Below are positions 1 to 64,000 of a DNA stretch of 64,000 nucleotides, piece after piece (position 1 is the stretch's first letter; each line of letters starts with the position of its first letter). The position numbers and the translations under genes were made by a program. Origin of the DNA: Chitinophagaceae bacterium (GTDB lineage Bacteria > Bacteroidota > Bacteroidia > Chitinophagales > Chitinophagaceae); contig JAICZH010000002.1 in NCBI GenBank assembly GCA_025933775.1, positions 1 to 64,000 of the forward strand. The letters are read 5' to 3'. The notes beneath the pieces were generated by a model. The model made no database searches. It was given only the letters and a program-made list of their open reading frames with translations, and was not told the DNA's origin.

Positions 1-92
1 GTAGTACGGCTTACTCCATACTTTTTTGAAAGCTCGCGGTAAGAGATCCCATCTTCTAAATACTCTCTTACTGCCTGGTTTTTTATGTCCAT
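1..92 (-). CDS. IS3-like transposase OrfA N-terminus (helix-turn-helix), truncated by window edge
   Basis: Reverse complement of 1-92 reads MDIKNQAVREYLEDGISYRELSKKYGVSRTT, a typical transposase HTH start. Confidence 0.8.
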   Translation of the reverse strand, partial: MDIKNQAVREYLEDGISYRELSKKYGVSRT

Positions 93-127
93 TTTTGGTT
101 GATTTTGTGTCAACCTATTTCAGGACA
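1..127 (-). mobile_element. End of an IS3-family-like insertion sequence (terminal inverted repeat TGTCCTGAAATAGGTTGACA...)
   Basis: OrfA start at 92 preceded by TGTCCTGAAATAGGTTGACACAAAATC (rc of ~101-127), a TG-starting IS end. Confidence 0.65.
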
Positions 128-209
128 AGACATTACAAAAAGCTGAAAATATATTTGTCGCCCCGCCATATCGCCAATGCAATGTTAGCGGTAGCCTTTC
201 GTCCGAACG

Positions 210-881
210 TTATTTCCATCTTTCAGAAATAATTTTATCATCTTTAAAATCTCTTTCTAAAATAAGTTTATTGTCCGCCGCATTATAGTATTTCCAAAGC
301 CCATTGTATAAACTGTCTTTATAAATTCCAACTACAAAAACGTTTATCATTGTGTCATTGCCATTTTTATCTTTATTCAAGAAGTCCTGGAACTTCTTTA
401 TACCGTCACCATTTGATATTTGCTGCAAACCGCTACTGTCCCAATAATTAACAAGAAACACTTTGTTGTCTTTGTAATAGAGCTCGGTTTCAGGTTTGCC
501 GTTGTCGTAATAATGCGTCGCAGTGCCAACTAAATTTCCGTCAATCTGATTGCCTTTAAACATTAAACTTCCGGTCTTGTGAAATTCAGTTACTTCTCCG
601 TTGATTTTTCCATTTTTATAAATGCACTTTCCCAATAGCTTGCCGTCTTTATAGTAGGCAACCGATTCACCGTTTTTTGTCGAGTCTATAAATTTCGTTT
701 CACTTGCCAACTGTCCGTTTTCATAGAAATGTCTTTCAATGAAACAGTTTGGTGTGTCAGAGTAAATTCTCTCTACTTTGATTTTGCCATTGTCCCACTT
801 AGAAATGACTTCTTGTTTATTTGTCCTGCAACTAAACAAGAAAAGAAATGTCAGGCATGCTATGAGTTTGAAGGCTGCCAT
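210..881 (-). CDS. MORN-like/YwqK-type repeat lipoprotein
   Basis: ORF 210..944; likely start MAAFKLIACLTFLFLFSC (lipobox); repeated YxNGxLxxE/YKDGKL motifs. Confidence 0.75.
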   Translation of the reverse strand: MAAFKLIACLTFLFLFSCRTNKQEVISKWDNGKIKVERIYSDTPNCFIERHFYENGQLASETKFIDSTKNGESVAYYKDGKLLGKCIYKNGKINGEVTEFHKTGSLMFKGNQIDGNLVGTATHYYDNGKPETELYYKDNKVFLVNYWDSSGLQQISNGDGIKKFQDFLNKDKNGNDTMINVFVVGIYKDSLYNGLWKYYNAADNKLILERDFKDDKIISERWK

Positions 882-1093
882 AAGGTTACCGCTAACGAGC
901 AGGGCTTTATGCAGGTTGGGAATTAGTATTCCGTCTGCCGACAACCGCTGCTGATTGAAAATATAAAGTTGAATTTAAGAACTAAAGTTGAAAGTTGCTT
1001 GTCCTGCCCGAACCGCAGCTTGGATTTGCAACTGGTTGATGTTTGCTGGTCATGCCCAACTTGCATAAAACCCAATGTTGTGCGTTCGGCATT

Positions 1094-1873
1094 CTATTTT
1101 GTCTTCAAGTAAATCCCATCAATTGTCGCATTAAGTCCAAACTGACTTTCACAATAACCTTTTGTATAATTGATATAGACAAAGCCTTTATAAAAAGTCA
1201 CCTTAAATTCACAACTGTCGCTTTCGGGAATTTTGTAGATGAATGAATTACCAGTCATTAGTATTGTATCTTTCTCCACTTCTGCAATGTTTGGTCCTCT
1301 TTCAACATTCGTTAGTGAAAGAATATTGAAACTAATTTTATTGCCTGTAACTCTGTTTATGTCAAAGTCTCCATTATAACCTTTGTCGCCATATTGATAA
1401 TGGTAGTTTCCGAAAAGTTGAGACTCATCTGGCTTAATGTTAGGGCTACTAATTAATGTGTCCTTTGAAGAAAGTTTCATTGAAAGTTCTTTCTTGGTCT
1501 TAGGAGATACCCAAAGTCCATCAAATTTTTCTTCTGTTGGCTTACCTTCAATAACTCCTGTGATGTTGCCTGTGTTGTCAAACTCCAACAACCTATAACT
1601 TTTGTCCTCCTCAATTGTACCTAAAAGCTTAATAGGCAATTTGTGTTTTGTGTTTAAATATGTGATTTCTCCAATGATTAAATTACTGTCAAGCTGATAG
1701 TGAACAAAAACAGGTGTCTTGCCGTTTAAAGTTCCTGTCCAGCAAATTTCGCTTTTGGTGTCTGTCAAAGTTGAAGGTTTAGTAGAAACCAAAGTGTCTG
1801 TACTGTTGACTTTTTGTTGCTGATTGTTGCAAGAGATTATTGTCAATAAAAGTATGTAAGTCCAATGTTTCAT
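1094..1873 (-). CDS. hypothetical lipoprotein
   Basis: 259 aa, signal peptide with lipobox MKHWTYILLLTIISC. Confidence 0.7.
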   Translation of the reverse strand: MKHWTYILLLTIISCNNQQQKVNSTDTLVSTKPSTLTDTKSEICWTGTLNGKTPVFVHYQLDSNLIIGEITYLNTKHKLPIKLLGTIEEDKSYRLLEFDNTGNITGVIEGKPTEEKFDGLWVSPKTKKELSMKLSSKDTLISSPNIKPDESQLFGNYHYQYGDKGYNGDFDINRVTGNKISFNILSLTNVERGPNIAEVEKDTILMTGNSFIYKIPESDSCEFKVTFYKGFVYINYTKGYCESQFGLNATIDGIYLKTK

Positions 1874-2091
1874 TTTAAGTAGGATGTTTCTTTATGCTGA
1901 CGCACAACACAAATATTATACGAACCCTACAATTTACCAAATTAAATTTTACAATTGATTATCAATGCATGTTCATTCGCTTTTTTGTATTGTGAGGTTC
2001 GTCAATGCACAACAATCGGTTTCTTCTTTTTAAATAAATCATCCAAGAAACTTGCTCTCACTAATTCTCGTTTGCAAAGGATTGTATTGAT

Positions 2092-5000
2092 TTACCTGTT
2101 AGGTTTTTCCAATTTACTTACTATGCCTATTCTTCTTAAAATATCGCGGTTCGAACGTTTATGCATGAGTTGATGCACCCATGAAAAAATTACAGGGAGA
2201 ATTAATAAAGTAAGAATGGTGGAAGTAACCAATCCGCCGATTACAACAATGGCAAGCGGCTTTTGTGTTTCGCTGCCGATGCCTTGCGAAATAGCTGCGG
2301 GCAATAAACCAATTGCCGCCATAAGCGCCGTCATTACCACCGGACGTATGCGGGAGATCACTCCTTTATAAATCGCTTCATCCACTTGCATTTTTTCATC
2401 TAAATTTTTTCTAAAAACACTAATGAGTATTACTCCGTTTTGAATACACACGCCAAACAATGCAATAAACCCAATGCCTGCGCTGATGCTGAAATTAAAG
2501 TGAGTAATATGCAACGCAAGAATGCCGCCTATTAATGCAAAAGGCACATTTAATAAAGTAAGAAATGCATCTTTTACATTATTAAACGTTACAAACAAAA
2601 GAAGGAAAATCGCTAAAAGACACACGGGCACTACATGCGACAAAGTTTTGGATGCACGCACCTGGTTTTCAAATTCGCCATTCCATGTTGTATAATAGCC
2701 GCGTGGCAAATGAACATTGGCATTTACTTTTTGCTGCGCTTCGTGAATGGTGCTTCCCAAATCGCGGCCACGATTAGAAAATTTTACTGCGATGTATCTT
2801 GTATTATTATCTCTGTAAATAAATGCAGGGCCGGTAATCGTTTTTATATCTGCAATTTCTTTTAAAGGAATTTTACTGTTGTCTTTGCCCGGCATCATTA
2901 AATTTTCTATCGCTTCCTGATTATTGCGAAAAGGAACTTCATAGCGCACTCTTACATCAAACTTTTTTTCGCCTTCATACAATTGCGTGGCAGCTTTGCC
3001 ACCAATCGCCATTTCAATTACGCTTTCTGCATCAGCCATAGTAATTCCATATTGCGCCATCTTTTGCTGATCCAGTTCTATGCGAAATTCGGGCTGACCG
3101 AGATTTCTTTCTACACCGAGGTCTTCAATTCCTTTTACATTTTTTAATTGCGCCATTACTTTATCTGCCAATTCATCAAGCGTTTTAAAATCGTTGCCGA
3201 AAATTTTTACAGCAAGCGAAGCATTTACTCCCGATACGGCTTCTTCCACATTATCTCTTATGGGTTGCGAATAATTGTAAACGATGCCCGGATATTTTTT
3301 AAATTGTGCATCCATTTCAGCAATTAATTCATCTTCGGTGATTTTTCTTTTCCATTCTTTTTGCGGATAAAGATCTACTTGCGTTTGTACATTATAAAAT
3401 CCTTTGGGGTCGGTGCCATCATTGGGTCTTCCTACCTGTGCCAATGTTTGTTTTACTTCAGGAAATTTATGCATGATGGCAACCATTTTATTGCTGATCT
3501 CATTGGCTTCGGGAAGGCTCACGCTCATGGGCAATTCTGCTTCTACCCACAATGCGCCTTCATTTAATTGTGGTAAAAATTCTGTTCCTAAAAATCTTGC
3601 AGAAAAAAATGTAACCAGCATTATGGCAAGCGCAATGAGTATGCTTGTTTTTTTATTACGATAAGTTAGCCTGAATAATTTTCCAATTCCTTTTTCAAAA
3701 AATATAGGAATAGGATTGTGTTTTTCTCTTACATTTTTTCTTAATAAAATACTGGATAATGCAGGAACCAATGTGAGCGTAAAAAGTAAAGCGCCCATCA
3801 ACGCAAACCCAAGTGTATAAGCCAATGGCGAAAACATTTTGCCTTCTACTTTTTGAAATGCGAATATGGGAATGAGGCAGGTAATGATAATAACTTTTGA
3901 AAAGAAAATAGCTTTACCCATTTCTGTTCCTTTTTGTTTGAACAGACCAAGCTTGGCAAGCTTATTAAATTTTTCCATTCCTACTTCGCGTGCCTTTTGA
4001 TCGAGCACTACAAAAAGTCCTTCTACCATTACAACAGCGCCGTCAATAATAATCCCGAAGTCAACTGCGCCCATGCTTAACAAGTTTGCCGACATGCCTT
4101 TTATTCTCATGCATATAAAAGCAAATAATAATGATAACGGAATAATGATACTAACGGTAACGGTTGTACGCCAATCGGCCATGAAAAGAAAAACAATTAC
4201 CGTAACTAAAATAATTCCTTCAAGAAGATTATGAATTACGGTGTGCGTTGCATAATCCATCAGGTTAGTTCTGTCGTAAAAAGTATTGATTTTTACGCCT
4301 CGCGGCAAAATATTTTCATTAAGGTCTTTTACTTTTTCGTGTATTTTGTCCAATACTACTTTTGGATTTTCTCCTTTACGAATTACAATAATTCCTTCAA
4401 TTACATCTTTATCAAAATCTCTTGCAACTTGCCCCAGCCGTGGCTTTGCAGCTTCTTTTACTGCGCCGATATTTTTTACAAGAATAGGAACGCCGTTAAT
4501 ATTTGTAATAATTATATTTTCAATATCACTTATATCGTTCAATACACCGATGCCTCTTACAACAAATGCCTGCCCGTTTTTTTCAATAACATCTCCGCCA
4601 ACATTTAAATTACTTTTAGCAACGGCCGAATACACATCGAGCGAGCTGAGATTGTATTGATAAAGCAAATTAGGATTTACACTTATCTCAAAAACTTTTT
4701 CTTCTCCCCCAAAACTATTTACATCGGCAACACCGGGCACACTTTTAAACTGCCGTTCCAGCACCCAGTCTTGTAAAGTAGTAAGGTCGCGAATAGAATA
4801 ATTTTTACCGGTGAGCGTATATCTATACACTTCGCCAGTAGGGCCGTAAGGCGGTTCCACTTCGGGTTGTACGCCTTCAGGCAAATCAACATTGCCCAGT
4901 CTGCTGGTAACTTCCTGCCTTGCAAAAGCATCTTCCACACCATCATTATAAATAATGCGGATATAGCTTAATCCGAATGCTGATGTGGATCTTAAATTTT

Positions 5001-5247
5001 CTTTTTTCTGTACAGAATTTAAAGCCACTTCCAAAGGGATCGTAATAAATTTTTCTACTTCTTCGGCGCTTCTGCCGGGCCATTGCGTTATAATAATTAT
5101 TTGTGTGTTGGTTACATCCGGAAAAGTTTCAATCGGTGTATTTTCATAACTCCAGATACCGATAACAACTAATATTACGGTAAGAAAAAAAACAAGATAC
5201 CTGTGCCGTAAAGAAAAATGAATAATATTTTTTATGAGCTTAACCAC
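2092..5247 (-). CDS. CusA/CzcA-family heavy-metal efflux RND permease
   Basis: 1051 aa, RND motifs (ETFPDVTNTQI, GAVDFGIIIDGAVVMVE, LPVIFSW). Confidence 0.95.
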   Translation of the reverse strand: MVKLIKNIIHFSLRHRYLVFFLTVILVVIGIWSYENTPIETFPDVTNTQIIIITQWPGRSAEEVEKFITIPLEVALNSVQKKENLRSTSAFGLSYIRIIYNDGVEDAFARQEVTSRLGNVDLPEGVQPEVEPPYGPTGEVYRYTLTGKNYSIRDLTTLQDWVLERQFKSVPGVADVNSFGGEEKVFEISVNPNLLYQYNLSSLDVYSAVAKSNLNVGGDVIEKNGQAFVVRGIGVLNDISDIENIIITNINGVPILVKNIGAVKEAAKPRLGQVARDFDKDVIEGIIVIRKGENPKVVLDKIHEKVKDLNENILPRGVKINTFYDRTNLMDYATHTVIHNLLEGIILVTVIVFLFMADWRTTVTVSIIIPLSLLFAFICMRIKGMSANLLSMGAVDFGIIIDGAVVMVEGLFVVLDQKAREVGMEKFNKLAKLGLFKQKGTEMGKAIFFSKVIIITCLIPIFAFQKVEGKMFSPLAYTLGFALMGALLFTLTLVPALSSILLRKNVREKHNPIPIFFEKGIGKLFRLTYRNKKTSILIALAIMLVTFFSARFLGTEFLPQLNEGALWVEAELPMSVSLPEANEISNKMVAIMHKFPEVKQTLAQVGRPNDGTDPKGFYNVQTQVDLYPQKEWKRKITEDELIAEMDAQFKKYPGIVYNYSQPIRDNVEEAVSGVNASLAVKIFGNDFKTLDELADKVMAQLKNVKGIEDLGVERNLGQPEFRIELDQQKMAQYGITMADAESVIEMAIGGKAATQLYEGEKKFDVRVRYEVPFRNNQEAIENLMMPGKDNSKIPLKEIADIKTITGPAFIYRDNNTRYIAVKFSNRGRDLGSTIHEAQQKVNANVHLPRGYYTTWNGEFENQVRASKTLSHVVPVCLLAIFLLLFVTFNNVKDAFLTLLNVPFALIGGILALHITHFNFSISAGIGFIALFGVCIQNGVILISVFRKNLDEKMQVDEAIYKGVISRIRPVVMTALMAAIGLLPAAISQGIGSETQKPLAIVVIGGLVTSTILTLLILPVIFSWVHQLMHKRSNRDILRRIGIVSKLEKPNR
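4150..4173 (+). repeat. Interspersed repeat, exact core ACTAACGGTAACG
   Basis: actaacggtaacggttgtacgcca, inside CusA-like ORF. Confidence 0.75.
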
Positions 5248-5277
5248 TTTTTTAATTTTACTTTTTTAATGAATAAA

Positions 5278-6372
5278 TTATTCTTCATTTAATGCATTAT
5301 AAATAAGAATTTGATTTTTGCTTATCACCAAATCATTTTCGTTTACGCCATCCGTTAGATAAGTTTTATCACCGGAAATTTTTAAAATATTTACTTCCGC
5401 CGCATGCACATGATTTCTGTCTTTATAAATAATCACATAATTTTTACCGCCATCTGAAATAATAGCATCGCTAGGAATCTCCAATGCTTTCTGCGATTCA
5501 TTGCCCGCAAGTATAATGTTGGTAAACATTTCAGGCTTTAAAAGCATATCGGTATTTGGCAATACAATTTTTATTTTCATGGCTTTGCTCAAAGGATCGA
5601 GGGCAGTATTTATCTGATCCACTTTCCCATAAAAAATTTTACCGGGATAAGCAAGCGTGGTAACTTCTGCGGGTTGTCCTTGTCTTATTTTTTGAATATC
5701 TGTTTCAAAAACATTTGCCAAAATCCATACATCCTGCATATTGGAAATCGTAAATAAATTTTGTGCATTATCATTGCGGATAAAACTTCCTGCATTAATA
5801 TTTTTTTCTGCAATAAAACCATCCCGTGGAGCGGTGATTATGTAAATGCCGCCGGGCTTTGTTTTTCCGCCGCCATTTATTTCAATTTGGGTTTGTACTT
5901 TTTTTACAGCGTTCATTGCTTTGTCATATTCAAGCTTTGCCTGTATAAAATCTTTTTCGCTGCTGATGCCATTGTGATATAATTGTTCAGCATTTTTATA
6001 TTCTTTTTCTGCAATGGCTGCATCGCTGTTCACGGTAGATAGATCGGCGTAATCGCCCGCCACATCTGCGCTTTTAATCACTGCAAGCGTTTGCCCTTTT
6101 TTTACTTTATCGCCCAATGAAACATTTACACTTACCACTTGTCCGCTTGCATTGGGAAAAATTTTTATTACTTTATTATCATCATAGCTTACTTCGCCGC
6201 TGAGTGATAATACATCTTGTATGTATTCATTTTTTACGGTATCTATTTTTATAATTCGTTCAAGCGAGTCGGAAATAAAAGGGTCATTGTTAATTGCCGC
6301 AACTTCTATTTTATTTTTGCATGATAAAAAAATACATGCGCATATTATAATGTATGGAATATTGGTTTTCAT
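5278..6372 (-). CDS. RND efflux periplasmic adaptor (CusB-like membrane fusion protein)
   Basis: 364 aa lipoprotein; biotinyl-lipoyl-like 'GQVVSVNVSLGDKVKKGQTLAVIKSADV'; adjacent to RND. Confidence 0.93.
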   Translation of the reverse strand: MKTNIPYIIICACIFLSCKNKIEVAAINNDPFISDSLERIIKIDTVKNEYIQDVLSLSGEVSYDDNKVIKIFPNASGQVVSVNVSLGDKVKKGQTLAVIKSADVAGDYADLSTVNSDAAIAEKEYKNAEQLYHNGISSEKDFIQAKLEYDKAMNAVKKVQTQIEINGGGKTKPGGIYIITAPRDGFIAEKNINAGSFIRNDNAQNLFTISNMQDVWILANVFETDIQKIRQGQPAEVTTLAYPGKIFYGKVDQINTALDPLSKAMKIKIVLPNTDMLLKPEMFTNIILAGNESQKALEIPSDAIISDGGKNYVIIYKDRNHVHAAEVNILKISGDKTYLTDGVNENDLVISKNQILIYNALNEE

Positions 6373-6378
6373 AATTTT

Positions 6379-7665
6379 TTAATTTAAATTAATAACATCT
6401 TTACCTGCGAGATAATTTAATTCTATGATTGCTTTTATAAGACTTGAATGCTGATCGAGTAATTTTAATTTTACATCTTTATAAGCATCTGTAAAATCAA
6501 TAAACTCTAAAAGGCTTACCTGTCGCTGTTTATAGCTCTTTAGCATGTTTTGAAAAACGGAATCATATTGTTGGGAGAAATCAAGTTGCTGCAAATTGTT
6601 TACGCTTTGAAAAAATTTAATTTTTGCGACCGACGATGAAATATCATTTTCAATTTGCAAAACATTTTCATCGTATAATGTTTGTTGTTGCTTGATGTTG
6701 TATTGTGCAGATGCAATATTGCCGCGGTTTCTGTTGAATATATTTAATGGAAATGAAACAGCAAGCCCAACATAATCCGGCGCATAGCTACTGCGCTGAT
6801 CATATTCGGTTCCGATGTTTATATCCGGTTTTGCCAATGCCTTTTGATAAATAAAATTATCATGAGCATAATCAAGTTGTGAATGTGCAATCTGTATGTC
6901 GCTACGGTTAGCTTCTGCAATTTGCACCAGCGCTTGCTTTGAAGGGATTTCTTTTTTTATGAGATCGGGCAAATAATAATGAAACACGGGAAGTATAAAA
7001 GAACTATCAGCGTTTTGCAACAATAATTTTACTTCGCTTTGCAAAGGAATTAATTGTGCATCTACATTTATTAATTCATTTTGCAAACTAAACATCAGCG
7101 CTTTGATGCGCATATTATCTTTTACTGAAATATTGCCGGCTTTTAATTCTTCATCCATTCCGGTAACTAATGTTTGCAATTCATTTATTTCTTCATCATA
7201 CACCCGTTTTATTTTTAACTGATGTTCTATTTCATACAAATCGCTAATGAGCGCATATCGTAATGTTCTTACCAAATCATCAAACTGAGATGTTGAAATA
7301 GAAGTGTTATCTGCTGCAAGCTGAACTTCTTTGCTGCGCTTACCGGCAGTTTTTATTAATTGGGTTATTTGCGCATACACGTTACCGTTAGTTGCGCTGT
7401 GTTTAAAAAATCCGCCTTGCCTGTCATAAATATTCTGGTCAGTGCTTATAACCGGATTGTTCCAAAGCTTTGCCTGGCGTATTAAAGCGCGGTTCGCATC
7501 AATATTATATTTAGCGGCAAGCAGCGATAAATTATTTTGAAGAAATATTTTTTCACTTTCTTCAACAGTGATTCGCATTGTATCAACCGGTGGCGATGCG
7601 AAGCAACGCAGTGCAGGCATCATCAATGCCATGATGCACGGCAAATACCATGAACGTACATTCAT
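6379..7665 (-). CDS. TolC-family outer membrane efflux protein (CusC/CzcC-like)
   Basis: Coiled-coil TolC pattern; operon with CusB/CusA-like genes; start MNVRSWYLP preferred over ORF start 7716. Confidence 0.9.
   Translation of the reverse strand: MNVRSWYLPCIMALMMPALRCFASPPVDTMRITVEESEKIFLQNNLSLLAAKYNIDANRALIRQAKLWNNPVISTDQNIYDRQGGFFKHSATNGNVYAQITQLIKTAGKRSKEVQLAADNTSISTSQFDDLVRTLRYALISDLYEIEHQLKIKRVYDEEINELQTLVTGMDEELKAGNISVKDNMRIKALMFSLQNELINVDAQLIPLQSEVKLLLQNADSSFILPVFHYYLPDLIKKEIPSKQALVQIAEANRSDIQIAHSQLDYAHDNFIYQKALAKPDINIGTEYDQRSSYAPDYVGLAVSFPLNIFNRNRGNIASAQYNIKQQQTLYDENVLQIENDISSSVAKIKFFQSVNNLQQLDFSQQYDSVFQNMLKSYKQRQVSLLEFIDFTDAYKDVKLKLLDQHSSLIKAIIELNYLAGKDVINLN
7369..7392 (-). repeat. 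Interspersed repeat, exact core
   Basis: rc: ACTAACGGTAACGTGTATGCGCAA, inside TolC-family ORF. Confidence 0.75.
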
Positions 7666-7743
7666 AATACAATAAATATTAAAAATTGAAAATGTAACTG
7701 AAAGAATATTGATCAATATTTTTCAGAATATAAAAAAGCGTTT

Positions 7744-7766
7744 ACCTGCCTACCGTCAGGCAGGTG
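7744..7766. repeat. Short palindromic repeat ACCTGCCTACCGTCAGGCAGGT
   Basis: CCTGCC...GGCAGG inverted arms; overlaps the stop codon of the 124-aa ORF. Confidence 0.7.
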
Positions 7767-8130
7767 CGTAGCCGTTAGGTTTGGGCGGAGGTATAATTAT
7801 ATCGAAAGAAATCTGTGGAATTTTATCTTCTTTATATTCCTGAAACATGGATTGAGAGGTAATAAAAAGGTCTTTTGTTTTTATATTATCAAATTGCGGA
7901 AAGCAATATTCAAAAATTTTCACAAGATGAAAATTTTGGCCCTGGTCGTCATCTTCATCATCCGCATGATGATCTATGCCAAGCTTTACCATCACCAGTT
8001 CTACAATGCTGTTGATATCATCTACCTGAAAACCGTTTCCATCATACACATCATCTTCCGGAACCTGCGGCAGGAACATGGAAGTGTTCATGTGAGACAG
8101 TAATAAAATAAATGCAAGCAGCCTTTTCAT
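7756..8130 (-). CDS. small exported acidic/His-Asp-rich protein, hypothetical
   Basis: 124 aa, N-terminal hydrophobic leader, HHADDEDDDQGQNFH motif; upstream of efflux operon. Confidence 0.65.
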   Translation of the reverse strand: MKRLLAFILLLSHMNTSMFLPQVPEDDVYDGNGFQVDDINSIVELVMVKLGIDHHADDEDDDQGQNFHLVKIFEYCFPQFDNIKTKDLFITSQSMFQEYKEDKIPQISFDIIIPPPKPNGYAPA

Positions 8131-8189
8131 GGATTTTGCAAAAGTATTGCGGGATTGAAATAATAGTTTATAAAAATTTTCTTAAAACT

Positions 8190-10091
8190 TTATAACGGCA
8201 ATCTTACAAAGGCTTCCATGGCAGCATAGCTGGTAAGCCCGAGTTTTGCATATAAGTCGGCAGTATTGGCGTTTCGTTCTTCGGCTCGTTGCCAGAATTC
8301 GCGGCTATCGCTTCCCTGAAATGGAACGCTGTCTTTTTGTGATTGATGAATAAAAATTCCATAACGTTTTTTACGCACCTGCTCTGGGCTCATGGGCACA
8401 GCCATTTCAATTTCGCTGATGTCCCATTCTTCCCATGCCCCTTTATAAAGCCAAACCCGGCAATCATTTAACCATTTGTCGCCGGCTTGTTTCATAAATG
8501 CAAGCGCAGCAAGAACTATATCAATACATACTTTATGCGTGCCATGCGGATCTGCCAGGTCGCCGGCGCAAAATACCTGGTTGGGTTTTATTTTTCGCAT
8601 AAGCGTTACCGTTAGTTGCACGTCTTCATCGCTCATTGGCTTTTTTTCTATTGTTCCGGTTTCATAAAAAGGCAAGTTCATAAAATGTATCTGGTCATCA
8701 TTCAGTCCTACATATTTGCATGTAGCTCTTGCTTCGCAACGGCGAATTAATCCTTTAATACTTCTTATTTCCGCAGTATCTCTTTCACTCGATTTTTTTT
8801 CGGTGATAAATGAAGTGGCTTTATTTAATATTGCTTTGCTGATGGTATTATCAATATTAAAAATTTTTTCAAAACCAACAGTAAAATCAAGAAAACGCGT
8901 AACAAATTCATCTGTTACAGCAATGTTTCCGCTGGTTTGATAAGCTACATTCACATCATGCCCCTGATCGTGCAATCGCATGAAAGTGCCGCCCATGCTT
9001 ATAATATCATCATCAGGATGCGGAGAAAAAATGAGCACTTTTTTGGGAAATGGCAAGCTTCTTTCAGGATGATTGGGAATAGAGGCATTGGGCTTTCCGC
9101 CGGGCCATCCCGTAATGCTGTCGCGTAGCATGTAATAAACTTCAAGATTTATTTCATAAGCATCGCCTTTATCAACCAACAAGTCGCTTAACCCATATTC
9201 ATTATAATCGTGATTAGTGAGACTGAGCACAGGTTTACCGAGCTTTAATGCAAGGCCTATTACAGCAGCTTTAATAATTTGTGGCGTCCAGTCGCATTCG
9301 CCGGTGAGCCAGGGAGATTTGAATCTCGTTAATTCAGAAGCTGCAAATTTATCGAGAACAAAAGTGCAGTTATCATGATTTTGCAAAAGAGATGCGGGCA
9401 CTTCTTCGGTAGGTTTTCCTTCAACGGCTTTTTGAATAACGGGGGCTTTTGTTTTCCCCCATGCCATTAATATAATCCGATGCGATTTCAAAATGGTGCT
9501 GATTCCCATTGTTATTGCCATTCGCGGCACTTGCGAAATATTTCCAAACTCGTGAGAGTTAGCAAGCCGTGTAGAATTTTCTAATGTAACCAATCTTGTT
9601 TTTGAATAAACCGGAGAACCGGGTTCATTAAAACCTATGTGTCCATTGTTTCCTATTCCAAGAATTTGCAGATCAATTCCACCGGCATCTGCAATTTTTT
9701 TTTCATAATCTGCACAGTGTTCTTTTATTTTTTCTTTTGGAATCATTCCATTTGGTAAAAAATAATTTTCAGGATCAATATCAGTTTGCTCAAACAAATA
9801 TTTGCGCATAAAATAATGATAGCTGTTGAGCGCATCCGGTTCCATCGGGTAATATTGATCAAGATTAAAAGTGATTACATTTTTAAAACTTAATCCTTCT
9901 TCCTGATGCAATTTTACCAGTTCAGCATACAAAGATTTTGGAGTAGAGCCGGTCGCAAGGCCAATCACGGCTTTATGACCGGCGGCATTTTTTTCTTTAA
10001 TAAGATGGGCAATAATGCGTGCAACATGCTCTGAGCCTTCTTTTGGTGATTTAAAAATTTGAACAGGAATTTTTTCAAGAGAATCTATCAT
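8190..10091 (-). CDS. nagB: glucosamine-6-phosphate deaminase fused to a PIG-L/LmbE-like deacetylase domain
   Basis: 633 aa; N-half GLATGSTPKSLY / GIGNNGHIGFNEPG; C-half FSPHPDDDIISMGGT and HGTHKVCIDI. Confidence 0.95.
   Translation of the reverse strand: MIDSLEKIPVQIFKSPKEGSEHVARIIAHLIKEKNAAGHKAVIGLATGSTPKSLYAELVKLHQEEGLSFKNVITFNLDQYYPMEPDALNSYHYFMRKYLFEQTDIDPENYFLPNGMIPKEKIKEHCADYEKKIADAGGIDLQILGIGNNGHIGFNEPGSPVYSKTRLVTLENSTRLANSHEFGNISQVPRMAITMGISTILKSHRIILMAWGKTKAPVIQKAVEGKPTEEVPASLLQNHDNCTFVLDKFAASELTRFKSPWLTGECDWTPQIIKAAVIGLALKLGKPVLSLTNHDYNEYGLSDLLVDKGDAYEINLEVYYMLRDSITGWPGGKPNASIPNHPERSLPFPKKVLIFSPHPDDDIISMGGTFMRLHDQGHDVNVAYQTSGNIAVTDEFVTRFLDFTVGFEKIFNIDNTISKAILNKATSFITEKKSSERDTAEIRSIKGLIRRCEARATCKYVGLNDDQIHFMNLPFYETGTIEKKPMSDEDVQLTVTLMRKIKPNQVFCAGDLADPHGTHKVCIDIVLAALAFMKQAGDKWLNDCRVWLYKGAWEEWDISEIEMAVPMSPEQVRKKRYGIFIHQSQKDSVPFQGSDSREFWQRAEERNANTADLYAKLGLTSYAAMEAFVRLPL
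8593..8616 (-). repeat. Interspersed repeat, exact core
   Basis: rc: ACTAACGGTAACGCTTATGCGAAA, inside nagB fusion ORF. Confidence 0.75.
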
Positions 10092-10244
10092 ATGTTGTTT
10101 TTATTTTAAACACTTTTATAATAAAATAATATTTGTATTAAAAAAAAGGCATTTAATAAGTAAATGGAAACGCGGCGAAGATAAGTTGAATTGCCACTAT
10201 TTTTTTCAGGGAATTTTTTTGAGTGCATTTAAAATTGTCGCTTT

Positions 10245-10302
10245 GGGCTAAAGCCCGGATTTGTATGCTAATTTATTGCCCCGCCTTTAAAGGCGGGGCA
10301 AT
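10245..10302. repeat. Intergenic palindromic pair GGGCTAAAGCCC + TTGCCCCGCCTTTAAAGGCGGGGCAA
   Basis: Second element (10276-10301) is a perfect 26-bp palindrome. Confidence 0.8.
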
Positions 10303-10393
10303 ATGAAATGTATTTCAAAAAAATAGTTCTTAACATTTTTGCAAGAACCTTTTTTAATTTTGTATCGTAAATTGTTTAAACAAAAAAATTATC

Positions 10394-10966
10394 ATGCAAA
10401 AAATTATATACCTGGGTTCAATTATATTTTCATTATTACTTACCAATTGCACGCAGTCGCAAACAAAAGACTCGAAACTTAAAACGTCACAAACAAAAAT
10501 ATCCAACACCAAATATCCTGATCCCGAAAAAGTTTCTGAAAACGCTTCTTATCCAATGAAATTGTCGGAGGCTCAATGGAAACAAAAACTTACTCCTGCA
10601 CAATATAATATCTTAAGAGAAAAAGGGACGGAGCAACCGTTTACCGGAAAGTATAACCATTTCTATCAAAAAGGAACTTATTATTCTGCCGCTTCTTTGC
10701 AGCCCATATTTAGTTCAGAAACAAAATTTAATTCAGGCACGGGCTGGCCAAGTTTTTATGCGCCTATTAATCCTGATGCTGTAAAATTAGTTCCTGATAA
10801 TAGTCTTGGCGATTTAAGATGGGAAGTTGTTGATTCAAAATCAGGCTCGCATCTGGGCCATGTATTTGATGATGGACCAGCGCCAACCGGCAAACGTTAT
10901 TGCCTCGATTCGGATGCGCTTATATTTGTTCCGGAAGGTGGTAAGCCACCTACCAGCTCGAAATAA
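10394..10966 (+). CDS. msrB: peptide-methionine (R)-S-oxide reductase, lipoprotein form
   Basis: [36 protein letters not shown]. Confidence 0.95.
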
Positions 10967-10971
10967 ATGAC

Positions 10972-10995
10972 ACTAACGGTAACGCACACACGAAA
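10972..10995 (+). repeat. Interspersed repeat, exact core
   Basis: actaacggtaacgcacacacgaaa, just after msrB stop. Confidence 0.75.
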
Positions 10996-10998
10996 ATT

Positions 10999-11457
10999 TT
11001 AATCATTTATTAATTTTTTTTCAAAGCAAACACTGTTTTCAACGCTGGCATATTGGCCGTAATTGGGAATAAGTTGGTAACCGCATTTTATATATAGCTT
11101 AATTGCTTCAGGCTGTTTTTTACCCGTTTCCAATATGCATTTTTCATAATGTAATTCGGTTGCCCAATTTTCCAACTCTTGCAAAACCTTCGCCCCGATT
11201 CCTTTTCCGCGTTGTTCCGGCAAAGTGTACATTCTTTTTACTTCCATAATTTTCGGCGCATATTTTTTTATGGCGCCGCAGGCAATTGGTTGGCTATTTT
11301 CGTATGTAACCACCACATGCCCGATGGAATCAATTTTATTGTATTGTGCATAAAAATTATGATCCTCGCCATCTCTTTTTGCCAGATCTTCGTCAAGATA
11401 ATTTACGAGCGCAATAAAATCGCTGTTATTGGAATCGGTTCTTTTAAGTTTAATCAT
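10999..11457 (-). CDS. GNAT-family N-acetyltransferase
   Basis: VKRMYTLPEQRGKGIGAKVLQELENWA motif A; start MIKLKRTDS preferred. Confidence 0.9.
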   Translation of the reverse strand: MIKLKRTDSNNSDFIALVNYLDEDLAKRDGEDHNFYAQYNKIDSIGHVVVTYENSQPIACGAIKKYAPKIMEVKRMYTLPEQRGKGIGAKVLQELENWATELHYEKCILETGKKQPEAIKLYIKCGYQLIPNYGQYASVENSVCFEKKLIND

Positions 11458-11474
11458 GTTGAATTCAAACAAAA

Positions 11475-11502
11475 AAAACTTCCATTTTACGGGGAAGTTT
11501 TT
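11475..11502. terminator. Hairpin with A/T flanks between two minus-strand genes
   Basis: AAAAACTTCC-ATTTTACG-GGGAAGTTTTT. Confidence 0.6.
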
Positions 11503-11508
11503 AGTAAA

Positions 11509-11532
11509 AATCGTATAGGCGTTACCGTTAGT
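11509..11532 (-). repeat. Interspersed repeat, exact core
   Basis: rc: ACTAACGGTAACGCCTATACGATT, directly after stop of 330-aa ORF. Confidence 0.75.
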
Positions 11533-12525
11533 TTATCCAAAAAGGCCGCCTTTCTTAAAAGTAACAACGCCTTCGCCAATTTTAAAACCATTGTTATAAA
11601 TTTCAATTTTATAATTGCCGGTTTGGAAATCGCTGTTCTGCGTCCATTCTACAGTTACGGGTTGTTTCTCTCCCTGTACATAATTGATTTGAATTTTTTT
11701 GGTAAAAGGTTTTTCGGTACTGTCTCTTGTATTAAATTTCCCGGAACCTAAAGCATCCACCGTTACAGGGTTTCCGTCGGGCGCCGTTATACATACATAA
11801 ATATCTTTGGGCCCGCTTTGTGTAATTCTGTTTTCATCAATATCAAATGAAATTCGGAGCTTATCCACTCTCCTGGCTTTGCTGGTAACTTTTTCTCTGC
11901 CGCCGCTTTTTTCTTTCAGGCCTACAATTTTAAAATTTGATGCGTGCAAAGTAGAACCGATATCAATTACATTTTCTTTTTGCTTAATTACCTGGTTGGC
12001 CGAATCATAATTTTTGGCAGCCACATCGCGCTCCTGAATTACCTGGGCTTTTTCCTGAGTGAGTTGCGTGTTGGCAGTTTTTAATGAATCAATCTGCGCC
12101 GTGTAAGTTTCTATGTTACCTTTCAATTCGGCTATTAATCTTTTTGCTTCTGCAAGCTGTGCCTGGGTTGCATTTTTATTATTTATGATTGCCTGCACTT
12201 TGCTTTTGAGTTCTTGTATATCTTTATCTTTTGTTTTTAAAAGGCTATCGGCTTTTACATTAGAAGTTTTTAAAGCATCGAGCCGCAAAGCAGCATCGTT
12301 AAGCTCTCGCTGCAATTCATTCTTGGAAGAATCACTGTTAACAATCTGCGTAGTGAGGTCTTGTTTTTCCTGCTTGGTTTTATTTTTATCATAAATAATA
12401 TAACCCCATGTAGCCAGCAAAGCAACGATAAGAATACCGGTTAAAATATTCCGGTTATTATTATTTTTTACCACTACATTTTTTTCTTCAGGGTTATTGC
12501 TTTCGGGAAAATTCTCGTAACTCAT
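11533..12525 (-). CDS. membrane-anchored coiled-coil protein, hypothetical
   Basis: 330 aa; TM near N-terminus, long coiled coil, C-terminal beta-rich domain. Confidence 0.8.
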   Translation of the reverse strand: MSYENFPESNNPEEKNVVVKNNNNRNILTGILIVALLATWGYIIYDKNKTKQEKQDLTTQIVNSDSSKNELQRELNDAALRLDALKTSNVKADSLLKTKDKDIQELKSKVQAIINNKNATQAQLAEAKRLIAELKGNIETYTAQIDSLKTANTQLTQEKAQVIQERDVAAKNYDSANQVIKQKENVIDIGSTLHASNFKIVGLKEKSGGREKVTSKARRVDKLRISFDIDENRITQSGPKDIYVCITAPDGNPVTVDALGSGKFNTRDSTEKPFTKKIQINYVQGEKQPVTVEWTQNSDFQTGNYKIEIYNNGFKIGEGVVTFKKGGLFG

Positions 12526-12643
12526 ATTTAATTTTTTTTAAAGATATACATTTATTTTTTCCAAAACCATGCCAAACAAGTTTTTATCCTTTTCAATTGA
12601 CGTAATGAATGAATTAAATGTACGAACAATAACTCTAAAATTT

Positions 12644-12651
12644 TATCTTTG
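12644..12651 (+). promoter_or_regulatory. Bacteroidota -7 box TATCTTTG upstream of holA
   Basis: Matches TAnnTTTG; 4 nt before ATG. Confidence 0.45.
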
Positions 12652-12655
12652 AAAA

Positions 12656-13669
12656 ATGAGCGCGTTAACCATTCTTTCTGATTGGGGAAAAAATATTTTT
12701 AAACCATTTTACTGGCTGGAAGGTGAAGAAGAATTTTATATAGACGAAGTGATGGATTATGCCGAAAAAAAAATTGTATCAGAAAGTGAAGCTCCATTTA
12801 ACCTTAGCATTTTTTATGGCAAAGATGCAGGCTGGGCAGATGTTTTGAATGCATGCCGGCGCTATCCGATGTTTGCAGAAAGGCAGGTGGTTCTTTTGAA
12901 AGAAGCGCAGCAAATGAAAGACATTGATAAGTTGGAAAGTTATGTTGAAAAGCCATTATCTTCTACCGTGCTGGTAGTTTCTTATAAAGGAAAAACGTTA
13001 GATGGCAGAAGCCGGCTTTCTAAATTATTAAAAAAAAATGGTGAAGTTTTTTTATCAAAAAGAATTTATGATAATCAATTGCCATCGTGGACTAACGGTT
13101 ACGCTCAATCGAAAGGATACCAAATTACGCCACGAGCCTTAACCTTGTTGGTTGATCATATTGGAAATGATTTAAACAGGATTGCCAATGAAATTGAAAA
13201 ATTATCCATCAACCTTGGCGCTGAAAAAAATATTACAGAAGATGATATTGAAAAATACATCGGCGTAAGTAAAGAGTATAATATTTTTGAATTGCAATAT
13301 GCTCTCAGCAAAAAAGATTTGCCGAAAGCCATACGCATTGTTCAGTATTTTGAAGCCAATCCCAAAGCAGTTCCTATTCAATTATTGCTGCCTTCCTTGT
13401 ATAATTATTTTACCAAAATTATGGTCATTTACCAGATGAACGATAAGAGTGAAAAAGCGCTCCGGCCTTTATTCTACAACAATCCGCTTTTGGTGCAGCA
13501 GGCAATGGATATGCTCATGAATTATTCTTACAAAGAAGCCGAGCAGGTAATTATGCTGCTGCATGAATATAATTTAAAAAGTGTCGGAATAAAAAATTAT
13601 GGAACTTCCACAGGTTCGCTGTTGAAAGAAATGGTGTATAAAATAATTAAAGGAGTTGTTTACAGTTAG
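12656..13669 (+). CDS. holA: DNA polymerase III subunit delta
   Basis: FYWLEGEEEFYIDEVMDYAEKK; RYPMFAERQVVLLKEAQ; HolA-type C-terminus. Confidence 0.92.
   Translation: MSALTILSDWGKNIFKPFYWLEGEEEFYIDEVMDYAEKKIVSESEAPFNLSIFYGKDAGWADVLNACRRYPMFAERQVVLLKEAQQMKDIDKLESYVEKPLSSTVLVVSYKGKTLDGRSRLSKLLKKNGEVFLSKRIYDNQLPSWTNGYAQSKGYQITPRALTLLVDHIGNDLNRIANEIEKLSINLGAEKNITEDDIEKYIGVSKEYNIFELQYALSKKDLPKAIRIVQYFEANPKAVPIQLLLPSLYNYFTKIMVIYQMNDKSEKALRPLFYNNPLLVQQAMDMLMNYSYKEAEQVIMLLHEYNLKSVGIKNYGTSTGSLLKEMVYKIIKGVVYS
13091..13114 (+). repeat. Interspersed repeat, 1 mismatch in core
   Basis: actaacggttacgctcaatcgaaa in holA. Confidence 0.55.
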
Positions 13670-13750
13670 TATTTTATTACACGAATTTTCTACACGAATT
13701 ACACGAATTTTATATAAAGATTATTACAAAATTAGTTGAAATGATAAAAT

Positions 13751-14836
13751 TCAATTGGAGATCCGGTTTTGCCCCTTCTCCATCGGAGAGGGGGTAGGGG
13801 GTGAGGTTAGTATTTTCAAACTATTTATTTTATCAATAGCCAATTGATTTTTTAGTTCTTCAAGATTATTAAATTTTACTTCTTTTCTTAAATATTTTTT
13901 TACATACACTCTCAGAGTTTCATTATAAATTGATGTATCGAAATCAAAAATATTTACTTCAATAACTTTTTTAGTTCCGCCCACCGTTGGCCTGAAACCT
14001 ATGCTCATCATGCCTTTCAGATGTGGGATGTTTGATGTTGGTTGTATAAATTGTTCATTGCCTTTTGCCTTTTGCCTTTCGCCTATTGTTACCTCAACAG
14101 CATATATTCCATCTGCAGGAATCAATTTATTTTTATCTTCTACTTCTATATTAGCAGTAGGGTAGCCAAGCATTCTTCCAATTTTATCGCCTTCAATTAC
14201 TTTTCCTTCAAAAAAATAATCATAACCGAGATATTCATTTGCGGTAGTTACATCTCCTTCTTCAAGCGCATGGCGAATTTTAGTAGAGCTGATAATGATG
14301 TGATGCAATACATGCTCTGGGATTTCTTTTACTTTAAAATTAAAAACCGATTGATAGGATTCAAGCAATTTATAATCGCCCTGACGTTTATTTCCAAAGC
14401 GATGATCGTAACCAATAATGATGGAATGCGGATGAAAATTTTTTACTAAAAAATTTTTTATATAATCTTCTGCGCTTTGTTCAGAAAATTGTAAAGTAAA
14501 TGGAACAATAACCAAATGATCAATATTTTGTTTTTGCAGCAGTTCAATTTTTTCAGAAAGCGTATTGAGTAATTTAATTCCTTCATCGGGTTTATTAATT
14601 ACCATTCGCGGATGCGGATCAAATGTAATGATCAACGTTTCGCCATCCACGGCTACTGCTTCTTTTTTAAGCTGATTAATAATTTGCAGGTGGCCTGTGT
14701 GCACGCCGTCAAAGGTGCCAATAGTGATAACGGCATTTTTAAAATCAGGCAAGTTATTTATATCGTGATGTACGTGCATAAGAAGTGCGCAAGATAAATG
14801 ATAATTAAATTTGAAAAGGGAATATTCAAAGTTCAA
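13751..14836 (-). CDS. ribF: bifunctional riboflavin kinase/FAD synthetase
   Basis: AVITIGTFDGVHTGHLQII; GRMLGYPTANIE; MMSIGFRPTVGGTKKVIEVNIFDFD. Confidence 0.95.
   Translation of the reverse strand: MNFEYSLFKFNYHLSCALLMHVHHDINNLPDFKNAVITIGTFDGVHTGHLQIINQLKKEAVAVDGETLIITFDPHPRMVINKPDEGIKLLNTLSEKIELLQKQNIDHLVIVPFTLQFSEQSAEDYIKNFLVKNFHPHSIIIGYDHRFGNKRQGDYKLLESYQSVFNFKVKEIPEHVLHHIIISSTKIRHALEEGDVTTANEYLGYDYFFEGKVIEGDKIGRMLGYPTANIEVEDKNKLIPADGIYAVEVTIGERQKAKGNEQFIQPTSNIPHLKGMMSIGFRPTVGGTKKVIEVNIFDFDTSIYNETLRVYVKKYLRKEVKFNNLEELKNQLAIDKINSLKILTSPPTPSPMEKGQNRISN
13768..13806. repeat. GC-rich palindromic element (CCTCACCCCCTACCCCCTCTCCGATGGAGAAGGGGC family), within ribF 3' end
   Basis: Same family as 56378-56412; encodes LTSPPTPSPMEKGQ at RibF C-terminus. 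Confidence 0.8.
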
Positions 14837-14945
14837 ATCTTAATTTTACTTTTTTTTGTCTCGCAAAGAAAGCAAAGAAGAAATCAAGAACGCAAAGAGA
14901 AAAATAATAATTCAACAATAAAACATTCAACAATAAAACAATTCA

Positions 14946-16085
14946 ATGTCTCTTTATTCAAAACGTGGTGTTTCTGCTCAGAAAGAAGAAGTGCATGAAG
15001 CTGTAAAAAATCTTGATGCCGGAATTTTTCCAAAAGCATTTTGTAAAATTTATCCTGATTATTTATGCGGCGATGAAAATTATATAAACGTAATGCATGC
15101 TGATGGTGCAGGCACCAAAAGTATTCTCGCTTATTTGTATTGGAAAGAGACCGGCGATGCATCTGTATGGAAGGGGATCGCACAGGATGCAGTGGTGATG
15201 AACCTTGACGATCTTTTATGCGCAGGAATCTTTGATAATATTATTTTCAATTCAACCATTGACAGAAATAAAAATGTAATTACCGGCGAAGTGCTTGAGC
15301 AACTTATAAACGGCACGCAGAAATTTTTTGATTTGATGAAAACCTTTGGCATCAACATTCATTATGTCGGTGGTGAAACTGCAGATGTGGGCGATGTGGT
15401 AAGAACGATTGCAGTAAATGGAACGATGACAGCACGCTGGCCGAAATCAAAAATTATTTCCAACGAAAAAATAAAACCAGGAAATGTAATTGTAGGATTA
15501 GCATCGTTTGGAAAAAGTATTTATGAAAATAATTATAACAGCGGAATCGGAAGCAACGGATTAACTTCTGCACGTCATGATTTGCTTAGTAAATATTATG
15601 CTGAAAATTATAAAGAAAGTTTTGATAATTCTTTAAGTGATGATGTTGTGTATATTGGTAAAAACAAAATTGCGGATATAAAACAAATTCTTTCTCCAAC
15701 ACGAACCTATGCCCCTTTAATTAAAAAATTATTAGAAAATAATTTTGAAAAAATTTACGGTTTAATTCATTGCAGTGGCGGCGGACAAACAAAGTGTTTA
15801 AAGTATATTCCTGAAAATGTACGTGTGATAAAAGATAATTTGTTTGATCCTCCTCCAATTTTTAAAATGATACAGGAAGCAAGCAAAGCAAATGATCGCG
15901 AAATGTACCAGGTATTTAATATGGGTTGCAGGATGGAAATTTATACCGATGAAAATTTTGCTGAAACAATTATTAAAGAAGCGGCTTCATTCAACATTGA
16001 TGCGCAAATAATCGGAAGGGTAGAAGCGAGTGATAAAAAAGAATTGGTAATACAAATTAAAAATAAGGAGTTGATTTTTTCATAA
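14946..16085 (+). CDS. purM: phosphoribosylformylglycinamidine cyclo-ligase (AIR synthase)
   Basis: VMHADGAGTKSILAY; VGGETADVGDVVRT; CSGGGQTK. Confidence 0.9.
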   Translation: MSLYSKRGVSAQKEEVHEAVKNLDAGIFPKAFCKIYPDYLCGDENYINVMHADGAGTKSILAYLYWKETGDASVWKGIAQDAVVMNLDDLLCAGIFDNIIFNSTIDRNKNVITGEVLEQLINGTQKFFDLMKTFGINIHYVGGETADVGDVVRTIAVNGTMTARWPKSKIISNEKIKPGNVIVGLASFGKSIYENNYNSGIGSNGLTSARHDLLSKYYAENYKESFDNSLSDDVVYIGKNKIADIKQILSPTRTYAPLIKKLLENNFEKIYGLIHCSGGGQTKCLKYIPENVRVIKDNLFDPPPIFKMIQEASKANDREMYQVFNMGCRMEIYTDENFAETIIKEAASFNIDAQIIGRVEASDKKELVIQIKNKELIFS

Positions 16086-16117
16086 ACTTTTGGAAAGTTT
16101 TAAACTTTCCAAAAGTT
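16085..16117. repeat. Near-perfect palindrome AACTTTTGGAAAGTTT-T-AAACTTTCCAAAAGTT between convergent genes
   Basis: 16-bp arms with 1-nt offset; may act as bidirectional terminator. Confidence 0.8.
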
Positions 16118-16137
16118 CAGGATTACCTTTATATAAA

Positions 16138-18417
16138 TTACTTTTGATCAGACATTGTAAACGTTACCGGTTGCAATCTGTAAGCATTAACAGTGCGCCC
16201 GTTTTGTGAAGCAGGAATCCATTTCGGGCCGCTCGCAATCGCATTCACAGCCACTTCTGCCAAATGCGTTCCTTTCATAGTAGTAGCTTCGGCATTGCTT
16301 ACACTGCCATCTTTATTTACGATAAATTTTACAACACAGGTGCCATTATCTTTTGTAGTAAAAGAATCTATTGAAGTCTTAATTTTATCAGTTATATATT
16401 TCACCCATGCTTGCTGCCCACCGGGAAATTCTGGCGTTACTTCCACTTTTGTAAAAATTTGTTCAGGAATTGTATCTGTATGCACGCCTTCAATTTGTTT
16501 CACGTCAATGGGCTTTGTTGTTATTTCAATAACTCCGTCTTTTCCTTTTTCTCCATATTTTTTTATTGCTTCATCTCCTTTATGAACCGATATACTTGCA
16601 ATACTTTCTACAGGCATATTTTTTAATTCTTCTTTAGAGATTTCTTTACCATCAACAAAATAAACAGGATCTGGTTTACTATTTTTTTCACTAACTGTGC
16701 TTACAATTTCTTTACTTTTTTTATTTATAATAACAACGCCATTCTTTCCTTTTTCGCCATAAAGTTTTGTTGCACTTTTCCCTTTTAAAACATTTATACT
16801 TTGTATATCTTTTGGATTAATTGAATTAATTTTTTCTTTTGAAACTATTTTTCCATCCACAACATATAGAACATTTGCAGGTAATCCTTTTGTAGTTGAC
16901 GAAGAAGGTAAAGTGTCATTTACTATTTTATCATTATTAATAACAGATTCATTTTGTTCAGCATATTTTTCAATGCCATTCAAAATATTTTGTGCAATTA
17001 TTTTTTGATTTTCTGGTTTTATTAAATAATCAAAATCTTTTTGAGTAGTAAGAAACCCAGCCTCAATCAATATTGCTGGGCATTGATTGGCTTTTAAAAC
17101 CCATACACCTTTACTGCGTTGCACTAAATCATTTTGAATAGATAATCCATAGTTGTTTTGAAAAGAATTAATAATGGCTGATCCCAATAATTTGCTTTGT
17201 TGCAAATAAGGATTGTCATTCTGCGGTATCAAAATACGCAGCCCATTATGTTCATTTTTTGTTTCTTCGGCGTCAATGTGTATCGAAATAAAAATATCTG
17301 CTCTCTTTGCTTCTGCAAAATTCACTCTTTCTTTTACTGTTGAATATTCATCATCTTTTCTTGATAAAATAATATTGATATTATCATTGGTATTCATTTC
17401 TTTTACCAATTTGGCAATAGAAAGATCAATATCTTTTTCTTTGATATTATTTTCTATCGCTCCATAATCATTTCCTCCATGACCTGCGTCAATTACTACA
17501 GTAATTTTTTTGCCTTCATAAAATTTTGACGCAGATTTATTTTTTAGTTTTAATGTAAAAGCAAAAAATATAATAGCTGCCAAAGGCAATACCAACAACC
17601 TGCTGAGATAATTTACTTTCGGATTTTTATTTTTTGTAAACATGATGATTCTTCTTTTTAATGGTGAATGAAAAAAATTATTGGTTAGTGAAAACTCTTG
17701 CCCGGGATAAACTGTTTGTAAAACCATTTCTGCAAAAGCGCTGATGTCACTGTCTTCCAGTGCTTCTTTATCTGCAATAAATTCGTGTATCATGCCCAGT
17801 TCTTTTCGCATGAGCCAAAAGAAAGGATTCATCCAGAAAAAAATGAGCAACACATTCATAAATATTTTATCGTAAGAATGTTTCTCTTTTATATGCGCTA
17901 TTTCATGATTAAAAATTTGCTGTCCTTGCTTTGAATGAATATCAATTGCATTATTCCAGAAAATAGAATTGAAAAATGAAAACGGCGTTCCTTTCGCATC
18001 CGTAATAAAAAAATTGATTCCTTTCATTTTGGTTTCAGGGTTATTTTTCTTTAGTCTGAATATTTTATACAACGCAAGAAAAAAAATCAACAGCAACACG
18101 AAGGTGATAATGCAATAAGCAGCCGCAATAATATTTTCCGAGCTAAGCGGATTGCTGTGCCTGCTGTAATCAATAATTATTTCATCGCCGCTATTAATGG
18201 TTTGCAGCATCTGTACCACCGCTCCTTTGTCTTCCGTTGTGTTTTGAAAAATATTTATTTTAATCACAGGTATTATCAATGAAAGAACCACCGAAGCCAA
18301 TAAATAAAAGCGGTTCCAGCGATGAAATATTTTATTGCGCAACGACACATAGTAATAACCAAACAATATGCCGGAGCATATAATTACTTTTAATAAATAC
18401 CAGGCAAGCGTTATCAT
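16138..18417 (-). CDS. BlaR1-type M56 metallopeptidase fused to N-acetylmuramoyl-L-alanine amidase (Amidase_3), two TonB-plug-like segments and a TonB C-terminal domain
   Basis: HEIAHIKEKHSYDK (M56); VVIDAGHGGNDYGA...ISIHIDAEE...ILIEAGFLTT (Amidase_3); 2x VDGKxxSKExxx...KYGEKGKDGVI; C-terminal TonB energy-transducer motif. Confidence 0.92.
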   Translation of the reverse strand: MITLAWYLLKVIICSGILFGYYYVSLRNKIFHRWNRFYLLASVVLSLIIPVIKINIFQNTTEDKGAVVQMLQTINSGDEIIIDYSRHSNPLSSENIIAAAYCIITFVLLLIFFLALYKIFRLKKNNPETKMKGINFFITDAKGTPFSFFNSIFWNNAIDIHSKQGQQIFNHEIAHIKEKHSYDKIFMNVLLIFFWMNPFFWLMRKELGMIHEFIADKEALEDSDISAFAEMVLQTVYPGQEFSLTNNFFHSPLKRRIIMFTKNKNPKVNYLSRLLVLPLAAIIFFAFTLKLKNKSASKFYEGKKITVVIDAGHGGNDYGAIENNIKEKDIDLSIAKLVKEMNTNDNINIILSRKDDEYSTVKERVNFAEAKRADIFISIHIDAEETKNEHNGLRILIPQNDNPYLQQSKLLGSAIINSFQNNYGLSIQNDLVQRSKGVWVLKANQCPAILIEAGFLTTQKDFDYLIKPENQKIIAQNILNGIEKYAEQNESVINNDKIVNDTLPSSSTTKGLPANVLYVVDGKIVSKEKINSINPKDIQSINVLKGKSATKLYGEKGKNGVVIINKKSKEIVSTVSEKNSKPDPVYFVDGKEISKEELKNMPVESIASISVHKGDEAIKKYGEKGKDGVIEITTKPIDVKQIEGVHTDTIPEQIFTKVEVTPEFPGGQQAWVKYITDKIKTSIDSFTTKDNGTCVVKFIVNKDGSVSNAEATTMKGTHLAEVAVNAIASGPKWIPASQNGRTVNAYRLQPVTFTMSDQK

Positions 18418-18423
18418 AAAATA

Positions 18424-18783
18424 TTATTTATTTTTTTTTAAATGTTTTAAAAGCAGCTCCAGTTCTTCAATGCTTAAATTATTTTCTTTCACCATTGATG
18501 AAACTGCATTGGAAAAGGAACCGTCAAAATATTTTTTTACCAACGATTTCATGCTACTCTTTGAATACACATCTTTATTTACCAAAGGATAATATTGATG
18601 GTTTCTTCCAATTACATTTATTCCCGCAAAATTTTTTTCCACTAATATTTTAAGAATAGTTGCAACCGTGTTCTGGTGCGGCTTTGGATTAGGCATTTCA
18701 TTAATGATCTCCCTTAAAAAAGCCTTTCCTTTTTTCCAGATCACCTGCATAATCTGTTCTTCCGCTTTGGTCAATGTCTTCAT
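18424..18783 (-). CDS. BlaI/MecI/CopY-family transcriptional repressor
   Basis: 119 aa winged helix, LTKAEEQIMQVIWKKGKAFLREIINEM...NTVATILKILVEK. Confidence 0.95.
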   Translation of the reverse strand: MKTLTKAEEQIMQVIWKKGKAFLREIINEMPNPKPHQNTVATILKILVEKNFAGINVIGRNHQYYPLVNKDVYSKSSMKSLVKKYFDGSFSNAVSSMVKENNLSIEELELLLKHLKKNK

Positions 18784-18818
18784 AATTTTTTTAATTTTTC
18801 AGATTCAAAAACAAATAT

Positions 18819-18856
18819 AAACTAATTTTTTAGTTTAAAAACTAATTTTTTAGTTT
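18819..18856. promoter_or_regulatory. Duplicated dyad AAACTAA-TTTT-TTAGTTT (two copies, 20 bp apart), putative BlaI-type operator
   Basis: 18819-18836 and 18839-18856 are identical 18-mers with 7-bp inverted arms, upstream of blaI-like gene. Confidence 0.7.
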
Positions 18857-18879
18857 TAATAAAAAAAAATAAACAATTG

Positions 18880-18901
18880 TGGTCGGTGGGGACACCGACC
18901 A
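18880..18901. repeat. Hairpin repeat TGGTCGGTGGGGACACCGACCA (copy 1)
   Basis: TGGTCGGTG/CACCGACCA arms; second copy at 23377. Confidence 0.85.
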
Positions 18902-18988
18902 AGGCTGCTGATGGGCTTTATTATAATTTCTTTTTAGAAAAATATAATTATACAACTAACTTTGCCATTTTATAATACGATACGAAAC

Positions 18989-19678
18989 ATGGCGGAAACA
19001 ATTGTAGAATTACGTAATGTAAATATTTATCAGGGCGAATCGCTCATTCTGAGCGAAGTGAATATTATTGTGAACCGAGGAGAGTTTGTTTATCTCGTTG
19101 GTAAAACGGGAACCGGCAAATCAAGTCTTTTAAAAACTTTGTATGGCGATCTTACACTAAAAGAAGGCGAGGGAATTGTTGTTAGTTATAATCTTTCAGA
19201 ACTTGATTGGAAAAAGGTTCCTTACCTGAGACGCAATCTGGGCGTGGTTTTCCAGGAATTTCAATTACTTACCGACAGAAATGTAAATGAAAATCTCAAA
19301 TTTGTTTTAAAAGCAACCGGATGGAAAGATGATAAATTAATGGATGAAAAAATTGCTGATGTACTTGATAAAGTTGGTTTAAAAACCAAAGGTTTTAAAA
19401 TGCCTTTTGAGCTTAGTGGCGGCGAACAGCAAAGAGTGGATATCGCAAGGGCATTATTAAATTCGCCGAAATTAATTCTTGCCGATGAGCCAACCGGAAA
19501 TCTCGATCCCGAAACCAGTGACGAAATCATGCAGCTTCTTTTTAGCATAAGCCGCGATTATGGAACATCAATTATAATGGCCACGCATGATTATCCTGTT
19601 ATCAATAAATTTCCGGCGCGAATGATAAAAACGGAAAGAGGCAAAGTGTGGGACAATGCTACTCTATCCATCGGATAA
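18989..19678 (+). CDS. ftsE: FtsE-like ABC transporter ATP-binding protein
   Basis: [11 protein letters not shown] Walker [16 protein letters not shown] signature, [11 protein letters not shown] Walker B. Confidence 0.9.
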
Positions 19679-20783
19679 GCTGTAACGCGTTGAAATGATT
19701 TTCATAAATATTTTCCAAAACTTTTTTTCGTGTATCCGCCTCCGTTAGTGTAAACGGCTGGTGATATAATTCATTAATTATTTTTTTATAATCAGATGCA
19801 GTATTTGCAATTTTGCAAACCGCTTCAAGATTATTTCCTTCTACCGAAACCGGATTGGTAATTACATGCCTGCCATTAAACAATGCATTTAATAATTTTA
19901 TTTTAATTCCTGTTTTATTAAATGAAGGCAAGATATGAATGTGCGCTTTTTTTACAAGATCATCCATTTCTTTTGCTGACGGATTGGCTACGATGCAGAT
20001 ATTCACATTGCTGTGAGCCGCTGCCATAAGGCGTTTGGAAGGATTTTTACCTGCAATAACAAAAGGAATATTCAAAGAATTAAAAACATTTTTTATAAGC
20101 CAAGTCGTTGCTTTTTCATTTTCGTAAACAGATAAATTTCCATGATACAAACAAAAATTGCCGGAACCTGTTTTGGATGTTACATTTGTAAATGGGATAA
20201 ATGCCGGAAGATATTTTATATTTTTTGCGCCAAAATTTTTCTGATAAGTTTCTTTATCTTTTTCGCTTACTGCAATGAACACACCTTTGTTGGAAATCGC
20301 TTTTTCATATTTTTTTAAAAGTAAACTTTCATATCTGAAATAACTTTTTTTAAAAATATTGTGTGTTGATTTAGAAAGTTCATAATAATATTTATATTCC
20401 ACATTATGCAGCCTCACAAAAACTTTCCGGGTATTTAACTCATCCGAATATAAAAAATAAGTGCAATGAATTCCTTCAAGTAAAATTGGATATTTATCTT
20501 TTGAAAGATTATTCAATAACATTTGATTAGCACGTGAACTAACGATGAAGGGTACACGAAAAGAGAAACTTTTTAAAAAATTTTTTCGTGAATAATAGTT
20601 TACTGAAGCACAATATTTATCAAGCTCCTGCTGTTTTCCACGGCCATATTCAAAACAATGCAAATGAATAAGGAGGCCTTCCTTATGCAACGCTTTTATT
20701 TTATAAAACAAATCAAAAACTCCCCCATAATCAACAGGGTAGGGCACATCAAGACATACAATATGAAGATGTTGATCTGTCAA
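19659..20783 (-). CDS. glycosyltransferase (GT-B type)
   Basis: 374 aa; HIVCLDVPYPVDYGGVFDLFYKIKAL; FVIAGKNPSKRL...HILPSFNKTGIKIKLLNAL. Confidence 0.85.
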   Translation of the reverse strand: MTDQHLHIVCLDVPYPVDYGGVFDLFYKIKALHKEGLLIHLHCFEYGRGKQQELDKYCASVNYYSRKNFLKSFSFRVPFIVSSRANQMLLNNLSKDKYPILLEGIHCTYFLYSDELNTRKVFVRLHNVEYKYYYELSKSTHNIFKKSYFRYESLLLKKYEKAISNKGVFIAVSEKDKETYQKNFGAKNIKYLPAFIPFTNVTSKTGSGNFCLYHGNLSVYENEKATTWLIKNVFNSLNIPFVIAGKNPSKRLMAAAHSNVNICIVANPSAKEMDDLVKKAHIHILPSFNKTGIKIKLLNALFNGRHVITNPVSVEGNNLEAVCKIANTASDYKKIINELYHQPFTLTEADTRKKVLENIYENHFNALQLIRWIE

Positions 20784-20881
20784 AGGATGAAAAGAAATAA
20801 ATGAAGTATAAAATTGTTTGGTGAATTAATACGCAAAACTGCTTATAATTGTTCAACATTTGTAAATAAAAATTATTTTTT

Positions 20882-21994
20882 TTGAACCAAAAAATTATTG
20901 TCTCGGTTATAAGCGATATTGTTACCGATCAGCGGGTGCAAAAGGAGTGTAATACATTTCATAAAATAGGTTACGAAGTTTTATTGCTCGGCAGAAAAAG
21001 CAAAAATAATTTTGGGTTAAATAGATTACCATACAAAGTAATTCGCTTTGAAAGCCTGTTCCGGCGAGGCCCTTTGATGTATCTCATTTTTAATGTGCAA
21101 TTATTTTTTTATTTGCTTTTTAAAAGGGCTGATATTTTATGGGCAAATGATTTGGATACATTGCTTCCCAATTTTATTATTTCGAGATTAAAAAAAAATA
21201 AGCTGGTTTATGACAGCCATGAATACTTTATTGCAAGTGTTTATAAAAAAACTTCACAAAAAATATGGAAGAAGCTGGAAAATTTTTTATTTCCAAAATT
21301 GAAAAATGTAATTACCGTAAATGATTCCATAAAGAAAGTGTATGCAAAAAAATATAATGTTCCCATAACCGTTGTACGAAATGTTCCATACAAATTTGTT
21401 TCAAATAAAAATATTGAAAACATCAACCTGCCGAAAGATAAAAAAATATTAATCATGCAGGGAATTGGCTTAAATGAAAACCGCGGCGCTGAAGAAGCAG
21501 TGCTAACCATGCAGTTTTTACCGGATGAGTTTATTTTATATTTCATTGGTGCAGGAACTATTTTGCATAAGCTGAAACAAATGGTGAAAGAACTAAATCT
21601 TTTTTCTAAAATTATTTTCATTGATACCTTGCCATACCGACAAATGATGGAATATACCAGGCAATGTTTTCTCGGATTGATCTTTGAGAAAATAAATGTT
21701 ACGGATCATCATTTATTCGCATTGCCCAATAAATTTTTTGATTACATACATGCCGGTATTCCTGTGTTGTCATCCAAAGCAATTGAAATAAAACCGCTGA
21801 TAGAAAAATATAATGTTGGAGATTGTATCAATAGTTTTGAGCCTGCGGAAATTGCATCAAAAATTATTTCCATTTCAAAGAATAATGAATTGTACAATAC
21901 ATGGAAACGCAATACTGCTGCGGCATCTGAAGAACTAAACTGGGAAAATGAAGAAACAATTTTAATTGATTTTATGCATCAGCTAAAGCTATAA
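20882..21994 (+). CDS. glycosyltransferase (GT4-like), TTG start
   Basis: VVRNVPYKF; MQGIGLNENRGAEEAVLTMQ; ALPNKFFDYIHAGIPVL. Confidence 0.9.
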   Translation: MNQKIIVSVISDIVTDQRVQKECNTFHKIGYEVLLLGRKSKNNFGLNRLPYKVIRFESLFRRGPLMYLIFNVQLFFYLLFKRADILWANDLDTLLPNFIISRLKKNKLVYDSHEYFIASVYKKTSQKIWKKLENFLFPKLKNVITVNDSIKKVYAKKYNVPITVVRNVPYKFVSNKNIENINLPKDKKILIMQGIGLNENRGAEEAVLTMQFLPDEFILYFIGAGTILHKLKQMVKELNLFSKIIFIDTLPYRQMMEYTRQCFLGLIFEKINVTDHHLFALPNKFFDYIHAGIPVLSSKAIEIKPLIEKYNVGDCINSFEPAEIASKIISISKNNELYNTWKRNTAAASEELNWENEETILIDFMHQLKL

Positions 21995-23288
21995 GAATTT
22001 TTTCTATCATTTGATCGTGAATAGTTTTCCATTCTTTATATTGGCTAGTTTCACTTACAGTATGATTGTGCCAGATGCTGATAAAAGTTCCTTCCACTTT
22101 TTTAACTTCATCAATCAGTACAAAAATATTTTTTATAATTTTTTCTTTATCAAAAAATGTATTAAGCATAAAATTCCCTTCCATGAAAGTGAATGGGAAA
22201 ATTTTTAAATGAGTTGACTTTTCATTTTTTAAATCATAAAAATAAAATGGCTTTGATGTGCCTGCACGAAACCCTGCATGGTAAGGAAATCCCATCGAAT
22301 AATCCTGACTAATACCTGCATTTATCAATGCGTTAAAAGTATCGGGCAAAATAAATTTTAAAAAATGCTGCCTGCTTTTGATAATATTTTTATCAGCTAT
22401 TTTTTCAAGCCTTTGTTTTTCTATTACAATTTTTTCAGGAAACAAAGAAGTTTTAAATGAAGGATGAATGCCAATTTCGCTAAACATTTTTATTTTATTG
22501 ATTACACTTTTCATCACCGGATTTTTGTAATCAAGATTTCTATCATGCATAGTTTTATCTGCAAGCAAAAAAAAGAAAATGGATGGCAACTTATTTTTTG
22601 TAATTGTTTCCTGCAAATAATCATACACATCCCACGGGTCGTGGGTTGTATCATTTCGTATTTGTTTTCTGCTTTTAATATTTTTAAAATCTAATTTTAA
22701 TACATCTTTCATTGTGCTTCCTGTATTTCTTATAAAATTTCTTCCAATAAATTTATAAGCCACATCAATATCGTACGTAACAATTACCTCAAATTTTGAT
22801 GGCTTAAATTCGAGCGAAGGAAATTTATTTTGTAAAATATTTTTAAAAAGAATTATCCATTTATCCACTGCAGGAATTTGTAAAAAATTATTTTTATACG
22901 CCAATGAATCGGTAGCTTTAAATCTTCCATATTTATCAGGTGTAAATGGTAAGTATTCTTCATAACGGCTCAGCATATAAAACACAGCAGAAAAAATATC
23001 AAAGCCAACATCGCATTCATCATTAGCAAATAAAATTTTTGTTTCATATTTTTCTGCAACAGGAACTTCAATTTTTTTTATAGAATTATCTCCTAATAAT
23101 GAAGTTGCTTTTATAAAAAAAGCATCTCCTATGTGCTGTTGTGAATAATTTATTTTTTCGCCTGCATAACGCTCAAATGCAGCAATATCGGTAGTTGTAT
23201 TGAATAGAATACCCATCTGCTGTGTAAAAATATATTCAAAAATAAATTCGCTTCTGGGTGTAATAGTGGATAAATATATCAGTAGCAT
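21972..23288 (-). CDS. polysaccharide deacetylase-family protein
   Basis: 438 aa; VIVTYDIDVAYKF...; EIGIHPSF; SMGFPYHAGFRAGTS. Confidence 0.8.
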   Translation of the reverse strand: MLLIYLSTITPRSEFIFEYIFTQQMGILFNTTTDIAAFERYAGEKINYSQQHIGDAFFIKATSLLGDNSIKKIEVPVAEKYETKILFANDECDVGFDIFSAVFYMLSRYEEYLPFTPDKYGRFKATDSLAYKNNFLQIPAVDKWIILFKNILQNKFPSLEFKPSKFEVIVTYDIDVAYKFIGRNFIRNTGSTMKDVLKLDFKNIKSRKQIRNDTTHDPWDVYDYLQETITKNKLPSIFFFLLADKTMHDRNLDYKNPVMKSVINKIKMFSEIGIHPSFKTSLFPEKIVIEKQRLEKIADKNIIKSRQHFLKFILPDTFNALINAGISQDYSMGFPYHAGFRAGTSKPFYFYDLKNEKSTHLKIFPFTFMEGNFMLNTFFDKEKIIKNIFVLIDEVKKVEGTFISIWHNHTVSETSQYKEWKTIHDQMIEKILIALADA

Positions 23289-23376
23289 AATTGAAAAGTA
23301 AAGTTGAATTATTTCATCTGTTTATGCAAATATTGTATTGCAAATCCCTTTTATTTTATCATTAAAAACTCAGGTT

Positions 23377-23400
23377 GTGGTCGGTGAGGACACCGACCAC
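23377..23400. repeat. Hairpin repeat GTGGTCGGTGAGGACACCGACCAC (copy 2)
   Basis: Inverted arms; near-identical to 18880-18901. Confidence 0.85.
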
Positions 23401-23547
23401 GGCTGCCTTCCATGGCTGTTGGCCTCACCATCCAGCAACAATTGGAATGCATTCATGTTGTTGATGTATCAAACATTTTATTTATCATTAAAACAATTTC
23501 TTGTACAATAAAGATGATTATGTACTTTTCCAAAAAAAATTATTTCG

Positions 23548-24474
23548 ATGAAAAAATTTTCCCCTGTTTCTCTTTTATTTTTATTTCTATTTTTTTTTGG
23601 GCAAAATTCTTTTGCACAATATCGCACAGATAAAAAACTTGAAAGTAAATTAAAAGCGTTGATAGATTCATTTCATGGAACTGCAGGTATTTATGTGCGT
23701 AATTTAAAAACCAACAAAGAAGTTGCCATTAATGCCGACACTATTTTCCCGACAGCAAGTATTGTGAAAGTGCCCATTCTCATTGGAATTTTTAATAAAA
23801 TTGAACAAGGCGTTTATACGTATCATCAACCGATGGTGTATCGCGATTCAATGGCCCATGGCGGTTCAGGGCTGATGCAATATTTTAAAGACAGTACTAA
23901 AACTGATTTAAACAATATTATTACTTTAATGATAACGCATAGCGATAATACGGCTGCCATCTGGTGCGAAAAGCTTGCCGGTGGCGGCGTTACAATTAAT
24001 GAATGGCTTGCCGGGCAAGGTTTTCAATATACAAGATTAAATTCGCGAACGCCAGGCCGTAAGAATAATTATGATGAATATGGATGGGGACAAACGACTC
24101 CAAAAGAAATGGCGAATCTATTGGTAATGATTCGTGAAGATAAAGCCGTAACGCCGGCTGCAAGCGAAAGAATGTATCGCATTCTTACGCATATTTATTG
24201 GGATGAATATGCGCTATCGCAGATTCCGCCTTATGTTCAGGCGGCATCCAAACAGGGAATGGTGGATGCATCGAGATCGGAAGGAGTGCTGGTAAATGCG
24301 CCGCATGGCGATTATGTTTTTTATATTGCTACAAAAAATAATAAAGATCAAAGATGGGAACCGGATAATGAAGCATGGCAATTGGCGCGAAAAATTTCGG
24401 CATTGTTGTGGAATTATTTTGAACCAAAATCAAATTGGAAACCGGCGGAAGGAAGTGAAAAATATTGGAAATAA
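23548..24474 (+). CDS. class A beta-lactamase-related serine hydrolase
   Basis: TASIVKVPIL (SxxK), HSDNTAA (SDN), signal peptide. Confidence 0.9.
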   Translation: MKKFSPVSLLFLFLFFFGQNSFAQYRTDKKLESKLKALIDSFHGTAGIYVRNLKTNKEVAINADTIFPTASIVKVPILIGIFNKIEQGVYTYHQPMVYRDSMAHGGSGLMQYFKDSTKTDLNNIITLMITHSDNTAAIWCEKLAGGGVTINEWLAGQGFQYTRLNSRTPGRKNNYDEYGWGQTTPKEMANLLVMIREDKAVTPAASERMYRILTHIYWDEYALSQIPPYVQAASKQGMVDASRSEGVLVNAPHGDYVFYIATKNNKDQRWEPDNEAWQLARKISALLWNYFEPKSNWKPAEGSEKYWK

Positions 24475-24578
24475 AGAGGTAACAGGTTTCAGGTTTCAGG
24501 TAAAGGTTTAAGGTAAAAGATGAAAGACAATACGCATACGCAATTCAAGAATAAAGTAATTCAACCAAAAAATAATTG

Positions 24579-24617
24579 ACAACTCACAATTCACAATTCA
24601 CACTCACAACTCACAAT
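24579..24617. repeat. Degenerate tandem repeat of ACAATTCAC/ACAACTCAC in 5' leader
   Basis: caactcacaattcacaattcacactcacaactcacaat. Confidence 0.7.
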
Positions 24618-24621
24618 AAAA

Positions 24622-25155
24622 ATGGAATCTCAGTTAGATGGGTTTGATGAAGAACCGAAAATACGACCAACACTTCTTACAGTACTTTGCATACTTACAT
24701 TTGTAGGAAGCTCATGGTTAATTATTACCAACATCTGGGCTTATGCAACTGCTGCTAAAACTGCACAAATGGTTTCAATGGTAAGAGAAGCCAACAGAAA
24801 TGATTCCATAAAATATTCTGATACATCAAAAGCCGCCCGGCATCAAAATGGAATGTTATTTAGAGAAAAAATTTTCTCTTCAGTTTCACAAATGATGACA
24901 GTAAAAAATATCCGAAGAAATGCATTGGGCGGCATCATATCAGCGATATTTACTTTATTAGGAGCTATATTAATGTGGCATTTAAAAAGAGCAGGATTTT
25001 ATTTGTACCTCTTCGGAACATTGCTTGGAATAGCAGTGCCACTCATTTTGTATGGCGTAAACATGATGTCAGTAGGTATTTCTTCTTTTACCGGATTTTT
25101 TGGGCTGGTGTTTGTTGCTTTGTATGCGCTTAATTTTAAAAATTTTAATAAGTAA
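24622..25155 (+). CDS. hypothetical membrane protein
   Basis: 177 aa with several hydrophobic segments. Confidence 0.75.
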   Translation: MESQLDGFDEEPKIRPTLLTVLCILTFVGSSWLIITNIWAYATAAKTAQMVSMVREANRNDSIKYSDTSKAARHQNGMLFREKIFSSVSQMMTVKNIRRNALGGIISAIFTLLGAILMWHLKRAGFYLYLFGTLLGIAVPLILYGVNMMSVGISSFTGFFGLVFVALYALNFKNFNK

Positions 25156-25277
25156 AATGCTATATTTTTTTTATTAAAATTTTTAAATAAACCAATCCTG
25201 TTGCAAAAGAAACCTTTGCTTAAAATTAAAATTTTATTATTACCTTTGCAGCCAATTAAAAATTATATTAATAAAAA

Positions 25278-25550
25278 ATGTCTTATTTAACAGCTGAAAA
25301 AAAATCGCAAACCTTTGCAGAGTTTGGTGGAAATGCTGCCAATACTGGTTCTATTGAAGCGCAGATTGCTTTGCTTACAGAAAAAATTAATCACATTTCT
25401 GATCATCTTAAATCAAATAAAAAAGATTTCAGTACGCAGCGTGGATTAATGCAAATGGTTGGGAAAAGAAAAAGCCTTTTAACCTATTTGAGCAAGCATA
25501 ATCTTACAGGTTACCGCGCTTTAATTGAAAAATTAGGACTTCGTAAATAA
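25278..25550 (+). CDS. rpsO: 30S ribosomal protein S15
   Basis: 90 aa; NTGSIEAQIALLTEKINHISDHLKSNKKDFSTQRGLMQMVGKRKSLLTYL. Confidence 0.97.
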   Translation: MSYLTAEKKSQTFAEFGGNAANTGSIEAQIALLTEKINHISDHLKSNKKDFSTQRGLMQMVGKRKSLLTYLSKHNLTGYRALIEKLGLRK

Positions 25551-25578
25551 TAAAAAACTTTAATGATATAAAAGTTAT

Positions 25579-25613
25579 TCCCAACTGAATATCCGGTTGG
25601 GATTACTTTTTTT
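25579..25613 (+). terminator. Rho-independent terminator between rpsO and pnp
   Basis: TCCCAACTGAATATCCGGTTGGGA followed by T-rich tract. Confidence 0.75.
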
Positions 25614-25628
25614 AATACAAAAAATAAT

Positions 25629-27776
25629 ATGACTCCAAATCCCATCTCAGTTACGTTCGATATAGGCGAAGGCCGCATGATTACTATCGAAACAGGAAAA
25701 CTTGCCCGCCAGGCTGATGGCGCAGTAACAGTGCGTTCAGGCGATTGCGTAATACTTGCTACAGTGGTTGCTAATAAAGAGCCGAAAGAAGGCCAGTCTT
25801 TTTTTCCATTAACGGTAGATTACCAGGAAAAATTTGCATCGGCAGGTCGTATTCCCGGTTCATTTTTTAAAAGAGAAGCAAGACTAAATGATTATGAAAT
25901 ATTAACCTCAAGGCTTATTGACCGTGCCTTGCGGCCATTGTTTCCTGAAGATTATTTATGCGAGGTACAAGTGTTGGTATCGCTTATTTCCAGCGATGCA
26001 GAAGTAATGCCCGATGCCATGGCTTGCCTGGCAGCTTCTGCGGCTTTAGCCGTTTCTGATATTCCCATCCAGGAAATTATTTCTGAAGTACGCATTGCAA
26101 AAGTAAATGGAGAAATGATTGTGAACCCAAGCCGCACGCAACTTGCCAATGCTGAAATGGAATTTATTATTGCAGCTACCGATCGCAATATAATGATGGT
26201 GGAAGGGCAGGCCAAAGAATGCCAGGAAGAAGATTTAGTAAAAGCAATTGAAACAGCGCATGGCGCTATAAAAATACAGGTAAAGGCACAACAGGAACTT
26301 AGAGAAAAAGTTGGTGCAAAAGAAAAACGTGAATACGTAAAGCCTTATCGTAATAAAGAATTGTATGAAAAAATAATTGGTTTTGCAAAAGATAAAATGC
26401 TTGCCATTGCATCGAAAGCTACTTTAAAAAATGAAAGACAGGAAGCGTTTGAAAATCTTTTAAATGAAACCACAGCATTTCTTGGTGAAGAAATTTCAGA
26501 TGAAGATAAAGCATTAATAAAATTTTATTTTGGCGAATTACAATATCATGTTGTTCGCGATATGATATTAAATGATCATAAACGCCTTGATGGGCGCGGG
26601 CTTGAAGATATTCGACCACTTACAATGGAAATAGATTATCTTCCTTCACCACATGGTTCTGCTTTATTTACAAGAGGCGAAACACAATCTTTAACTACAG
26701 TTACGCTCGGCACACCATTAGATGAATTATTAGTAGAAAGCGCCGCCACCAGCGATTACTCCAAGTTTATTTTACATTATAATTTTCCACCTTTCTCAAC
26801 AGGTGAAGTGAAAATGATGAGAGGTGTTGGAAGAAGAGAAGTAGGACATGGTAACCTTGCCATGCGTTCTTTAAAACAAATTCTTCCCGGAGGAGATTAT
26901 CCTTACACAGTGCGAGTAGTGAGCGATATTCTGGAAAGCAATGGTTCTTCGTCTATGGCTACTGTATGTGCAGGCTCGCTCGCATTAATGGATGCAGGCG
27001 TTCCATTTAAGAAACATGTAAGCGGCGTGGCAATGGGGTTAATTTCAAAAGAAGGAAAGTTTGCAGTGCTTACCGATATTTTGGGTGATGAAGATCATTT
27101 AGGCGATATGGATTTTAAAGTTACCGGCACAAGAGAAGGAATTTGCGGCGTACAGATGGATATAAAAGTTGATGGACTAAGTATGGATATTATGCGGCAG
27201 GCGCTTGACCAGGCAAAGAGAGGAAGATTATTTATTTTGGATGCGATGTACAAATGTATTCCCCAGCATAGAAGCGATGTAAAACCGAATGCGCCGAGAA
27301 TGGAAAAATTAATTATAGATTCAGAATTTATTGGCGCAGTAATAGGCCCGGGCGGAAAAGTAATTCAGGAAATACAAAAAACTACCGGCGCTACTATTAA
27401 TATAACTGAAGTAGGTAAAACAGGTGAGGTAAGTATTTTCTCGGCAAATAAAGATAGCCTTGACCAGGCTGTTGCGTGGGTGAAGGGTATTGTTGCAGTT
27501 CCGGAAATTGGAGATGTATATGAAGGCACTGTAAAAGGTATTAAAGAGTTTGGAGCGTTTGTAGAATTTATGCCCGGAAAACAAGGACTGTTGCATATTT
27601 CAGAGATTATGTGGAAACGGCTTGAAAATATGGATAATATATTTACCGAAGGTGATAAAGTAAAAGTAAAACTGGTGGGGGTTGATCCTAAAACAGGAAA
27701 ATTTAAACTAAGCCGCAAAGCTTTAATGCCGAAGCCGGAATCAAATCCTGCAACAAGGCATTCTGGAAATAATTAA
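25629..27776 (+). CDS. pnp: polyribonucleotide nucleotidyltransferase
   Basis: 715 aa; RNase PH domains, KH (IGPGGKVIQEIQKTTGATINI), S1 domain. Confidence 0.98.
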   Translation: MTPNPISVTFDIGEGRMITIETGKLARQADGAVTVRSGDCVILATVVANKEPKEGQSFFPLTVDYQEKFASAGRIPGSFFKREARLNDYEILTSRLIDRALRPLFPEDYLCEVQVLVSLISSDAEVMPDAMACLAASAALAVSDIPIQEIISEVRIAKVNGEMIVNPSRTQLANAEMEFIIAATDRNIMMVEGQAKECQEEDLVKAIETAHGAIKIQVKAQQELREKVGAKEKREYVKPYRNKELYEKIIGFAKDKMLAIASKATLKNERQEAFENLLNETTAFLGEEISDEDKALIKFYFGELQYHVVRDMILNDHKRLDGRGLEDIRPLTMEIDYLPSPHGSALFTRGETQSLTTVTLGTPLDELLVESAATSDYSKFILHYNFPPFSTGEVKMMRGVGRREVGHGNLAMRSLKQILPGGDYPYTVRVVSDILESNGSSSMATVCAGSLALMDAGVPFKKHVSGVAMGLISKEGKFAVLTDILGDEDHLGDMDFKVTGTREGICGVQMDIKVDGLSMDIMRQALDQAKRGRLFILDAMYKCIPQHRSDVKPNAPRMEKLIIDSEFIGAVIGPGGKVIQEIQKTTGATINITEVGKTGEVSIFSANKDSLDQAVAWVKGIVAVPEIGDVYEGTVKGIKEFGAFVEFMPGKQGLLHISEIMWKRLENMDNIFTEGDKVKVKLVGVDPKTGKFKLSRKALMPKPESNPATRHSGNN

Positions 27777-27800
27777 TTTTTTATCAAACTAAATAAATAA

Positions 27801-27829
27801 GCTTGTAGAATTCTGCAGGCTTTTTTTTT
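27801..27829 (+). terminator. Terminator after pnp whose U-tract abuts the prmA ATG
   Basis: GCTTGTAGAATTCTGCAGGC + T9, then ATG at 27830. Confidence 0.65.
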
Positions 27830-28645
27830 ATGAAAAATTTTATCAAAATAAAAATTGAATCAGTTTCATTACATGCAGGTGAAATACTAATGGCTGAATT
27901 ATCTGAAAATAATTTTTATGCATTTGAACAAGATGAAAATATTTTATTTGCTTATATAGAAGAAAAAGATTTTAATGAAAACCATTTTAAAAAATTATTA
28001 CCGGCAAATACAATATATACCTATTCAATCATTGAAGATAAAAACTGGAACGAGGAATGGGAAAACAATTTGCAGCCTGTTGTTATAAATAATTTTGTGG
28101 CAATAAGAGCCGCTTTTCACAAGCCTATAAAAAATGTAAAACATGAAATAATCATTACGCCAAAAATGAGTTTTGGCACTGGCCATCATCCCACTACTTT
28201 TTTAATGATTGATTTAATGCAAAAAATTAATTTCAAAAATAAAAGCGTTCTTGATTTTGGAACCGGCACGGGTGTTCTTGCCATTCTTGCTGAAAAGCAA
28301 GGCGCAGCTTCGGTTGTAGCAATTGATCAAGATGAATGGAGCATTGAAAATGCATTAGAAAATATTAAAGCAAATAATTGTAATAATATTATTGTGAAGC
28401 AACAAAATAATATTACAGGCATTTCTTTCGTTGATATTATTCTGGCAAATATCAATTTAAATGTACTGAAAGAAAATGCAAAAGATTTTTCAATGCTGTT
28501 ACGTTCAGGAACTTTTTTAATCGCCAGTGGTATTCTGTCAGAAAATGAGACGGGAATCATTTCTGTTTTTGTTAAAAATGATTTTATTAAAAAAAAATTA
28601 TCGCAAAAAAATAAATGGCTTGCGTTATTATTTCAAAAGCAATAA
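27830..28645 (+). CDS. prmA: ribosomal protein L11 methyltransferase
   Basis: MSFGTGHHPTTFLM; VLDFGTGTGVLAILAEKQGA. Confidence 0.92.
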   Translation: MKNFIKIKIESVSLHAGEILMAELSENNFYAFEQDENILFAYIEEKDFNENHFKKLLPANTIYTYSIIEDKNWNEEWENNLQPVVINNFVAIRAAFHKPIKNVKHEIIITPKMSFGTGHHPTTFLMIDLMQKINFKNKSVLDFGTGTGVLAILAEKQGAASVVAIDQDEWSIENALENIKANNCNNIIVKQQNNITGISFVDIILANINLNVLKENAKDFSMLLRSGTFLIASGILSENETGIISVFVKNDFIKKKLSQKNKWLALLFQKQ

Positions 28646-28712
28646 TTTTTGGGAAAATAATAAAGGTTACCCATTAATTTTAGTGCTATATTTGTCAACC
28701 TTACCATAATTT

Positions 28713-29366
28713 ATGAAAGAACTTTTACTCATTATAATTGCATATCTTCTTGGATCAATTCCCACCGCATTAATTATAAGCAGGTCTTTTTTTGGTGTTG
28801 ATATAAGAGAATATGGTAGCGGCAACATGGGCGCTACCAATACTTTCAGAGTGTTGGGCCCAAAATTTGGAACCATAGTAATGGCTGGCGATATGCTTAA
28901 AGGAATTCTGGCTGTTGCGCTTTATAATTTATTACCTTATTATCTTACCAATGAATTAGAACGTACCAATCTTATGATAGGGTTGGGGCTTGCAGCAGTG
29001 GCAGGTCATATTTATCCGATATGGGCGCAGTTCAGAGGAGGTAAAGGTGTTGCTACACTTTTTGGAATGTTGCTCACCATTCAGCCCATTGTTGCTGTGT
29101 GTTGCGTTGGCGTTTTTTTATTAGTGTTATTTTTAACCAGGTACGTCTCTTTAAGTTCTATTCTTGCAGGTATTGCTTTGCCAATATGTGTTTTATGGAT
29201 CTATAATGAAAAAGAAGTTTTTTACAGAGTATTTGCAGTTGCAGTGGCAGCGCTTATTGTATTGACCCATCAAAAAAATATCAGCCGGCTTCTTAACGGA
29301 AATGAAAATCGCGTTCCTATCTTAAAATATCGTGATAGAAGAAAAATGCGCAGAAGAGAATCTTAA
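28713..29366 (+). CDS. plsY: glycerol-3-phosphate acyltransferase
   Basis: LLGSIPTALI; REYGSGNMGATNTFRVLG; FRGGKGVAT. Confidence 0.97.
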   Translation: MKELLLIIIAYLLGSIPTALIISRSFFGVDIREYGSGNMGATNTFRVLGPKFGTIVMAGDMLKGILAVALYNLLPYYLTNELERTNLMIGLGLAAVAGHIYPIWAQFRGGKGVATLFGMLLTIQPIVAVCCVGVFLLVLFLTRYVSLSSILAGIALPICVLWIYNEKEVFYRVFAVAVAALIVLTHQKNISRLLNGNENRVPILKYRDRRKMRRRES

Positions 29367-29471
29367 TTATCCGCTCTTTATTTTTCATTTATACTCCTTC
29401 CTTCTTAAAAAAATAATCTTCATCGTAATTTGGTACGCCAATTGTTTCTTTAATAAAAGATCAAAAATTTT

Positions 29472-30287
29472 ATGATGAAAAAAATATTTGCACTTATTGC
29501 ATTAAGTTCTATAATTATAGTTGCATGTACAACTAATGCAATCACGGGTCGTAAGCAATTATCTCTCGTTTCCGAATCAACACTTCAAAAAGAAGCGGTT
29601 ACTCAATACAATTCATTTCTTGCAAGTAATAAAGTTGTAAGCGCTTCAACCAATAAAGATGCAGAAATGGTAAAGCGTGTGGGAAGGCGCATTGCCGATG
29701 CCATTACAAGATATTATAGCCAGAAAGGATTGTCTAATGAATTGTCAGGATATAACTGGGAATTTAATTTGGTAGATAACAAAGAAGTAAATGCATGGTG
29801 TATGCCTGGCGGAAAAGTAGTAGTTTATACAGGCATTTTACCGGTTACACAAAATGAAGCCGCGCTGGCAATAGTGATGGGGCACGAAATTACCCATGCT
29901 GTGGCGCATCATGGACAGGAAAGAATAAGTCAGGCTCTTTTGGCGCAGGGAATAGGCCTTACCGGTGATGTATTTACATCGGGCAATGCTCAGGCAAATA
30001 ATATTTTTAATGCCATATATGCGCCTACTGCCCAAATCGGGGTATTGCTACCCAACTCCCGGCAGCAAGAATATGAAGCCGATCATTATGGACTTATATT
30101 CGCAGCTATGGCCGGTTATAATCCCAGAGAAGCTATTCCTTTTTGGACAAGGATGGCAAACTTAAGTAAAGGCCAGCAAACTCCAGAAATTTTAAGCGAT
30201 CACCCTTTAGATTCAAAAAGAATTGCCAAATTAAAAACGTACATGAATGAAGCTTTAAAATATTACCAGCCGGTAAATTCAAATTAA
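29472..30287 (+). CDS. M48-family metallopeptidase lipoprotein
   Basis: MGHEITHAVAHHGQER (HExxH), lipobox, YEADHYGL. Confidence 0.93.
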   Translation: MMKKIFALIALSSIIIVACTTNAITGRKQLSLVSESTLQKEAVTQYNSFLASNKVVSASTNKDAEMVKRVGRRIADAITRYYSQKGLSNELSGYNWEFNLVDNKEVNAWCMPGGKVVVYTGILPVTQNEAALAIVMGHEITHAVAHHGQERISQALLAQGIGLTGDVFTSGNAQANNIFNAIYAPTAQIGVLLPNSRQQEYEADHYGLIFAAMAGYNPREAIPFWTRMANLSKGQQTPEILSDHPLDSKRIAKLKTYMNEALKYYQPVNSN

Positions 30288-30465
30288 AAATTATCAGGCG
30301 TATCATTTCTTTTATAGATGTTTTATTGGTAGGAAGCAATATTTTATGTAATTTTGCATCTGTCTTTTCTGCACCTTGTTTTTTCTTGATTTTTCCAACC
30401 CCAATGATATACAGTGGTGCAGGTAATTAGGGCAATTTTTTTAATCTTAAAATTTTTCTTCGCTT

Positions 30466-30930
30466 ATGTCTCAAACATTGTTTGAAAAATTGCAATTAGA
30501 AAATGAAAAAAATCTGTTAATCCAAGGTCTTCCATCTACAATTGAAAAACAATTTTCGAAGCTTTCATTTTCAAAAAATGTTACCCAGCTTTTAAAAACG
30601 AGAAAGATTGACTTTGCGCTGGTGTTTGCTTTAAATTCAAATCAATTATGCAAAATTCTTTCTGAAGTTTGTCCCGCTTTACATGATGCAGGAAAGTTAT
30701 GGATTGCGTTTCCTAAAGTAACTTCGAAGATTGCCAGCGATTTGAATCGAGATTGTTCATGGAATGCTTTAATTGAACTTGGATTTGAAAGCAGCGATAT
30801 GGTGGAGCTTGATTATGTTTGGAGCGCACAGCTATTTACTAAAACTGATTTTTGCGAAAATCAAGATTCAAATATCACAAAATATAAAACTGCTTCAAGA
30901 AGAAAAGCCGCAGAAGTGGAAAGCTATTAA
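30466..30930 (+). CDS. hypothetical protein
   Basis: 154 aa, complete ORF with strong coding composition; no motif recognised with certainty. Confidence 0.65.
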   Translation: MSQTLFEKLQLENEKNLLIQGLPSTIEKQFSKLSFSKNVTQLLKTRKIDFALVFALNSNQLCKILSEVCPALHDAGKLWIAFPKVTSKIASDLNRDCSWNALIELGFESSDMVELDYVWSAQLFTKTDFCENQDSNITKYKTASRRKAAEVESY

Positions 30931-30954
30931 GCCATAATATTTTGTTCAAATAAA

Positions 30955-33060
30955 TTATTTTATCTGAAGCAGTGCTGCTGAAACCTGCTCCACTGGTTGT
31001 CTGCATGTTTTGTTCCGGCAAACGTAAATCATCGTTTTTCCATTTATGAATTTATTTTGTAAGAGTGAAAAATTACTTTCACTTGCACCGCCAAGATAAA
31101 TTGCATCGGGCAAATAATGTTTATGAAATTCAGAAAGTTTTTCTTTCCATTCGTTGCCAGCAATAGCAATTTCGTAAGGCTCTTTAATTTGCAAAGCCAG
31201 TGCCTGCGCCCAGTTGCTATAATATCCTGGAGTTTTTTTCATATCTTCTATAACATTTTTTACAAGCTGAGCAGATTGATTTTTATAATTTTCATTTTCA
31301 AAATATAAACTAAGCAATAATAAATTTTTTGCCATTTCACTGTTAGATGACGGAATTACATTATCAGCCACTTCCATTTTGCGCGCAATCAAATTGCTGT
31401 ACAAATCATCTGTATAAAAAAACATTCCTGAAGTAGAATCATAAAAATGCTGCAGTGCGTATTGCATCAGTTCATTTGCTTTTTGCAAATAATTTTCATT
31501 AAAACTTACCTGATAATATTCAATAAGAGCGCTTATCATAAAAGCATAATCATCGAGAAATGCATGTATAGTCGCTGTATCATTTTTATAATTTCGATAC
31601 AAACCATTTTCTTTTGTTGTAATTTTTTTTAATAAAAAATTTATATCCGTTTCAGCCATTTGTAAAAAATCTTTTTCGCCAAAAGTTTCATATGCAGCGA
31701 GCAAACCCTTTGCCATCAGGGCATTCCATGAGGTTAATATTTTATCATCTGTCTGCGGACGATTGCGTGTATCCCTTACCGTTAGTATCTTTAATTTTAA
31801 TGAATCAATTTTATTTTCAAGTTCATCTTTTGTAAGATTGTATTTTTTGAGTCTATTTTTATCGCCTTCATTTATGTCAGGAATATTTTTATCATGCTCC
31901 CAATTTCCTTTATCAGTTATTCCAAAATAATCACAAAAAATATCTGCATCATTTCCTAAATTTTTTTTTATTTCATCTTTACTCCACACATAAAATTTCC
32001 CTTCTTCGCCATCACTGTCTGCATCAAGCGAAGAATAAAATCCACCTTCCTGCGAAGTGAGTTCTCGTTTTATAAATCCAATTGTTTCATAAACTATTTT
32101 TTTGTATAAAGGATTTTTGGTAAGCTGAAATGCATGGCTGTAAAGGCTTACAAGCTGCGCATTATCATACAACATTTTTTCAAAATGAGGAACATGCCAG
32201 TTCGCATCGGTTGAATATCTTGAAAAACCTCCTCCAATCTGATCGTATATTCCACCCTCAGCAATATGTTGCAATGTGGTTTCAACTGCCTTTAATGCAT
32301 CATTATTTTTAGTGAAATAATTATACTGCAAAAGATTTTCCCAAATGGATGGCATTGGAAATTTTATCGAACTGGTAGTGCCGCCTTTTTTCCAATCAAT
32401 GTTCTGTTGTAAAGTATCAAACATTTCATCTGAATTTTTTTCTGAAAATGAAATGGTGTTTTTATTCATCGGAACATTTTCAATATCTCTTATTCCTTTG
32501 GCAACATGATCAGCCTGCTCTTGTAATTTTTCTGGATCCTTTTTATATAAATCAGAAAAATATTTCAAAACCTGTATCCACCTTTCTTTAGGAAAATAAG
32601 TGCCTGCATAAAAAGGTTTGCCATCAGGCATTGCCAGTGCGTTCAAGGGCCAGCCGCCATTTCCATTGATAAGATAGGCAGCATTCATGTACACCTGGTC
32701 CACATCGGGGCGTTCCTCCCTGTCCACTTTTATACAAATAAAATTTTCATTCATAGTGTGAGCAACCGTTGTATCCTCATAACTTTCATGTTCCATTACA
32801 TGACACCAATGGCACGCTGCATAACCCACACTTATTAATAACATTTTATTTTCTTTCTTTGCCTTCGCAAGCGCTTCAAAGCCCCATGGATACCAGTTTA
32901 CAGGGTTGTGTGCGTGCTGCAAAAGATAAGGGCTGGTTTCATGAATGAGCGCATTTGTGTACATAAATTTTTTGTTTTCAGTATTTGATTTCTGGCTGCA
33001 CGAAGTAAGATGAAAGCATAAAATTATAATTGCTATTAAATTAATTTTTGTACAAAACAT
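30955..33060 (-). CDS. thioredoxin-domain protein, DUF255/YyaL family
   Basis: [46 protein letters not shown]. Confidence 0.95.
31763..31786 (-). repeat. Interspersed repeat, 1 mismatch in core
   Basis: rc: ACTAACGGTAAGGGATACACGCAA in DUF255 ORF. Confidence 0.65.
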
Positions 33061-33187
33061 TTTTTTAAAATGATTATTTATGATTTCAAAATCGTTTTAT
33101 AAAGTTAGTTTAAGAAATATTAGTCATTAATGAAAAAAAATTTTAATAATAATATTGATTGAATAATTACACATAAATTAGCATTGC

Positions 33188-34423
33188 ATGGCTACGCAAA
33201 TATTTACGAATATCAGTTTGCTTGTTAACACCCGAGAAGAAAATAAATTGCTTCGCGGCAATGAACTTTTCAATTTGCCTTGTATAAAAAATGCGTATAT
33301 AATTATTGAAGATGATATAATTGCAAAGTATGGCAGCATGAATAATTATAAGCATAACACAAATCAATCAACAAGGTTAAAAAATAATTGTATTGTGTTG
33401 CCATGCTGGTGCGATAGTCACACCCACCTTGTGTTTGCGGGCAGCCGAGAAAATGAATTTGTTGATAAAATAAAAGGATTAAGTTATGCCGAAATTGCTG
33501 CAAAGGGAGAAGGTATTTTACATTCAGCAAAAAAATTAAATGAAACTTCCGAAGGTGAATTATTTATCCAGGCCTGGAAAAGATTAGAAGAAGTTACCAA
33601 ATTGGGAACCGGCGCTATTGAAATTAAAAGTGGATATGGATTAACGTTGGATGGAGAATTAAAAATGCTTCGTGTAATAAAAAAATTAAAAGAAAAAAGT
33701 TCTTTAAAAATTAAATCAACATTTCTTGGAGCACATGCATTTCCTGTGGAATATAAAAATGACCATGAAAAATATATCAACATAATAATAGATGAAATGC
33801 TTCCGGTAATTGCAAAAGAAAAGCTTGCTGATTACATTGATGTTTTTTGTGAAAAGGATTTTTTTTCTGCAGAAGAAATGGAAAGAATTTGTAAAGCAGG
33901 TAAAGAGTATGGATTAAAACCGAAGCTGCATGTGAACCAACTCAACAGCATCGGAGGAATCGAAAAAGGAATTGAATTAAACGCAATTTCTCTTGATCAT
34001 TTGGAAACATTAAATGAACAAGAAATTCAATTGCTTGGAAAATTTAATGGTTGCGCAACACTGTTACCTTCTGCAGCATTTTTTTTAAGAATGCCCTTAC
34101 AACCCGCTCGTAGATTGATTCATACGGGAGCTGCTGTTACGCTTGCTTCCGATTATAATCCCGGCTCATCGCCATCAGGCAATATGAATTTTGTTATTTC
34201 GCTTGCATGCATTCAAATGAAAATGCTTCCCGAGGAAGCGATGAATGCAGCTACTATTAATGGCGCTTTTGCAATGGAAATTGAAAATGATTTTGGCAGC
34301 ATTTCTGTTGGCAAGAAAGCGAATTTAATTTTTACAAAACCTGTTCCATCGCTGGCATATCTTCCTTATTCATTTGCAACTAATTTAATTGATAAGGTAA
34401 TGATAAATGGGGCGTTTGTTTAG
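33188..34423 (+). CDS. hutI: imidazolonepropionase
   Basis: WCDSHTHLVFAGSRENEF; GAIEIKSGYGLTLDGELKML; FLGAHAFP; ASDYNPGSSPSGNM. Confidence 0.96.
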   Translation: MATQIFTNISLLVNTREENKLLRGNELFNLPCIKNAYIIIEDDIIAKYGSMNNYKHNTNQSTRLKNNCIVLPCWCDSHTHLVFAGSRENEFVDKIKGLSYAEIAAKGEGILHSAKKLNETSEGELFIQAWKRLEEVTKLGTGAIEIKSGYGLTLDGELKMLRVIKKLKEKSSLKIKSTFLGAHAFPVEYKNDHEKYINIIIDEMLPVIAKEKLADYIDVFCEKDFFSAEEMERICKAGKEYGLKPKLHVNQLNSIGGIEKGIELNAISLDHLETLNEQEIQLLGKFNGCATLLPSAAFFLRMPLQPARRLIHTGAAVTLASDYNPGSSPSGNMNFVISLACIQMKMLPEEAMNAATINGAFAMEIENDFGSISVGKKANLIFTKPVPSLAYLPYSFATNLIDKVMINGAFV

Positions 34424-34520
34424 TAGATTCTTTTCAAATAAAAAGGCCCCCAAAAAATATTACTCTTATCATTAACTTACTTTTTTGCTAAGAAAAAGTA
34501 TCTTTAATAAAATGTTTATT

Positions 34521-34715
34521 ATGGAATCACTTCAATTCAAAACTACAATTTCTTCACTCACCGAAATAAAAATTCCTGAAGATATCAAGGAAAAAATTCA
34601 GTTAAATCAGCAAGTGCGTGTATTACTCATACCTGAAGGGGAACGCCTTTACGAAGAATGGAAGGATGAGGAATGGAATAAATTATCCATGTTGGTAAAT
34701 GATGATGGGCAATAA
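34521..34715 (+). CDS. putative antitoxin partner
   Basis: Small ORF directly upstream of MazF/PemK-like ORF; acidic C-terminus. Confidence 0.6.
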   Translation: MESLQFKTTISSLTEIKIPEDIKEKIQLNQQVRVLLIPEGERLYEEWKDEEWNKLSMLVNDDGQ

Positions 34716-34732
34716 TTAAACCTTAAACTTGT

Positions 34733-35056
34733 ATGTATTTATTTGGTGAAGTTCTTATAATTAACTTTCCTTTCTCAGATGGTTTACGCTCAAAACGCCG
34801 ACCTGTCATGGTTATTAAAGATACTGGGGATAACAACATCTTAATTGCCAAAATTACGAGTCAAGCGTACAATACTGAATTCGATGTTTACATAAATGAT
34901 TGGCAAATGGCGGGATTACTATCAGCATCATATGTTAGAATTCATAAAATTCAAACCCTTTATTCTTCTTTAGTATTTGGAAATATTGGACAAATATCAC
35001 ACAGCGACTTAAAATTAGTAAAACGAACGTTGGCAAAGTTGATTCTTAACTTATAA
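34733..35056 (+). CDS. MazF/PemK-family toxin-like protein
   Basis: GEVLIINFPFSDGLRSKRRPVMVIKD, typical PemK start. Confidence 0.8.
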   Translation: MYLFGEVLIINFPFSDGLRSKRRPVMVIKDTGDNNILIAKITSQAYNTEFDVYINDWQMAGLLSASYVRIHKIQTLYSSLVFGNIGQISHSDLKLVKRTLAKLILNL

Positions 35057-35115
35057 AGCAATGATAGCTTCTTGTTATTTTTATTGTCTAAAAAGTCCCA
35101 AATAAATTTCTGTGC

Positions 35116-36174
35116 ATGAAACATTTTAAGCCTTACAATAAAACCGAAATACTTTCTCATACACATCTTCGTAAGTTTGAAACTAAATTGGGTGAATGTG
35201 TAAACGCCTGCAACGAAAAAATTTCTTTTGAAAAAAATATTTCTCACACAAAAGCATCCTATATTATCATCGGCATACCCGAAGACATAGGCGTGAAAGC
35301 CAACCTGGGCAAGGGCGGAGCAGATTCGTGCTGGTTTCCTTTTCTTAATGCTTTTTTAAATATTCAAAGTAATGATTTTTTTACGGGCGAAAATGTAATG
35401 ATTGCAGGACACTTTGATTTTAATGATATAAAAAATATAATCAGTATTAATGCATCAACCGGTGATGAAAAAATTGCAGCCTACCGTCATGCCGTAATCA
35501 CAATTGATAATGAAGTGGAAGAATTAATAAAAATAATTACTTACCATAAAAGAATTCCAATTATAATTGGCGGCGGACACAACAATGCATATCCTGCTAT
35601 AAAAGGGGCTGCAAAAGGATTGCATAAAGCAGAGCTTTTGCAGCTGGCACAGATCAATTGCATAAATCTTGATGCACATGTTGATTATCGCCCAATGGAA
35701 GGAAGGCACAGTGGTAATGCATTTCGCTATGCTGATGAAGACGGATATTTAAATAAATATTGCGCAATAGGCGTGCATGAAAATTATTTACAACAAAATG
35801 TGTGGACAGATATTTTAAACAATCCTTTTATTGATTGTATTACTTATGAAGATATTTTTATTCATGAAAAAAGAAATTTTATCCAGGCAATTGCACATGC
35901 TACCGGTTTTACAGAAGATAATTATACAGGCATTGAGCTTGATCTTGATTCAATAGAAAATGTTTTAAGCAGCGCATTATCGCCTTGCGGAATAACAACA
36001 TTACATGCAAGACAATTTATAAATTTTGTAGCAACTGATTGTAAAGTAGCCTACGTTCATATTTGCGAGGGAGCCACTGCCTTAGAAAATGGAGATGAAA
36101 ATAATACTACCGGAAAACTTATCAGTTATTTGGTAAGTGATTTTATAAAAGCACGCCAGGGCAGTATTAATTAA
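35116..36174 (+). CDS. hutG: arginase-family formimidoylglutamase-like protein
   Basis: IGIPEDIGVKANLGKGGAD; IIGGGHNNAYPAIKG; NLDAHVDYRP; GIELDLDSIENV. Confidence 0.85.
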   Translation: MKHFKPYNKTEILSHTHLRKFETKLGECVNACNEKISFEKNISHTKASYIIIGIPEDIGVKANLGKGGADSCWFPFLNAFLNIQSNDFFTGENVMIAGHFDFNDIKNIISINASTGDEKIAAYRHAVITIDNEVEELIKIITYHKRIPIIIGGGHNNAYPAIKGAAKGLHKAELLQLAQINCINLDAHVDYRPMEGRHSGNAFRYADEDGYLNKYCAIGVHENYLQQNVWTDILNNPFIDCITYEDIFIHEKRNFIQAIAHATGFTEDNYTGIELDLDSIENVLSSALSPCGITTLHARQFINFVATDCKVAYVHICEGATALENGDENNTTGKLISYLVSDFIKARQGSIN

Positions 36175-36210
36175 TATATTTTTTCAAGTGCTATTTAATA
36201 AAAAAATTTT

Positions 36211-36234
36211 ACTAACGGTAACGTATAAACGCAA
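36211..36234 (+). repeat. Interspersed repeat, exact core
   Basis: actaacggtaacgtataaacgcaa, intergenic hutG/purC. Confidence 0.75.
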
Positions 36235-36265
36235 TTTTTTTATTTGTAAATGAGAAAGAAACACC

Positions 36266-37192
36266 TCACATAAAATGCTGCAAACTCTTTACAATTCTTT
36301 GCACGGTTTCTTCATCGCTCAATGCTTCGGGTATAAATTTTTCGCCGATTAATTTTTCATATAACTCAATATAACGGTTACGGATAACCGAAATCCATTC
36401 ATCGCTCATTTGCGGAACCTGCTGTCCTTTTTTTCCCATAAAATTATTTTCAATGAGCCACTCTCTCACAAATTCTTTGCTTAGTTGTTTTTGTTTTTCT
36501 CCTTTCGCGTGTCTTTCTTCAAAACCATCTGCATAAAAATATCGTGAACTGTCCGGTGTATGTATTTCATCTATTAAAATAATTTTATCGTTCAATTTTC
36601 CAAATTCATATTTTGTGTCAACTAATATCAATCCTCTTTTGGCGGCGATGTCTTTCCCTCTTGCAAAAAGTTGCAAAGCATATTGCTCTAATATTTCATA
36701 ATCATCTTTTGAAACAATTTTTCTTGCAATAATTTCTTCTTTGCTTATATCTTCATCGTGCCCTTCACTGGCTTTGGTAGAAGGTGTAATGATTGGCTCG
36801 TTGAAATAATCGTTTTCGCGCAGCCCTTCTGCTAAGGTTACTCCGCATAAAATTCTTTTACCGGCTGAATAAGTGCGCCAGGCGTGGCCTGTAAGGTTTC
36901 CGCGCACCACCATTTCTATTTTAAACGGTTCGCATTTTAAACCAATAGAAACGTTGGGCGCAGGAACCTCCAGCAGCCAATTGGAGCAAATATCTTTTGT
37001 ACTATTGAGCATGTAAGCTGCTATCGAATTTAATACTTGTCCTTTATACGGAATGGGTTTGGGAAGAATAACATCAAATGCCGAAATTCGATTGGAAGCG
37101 ATCATTACCAATAAGTGATCATCAATAGTATAAACGTCTCTTACTTTACCTTTATAAAATCCTGTTTGATTGGGGAAAATTTTTGTTTGCAT
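36266..37192 (-). CDS. purC: phosphoribosylaminoimidazolesuccinocarboxamide synthase
   Basis: [51 protein letters not shown]. Confidence 0.97.
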
Positions 37193-37337
37193 TTTGCTAA
37201 AATAATAATAGAAAATTTCCCCTTTTATTTTTAATTGTGGAATTTGTTCACAACTTGTATTTGTGTATAAAAAAAGATATTTTGCATTATCTCTAAAAAA
37301 GTTACCTTGTTTTTAATTTAAAACTAAAACAATTGCT

Positions 37338-40112
37338 ATGATAAACAATTTCAGGTTTTGTATTTTATTGATAGCAGCTACCACTTTTTCATTAACTGCT
37401 TTTGGTCAAAATAATCTAATAAAAGGAACTGTAAAAAACAATGTTACCGGCGAAGGAGTGCCTGCGGTTTCTATAACCGTGAAAGGCGGAACAGCCGGCA
37501 CTTATACAGATGATAAAGGAAATTTTACTTTAGAAACCAATAAGCAGTTTCCACTTACTATCATCATTTCTTCAATAGGATTTAAATTGCAGGAACTCAC
37601 CGTAGCGCAATCTTCTGAAATGGTGAATGTACATCTTATTCCCCAAATGACGCTTGGACAGGAAATAGTAGTTGCTGCTACAAGAACTCCATCGAAAATA
37701 TTAGAATCCCCTGTAACTATTGAAAGAATCGGTGCTGTCAACATACGCAATACACCTGCTGTTTCTTATTATGATATGATTTCAAAATTGAAAGGTGTAG
37801 ATGTAGTAACTTCTTCACTCACTTTTTCTACGCCAAGCACGCGAGGCTTTAATGGAAGCGGAAGTCTTCGTGTGAACCAGGTTGTTGATGGAATGGATAA
37901 CCAGGCGCCGGGGTTAAATTTTTCTGCAGGCGGAATAGTTGGATTAACCGAACTGGATGTAGAAAGTATTGAATTATTACAAGGCGCATCATCTGCATTG
38001 TATGGCCCGGGCGGTATGAATGGCGCTATACTTATTACAGGCAAAGATCCTTTCAAATATCAGGGATTTTCTTTTGAAGTAAAAACAGGTATAATGAATA
38101 TTGATAACAGAGACAGAAATGCTTCTCCTTATTATAATTGGGATTTAAGATGGGCAAAAAAAGTAAGTGAAAAATTTGCATTTAAAATTGCGGGTGAATT
38201 AATACAGGCCAAAGATTGGGTCGCTAATGACTATCGTGATTATGATCGCATTGGGGCAATCGGCGGAATAAAAACCGGTACTCGTGAAACCGATCCGAAT
38301 TATGATGGCGTAAACGTATATGGCGATGAAACAACGGCTGATATTCGGTCAAATGTTTTGAACCCTTTAGCACAGCAGGCCCCTTTTTATGCACCTTATA
38401 TAAATGCATTACCTGCTTCAATTCCTGTTTCACGCACCGGCTATGATGAAAAAGATTTTATTGATCCAAATACTATTGATCTGAAACTTTCCGGCGAAGT
38501 AAGCTATAAACTTACCAATACCCTTTCTTTAAATGCGGAAGGAAATTGGGGAACCGGAAATACGGTATATACCGGTAGCGATCGGTATTCATTACTGAAT
38601 TTTAAAATGGGCCAATATAAAATTGAATTGGTGAATCCCAATTGGTTTTTGAGAGCTTATACAACCCAGGAAAACTCAGGCGATTCTTATAATGCAACGG
38701 TAACTGCACGATTGGTAAATGAAGCATGGAAACCAAGCGGCGGCGCCAACGGATGGTATGCGCAATATTCTTTTGCTTTTTTAAATGCAAAATTATCGGG
38801 CATGAGCGATATTGATGCACACAATGCAGCACGCGCAGTTGCAGATCAAGGGAGGCCGGCTCCGGGCTCTGAAGAGTTTCAGCAACTTTTTGACGAAGTA
38901 AGGAGCATTCCTATTTCTAAAGGAGGTGGTCGCTTTATAGATAAAACAGATCTCTATAATATAGAAGGCCAATATAATTTAACTCCCTATACTTCTAAGT
39001 TTGCAGATGTTTTAGTGGGAGCTAATTATAAAAGATATGTTTTAAATTCTGAAGGAACCATCTTTGTTGATTCAACAGGCAGCATTGGTATTAATGAATA
39101 TGGCGCTTATGTTCAGGCCACAAAACATTTTTTGAACGACCGGCTGAGATTGATTGCTTCTGCACGTTATGATAAGAATGATAATTTTGATGGAAGATTT
39201 ACACCGCGCCTTTCTGCAATAATAAAAGTAGCAGAAGATAATAACATAAGGCTATCGTACCAGCAGGCATATCGTTTTGCTTCTACCCAGCAGCAATATA
39301 TTAATTTAAGAGTGGGCGGGGGCACAGCATTAATTGGCGGCGTTTCCAGCTTTAAAACATTTTATCATTTCAATACCAATCCTGTTTATTCAATTGATGA
39401 TAATTTATTTGCCGGTAATCCGCAAGCGCTTAATGTTGGTAAATTAAAAGCAGAAAATGTAAACTCTTTTGAAGCAGGATATAAAGGTTTATTAGCTCAA
39501 AAAAGATTGCTGATAGACGTTTATGGATATTATGGAATTTACAATAATTTTATTTCGCGAACTGCCATTGCACAATCTGTAAACGGAGATAGGGATGTAT
39601 TTACCGGAACATCCGACCAAATAAAATCAAATCTTAATAATGCTACTTTGGTAACTACTTATTCCATTCCATACAACATAAAAGGAAATGTAAACACTTA
39701 TGGTTTTGGTACAAGCCTTACTTATGTGCTTCCGCATAACTTTACAATCGGTGGTACCCTAAGTTCTGATAACCTTGATAATGTTCCCTCAGGTTTTTCT
39801 GCAGATTTTAATGCCCCCAAATACAGAGCAGGCCTAACTTTTAGTAATACAGGCTTTGGTTTTCAAAACAGGTTTGGCTTTAATGTAACCTATCGCTGGC
39901 AGGATAAAATAAATTTTGAAAGTGATTTTGCCAACGGCGTTATTCCCGCTTACCAAACAGTGGATGGGCAATTAAGTTATAAGTTTCCTGCCCAAAAAGT
40001 TTTATTAAAACTGGGCGCCACTAATTTATTAAATCAATATTACCGCGATGGATTTGCTAATGCTGCCATTGGCGGAATTTATTATGTAAGTATTGGTTAT
40101 AATATTTTTTAA
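37338..40112 (+). CDS. TonB-dependent receptor with carboxypeptidase-like regulatory domain
   Basis: CarboxypepD_reg N-term, plug domain (NTPAVSYYDMISKLKGVDVV..LQGASSALYGPGGMNGAI), barrel end IGYNIF. Confidence 0.95.
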   Translation: MINNFRFCILLIAATTFSLTAFGQNNLIKGTVKNNVTGEGVPAVSITVKGGTAGTYTDDKGNFTLETNKQFPLTIIISSIGFKLQELTVAQSSEMVNVHLIPQMTLGQEIVVAATRTPSKILESPVTIERIGAVNIRNTPAVSYYDMISKLKGVDVVTSSLTFSTPSTRGFNGSGSLRVNQVVDGMDNQAPGLNFSAGGIVGLTELDVESIELLQGASSALYGPGGMNGAILITGKDPFKYQGFSFEVKTGIMNIDNRDRNASPYYNWDLRWAKKVSEKFAFKIAGELIQAKDWVANDYRDYDRIGAIGGIKTGTRETDPNYDGVNVYGDETTADIRSNVLNPLAQQAPFYAPYINALPASIPVSRTGYDEKDFIDPNTIDLKLSGEVSYKLTNTLSLNAEGNWGTGNTVYTGSDRYSLLNFKMGQYKIELVNPNWFLRAYTTQENSGDSYNATVTARLVNEAWKPSGGANGWYAQYSFAFLNAKLSGMSDIDAHNAARAVADQGRPAPGSEEFQQLFDEVRSIPISKGGGRFIDKTDLYNIEGQYNLTPYTSKFADVLVGANYKRYVLNSEGTIFVDSTGSIGINEYGAYVQATKHFLNDRLRLIASARYDKNDNFDGRFTPRLSAIIKVAEDNNIRLSYQQAYRFASTQQQYINLRVGGGTALIGGVSSFKTFYHFNTNPVYSIDDNLFAGNPQALNVGKLKAENVNSFEAGYKGLLAQKRLLIDVYGYYGIYNNFISRTAIAQSVNGDRDVFTGTSDQIKSNLNNATLVTTYSIPYNIKGNVNTYGFGTSLTYVLPHNFTIGGTLSSDNLDNVPSGFSADFNAPKYRAGLTFSNTGFGFQNRFGFNVTYRWQDKINFESDFANGVIPAYQTVDGQLSYKFPAQKVLLKLGATNLLNQYYRDGFANAAIGGIYYVSIGYNIF

Positions 40113-40145
40113 GCAAAATAATTTTTATCATTTTAAATAATTAAT

Positions 40146-41414
40146 ATGAAAATAAATTTTTTTAAAAATAACAGGCTTGTAAAAGCTTTCTGGCTTGTTG
40201 CAATTGCAGCATTTGCTTTTTCATGCAACAAAGATTTGCCTCATGCAACGCCAATAGTTTATCCTCCGGTAAATAACAGTTCCGTTTCTATTGGTACGGC
40301 CATCAGCGCTGATACCAGTTATAGTTTTTTTAAAGCAGCTGCCACCAAAACGGGGATGCTCGCGGTTTTAAGCGATTCTACAAAATTATTTACCGTTTTT
40401 TTACCCAATAATGATGCGTTCCGGCTTTCAGGAATTTCTTCAGTTGGCGTAGTTAATGCACTTCCATTATCAAAACTGGTTCCTTTAATTCAATATCATA
40501 TTATACCCGGGGAACAATATTTATCAACTGATGTAGCTGCTACATTTCCAAATATTCAGTTGCCAACTTATTTAAAAATAGGAACCATTCCGGGTACTCC
40601 GCTTGCATTAGATTTATCGGGCTTTCCATCTGTACGAACTAATGGTTTTTGGTATAACAATATTCCTGTTGTAGGCCCCGATATGAAATTTAGTAATGGA
40701 GTAGTACATCCGGTTGCTGCTCTGGTAGCGCCACCCAGCCAGCTTTTAAAAGATGCTATTTATAATAATCCCAATCTTACTTACTTTAAAGCCGCTATTG
40801 CAAGAGCAGATAGCGGCCAATCAGGTTTAAGTAAATTAGATTCGCTGCTTGGCTATGCAGTTACCAATATGACAGTGCTTGCTCCGAACGACGCCGCGTT
40901 TCAAACCATTATTTTCGGACTTGTTTTTCAGGCCTATATTAATGGAATAAGTCAAATTCATCCGCCAACGGCCACAGATACCGCTAATGCTCTTTCAACT
41001 GCAAACGCTGCAGTGGCTGCGGGTCCTGCATTTTTAAGCACTAACAATGTTACCACCGCAGAGGTTGCCGGAATAATGGCGTACCATTTTTTAGCAACGC
41101 CTAATACAACTACCGGCGCTTTTCAACCCAATATCAGAGCATTTTCTGTAAACTTTCCTTCAATGCCTTCTTTTTATACAACCCTTGTAAATACGGTGGT
41201 TCCCATTCATCCGGGAATAATGGCGCAGGCAACTTTTACGGGACCTTTTGTAACCGGTTTGTATTTTACCGGCTTAGGAACTTTTCCAAGTGGCGGTGCA
41301 CCATATTCAGGCGCAGCAGCCAATGCAGCAGTTTCTTTAAATGGAATCGTTACAGATAATCATTGTGTAAACGGTGTATATTTTGTAATTGATAAAGTAT
41401 TGCTGCCGCAATAA
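40146..41414 (+). CDS. fasciclin (FAS1) domain lipoprotein, two FAS1-like modules
   Basis: LSDSTKLFTVFLPNNDAFRL..., NMTVLAPNDAAFQTI..., lipobox. Confidence 0.88.
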   Translation: MKINFFKNNRLVKAFWLVAIAAFAFSCNKDLPHATPIVYPPVNNSSVSIGTAISADTSYSFFKAAATKTGMLAVLSDSTKLFTVFLPNNDAFRLSGISSVGVVNALPLSKLVPLIQYHIIPGEQYLSTDVAATFPNIQLPTYLKIGTIPGTPLALDLSGFPSVRTNGFWYNNIPVVGPDMKFSNGVVHPVAALVAPPSQLLKDAIYNNPNLTYFKAAIARADSGQSGLSKLDSLLGYAVTNMTVLAPNDAAFQTIIFGLVFQAYINGISQIHPPTATDTANALSTANAAVAAGPAFLSTNNVTTAEVAGIMAYHFLATPNTTTGAFQPNIRAFSVNFPSMPSFYTTLVNTVVPIHPGIMAQATFTGPFVTGLYFTGLGTFPSGGAPYSGAAANAAVSLNGIVTDNHCVNGVYFVIDKVLLPQ

Positions 41415-41469
41415 TTTTTTTTATTGAAATAAGACCCTACAAAATGATAAAGCATTCTTACAGACTCGT

Positions 41470-41590
41470 CATTGGAGAAACCAATGATAAAATATTCAAT
41501 GGCACAGATATGCGATGCGCAAAGCCACACTGCATATCTGCGGCAGCACAGGATAAATTATGATTGAAGAATGTCGGGTGAAGATACCCG
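41470..41590. repeat. Three successive stem-loops in intergenic region
   Basis: CATTGG-AGAAA-CCAATG (41470-41486); AGATATGC...GCATATCT (41506-41539); CGGGTGAAGATACCCG (41575-41590). Confidence 0.65.
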
Positions 41591-41668
41591 CCAGGGGAAA
41601 GGTTATTTTATAAAGCCATTTCTTATATTTATGAGTAGGAAATTAATAATTTTTATTAAATATTTTTT

Positions 41669-42445
41669 ATGAAAAAAATAATATTACAATCAATTGTATT
41701 ATGCTTATCATTTTTATGTTTCAACAAAAAATCTTTTTCACAAAGATCAGCATTTAGTTATGAAAAATTTACCAATGGCAAAGGCGACACATTGCTGTAC
41801 CGGCAGCTCCTTCCCGATTATGATACGTTGCGAAAATATCCGTTGGTAATTTTTTTGCATGGTTCCGGCGAGCGAGGCAATGATAATGAATCGCAATTAA
41901 AATGGGGAGTTATGAATTTTGCGGAAGAGAAAAATATGATACAACATCCTGCCATAATAATTGCTCCACAATGTCCTGAAAAAATGAGGTGGTCAAATTT
42001 TTTAATGAAAAAAAATAGTACAGAAATGTCTTTGCCCGTTTCCCCTTCTAAGCCCATGGAACTTTTATATAGCCTTATTCAAAAGCTGATAAAAAATTTA
42101 CAGGTTGATACGAATAGGATTTATATTACCGGACTTTCTATGGGAGGCTTCGGCACGTATGATGCAATTGAAAGATACCCTCATTTATTTGCAGCGGCCG
42201 TGCCCGTGTGTGGCGGCGGCGATACTTCCAAAATTTCTTCCATTGCTCATTTACCCATCTGGATTTTTTGCGGCGCAGAAGATGCGGCTGTGAATCCAAA
42301 ATTTTCTTTGGAAATGTTAGAAGCGCTTACCAAAGCCGGCGCCCATCCTGGTTTTACACAATATCCTGAAGTGGGCCATTTTTCATGGTTGGGCGCATAT
42401 ACCGATCCATTAATGATGCAATGGTTGTTCAGGCAACATAAATAA
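41669..42445 (+). CDS. alpha/beta hydrolase (prolyl-oligopeptidase/esterase-like)
   Basis: VIFLHGSGERGNDN; ITGLSMGGFGTYD; VGHFSW. Confidence 0.9.
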   Translation: MKKIILQSIVLCLSFLCFNKKSFSQRSAFSYEKFTNGKGDTLLYRQLLPDYDTLRKYPLVIFLHGSGERGNDNESQLKWGVMNFAEEKNMIQHPAIIIAPQCPEKMRWSNFLMKKNSTEMSLPVSPSKPMELLYSLIQKLIKNLQVDTNRIYITGLSMGGFGTYDAIERYPHLFAAAVPVCGGGDTSKISSIAHLPIWIFCGAEDAAVNPKFSLEMLEALTKAGAHPGFTQYPEVGHFSWLGAYTDPLMMQWLFRQHK

Positions 42446-42635
42446 TTTTATTTTTTATTTATGAAAAAATTTGTTTCAAAAATATAAGTGTTAATGAAAT
42501 CTTAGTAAAAGAGTGAATTAAAAATTATTGACCTTATTACCTTATTTATCTGAAGAATATTTGCATAAACAATTGAATTTATTAATAACATTTTTTTATC
42601 CATCTTTCATCAAAGCTTTTTTCGTAAATAATTTT

Positions 42636-43367
42636 ATGAAGAAGCCTTTTTATTTTTCAATTTTATTTGTATCATTAATTTCGTGCGCTAAAAACAGGGA
42701 TCCTTTTGTAGATCCGATAAACAACGTTGATAGCTCCGATACTTCAAAAAACAATTCAATGGATTCATTCAAAATCTATCTTGCTTTAGGTGATTCTTAT
42801 ACCATTGGCCAATCGGTTCCCGACTCGGAAAGATTTCCGGTTCAGGTTGTAAATGTATTACGGGGAAAAAATATTACAATAAAAGATCCCGATATTATTG
42901 CAGTAACGGGATGGACTACTTCCAATCTTCTAAATGCATTAAATAACCATCCGCCTGCGCAAAATTATTCATTGGTAACATTGCTCATCGGTGTAAATAA
43001 TCAATACCAGCGCAAAAATCTCGATGCATACCAAACAGAATTTATCGAATTATTAAACAGGTCTGTTGCTTATGCAGGCGGAATAAAAGACCATGTGTTT
43101 GTACTTTCCATTCCCGATTACAGCGTTACGCCGTTTGCTTATGGACAAGACACAGCAAGGATTGCAAAAGAAATTGATGCTTTCAATGCCGCCAATAAAA
43201 CTATATCATTAAATGCCGGCGTGCATTATATTGACATTACTCCAATTTCGCGTAATGCAAAAAATGATCCTTCATTAATTGCACCGGACGGTTTGCATCC
43301 TTCAGGAATTCAATATAAAGAATGGACTGATCTTTTAATCCCGGGTATGTATCAGCAACTTCATTAA
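42636..43367 (+). CDS. SGNH/GDSL-type hydrolase lipoprotein
   Basis: IYLALGDSYTIGQSV; TLLIGVNNQYQ; DGLHPSG. Confidence 0.88.
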   Translation: MKKPFYFSILFVSLISCAKNRDPFVDPINNVDSSDTSKNNSMDSFKIYLALGDSYTIGQSVPDSERFPVQVVNVLRGKNITIKDPDIIAVTGWTTSNLLNALNNHPPAQNYSLVTLLIGVNNQYQRKNLDAYQTEFIELLNRSVAYAGGIKDHVFVLSIPDYSVTPFAYGQDTARIAKEIDAFNAANKTISLNAGVHYIDITPISRNAKNDPSLIAPDGLHPSGIQYKEWTDLLIPGMYQQLH

Positions 43368-43759
43368 GAAATACTTTTTATATAAAAAATTTTATTGATT
43401 TTATTTTTTAATAAAGTATAGCAATTTTACGATTAAAATTTTTTTAGGAATTATCAGCCATGATATAGCGCTTACATAAAAAATAATTTTAAAGGCATTT
43501 AACCTTATATCTTATTTCGTGAAAGCATTTTTTTAATAAGGTAATAAGGTACAAAATAATCAATGACCATTTTCTACTAAGGTTAAAACAGAAACATGCA
43601 AAACAAAATAAAGTTTAATGGTTAATCATACATGAAGATAAAGTATAAATTATACTGCTGGTTAATGAAATAAAAAATCTCTTTTTACTATCTCCAAGGC
43701 TTGTTATACAAAAACCTTAATTAATATTTTCCATTATATTAATTCATCAATTAAAAACA

Positions 43760-44998
43760 ATGCGTTCAATTATATTTGTAATGATGTATCACCATGCAAT
43801 ATCATTATATAAAAAAGCGTACGGAGGGCTTTCTGCGGGCACCTGGTGGCTTTCGCTTGTGATGCTGGTAAACCGCAGCGGCACTATGGTTATTCCATTT
43901 ATGACAATGTATCTTACCCAGCATTATGGCGTTACAATTGATAAAGCAGGTTTTGTAATGAGCCTCTTCGGATTGGGCGCTGTTGCTGGTTCTTTACTCG
44001 GCGGTAAATTGGTTGATAGAATCGGATATTATTATGTGCAATTATTTGCATTAATATTTGGCGGAACGATGTTTATTATTTTAGGGCAAGTGCATACTTA
44101 TAAAGGAATTTGCATTTGCACTTTTATTCTTGCTGTGCTTAATGAATCTTTCAGGCCGGCTAACACCGTTGCGATTGCGCATTACAGTAAAGAACAAAAT
44201 CGCACAAGGTCTTATTCGCTCAACCGGCTTTCTATTAACCTGGGATGGGCTGTGGGCGGGGCTTTGGGAGGAATCATCGCCAGCTTTAATTATAATTTAT
44301 TGTTTTGGGTAGATGGAATTACCAACTTGCTTGCCGCATGTTTATTGTACCTAACGTTGTCGCCTACACGAAATGCAGCAACAGAAGTAAAAACAAAAAA
44401 TAAAGTTGAAATAAAAAATTCAGCATATAAAGATCGCACGTATCTTTCATTTGTGGTATTGGTTTTTTTCTTTGCGATTTGTTTCTTTCAGTTGTTTACA
44501 ACCATTCCTGTTTTTTTTAAAGAAAATTTTCATCTTACAGTTTTATTTATCGGCATCATCATGGCGCTCAATGGGCTTATTATTGCGCTGTTTGAAATGA
44601 TAACTATTTTTTCTTTGGAAGGAAAAAGGCCATCCTTGCATTTTATATCAAGTGGTGTATTGTTGGTATCTGCAGCTTTTTTATTATTAAATTTTCCACG
44701 TGCCAGTTATGGATTTATTGCAGTGCTCAGCATGGTTATTCTCACCTTCGGAGAAATTCTTGCGATGCCTTTTATGAATGCATACTGGATTGGAAGAACG
44801 GTGCAAAACAATCGTGGCCAATATGCCGCATTATACAGCGTGGCGTGGGCTTCTGCACAAACGATAGGGCCTTATGCAGGCGCATTAGTTGCCGATCATC
44901 ACGGATATAAAACGCTTTGGTTTGTTGTGAGTGCTGTATGTTTTCTGCTTGCTTTTTTTTACAGGCGTTTGCATTCGCCGCCGGTTTTATCTGTTTAA
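43760..44998 (+). CDS. MFS transporter
   Basis: 412 aa, 12-TM pattern, GGKLVDRIGYY motif A. Confidence 0.9.
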   Translation: MRSIIFVMMYHHAISLYKKAYGGLSAGTWWLSLVMLVNRSGTMVIPFMTMYLTQHYGVTIDKAGFVMSLFGLGAVAGSLLGGKLVDRIGYYYVQLFALIFGGTMFIILGQVHTYKGICICTFILAVLNESFRPANTVAIAHYSKEQNRTRSYSLNRLSINLGWAVGGALGGIIASFNYNLLFWVDGITNLLAACLLYLTLSPTRNAATEVKTKNKVEIKNSAYKDRTYLSFVVLVFFFAICFFQLFTTIPVFFKENFHLTVLFIGIIMALNGLIIALFEMITIFSLEGKRPSLHFISSGVLLVSAAFLLLNFPRASYGFIAVLSMVILTFGEILAMPFMNAYWIGRTVQNNRGQYAALYSVAWASAQTIGPYAGALVADHHGYKTLWFVVSAVCFLLAFFYRRLHSPPVLSV

Positions 44999-46816
44999 AT
45001 AATCCTGGTAAGAGAACTGCATGTATGCCTTACCGTTAGTAATCATATTTGAATCTACATTTCCTTTTTCAAAAATAATTTTTCTGGAAATATTATCCAT
45101 TGTAAAAGTTGCGGAAGGAGTTACAAATCCAAAACCATTATTAAAACAATAAAATGCAAAAGGCTTTGCAGAAGAATCCAGCAGGTCTTTGCTCCATTTA
45201 AATTTATCGCGTGAAATATTCATTTGATCTAAAACGGTTGCAACAATATCTGTTTGCGAACCAATCGTTGGCACAACTCCTTTTGTATTTAAAGCGCCAC
45301 CGCTAAAAATTAATGGAATATGAAATTTTGATGGAACATCGTTCCTGTCGTGCCCCGGCAAGAGATGGCCATGATCGGCAACAAAAACAATTAATGTGTT
45401 TTGCCACAGCGAATCTTTTTTTAAATGATTTATAAATACACCAATGCAACTATCAGCGTATGCAATAGAATTTCTGAATTTTGTTGTTTCATCGTTTCCG
45501 ATAAATTTATGAAAAGGCACATCGTAAGGCTCATGGCTGCTGAGAGTAAATAATGTTGCAAAGAATGGTTGCTGTTCTTTTTTTATATTTTCAAAAAATT
45601 TATTTAAAACAAATTCATCATGCACACCCCACGAAGTAGTTCTTTCAAAAATTGGGAAAGAGTATTTACTCACCAATTTATCAAAGCCTGCATTGATGAG
45701 ATATGATTTAATATTTGCAAATTCCAATTCGCCACCATACGTATAACTTGTATGATAACCTTCTGCTTCCAATGCCTGCGTAATTGTTGGCAGCTTTTCA
45801 GTTTTAGTGGGCGTTTTAATTATTGATGTAATCGCCTGGTTGGGATAACCACTGAGCACTGCTACCTGTCCTTTCTCGCTCCTGTCGCCTGCTGCATAAA
45901 TATTTGTAAATAATAATCCATTGGTTGCAATTGAATCCAGGTGCGGCGTTACGCCTTGTTCACCACCAAGGCAACCCACAAATTTTGCTGTAAAGCTTTC
46001 CATGATTATAAAAATAATGTTTGGCTTTTGCGTATTTAAAATGGAAGGAATTTTTATCGCTCCGTTGTTATACAATTCATTTACCGTTTGCTTTGCTTTG
46101 CTTTCAGAAAAATAATTAAAAGGATTTTTATTATTGTTTTTATTTAAAATAGAAAAAGCAATATTCCATGGAAGATTTAATGCGGCATGATCGGCAAATA
46201 TATTTTGTGAAAAATAAACATCGCTTTGGTTCATCGGAATTTTTTGAATGCCGCCGCGAACAGGAATAAATAAAAATGCGATAAGAAATAAAGAGATGAG
46301 AAAATTGATTATTGAAAACTTAACCGGCCTAATAAGAATGTAACGTTTAATAAATTTTTTATAAAACCAAATAAAAAATATTGATAAAATAATAAAGATG
46401 ATCAATAATAAAAACAAAGGTGAAGAAGAAACCGAAGCCGCCATTTCTTTCGGCGATTTAAAATATTGTAGCGGTGTAGCATCCATCCGGTAGCCCCATG
46501 CAGTGTACAATTCAAGATCGGCGGTTATTAGAAATGAAATAATAATAATAAGAACGATTGTATAAATGCTTATAATTTTTTCAATATTAATATTTATAAA
46601 AATAAATCCTAAAAAAAATAAAATAAAAGGAACAATGCAGATGTAAGCTGTAAATGATACATCCATGCGAAAGCCGTGCAAAAACACACCGAAGATTTCA
46701 TTTGCGTGAAGTCCTGCCGTAAGCGAATGATGATAAATAAGAAAAAGCGCTTTGCAAATAATAAAATAAAAAATCCAAAATGCGAAATAAGCAAAGTATC
46801 CTGAATATTTTTTCAC
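44987..46816 (-). CDS. LTA synthase-like sulfatase-family membrane protein
   Basis: N-terminal TMs; PNIIFIIMESFTAKFVG; VFVADHGHLLPG. Confidence 0.92.
   Translation of the reverse strand: MKKYSGYFAYFAFWIFYFIICKALFLIYHHSLTAGLHANEIFGVFLHGFRMDVSFTAYICIVPFILFFLGFIFININIEKIISIYTIVLIIIISFLITADLELYTAWGYRMDATPLQYFKSPKEMAASVSSSPLFLLLIIFIILSIFFIWFYKKFIKRYILIRPVKFSIINFLISLFLIAFLFIPVRGGIQKIPMNQSDVYFSQNIFADHAALNLPWNIAFSILNKNNNKNPFNYFSESKAKQTVNELYNNGAIKIPSILNTQKPNIIFIIMESFTAKFVGCLGGEQGVTPHLDSIATNGLLFTNIYAAGDRSEKGQVAVLSGYPNQAITSIIKTPTKTEKLPTITQALEAEGYHTSYTYGGELEFANIKSYLINAGFDKLVSKYSFPIFERTTSWGVHDEFVLNKFFENIKKEQQPFFATLFTLSSHEPYDVPFHKFIGNDETTKFRNSIAYADSCIGVFINHLKKDSLWQNTLIVFVADHGHLLPGHDRNDVPSKFHIPLIFSGGALNTKGVVPTIGSQTDIVATVLDQMNISRDKFKWSKDLLDSSAKPFAFYCFNNGFGFVTPSATFTMDNISRKIIFEKGNVDSNMITNGKAYMQFSYQDYLNR
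45017..45040 (-). repeat. Interspersed repeat, 1 mismatch in core
   Basis: rc: ACTAACGGTAAGGCATACATGCAG in sulfatase ORF. Confidence 0.6.
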
Positions 46817-46906
46817 GGCGCAAAAGTAATCTTTGATTTTGTTTTCTGAAGGCTATTGAGGATGTTTTCAAAAGTTTATACAATTTACTTTAACTTTGTT
46901 TTCGTA

Positions 46907-47290
46907 ATGAAGAAATTTTTTATTTCCATTTTTGCAATTTTTTATCTCGCTGCTTCATGTGGTTTTGCAATGAACATACATTTTTGTATGGACAAATTTT
47001 CTTCTATTGATTTATGGAATCATCATAGTACAAAGTGCGAAAAGTGCGGCACGCAAAGAAGAAAGGGTTGTTGCGACAGTAAGCTTACAGTTGTAAAGAT
47101 TACCGCTAGCCAGCAAGTGCCATCTGCCGCTGTAAACATTGTTTCACCGCTTACTGCTATCATAAATTACCCGGCTTATATTTCTTTATTATTTGCTTCA
47201 AATCATTTTCGTGTAGCCGTTACCGATAGTTCTCCTCCGCCGGTATCTGGTACATCTGTTTGCATTCTTAATTCGGTATTTCGCATTTAA
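46907..47290 (+). CDS. small Cys/His-rich exported protein, HYC_CC_PP-like
   Basis: MNIHFCMDK...STKCEKCGTQRRKGCCDSK...PPPVSG. Confidence 0.65.
   Translation: MKKFFISIFAIFYLAASCGFAMNIHFCMDKFSSIDLWNHHSTKCEKCGTQRRKGCCDSKLTVVKITASQQVPSAAVNIVSPLTAIINYPAYISLLFASNHFRVAVTDSSPPPVSGTSVCILNSVFRI
47207..47230 (-). repeat. Interspersed repeat, 1 mismatch in core
   Basis: rc: ACTATCGGTAACGGCTACACGAAA in HYC_CC_PP-like ORF. Confidence 0.6.
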
Positions 47291-47439
47291 AAATTATTGC
47301 AGTATTTCTTTCCCGGTATTATTTATACTCACTATTATTTATTTATAAATTTTTAATCTATTTATAAATAAATAAAATTATCATTCTCAATATTTGCCAA
47401 ATACAATCGTAAAAAATTAAACCAATAAAAAAAAATAAA

Positions 47440-47985
47440 ATGAAAAATATTATCATTATAATATCGCTGCTATTTTGTTCAGCATCCATAAATGCACAGG
47501 TAAAGAAAGTTTCACTACAGGCAAGCGGACTTACTTGCAGCATGTGCAGTAATGCCATTTATAAAGCCCTGCAAACTGTTGACTTCGTTGACAAGGTAGA
47601 TGCGAATATTAACAATTCAACTTTTGTAATAACTTTTAAACCCAATGCTGTGGTTGATTTTGATGTTCTTAAAAATAAAGTGGAAGGCGCAGGTTTTTTT
47701 GTTGCCAACTTTTGGGCTACCATTCATTTTACTGATTTAAAAATTAAAAATGATGAGCCGGTGCAGGCAATTGGAAAAAATTTAATGTTTCTGAATGTAA
47801 CCAACCAGCAGTTGAATGGTGATAAAACCATAAAATTTTTGGACAAAGGATATGTATCTGCAAAAGAATATAAAAAGAACAGTTCGCTTACTTCAAAAGA
47901 ATGCTATAAAACCGGTGTGGCAGATGCAACCTGCATCCAGAGCGGGATTGCAAAGGGCACAAGAATTTATCACGTAACCATATAG
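47440..47985 (+). CDS. exported heavy-metal-associated (HMA) domain protein
   Basis: Signal peptide; QASGLTCSMCSNAIYKAL (CxxC metal site). Confidence 0.85.
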   Translation: MKNIIIIISLLFCSASINAQVKKVSLQASGLTCSMCSNAIYKALQTVDFVDKVDANINNSTFVITFKPNAVVDFDVLKNKVEGAGFFVANFWATIHFTDLKIKNDEPVQAIGKNLMFLNVTNQQLNGDKTIKFLDKGYVSAKEYKKNSSLTSKECYKTGVADATCIQSGIAKGTRIYHVTI

Positions 47986-47988
47986 CAT

Positions 47989-48879
47989 ATGAAAAAGTTA
48001 ATAGCAACTGCGTGTGTTATTTTGTTTTGTACGGTAACACACGCACAGGAACTGTTTGTAAATACAGAACCTGCAAGCAACATGGCTACGGGAAGCATTG
48101 GCTTTCGCGTACTTTCCAAAGTTTATAAAATGAACTACAATCATTCATCTGAAAATTATCGCATCATGCCTGAATTGATGATTGGAGCAAGCAAACATGT
48201 AATGGTTCATGTGGCGGGTTATGGTTCTGATATGTTTCAAAAAAAATTAAGAATCGAAGGTGGAAGCTTATATGCAAAATACCGGTTTTATTCGCAGGAT
48301 GATGTGCATGAACATTTCAGGATGGCAGCGTTTTCAAAAATTTCACTTATTGATAATCCGCAACAATTGTGGATAATAAGTAAAAAGAGAATCAGCGAAG
48401 GAAACGGCGTGTATGCGACACTGTTAGATACAGCAATTTATAAAAATGACGAATTTGATATTGACGGAAATAATTCAGGAATTATTGCAGGAATTGTAGC
48501 TACAAAGTTGATCAATAAAATTGCTGCATCCGGTTCTTTGGAATATGGATTCAGGCTGAATAATATTAATAACAAAGTGTTGGCATATCAATCCTTGCAT
48601 GCAATTAATTATAGCGCTTCATTCGGGTATCTTTTGTTTCCACATGAATATGTAAATTATAAACAAACAAATGTAAATTTATACATGGAAGTATTGGGAA
48701 GTGTATTTCCATCTGTGCACAAATCGTTTGTTGATATAGCGCCTTCAATTCAGTTTATTTTTAATAGTATTGCAAGGCTTGATTGCAGCTATCGGGCACA
48801 GTTTGCAGGAAACACGTTACGGCTTTCCAATAAATATTTTATGGTAAGGCTTGAGTATAATATTTTAAATGCTTTTTGA
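47989..48879 (+). CDS. exported hypothetical protein, likely outer-membrane beta-rich
   Basis: Signal peptide ending THAQ; 296 aa; ends ...MVRLEYNILNAF. Confidence 0.75.
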   Translation: MKKLIATACVILFCTVTHAQELFVNTEPASNMATGSIGFRVLSKVYKMNYNHSSENYRIMPELMIGASKHVMVHVAGYGSDMFQKKLRIEGGSLYAKYRFYSQDDVHEHFRMAAFSKISLIDNPQQLWIISKKRISEGNGVYATLLDTAIYKNDEFDIDGNNSGIIAGIVATKLINKIAASGSLEYGFRLNNINNKVLAYQSLHAINYSASFGYLLFPHEYVNYKQTNVNLYMEVLGSVFPSVHKSFVDIAPSIQFIFNSIARLDCSYRAQFAGNTLRLSNKYFMVRLEYNILNAF

Positions 48880-48953
48880 TTTTTTTTTGAAATTTTATAT
48901 CATAAAACGAAACCTTTTATAAAATCTTAGCGTATTTTAATAAATATTTTTTT

Positions 48954-49739
48954 ATGAAAAAGATACATTATTTGCTTTTATGTGCACCACTTTTTATTTT
49001 ACCTTTTTGCACTTCATCTTCGGGTGAAAAAAATAAAGAGGAAATAAAAAACAGGAATACAAATTTTATTTCATCAGGCGATAAAAGTATTGCAGTGCTT
49101 GAATTATTTACTTCGCAGGGATGCTCCAGTTGCCCGCCGGCAGACAGGCTTTTGGGAACTTATGCATCAAAAGAAAATGTAATTGCCCTTTCTTTTCATG
49201 TTGATTATTGGGATCATTTGGGATGGAAAGATCCTTACAGCTCGAAAGAATATACACGCCGTCAATATAATTATGCATCGGCATTACATGCAGATGTTTA
49301 CACGCCAGAGCTTATTATAAACGGACAGAATGTAATGATAGGAAGTGATGAAAATAAAATTTCTAGTACCATTAAAAAAATTTTTGAAGAAACACCCGAT
49401 GCATTTCTTTCTATTAAAAATATAAAAACAGCCAACGGAAAAGCGGAAATAAATTTTGATGCATCAGGAAATATTAATAAAGCATTGCTCAACATTGCGC
49501 TTATTGCCAATAAAACAACAACACAAATAAATGCCGGTGAAAATGGTGGCGCCACGCTTACCGATTATAACGTGGTAGAAAATTTTAAAACCATTAATAG
49601 AATTGAAAACGGCAATAATGTGGCAACTATTGATATTCCTGCGTCTGCTGATTTAAAAAATATGTCTATTGTAATTTTTCTTCAGCAAAAAGGAAATAAT
49701 AAAATTACAGCAGCAGATGAAAAGAATGCAGCCATGTAG
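48954..49739 (+). CDS. DUF1223-family thioredoxin-like lipoprotein
   Basis: VLELFTSQGCSSCPPADRLL...VDYWDHLGWKDPYSSKEYTRRQ. Confidence 0.92.
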   Translation: MKKIHYLLLCAPLFILPFCTSSSGEKNKEEIKNRNTNFISSGDKSIAVLELFTSQGCSSCPPADRLLGTYASKENVIALSFHVDYWDHLGWKDPYSSKEYTRRQYNYASALHADVYTPELIINGQNVMIGSDENKISSTIKKIFEETPDAFLSIKNIKTANGKAEINFDASGNINKALLNIALIANKTTTQINAGENGGATLTDYNVVENFKTINRIENGNNVATIDIPASADLKNMSIVIFLQQKGNNKITAADEKNAAM

Positions 49740-49770
49740 CGTAAGGAGACCCCATGTTTGCAGATTAAAT

Positions 49771-50349
49771 CTAATCATCCAATCCCTTTCCTTTTAAAAT
49801 TTGCGGTATGCTTTTCTCCACTCTTGACTCTCTTGTTTTGGATTGCTTGGCCTGAGAAAAATAAAATAGGTAGGCTCTTTGCCTTCCGGGGGTTAATGCC
49901 TCAAAAGCTTTTTTTAATGCGACATTTTTATTTAATTTATTTTGAAACTCTTCAGTAATTGTAAAATCAGAAGTCTTTTTAAGATTTACTTTTAACCCTG
50001 CTTTTTCTACTTCAATGGCTTCATAGATATAAGCTTTGATGATTGATTTCATGGTAACTATTTCCTGAAGATTGGTAAAACGCATTTGTCGTGCGGATTG
50101 CATATTTTTTGTTTGTTGAATAAGAATACCATTGGCTTTATGTAATAATGCACCTTTGAAAAACAGCAATGCGCAGTATTCTTTAAACCCATGTATTAAA
50201 ACTACGTTTGCATTTTCAAGGGTGTAACAGGGACACCCCCATTTCAATTCTTCGGTAAGTCCGCAATCAAGACACAAAGTTCTTAATTGCTTAAATTCTT
50301 TTTGCCATGTTGTATCTTTTTCAAAAAACCAATCAACTTTTGGATTCAT
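49771..50349 (-). CDS. YdeI/OmpD-associated (DUF1801-type) protein
   Basis: TWQKEFKQLRTLCLDCGLTEELKWGCPCYTL...ALTPGRQRAYLFYFSQAKQSKTRESRVEK. Confidence 0.88.
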   Translation of the reverse strand: MNPKVDWFFEKDTTWQKEFKQLRTLCLDCGLTEELKWGCPCYTLENANVVLIHGFKEYCALLFFKGALLHKANGILIQQTKNMQSARQMRFTNLQEIVTMKSIIKAYIYEAIEVEKAGLKVNLKKTSDFTITEEFQNKLNKNVALKKAFEALTPGRQRAYLFYFSQAKQSKTRESRVEKSIPQILKGKGLDD

Positions 50350-50476
50350 TTGTTTATAGATAAATTATTTTATCAGATGTCCGCCATCGCGATGGATTAT
50401 AATATTTTTTTCAATTCAAATTTTTACATCAACATTTTATTTTACTCATTTTAAAAAAAAGTCAGATTATAAATAT

Positions 50477-50743
50477 TTAATCAGGAAGCATGCTATCATT
50501 CCAGTCCCGAATAACAAATGATTTCACTAAACCTTCAAGAATAAAAGGATCCTCTTTTACAAATTCTTCGGCTGCGTAACGGGTTTTGAATATCGCCATA
50601 TTACCTCTGTCCGCAAAAGGCCCGATGCCAATAACATCACCTCGTTTAATGTATTTTTCAACAATAATTTTATGCCGTGGATAAACGCTCATAATAGTTT
50701 CCATCGTTGCACCGGATGGCTCCCCGATTACTACTGCTTTCAT
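50477..50743 (-). CDS. YciI-like family protein
   Basis: 88 aa; IGPFADRGNMAIFKTRYAAEEFVKEDPF. Confidence 0.8.
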   Translation of the reverse strand: MKAVVIGEPSGATMETIMSVYPRHKIIVEKYIKRGDVIGIGPFADRGNMAIFKTRYAAEEFVKEDPFILEGLVKSFVIRDWNDSMLPD

Positions 50744-50815
50744 TTTTTTTTTTTATTTCTACTAACGGTTTGTGCTCGAACGCCTAAATTTTGTTTCGCT
50801 AAAAGATTAATCAAA

Positions 50816-51283
50816 TCACATATCAGGAATTTCGGGCTCCACTAATTTTTTTAATTTTTCTAATGATTCCTGCCATCCCAGATAACACATTTCTGTGGGT
50901 ATCATTGCCGGGATTCCTTCCTGAATTACTTTGAGCTCTGTACCGCAGGAAACTTTCGTGAGCCAAACCGAAGTGATCATTTCTCCGGGCAAATCAGGAT
51001 TATCAAATTTGTCGGTGTATTTTATAAATTCATTCGGCTTAAGTTCAAGATATTTACCTCCAAAAGAATGTCCGTTGCCTGAAGAAAAATTAATGAAAGA
51101 CATTTTGTAATTGCCACCAGGCTTCACGTCTATATTATGAACAATGCAAATGAACCCATAAGGGGGAAGCCAGGATGCAAGCGCATCAGGTTCAGTAAAG
51201 GCTCTGTAAACCTTTGCAGGAGTTGCTTTAAGCACTCTGTGTAATGTTACGCTGTTGTTTGACATATATATTTTTTTATGCAA
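50816..51283 (-). CDS. SRPBCC/AHSA1-family protein
   Basis: HRVLKATPAKVYRAFTEPDALASWLPPYGF. Confidence 0.93.
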   Translation of the reverse strand: MHKKIYMSNNSVTLHRVLKATPAKVYRAFTEPDALASWLPPYGFICIVHNIDVKPGGNYKMSFINFSSGNGHSFGGKYLELKPNEFIKYTDKFDNPDLPGEMITSVWLTKVSCGTELKVIQEGIPAMIPTEMCYLGWQESLEKLKKLVEPEIPDM

Positions 51284-51323
51284 AACTAATAATGGTAATC
51301 ATTATAAAAAAACTGTAAACGAC

Positions 51324-51881
51324 TTAAACATTTAACGAGCCGCGAAAACCCCTTGCAGCATAATAAGATTCTGCTCCGTTGTGATATGTAAACACAGTAT
51401 TATAACGCCGATCACAAAAGAGAGCGCCACCGAGTTTTCTAATATCCGAAGGTGTAATTATCCAACTCGACGTTTTATTATCGAAATTTCCCAGTTTCTG
51501 CAACTCACGGTATTGCTCTTCCGTTAAAAGTTCAATGCCCATAGCAGCAGCCATATCAATGGCGCTATTTTCAGGTTTAAACTCTTTTCTTGAATCCAAC
51601 GCTTCACGGTCGTAACAAAGACTTCTGCGGCCTTTAGGACTTTCTGCTGAACAATCATAAAAAAAATACTGGCCTGTTTTTTTATCCTGGCCAGCAACAT
51701 CCGGTTCTCCGCCAGTCTGTTCCATTTCATTGAGCGACCACAATTTTTCGTCATTCGATTGAAGCCTCGCCCGCACTTTACCCCATTCAATATTTTTATG
51801 GCGATTCATGTTTTTATCAAAACGAACTTTTAATATGTTGAATAATTCTTCACGTTGTTTGGATGATAATTCTTTTTTCAT
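51324..51881 (-). CDS. DUF4256-family protein
   Basis: WSLNEMEQTGGEPDVAGQDKKTGQYFFYDCSAESPKGRRSLCYDREAL. Confidence 0.85.
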   Translation of the reverse strand: MKKELSSKQREELFNILKVRFDKNMNRHKNIEWGKVRARLQSNDEKLWSLNEMEQTGGEPDVAGQDKKTGQYFFYDCSAESPKGRRSLCYDREALDSRKEFKPENSAIDMAAAMGIELLTEEQYRELQKLGNFDNKTSSWIITPSDIRKLGGALFCDRRYNTVFTYHNGAESYYAARGFRGSLNV

Positions 51882-52304
51882 TTATTCATTTATTGATTTA
51901 TCTGAAACAATTTTTCTATTCGCTGGCCTGAAATACCATGATATTACAGTAAGAATTAAAAGTAACATCGCAGGTAATATTTCTGTTATCGAATCGCCCA
52001 AAGCAATATGCGAAAATATGGCTCCTGTCATCACAAAGAAAAATCCTGCATAAGCCCATTCTTTTAATAAAGGAAATTTAGGAATTAACACCGCTATTGT
52101 TCCTGAAATTTTCCAGATACCCAACAATGTGAGTAAATAAACCGGATAACCCAAATGTGTTATCATATCAGCGCCGCCCTGGCCTGCTTTCGTTTTACAT
52201 AATTGTACTATTGCGGTTGAGAGCATTCCTAATGCCAGCCAGATGGTTGCAATCCAATAGATGATTTTACCAGCACGTCCGGCTGGTGGGTTTGTTTTTT
52301 GCAT
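51882..52304 (-). CDS. DoxX-family membrane protein
   Basis: 140 aa, 4 TM, YPVYLLTLLGIWKISGTIAVLIP. Confidence 0.85.
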   Translation of the reverse strand: MQKTNPPAGRAGKIIYWIATIWLALGMLSTAIVQLCKTKAGQGGADMITHLGYPVYLLTLLGIWKISGTIAVLIPKFPLLKEWAYAGFFFVMTGAIFSHIALGDSITEILPAMLLLILTVISWYFRPANRKIVSDKSINE

Positions 52305-52325
52305 AAATATATATTTACTTTTTTT

Positions 52326-52373
52326 GCCACGAAGGCGACAAAGACACTATATTTTTTCTTCGTGGCTTTGTGG
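52326..52373. repeat. Imperfect inverted repeat GCCACGAAG...CTTCGTGGCTTTGTGGC
   Basis: gccacgaaggcgacaaagacactatattttttcttcgtggctttgtggc. Confidence 0.65.
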
Positions 52374-52378
52374 CGAGT

Positions 52379-52846
52379 TCATTTTAATTTACTTACTATT
52401 TCCTGTAATCGGTTATGCGCCCAATTTATGCCCTGGTCAAATGGCAGTTTTAGCACTTCATCTCTTTGTGCCGCTGATTCATATATTACATGCATATTCA
52501 ATTTGCTCGTTTTGTCAGTTAGTTTTTCAAACTCATACACCTCAAGCTGAACGCCAAAAGTTGTATGTTCCATTTCAAATGTGCGGATAATTTTTTTGTT
52601 TGGAACAAATTCATGGATTACTCCATTAGCGCTGAAAATTTTGTTTCCTTTATTATCACTTGTTTCAAATTGATAGCTGCCTTGCTTTTTACTTTCCAGT
52701 TTCAGCACCTTGGTTCCCATCCATTGCTCCACAATTGCGGGTTCTTCATACGCTTTAAAAAGTAATTGCAATGGCAAATTAAATTCTCTTGTTATCACTA
52801 ATTCCTGTTTGCCGTCTTCTGCATTAATTTTTGTTTTTTGTTCCAT
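52379..52846 (-). CDS. SRPBCC/AHSA1-family protein
   Basis: VITREFNLPLQLLFKAYEEPAIVEQWMGTKV. Confidence 0.93.
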   Translation of the reverse strand: MEQKTKINAEDGKQELVITREFNLPLQLLFKAYEEPAIVEQWMGTKVLKLESKKQGSYQFETSDNKGNKIFSANGVIHEFVPNKKIIRTFEMEHTTFGVQLEVYEFEKLTDKTSKLNMHVIYESAAQRDEVLKLPFDQGINWAHNRLQEIVSKLK

Positions 52847-52871
52847 ATTATTTATTTTTTTGTTCCGGTAG

Positions 52872-53189
52872 TTATCGGGAGTATTTTTTCATGATGGTTT
52901 CTAATTTATTAAATCGGCTGTCCCACATTTTGCGGAATGGCTCAATAAAGGCTGCTATTTCTTTCATCTTTTTTGGATTTAAATGATAATAGATTTCTCT
53001 GCCGTTTTGCTCCTGTTTTAATAACGTACATTCGGTGAGTATTTGCAAATGCTTAGAAACCGTTGGTCTTGCAGTATCAAAATTTGCAGCAATGGCGCCT
53101 GCTGTAAGGGATTGCGAAGCAACCAATGTAAGAATCGCCCTTCTGGTGGGGTCGGCTATGGCCTGAAAAACGTCTCTTCTTAAATTCAT
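52872..53189 (-). CDS. ArsR-family winged-helix regulator
   Basis: [46 protein letters not shown]. Confidence 0.95.
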
Positions 53190-53314
53190 TGTGTAGCTAT
53201 TTGACTACAAATATATGCGTAGTTATTTAACTACGCAATTTTTTTTTTAATAAATAAAAAATATTCTGTCTAACTTTTTTATTGAGATATTTTGTGGGAA
53301 GAATAATTTTAAAC

Positions 53315-53686
53315 TTACCTGAAATATTGGAGTAAAATGATGGCAATGCCCAAAAGGATTTCGAAGATCATAATATAATCAAAATACTTTCCTGCGGAGC
53401 CCACTTTTATTTTGGAATACCATCTTCCTAATCCGGAAAAAATTACAACCAGCCCAATGAAATAAATTAAATCATTTAGCTGTTGCAAATGGAAAACAAT
53501 CCAGCACATTAAAAAACCCATGCCAAAATAAATGCCGCTCAAAAACCGCAGAAGATTATCTAAAACAGGCTGTGGTGGTATATCGGCGGCGAGAAAGGAG
53601 TTTGCGCCTTTTATTAATAGATTGGCGCCCCCCAAAAAACATATTAACGTTACAAGCCCTAATAAAATTTGCAAGCTTAATACCAT
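53315..53686 (-). CDS. DUF4345-like membrane protein
   Basis: 123 aa, 4 TM, LLRFLSGIYFGMGFL. Confidence 0.75.
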   Translation of the reverse strand: MVLSLQILLGLVTLICFLGGANLLIKGANSFLAADIPPQPVLDNLLRFLSGIYFGMGFLMCWIVFHLQQLNDLIYFIGLVVIFSGLGRWYSKIKVGSAGKYFDYIMIFEILLGIAIILLQYFR

Positions 53687-53787
53687 ACTTTCTGCAAAAT
53701 GTTTTGCAATAAATAAAAGTACAAATTTCTTAATTCAGGTAAAAGCCGATACTTTGAGAAAAAGAAATGAATCTACCTTTTATAAAC

Positions 53788-54303
53788 CTATTGATTCATT
53801 TTTTTGTACAATCCTATTAGCTCACCCTGCGCAAGAATGTGGCCCTCCATACTTTTTTCAAGGCCGGCTTTATCTGTTTTTTTATTTAAGCTTAACAGAG
53901 TATCGAGTGCATATACTTTAAAGTGATAATGATGAGTTCCTGTTGGCGGGCACATTCCTATATAACCAGGTTGATTTGCTCCATTAAGGCCTTGTTCACC
54001 TCCTTTATAATTTTCAGGTATAGGATTTTCGAGCGGCTCAATGTTCCAAACTACCCAATGCGTAAAACCGCCTTCCCTCGGCGCATCAGGGTCATGCACA
54101 ATAATTGCAAACGATTTGGTACCATCGGGCACACCGGCAATATTCAGCGGCGGGTTTATCTTTTCGCCTTCACAGGAATATTTTGATGGGATATTTCCAT
54201 TATTGGTAAAGGCTGTGCTGGTAATAGTTAGCGAATCTTTATGAGAAAAAGAAGTAGTGGCAGCCACTGCGGCTACAATCAATGAGGATGTAAGTAAATG
54301 CAT
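53788..54303 (-). CDS. YbhB/YbcL-family (PEBP/RKIP-like) protein
   Basis: PPLNIAGVPDGTKSFAIIVHDPDAPREGGFTHWVVWNIEP. Confidence 0.95.
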   Translation of the reverse strand: MHLLTSSLIVAAVAATTSFSHKDSLTITSTAFTNNGNIPSKYSCEGEKINPPLNIAGVPDGTKSFAIIVHDPDAPREGGFTHWVVWNIEPLENPIPENYKGGEQGLNGANQPGYIGMCPPTGTHHYHFKVYALDTLLSLNKKTDKAGLEKSMEGHILAQGELIGLYKKMNQ

Positions 54304-54479
54304 AATTTTTTTTAAAAGTTGCAGAAAAAATCATACCATATTTTGTGATGTACAAGGTGCTTAAGCAATAGACACAATATGCAGGAGCAATAATAAATTT
54401 TAATTCAACTAATCTTTTATTATGCAAAAATCGTCCTTACAAATTTATTTATCCTTCTTCAAATTTCCCACAAATTCAC

Positions 54480-54498
54480 TTGTTAGCTTTGCTAACAA
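54480..54498. promoter_or_regulatory. Dyad TTGTTAGC-TTT-GCTAACAA overlapping a TAGCTTTG -7-like box
   Basis: Perfect 8-bp arms just upstream of the PepSY-like gene. Confidence 0.5.
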
Positions 54499-54512
54499 TT
54501 AAATTATACACT

Positions 54513-54962
54513 ATGAAAAAATTAATCGGCCTTGCTGCCATTTTATTTGCATTAAACAGTGCCTCTTTTGCACAGGAAAGAGAAAATGAAAACAGCGATC
54601 ATATAAAAGTTCCTAAGGTAGTAAAAACAGCCTTACAAAAAAAATATCCTGGAGCTACAAACGTAGGGTGGGAGCGGGAAAGCGGTAATTACGAAGCCAA
54701 CTGGGGCGGTAAATCGGGCGAAGATAATTCAGTACAGTTTACACCTTCAGGAAAGTTTATTGAAATTGTAAAAGCAATTTCTATAAGCCAGCTTCCTGCT
54801 AATGTTACGGCATACGTTAAGCAACATTATAAGGGCGCTCAAATTAATGAAGCAGGAAAGGTAACTGATGCAAAAGGTAAATTATCTTATGAAGCAGAAG
54901 TGAAAGGTACAGGTGATGTGATCTTTGATGAAAATGGAAATTTTGTAAAAGCAGAAAAGTAA
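54513..54962 (+). CDS. exported PepSY-like domain protein
   Basis: Signal peptide; KTALQKKYPGATNVGWERESGNYEANW and second half repeat. Confidence 0.85.
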   Translation: MKKLIGLAAILFALNSASFAQERENENSDHIKVPKVVKTALQKKYPGATNVGWERESGNYEANWGGKSGEDNSVQFTPSGKFIEIVKAISISQLPANVTAYVKQHYKGAQINEAGKVTDAKGKLSYEAEVKGTGDVIFDENGNFVKAEK

Positions 54963-55038
54963 TTAAGCATAATTTTTAAGATATTAGCTGTTTCGCAAAA
55001 AGAGGGACAGCTTTTTGCTACATCATAGTTTGCGATAC

Positions 55039-56283
55039 ATGAATAAAAATAAATTTCTTTTTATTATATTTTTTCTTGCTCCATGTTTTTTATTTAGCCA
55101 AAATAAAAATCTTTCTTTTTTTATAAACGCTGCTGTAAACAACAGTCCTCAGTTGTATGAATATCGCAATCTTATTTTATCCAATAGGATTGACAGCCAG
55201 CTAATCGTTGCCGGCAACAGGTTCCAGGTTTCGGGGAACAGCAATTCGTATTATGCGCCGGTGATAAATGGTTATGGTTACGATGTGGCTATTACCAATG
55301 GGCAGCAATTACAAGCATTAATTGCGGTTACCAAACAAATTTATAATAAACGGAATTTAGATGTTCAGTTTCAAAACCTGCGCCTGCAGCTGGATTCATT
55401 GAATGTTTCTTCTACGATTACCACGCAGGATATAAAAAAATCTGTGATTGCGCAATATATCACAACTTATGGCGACCAGCTACAACTTGATTTTAATGAT
55501 GAAGTGACTGCATTATTAAGTAATGAAGATTCTGTTTTAAAAAAGCTTACACAAAAAAATGTTTATAAACAGGCTGATTATTTATCTTTTTTGGTAACGC
55601 TTCAGCAACAAAAACTTATACGCAATCAATTATCGGTTCAATATAAAAATGATTTTGCTACTTTAAATTTTTTGGCGGGAGTTGTAGATACTTCTACAAC
55701 TAAGCTTGATGAGCCGGACATTACGGTTGTAAAAAATCTTTTGTATGATAGCTCTGCATTTTTATTAAAATATAAAATTGACAGCCTTCGTTTGTTGAAT
55801 GAAAAAGCATTCATTAATTTAAATTATCGCCCTAAAGTAAATTTGTTTGCGGATGCAGGATACGAATCTTCTTTGATGCTTATGCCTTACAAAAATTTTG
55901 GAACTAATGTTGGCATTAATCTTACCATACCTATTTATGACGGACACCAAAAACAATTGCAATACACAAAAATAAATATTGAAGAACGCACAAGACAAAG
56001 ACAAAAAGAATTTTTCAATAATCAATTAATGCAACAGATACAACAATTACAACAGCAGCTTTCATCGCTTGAAAGCCTTGCTGAGCCTATTAATAATCAA
56101 ATAAGATATTTGGAAACATTAATAAATGTAAACGGAAAATTATTAGAAACGGGCGATATAAAAATTACAGATTATGTTTTAGGATTGAATAATTATATCG
56201 CTGCAAAAAACCTGGTGGTGCAAAATATGATTGCCCGTTATCAAATCATGAATCAAATGAATTACTGGAATACGAATAAATAA
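55039..56283 (+). CDS. TolC-family outer membrane efflux protein
   Basis: Signal peptide, coiled-coil repeats, upstream of MFP/RND genes. Confidence 0.88.
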   Translation: MNKNKFLFIIFFLAPCFLFSQNKNLSFFINAAVNNSPQLYEYRNLILSNRIDSQLIVAGNRFQVSGNSNSYYAPVINGYGYDVAITNGQQLQALIAVTKQIYNKRNLDVQFQNLRLQLDSLNVSSTITTQDIKKSVIAQYITTYGDQLQLDFNDEVTALLSNEDSVLKKLTQKNVYKQADYLSFLVTLQQQKLIRNQLSVQYKNDFATLNFLAGVVDTSTTKLDEPDITVVKNLLYDSSAFLLKYKIDSLRLLNEKAFINLNYRPKVNLFADAGYESSLMLMPYKNFGTNVGINLTIPIYDGHQKQLQYTKINIEERTRQRQKEFFNNQLMQQIQQLQQQLSSLESLAEPINNQIRYLETLINVNGKLLETGDIKITDYVLGLNNYIAAKNLVVQNMIARYQIMNQMNYWNTNK

Positions 56284-56317
56284 ATGTGCGATGTACGATG
56301 TATGATGTTAAATAACA

Positions 56318-57349
56318 TTGAAATCAGGAATTATAATGATAAAAATATTTAAAACAAATTTACCCGGAGGCTTCTTTGCCCCTCTCCCCTGGAGAGGGGT
56401 TGGGGTGAGGTTTCAAGGGATTGTTGTGAGGTTGTTTTTCTTCTTAACCATAATGGCGAGTTGTAAACAAAAAAATAATTCAACTGCTGATGAAGCAACA
56501 ACAGAAACGCGTACACCCGTTACCGTTACATCAGTAAGTTATGCGCCGCTGCAACAGTTTATTGAGCTGAATGCAACATCTTCTTTTTTGCAAAAAAGTT
56601 TTGTAAAATCAAATTTAATCGGATACGTAACTAAAGTATATGTAAAGATCGGCGATTTTGTAAATAAAGGAAAAACATTATTTATTTTAAAAACAAAAGA
56701 ATCCGAAGCGATTGGTAATTCAGTAAATAAATTAAATCCTGATTTTAAATTTTCGGGAGTAAATGTAATAAGCGCTAATGCAACCGGCTACATTACTGAG
56801 TTAAATCATCAGCAGGGCGATTATGTGCAGGATGGCGAGCAGCTTGCCGTAATAAGCGATATAAAAAGTTTTGCATTTATTATGAACGTGCCGTATGAAG
56901 ACAAGCCTTACGTATCAATCGGTAAACAGGTGGAAATTATTTTACCCGACAAAGAGCGTATAGCCGGCACCGTTAGTTCGGCAATGCCCATGATGGATTC
57001 TGTTTCGCAAACACAATCTTATGCAATACACATACATTCATCGCATATTTATCCGCAAAATTTAATAGCTAAGGTAAAAATTATAACAATCTCAAAACCA
57101 GCAGCAGCAACGCTTCCCAAAAATTCAATTCTTACAGATGAAACACAAACTGAATTTTGGGTAATGAAAATGATCAATGATTCCACTGCTGTAAAAGTTC
57201 CGGTAAAGAAAGGATTGGAAAATGGCGATACAGTTGAAATAATTTCTCCGGAATTTTCACCAAAAGATAAAATATTATTAAACGGAAATTATGGATTGAG
57301 TGATACTGCTAAAGTAAAAGCCTCCCCGAACCCCTCCGGCGGGGAGTAA
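56318..57349 (+). CDS. RND efflux periplasmic adaptor (HlyD-like); true start may be downstream of the repeat
   Basis: VKSNLIGYVTKVYVKIGDFVNKGKTLFILKTKE; lipobox-like LTIMASC follows the repeat. Confidence 0.88.
   Translation: MKSGIIMIKIFKTNLPGGFFAPLPWRGVGVRFQGIVVRLFFFLTIMASCKQKNNSTADEATTETRTPVTVTSVSYAPLQQFIELNATSSFLQKSFVKSNLIGYVTKVYVKIGDFVNKGKTLFILKTKESEAIGNSVNKLNPDFKFSGVNVISANATGYITELNHQQGDYVQDGEQLAVISDIKSFAFIMNVPYEDKPYVSIGKQVEIILPDKERIAGTVSSAMPMMDSVSQTQSYAIHIHSSHIYPQNLIAKVKIITISKPAAATLPKNSILTDETQTEFWVMKMINDSTAVKVPVKKGLENGDTVEIISPEFSPKDKILLNGNYGLSDTAKVKASPNPSGGE
56378..56412. repeat. GC-rich palindromic element GCCCCTCTCCCCTGGAGAGGGGTTGGGGTGAGG
   Basis: Same family as 13768-13806; translated as APLPWRGVGVR in ORF N-terminus. 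Confidence 0.85.
57319..57348. repeat. GC-rich palindromic element CCTCCCCGAACCCCTCCGGCGGGGAG at MFP 3' end
   Basis: CTCCCCG/CGGGGAG-type arms; encodes terminal ASPNPSGGE. Confidence 0.75.
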
Positions 57350-57407
57350 AAATCCAGTCTTCAAAGAATGTAATTATTTTAAAAAAGAGTAGTTATTATT
57401 TAAAAAA

Positions 57408-60400
57408 ATGAACGAAGTAATTAATAAAGATTCTGCAGAACCCTCCTTCGGAGGGCAGGGAGGTGCTTCCTCTGGAGGGCAGGGAGGCTTTTTCACTATA
57501 TACAAAAATCCTTTAGCAGTTGTACTCGCAATGATCATCTTCGGGGGTTTATTTGCTTATTCCAAATTACAAACATCTCTTTTTCCTGAAATTACTTTTC
57601 CAAAAATAAAAATCATTGCAGATGCAGGCCTGCAGCCGGTTGACAGGATGATGGTAACCGTAACACGCCCGTTGGAAAATGCGATTAAGCGCATTCCCAA
57701 TCTTACTGATATTCGAAGCACCACCAGCCGCGGCAGTTGCGAAATATCAGCATTTATTGATTGGAATGCAAACGTTGATCTTAGCCAGCAACAAATAGAA
57801 GCACAAATTGCAGAAATAAGAAATACACTACCGTCCGAAGTAAACATTACGGTTGAAAAAATGAATCCATCTATTTTGCCGGTGATGGGTTATTCATTAG
57901 AAAGTCACGGACTTTCTCCCATTGCATTAAAACAATTAGCGCTTTATACCATTAAGCCGTATCTGAGCCAGGTTGCGGGCGTTTCAGAAATAAGAATCAT
58001 TGGGGGCAAATCAAAAGAATATTGGATTCAACTTGATCCGCGAAAAATGAGCGATCTCTCTGTTACTCCTGATTCTATTAATGCTGCATTAAGTCAAACT
58101 AATTTTATAAAATCAAACGGATATCTTTCTGATTATCGTTATCTCTATCTCACTGTTACCGATGCGTCGGTGCAATCATTAGATGAATTAAAAAATATTG
58201 TGGTAAGTAATAATGAAAAACGAATTGTGCAACTGAAAGACATTGCTGATGTGGAAGTGAATGAAGCCGTTGAATACATAAAAGTAAATGCTAATGGTAA
58301 AGAAGGAATATTGATTGCTGTGGTAAAACAACCCAATACTAATCTTATAGATCTTTCTACGCAAATGAAAGATAAAATTGCGCAGCTTAAAAATATTCTT
58401 CCAAAAGATGTTACCATAAAGCCTTATTACATTCAGGCAGATTTTGTAAATACTTCTGTAAAAAGCGTAACCGATAGCTTGTGGATCGGATTATTGTTGG
58501 CAATAATTGTTGCCATAATTTTTCTTCGTTCTGTAAAAGCAAGCGCAACTATTTTAATAACGATTCCTGTTACGCTCGGAGCTACATTAATTGTATTGTA
58601 TGCCATCGGCTATACATTAAATATAATGACACTCGGCGCAATTGCAGCATCCATCGGGCTTATAATAGATGACGCTATTGTAGTGGTGGAGCAAATTCAT
58701 CGCACACACGAAGAGAATCCAAAGGATGAATATAAAAATGTTGTGCACAATGCTATTCGTTATTTATTTCCCGCAATGGTGGGTTCTTCTATTAGCACGA
58801 TAGTAATTTTTATTCCTTTCATTTTAATGAGCGGCGTTGCCGGCGCTTATTTTAATGTGCTTACTAATACCATGATCATTACTTTGGTGTGTTCATTTTT
58901 TGTAACGTGGATTGGTCTTCCGGTTATTTATCTTTTATTTTCATCAAAAAAGAAAAAAGAAAAATTTAAAAAAGAAAAGCCTCAGAAAGTAAAAAAACAA
59001 ACATGGGTAAAATGGTTTATTCTTCGTCCATGGGTAAGTTTTATAATTGTTGCAGGTTTAGTGATTGCCATCATTTTAATTTTACCAAAACTTGAAACCG
59101 GTTTTCTTCCTAAAATGGATGAAGGAAGTATTGTGCTCGATTATACTTCTATTGCCGGAACATCGCTTCAGGAAACAGATAAAGAATTGCATGAAGTTGA
59201 AAAAATAATAACCACAACTCCTGAAGTAAGCGCCTATTCACGCCGCACGGGAACTCAAATGGGGTTTTTCATAACTGAACCAAACGATGGAGATTATTTA
59301 ATACAATTAAAACCTAATCGTAAAAAAACTACTGATCAGGTAATTGAAGATATTCGCAAAAGAATTGAATCGTCACAACCGGAACTGAGAGTTGATTTCG
59401 GGCAAGTGATTGGCGATATGCTTGGTGACCTTATGACTTCTGTTCAACCAATTGAAATAAAAATTTTTGGAAACGATGAACAAAGGCTTCATCAATTGGC
59501 AAAACAAGTGAGCGATATTGTGGATAATACAAAAGGAACTGCAGATGTGTTTAACGGAATTACAATTGCCGGCCCATCATTAAGCATTTATCCTGATTAT
59601 AAAAAAATTGCAGAATATGGAATTACACCTGCCAATTTGCAATATCAAATTCAGACAGCATTACAAGGAAATCTTGCAGGAAATATTTTTGAAAATAATA
59701 TTGTATTTCCTGTACGGTTAGTATATACCGGAAGCAGAGCGATGAGCGTGGATGATTTAAAAAATTTAAAAATATTTTTACCCGATGGAAAATTGAAACC
59801 TATAAGTGAACTCGCAACTGTACAACTCAACAGCGGCGCTGCGCAAATTGAAAGAGAAAATTTGCAATCAATGGGAGTGGTTTCTGCAAGGCTTGAAAAC
59901 CGTGATTTAGGAAGCACGATAAAAGATATAAAAAATAAAATAAATAAAAATATCCATCTTCCGAAAGGTTATAATATTGAATATGGCGGCGATTATGAGC
60001 AGCAACAAAAATCATTTTCAGAATTACTGATGATACTTATTTCCTCAAGCCTTTTGGTGTTTTGTGTAATTCTTTTTTTGTTTAAAGAAATAAAAGTAGC
60101 GCTGTGTATTTTATTTATTGCGGTGTTAGGAATTTCGGGAAGTTATCTGGCGCTTTTCATTACGGGCACTCCCTTAAATGTAGGCAGCTATACTGGTTTA
60201 ATTATGATTGTAGGAATTATTGGTGAAAATTCAATCTTTACTTTTTTACAATTCAAAGAAACATTGCGTGAACAGTCTGTTGATAATTCAATTGTATATG
60301 CTATTTCTACAAGGCTACGCCCAAAACTCATGACTGCATTCGGCGCTATAATCGCATTAATGCCTTTGGCGCTTGGAATAGGCGCCGGCGCTGAATTACA

Positions 60401-60536
60401 TCAGCCCTTAGCGATTGCCGTTATCGGCGGATTTATTATTGCGCTTCCATTGCTTTTAATTGTATTGCCTTCCATGCTGAGATTGTTGTATAAAAATTAT
60501 TCTGCAAATTCTAAACACCTGTCTTCAAAGAATTAA
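57408..60536 (+). CDS. RND efflux permease (AcrB/HAE-like)
   Basis: 1042 aa; TSLFPEITFPKIKI; GAIAASIGLIIDDAIVVVEQIHR; two RND halves. Confidence 0.95.
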   Translation: MNEVINKDSAEPSFGGQGGASSGGQGGFFTIYKNPLAVVLAMIIFGGLFAYSKLQTSLFPEITFPKIKIIADAGLQPVDRMMVTVTRPLENAIKRIPNLTDIRSTTSRGSCEISAFIDWNANVDLSQQQIEAQIAEIRNTLPSEVNITVEKMNPSILPVMGYSLESHGLSPIALKQLALYTIKPYLSQVAGVSEIRIIGGKSKEYWIQLDPRKMSDLSVTPDSINAALSQTNFIKSNGYLSDYRYLYLTVTDASVQSLDELKNIVVSNNEKRIVQLKDIADVEVNEAVEYIKVNANGKEGILIAVVKQPNTNLIDLSTQMKDKIAQLKNILPKDVTIKPYYIQADFVNTSVKSVTDSLWIGLLLAIIVAIIFLRSVKASATILITIPVTLGATLIVLYAIGYTLNIMTLGAIAASIGLIIDDAIVVVEQIHRTHEENPKDEYKNVVHNAIRYLFPAMVGSSISTIVIFIPFILMSGVAGAYFNVLTNTMIITLVCSFFVTWIGLPVIYLLFSSKKKKEKFKKEKPQKVKKQTWVKWFILRPWVSFIIVAGLVIAIILILPKLETGFLPKMDEGSIVLDYTSIAGTSLQETDKELHEVEKIITTTPEVSAYSRRTGTQMGFFITEPNDGDYLIQLKPNRKKTTDQVIEDIRKRIESSQPELRVDFGQVIGDMLGDLMTSVQPIEIKIFGNDEQRLHQLAKQVSDIVDNTKGTADVFNGITIAGPSLSIYPDYKKIAEYGITPANLQYQIQTALQGNLAGNIFENNIVFPVRLVYTGSRAMSVDDLKNLKIFLPDGKLKPISELATVQLNSGAAQIERENLQSMGVVSARLENRDLGSTIKDIKNKINKNIHLPKGYNIEYGGDYEQQQKSFSELLMILISSSLLVFCVILFLFKEIKVALCILFIAVLGISGSYLALFITGTPLNVGSYTGLIMIVGIIGENSIFTFLQFKETLREQSVDNSIVYAISTRLRPKLMTAFGAIIALMPLALGIGAGAELHQPLAIAVIGGFIIALPLLLIVLPSMLRLLYKNYSANSKHLSSKN
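57440..57488. repeat. Two tandem GC-rich hairpin units (CCTCCTTCGGAGGGCAGGGAGG / CCTCTGGAGGGCAGGGAGG) in RND 5' end
   Basis: Translated as PSFGGQGGASSGGQGG. Confidence 0.85.
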
Positions 60537-60651
60537 TAATTTTTACATCAGGCAACCATTTTCCGTTTTTTTTTCGATTATTTTTAAAAGCGCTGTTTTA
60601 AAGCCAAAAGAATAAAACAGCAACTATATTTTTTAATTAAAATATGCAACC

Positions 60652-61272
60652 ATGAAAAAACTATTAATTTGTATAGGTGTTACAGCTATGTGTGCCTCAG
60701 TAAAGGCGCAGGATGATTCTGCTTCAATGAGGCCAAACTATAACATCAGTAATAATGCATCAGGCAACTCTAATTACAAAAAAAGTATTTGGAGTATAGC
60801 CATCAATCCATCATTGCCAATTGGTCATTTTAAAACCTTATCAAGTTTCGGCATTGGTGGTTACCTCGGATGGGAATACAAAACTTCCAAAAATTTCGGT
60901 ATTACTTTAAATGCAGGTTATATTAGTTATAAAGGTAAAACTAAAGATACTATTAAATATTCCAATTTTAACTATGTACCGCTATTAGCAGGAGCTAAAT
61001 TTTATACAGGTGGTGGCGGCTTTTATATACATGCTGAAATGGGCGCTGGGTTTGGTTCTTCGGGTTTAGGAACCAGTTTTTGGTATGGCGCAGGCTTGGG
61101 AGATAAAATATCTAATGCAATTGATATGGAACTTAAATATGTAGGCTGGCACCAACATATCGTTAATACTACCTATAGCAGTGGTGGCGCAGGTGCAGGC
61201 GGTGGTGGTGCAGGCGGAGGATATGGCGGTCATTATTCAACCATTGATTTGCGGATAGCTTTTACTTTCTAA
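60652..61272 (+). CDS. outer-membrane beta-barrel-like protein with Gly-rich segment
   Basis: Signal peptide; Gly-rich SSGGAGAGGGGAGGGYGG; terminal IAFTF. Confidence 0.8.
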   Translation: MKKLLICIGVTAMCASVKAQDDSASMRPNYNISNNASGNSNYKKSIWSIAINPSLPIGHFKTLSSFGIGGYLGWEYKTSKNFGITLNAGYISYKGKTKDTIKYSNFNYVPLLAGAKFYTGGGGFYIHAEMGAGFGSSGLGTSFWYGAGLGDKISNAIDMELKYVGWHQHIVNTTYSSGGAGAGGGGAGGGYGGHYSTIDLRIAFTF

Positions 61273-61322
61273 AAAATTAAAGTGATCTTTTACTAAATAA
61301 AACTATTCTAAATTTTTTTATT

Positions 61323-61352
61323 GGGTTATTGATTAACACAATAACCCTTTTT
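61323..61352 (+). terminator. Rho-independent terminator
   Basis: GGGTTATTG-ATTAACA-CAATAACCC + TTTTT. Confidence 0.9.
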
Positions 61353-61472
61353 CATAAATTATTATACGAGTTAAACATTTAAGAGAAGTTGTAAATTTTT
61401 AGAATTTAATTATTACCACTTTTCCCTTCATATAAAGTTGGCTCTTATTTCACACAGGTTATTGAACTTGCC

Positions 61473-63206
61473 ATGAAAAAAATATTTAAAATACTTCTCA
61501 TTTTTGTAATTGTTATTACGGCAGCCTATTTATACATCCGCTTCTCTGTTTTAAAAGTAAAAGATTTTAAGCCTGACGCTTCCAAATCAAAATCAGTTTT
61601 AGACCTGAGGCCTGCTATTATTGCAAAACTTCAGCAATTAATAAAAGATGGTTCGAATGGATTATATCATCTCACAATTGAAGACATTAAAATACATGAT
61701 GTAATATCAAAAGTAGATATACTGCACGCCGATATAGTTCCTGATACGATAGCATTAAAAAAACTGGACAGCGCTCACCTGCTTCCGGATGATATGTTTA
61801 AGATTTCATTTTCATCGCTGCACATTGATGGAATTAATTTGAATGACTTACTATCCCGTAATCATATCACTTTAAAATATATTTTTATCGCAGCTCCGGT
61901 TATTGAAATATATCATAAACCAAGATGGTATAATAAAGAAAAAAGAATCAGCAAAGATACAGCTACACTTTATCAAAAAATAATGAAGAACATGAAAAGT
62001 ATTGCTGTTGATAAAATTGCAGTAATGAATGGCGCCATCATTTATAACAATCTATCTAAAAGAAAACAAGCCAATCGATTTAATGATGTTTCAATAGATA
62101 TGGAGCACATTCTTATTGATTCTTCTACCCAGTTCGATAAAAACAGATTTCTTTTCGCAACACATGCTGATGTTTTAATTAAAAATTTTATTGGTAAAAC
62201 TCCCGATAGTTTATACTTCTTCAAATGTGAGGCAGTAAATATTTCTACTGAAAAAAACAATATCATTATGCACCAGTTTGAACTTCATGCCCGTGGAGAT
62301 AAAAAATGGTTTGAAAGCAAATTAAAGACCCGCAAAGAAATGTGGAATTTGGTAATACCTGAAATTACATTGAAAAATATTAACTGGTGGCAATTAATAA
62401 ATAAAAAAAGAATAATAGCAAAAGAAGGAATAATAAATAATGGAACTTGTAAAGTGTATCTTGACAGGTCACTGCCATTTCGAAAAGTAAAGCAGAAAAA
62501 TTTTCCGCATCAGATGTTGATGCGGATTCCCATTCCTCTGTACATTGCTTCAATGCAAATGTTGCATTCAAATTTATCTTACACAGAATATAATCCCGGC
62601 ACTGCAAAAAGCGGAACTATTTATATTAATGAATTAAACGCACGAATTTCTAATATCACCAACATGCGCTCAAAAATAAAACGCAATAGATGGATGACGA
62701 TAAAATCAACAGGAATATTTATGCATAATGTTCCTCTTAAAAATAAATTTCAATTTGATTTATCAAAATATAAAACCGGAGATTTTACAATGGACCTTGA
62801 TATTGGTAAAATGGATAGCTCAATTTTGAATCCGATTGCAGGGCCAATGGGTGAATTTATAATAAAGCGAGGAATTATTCAAAGAGGAATCGCTCATGAA
62901 AAAGGAAATAATTTTAAAGCTACAGGCCATGGAGTATTATTATATAAAGATCTTTACCTGGTGGCAGTTAAAAAAGATAATGATAACCCCGGCCATTTAA
63001 AAAAGAAAAGCATTCTTAGTTTCTTTGCAAATGTGTTGCTTATAAAAAATTCAAATCCATCAAAAATCAAGCCGCCAAGATATGAAGATTTTTCTTCTGA
63101 CAGAGGGCCTCTTACTACCTTTATGAGCCTTGTTTGGAAAACAATTTATATTGGTATTTTAAAAAGCATTGGCCTTCCTCCAAAATTTGCTGATAAAAAA
63201 TATTAG
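61473..63206 (+). CDS. large membrane-anchored AsmA/DUF748-like hypothetical protein
   Basis: 577 aa; N-terminal TM then beta-rich periplasmic sequence; family assignment tentative. Confidence 0.7.
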   Translation: MKKIFKILLIFVIVITAAYLYIRFSVLKVKDFKPDASKSKSVLDLRPAIIAKLQQLIKDGSNGLYHLTIEDIKIHDVISKVDILHADIVPDTIALKKLDSAHLLPDDMFKISFSSLHIDGINLNDLLSRNHITLKYIFIAAPVIEIYHKPRWYNKEKRISKDTATLYQKIMKNMKSIAVDKIAVMNGAIIYNNLSKRKQANRFNDVSIDMEHILIDSSTQFDKNRFLFATHADVLIKNFIGKTPDSLYFFKCEAVNISTEKNNIIMHQFELHARGDKKWFESKLKTRKEMWNLVIPEITLKNINWWQLINKKRIIAKEGIINNGTCKVYLDRSLPFRKVKQKNFPHQMLMRIPIPLYIASMQMLHSNLSYTEYNPGTAKSGTIYINELNARISNITNMRSKIKRNRWMTIKSTGIFMHNVPLKNKFQFDLSKYKTGDFTMDLDIGKMDSSILNPIAGPMGEFIIKRGIIQRGIAHEKGNNFKATGHGVLLYKDLYLVAVKKDNDNPGHLKKKSILSFFANVLLIKNSNPSKIKPPRYEDFSSDRGPLTTFMSLVWKTIYIGILKSIGLPPKFADKKY

Positions 63207-63267
63207 TTTTACAATATTATATTCGCTTTTAGAAACTGACGTAAGAAGCGGATTTTAATTGTACTTT

Positions 63268-63320
63268 TCCTTTTTAATTGTATTGCTTTCTACGTTGAGC
63301 TCGTTGTATAAAAATTATAA
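63268..63320 (+). pseudogene. Remnant duplicate of an RND permease 3' end
   Basis: ctttttaattgtattgctttctacgttgagctcgttgtataaaaattat resembles 60453-60500 of the upstream RND gene. Confidence 0.65.
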
Positions 63321-63376
63321 ACAAAAAAATAATTCAATATCAAATTACGTTTTGTAATTTTCAACAAATAAATCCG

Positions 63377-64000
63377 ATGCGGAAAACCAACAAGATTATT
63401 TTTTTATTAGCAATTATAAAGTTTGTTGTTCCTTATTTATTACAAAATAATTTTTACGAACCGCACCGGGATGAATTTTTATACTTAGTACAAGGACATC
63501 ATCTTGCATGGGGTTTCGCAGAAGTTCCTCCAATGCTTTCCATCTTTGCTTGGCTCACACATTTGATTGGGGATGGAATGTTTTGGATTAAATTTTGGCC
63601 TGACTTATTTGGCACATTTACTTTTATTATTACTGCAAAAATTGTTGAAAAACTTGGAGGCAAATCTTTTGCCATTTTCCTCACATTTCTGCCTTTTATT
63701 TTTGGAGTTTATCTCCGGCTTTTCTTTTTATTTCAACCTAACACGCCCGAAGTTTTTTTCTGTACATTAATTGCGTATAGCCTTCTCCGTTATATTCAAA
63801 CAGAAAAAAATAAATACCTGTATTTACTTGGCCTCAGCATTGGGTTAGGAATGTTGAGTAAATATTCAGTAGCTTTTTATACAGTAAGTATTTTAACCGG
63901 TTTATTATTTACAAAACAAAGAAAAATATTTGCTGATAAGCATTTGTATTATGCAGGGATTGTTGCATTGTTTATTTTTCTTCCAACAATTTTGTGGGAA
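63377..64000 (+). CDS. glycosyltransferase family 39-like membrane protein, truncated by window end
   Basis: Open frame from ATG 63377 to end: MRKTNKIIFLLAIIKFVVPYLLQNNFYEPHRDEFLYLVQGHHLAWGFAEVPPML... Confidence 0.88.
   Translation, partial: MRKTNKIIFLLAIIKFVVPYLLQNNFYEPHRDEFLYLVQGHHLAWGFAEVPPMLSIFAWLTHLIGDGMFWIKFWPDLFGTFTFIITAKIVEKLGGKSFAIFLTFLPFIFGVYLRLFFLFQPNTPEVFFCTLIAYSLLRYIQTEKNKYLYLLGLSIGLGMLSKYSVAFYTVSILTGLLFTKQRKIFADKHLYYAGIVALFIFLPTILWE

Follow-up and report, generated by a model that had tools for sequence, protein, structure and literature searches.

An Amidase_3 domain in the sensor position of a BlaR1-like membrane protease encoded beside blaI in a Chitinophagaceae bacterium

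The BlaR1/MecR1-BlaI/MecI systems of staphylococci and bacilli are constructed from a membrane M56 protease with an HExxH...E zinc site, a BlaI-type repressor encoded in the same operon, and an enzyme-like domain located outside the cytoplasm after the last membrane helix, which is penicillin-binding and class D beta-lactamase-like. In BlaR1 the protease faces the cytoplasm and the sensor follows the last helix, and BlaI is cleaved directly by BlaR1 (PMC9834060). In B. licheniformis, the peptidoglycan dipeptide gamma-D-Glu-m-diaminopimelate was found to be a coactivator of BlaI (PMC3305447). BlaI-M56 systems are numerous in Bacteroidota, for which no description of their signal was found, and they include M56-TonB_C proteins without any amidase domain, which share with the locus described here the genomic site, the operator, and the plug and TonB_C tails.

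This locus lies in a window of 64,000 nucleotides of Chitinophagaceae DNA, and its features are collected in Table 1. The fusion gene is a single open frame of 759 codons with its ATG at 18417 and its stop at 16138, and the Pfam matches of its product all exceed the curated cut-offs: Peptidase_M56 at residues 165-259 (E 3e-12), Amidase_3 at residues 307-484 over the full length of the profile (1-174 of 174, E 2e-43), Plug in two stretches (E 4.5e-9), and TonB_C at residues 691-754 (E 3.2e-8). The first-pass annotation, which had read M56, amidase, two plug-like repeats and a TonB domain in one protein, is thus borne out as to its composition. An assembly artefact, which it had raised against itself, is ruled out by the recurrence of the fusion in many assemblies, in the genus at the same syntenic place. 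An AlphaFold model built from 16 aligned sequences reached a mean pLDDT of 78, with most of the amidase at about 90, and its pTM of 0.45 means that the domain folds are readable and the inter-domain arrangement is not.

Table 1. Coordinates of the features of the locus (positions in the window unless a locus handle is given)
Feature	Position	Strand	Basis
M56-Amidase_3-plug-plug-TonB_C fusion protein, 759 aa	16138..18417	-	ORF, Pfam, AlphaFold model
M56 (BlaR1-type) membrane protease region, residues 1-290	17548..18417	-	Pfam M56, Foldseek, hydropathy
HEIAH zinc-protease motif, residues 171-175	17893..17907	-	alignment
Amidase_3 domain, residues 305-487	16957..17505	-	Pfam 2e-43, PDB 4rn7, Foldseek
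Amidase zinc ligand H313	17479..17481	-	alignments
Amidase zinc ligand E327	17437..17439	-	alignments
Amidase zinc ligand H380	17278..17280	-	alignments
Putative catalytic Glu E452 (GAG)	17062..17064	-	alignment, codon check of relatives
Plug-like module 1, residues about 514-564	16726..16878	-	Pfam Plug stretch 511-561, SusC/RagA matches
Plug-like module 2, residues about 582-634	16516..16674	-	second Plug stretch; model repeats strand-helix-strand order
TonB_C-like domain, residues about 660-757	16147..16440	-	Pfam TonB_C; weak Foldseek match
BlaI/MecI-type repressor, 119 aa	18424..18783	-	Penicillinase_R 8e-30 (Pfam), MecI 1okr 5.5e-10
TATATTTG, match to Bacteroidota -7 box, abuts operator	18812..18819	-	sequence
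Candidate tandem operator AACTAAAAAATTAGTT-TTTA-AACTAAAAAATTAGTT	18820..18855	-	genome-wide pattern search
FtsE-like ABC ATPase, divergent neighbour of blaI	18989..19678	+	NCBIfam, synteny
Tandem M56 genes (Flavobacterium denitrificans, two Pedobacter)	L092 3968-7252; L093 3992-6804; L094 3962-7224		

The membrane region displays hydropathy peaks at residues 1-26, 34-57, 96-114, 185-203 and 271-289, and it carries the hallmarks of M56/BlaR1-type peptidases, namely an HExxH motif with a downstream Glu as third zinc ligand (E212, within HEFIAD) and a paired repressor of the BlaI/MecI type. HEIAH is invariant except at its middle positions in a 12-row alignment, and both HExxH and H-E-[FY]-x-A-D are kept in all fused members listed. 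S. aureus BlaR1 (8exp) was recovered as a Foldseek match of the model (E 1.8e-6), and NCBIfam blaR1_generic scored 28 bits (cut-off 400) in a match limited to residues 162-285, which does not make the whole protein a BlaR1. From its homology to BlaR1 (PMC9834060) and from hydropathy, the HExxH protease should be on the cytoplasmic side and the amidase in the periplasm.

The outer domain is where the locus departs from BlaR1/MecR1, since an Amidase_3 domain directly follows the last membrane helix and so occupies the slot of the penicillin sensor of BlaR1. The best PDB sequence match of the fusion protein was the C. difficile amidase 4rn7 (residues 305-487, E 1e-22), and target-normalised TM values of 0.90-0.91 to 4rn7 and CwlV (1jwq) were obtained with Foldseek. 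In NCBIfam the domain falls near CwlD, AmiA and AmiC, yet under every equivalog cut-off. The fold, the zinc ligands and the catalytic Glu are shared with CwlV, CwlD, LytH and 4rn7, from which the present domain differs in being tethered behind an M56 protease and in that four relatives carry Gln in place of the catalytic Glu. H313, E327, H380 and E452 are all present in the window protein on alignment; a degenerate amidase is thereby ruled out, and the earlier claim of a complete amidase between the M56 and plug parts, which would have fallen with the zinc ligands, holds.

In the reading that we prefer, and to which we give an even chance, the protein is a BlaR1-like sensor-protease, and a peptidoglycan amidase serves as its receptor in the periplasm, as an enzyme or, at times, as a pseudo-enzyme. 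BlaI would bind the tandem operator and repress its own operon, while the M56 protein would be an inner-membrane protein whose HExxH protease faces the cytoplasm and whose amidase fills the periplasmic sensor slot. The amidase would engage or cleave peptidoglycan, or fragments accumulating under wall stress, and its signal would pass via the last membrane helix to the M56 protease, which would cut BlaI, so that the operon would be derepressed and more fusion protein produced. In some lineages, an amidase deprived of its catalytic Glu and retaining zinc would act as a receptor, in the manner of the beta-lactamase-like sensor of BlaR1. A dipeptide of the type that coactivates BlaI could also derive from the stem peptides that an amidase releases. 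The modest M56 match and the pTM of only 0.45 weigh against a sensor-protease.

The blaI gene lies upstream of the fusion gene, from which 6 bp separate it, and adjoins fused genes elsewhere as well, in agreement with the repressor pairing of the first-pass annotation. The scissile pair N-F of S. aureus BlaI/MecI aligns with S-M in the window BlaI, which speaks against the sensor-protease. Across the family of the window BlaI, P1' is mostly Met or Leu and Asn does not occur at P1. The consensus of the Bacteroidota -7 box is TAnnTTTG, and upstream of blaI at every examined locus in the genus and in nearby genera, two 16-bp dyads AACTA-N6-TAGTT, separated by 4 bp, precede a -7-like box. The exact tandem occurs at one zero-mismatch site in the own genome (3.25 Mb), with a shuffled expectation of 0.01 for the window. 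With up to two mismatches tolerated, each of 12 relatives contains a single copy, and the reversed control gave none. One tandem operator per genome in 13 genomes suggests that the switch controls only its own operon. A wider BlaI regulon was rejected by a search covering the 4-bp-spaced tandem and single dyads, in which the tandem was found at blaI only and single dyads were rarer than in the reversed-pattern control; we infer that BlaI controls mainly its own operon. In comparison with BlaR1/MecR1, the operator differs in sequence and in being confined to a single copy in each genome, in front of its own operon, and no beta-lactamase or PBP gene was seen in the operon. The region upstream of the window's blaI does not contain the classic operator TACA..TGTA.

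Several further elements of the surroundings were recorded. Elsewhere in the genome the tandem operator is approached, with 3 mismatches, at one place only, an inverted GCGTAGTTA...TAACTACGC at 53209-53244 of the window, which looks more like a hairpin than a BlaI site. Another hairpin, GGTCGGTG-TCCC-CACCGACC, at 18881-18900 between ftsE and blaI, is absent from the relatives' intergenic sequences that were compared and is possibly an interspersed repeat. The FtsE-like ATPase, whose best NCBIfam match TIGR02673 (1e-66) is below cut-off, adjoins blaI in most relatives; its linkage to the amidase is uninformative, since amidase-free relatives keep the same neighbourhood.

The genome's only tandem operator drives an operon that makes an amidase, which favours an alternative in which the amidase is the output: BlaI and M56 would adjust how much of a cell-wall hydrolase is present, with its synthesis restricted to times of need; the hydrolase would be tethered to the membrane and perhaps freed by M56 self-cleavage, while the signal would be sensed elsewhere, for example as a cytoplasmic peptidoglycan dipeptide on BlaI. 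The response of B. licheniformis BlaI to such a dipeptide (PMC3305447) fits this alternative, which we regard as rather unlikely. It is opposed by the amidase-free relatives, in which the operator and operon arrangement are unchanged and the output must be another one; the older output appears to be the M56 protein itself, with the amidase coming and going.

The conservation of the active site bears on both the output alternative and the sensor-protease. None of the 26 fused rows, and none of the free amidase rows, has lost a zinc ligand. The position of E452, which corresponds within the family to E199 of CwlD, is Glu in all 37 scorable free amidases, a sample drawn by similarity to the query, and Gln in four fused relatives (G004, G007, G020 and G021), with codons CAA or CAG; three changes are needed on the M56 tree. 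The excess of Gln in fused over free amidases gave a Fisher p of 0.025, which is indicative only, given the relatedness of the rows and the double counting of one fused genome. In CwlD, E199A abolished function and did not lower the protein level (PMC8496864). Loss of the catalytic Glu in three lineages, with the domain and zinc ligands retained, goes against the amidase as output and leans to a sensor. The retention of E452, and of all catalytic residues, in most members leans to an enzyme and makes plain hydrolase activity equally compatible. It favours the output alternative, as does the end-to-end alignment of the domain with the open-site amidases 4rn7, 5emi and CwlV, E. coli AmiC aligning only in part. 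Two of the Gln-bearing relatives (G007 and G020) share a clade with G001, where the amidase domain is absent, and their Gln together with that loss could also be read as the decay of an unneeded enzyme.

Domain mapping covered 60 relatives and the own genome. Within the genus, 13 of 22 genomes carry M56 fused to Amidase_3, and G029, from a different genus, does so too; the 13 include G013, cut by its contig end just past the amidase start, and several members of the genus are too incomplete to judge. In same-genus fused genomes with long enough contigs, the gene occupies the same site, between purM-ribF and the divergent FtsE-like ATPase. The own genome harbors two M56, two BlaI and three Amidase_3 genes, of which the studied locus has one each; another Amidase_3 gene (L198, G000:C84:32661-33170) encodes a longer, secreted-looking protein, its family match containing one internal TGA. 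Among the matches listed from a scan of a genome collection, the fusion was also found in at least Longitalea arenae, Flavobacterium denitrificans, three Pedobacter, and Chitinophagaceae and Chitinophagales MAGs, two records apparently duplicating genomes that bear G handles here. In F. denitrificans and two Pedobacter, two M56 genes follow blaI in a row and only the first is fused to an amidase. A class-wide sample contained the fusion in 7 of 293 genomes (G000, G301, G260, G317, G187, G216 and G135), with blaI directly upstream in all five loci that were re-fetched. Judged from these sequences, the architecture is recurrent but uncommon across Bacteroidota; the first-pass annotation had noted neither this recurrence nor the apparent restriction of the repressor to its own operon. 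No description of an M56-Amidase_3 protein was found in the literature searched, whose coverage was partial and took in few subscription papers.

On the M56 tree, fused and unfused rows interleave, with at least eight changes on well-supported branches (a quick method, with some long branches), and on the amidase tree at least four changes between fused and free labels are forced: the Flavobacterium fusion groups with free-standing Flavobacteriia amidases, and that of G187 lies among free amidases of other phyla. Independent fusions, in more than one event, are therefore likely from the tree topologies, and the several fusion or fission events argue for a functional link. In G035, a separate membrane-anchored Amidase_3 gene (L041 7523-8865) stands between ftsE and blaI, the M56 protein has plug modules and lacks an amidase, and the operator is situated between the amidase gene and blaI. 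This amidase nests among the fused ones, which does not support it as an unfused, Rosetta-stone ancestor; fission appears as likely as an ancestral split. Sister genera and one congener have the same BlaI-M56 locus but no amidase in it, so that the switch can do without this domain, a further point against the sensor-protease.

Domain shuffling without signalling coupling, in which the C-terminal tail of Bacteroidota M56 proteins merely collects periplasmic modules such as plug, TonB_C and amidase, seems improbable to us. The tails do vary widely, comprising none, plug only, one to three copies of TonB_C, or an amidase with or without them, and G001 lost the amidase inside a fused clade of the M56 tree. 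Shuffling fits poorly, however, with an amidase that is always placed right behind the last helix, at an almost unvarying distance within the genus, with repeated independent fusions adjoining blaI, and with zinc ligands that are never lost.

The first-pass annotation further assigned the tail to the TonB system. Two plug modules are indeed present, but what they match is the profile's C-terminal half alone (the best stretch covers 52-107), and no barrel family was matched in Pfam, so the protein does not qualify as a TonB-dependent receptor. A C-terminal TonB domain, as in TonB transducers, is likewise supported by Pfam and by a weak Foldseek match (E 0.018), with NCBIfam TIGR01352 below cut-off, but it is the C-terminal domain only. 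For coupling to ExbB/ExbD, TonB carries an SxxxH motif in its membrane helix; SxxxH was not found in residues 1-320 of the fusion protein. The presence of plug-like and TonB_C domains would allow them to couple peptidoglycan damage to TonB-dependent transport. We consider this highly improbable, as the membrane part has no SxxxH, the copy number of the tail varies, and both modules are absent from many fused members (for example L007/L087, L091 and L092-L095). The claimed coupling is accordingly not upheld, and the tail appears dispensable.

The cell-wall damage sensor suggested by the first-pass annotation is plausible, and the recurrent fusion beside blaI, the dipeptide coactivator (PMC3305447) and the change of E452 to Gln with zinc kept lend circumstantial support to a cell-wall sensor. 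More tentatively, these loci may encode BlaR1-like receptors of a second class: a repeatedly fused amidase, disabled in some lineages by a Glu-to-Gln change with zinc ligands retained, would directly sense peptidoglycan in the periplasm, and the M56 protease would relay the signal by cleaving BlaI, in one-operon autoregulation.

New here are the amidase in the BlaR1 sensor slot, the once-per-genome tandem operator, the replacement of E452 by Gln in three lineages with zinc kept, together with the loss of the amidase in a sister genome, and the dispensable tail, in a protein devoid of a TonB anchor motif. An enzyme whose ligand is known, peptidoglycan, in the sensor slot, together with natural variants of its catalytic Glu, offers a testable ligand for the BlaI-M56 class of Bacteroidota. 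An amidase receptor, if true, would parallel the beta-lactamase-like receptor of BlaR1 and would be relevant to the dispute over what peptidoglycan fragments do in the induction of BlaI systems.
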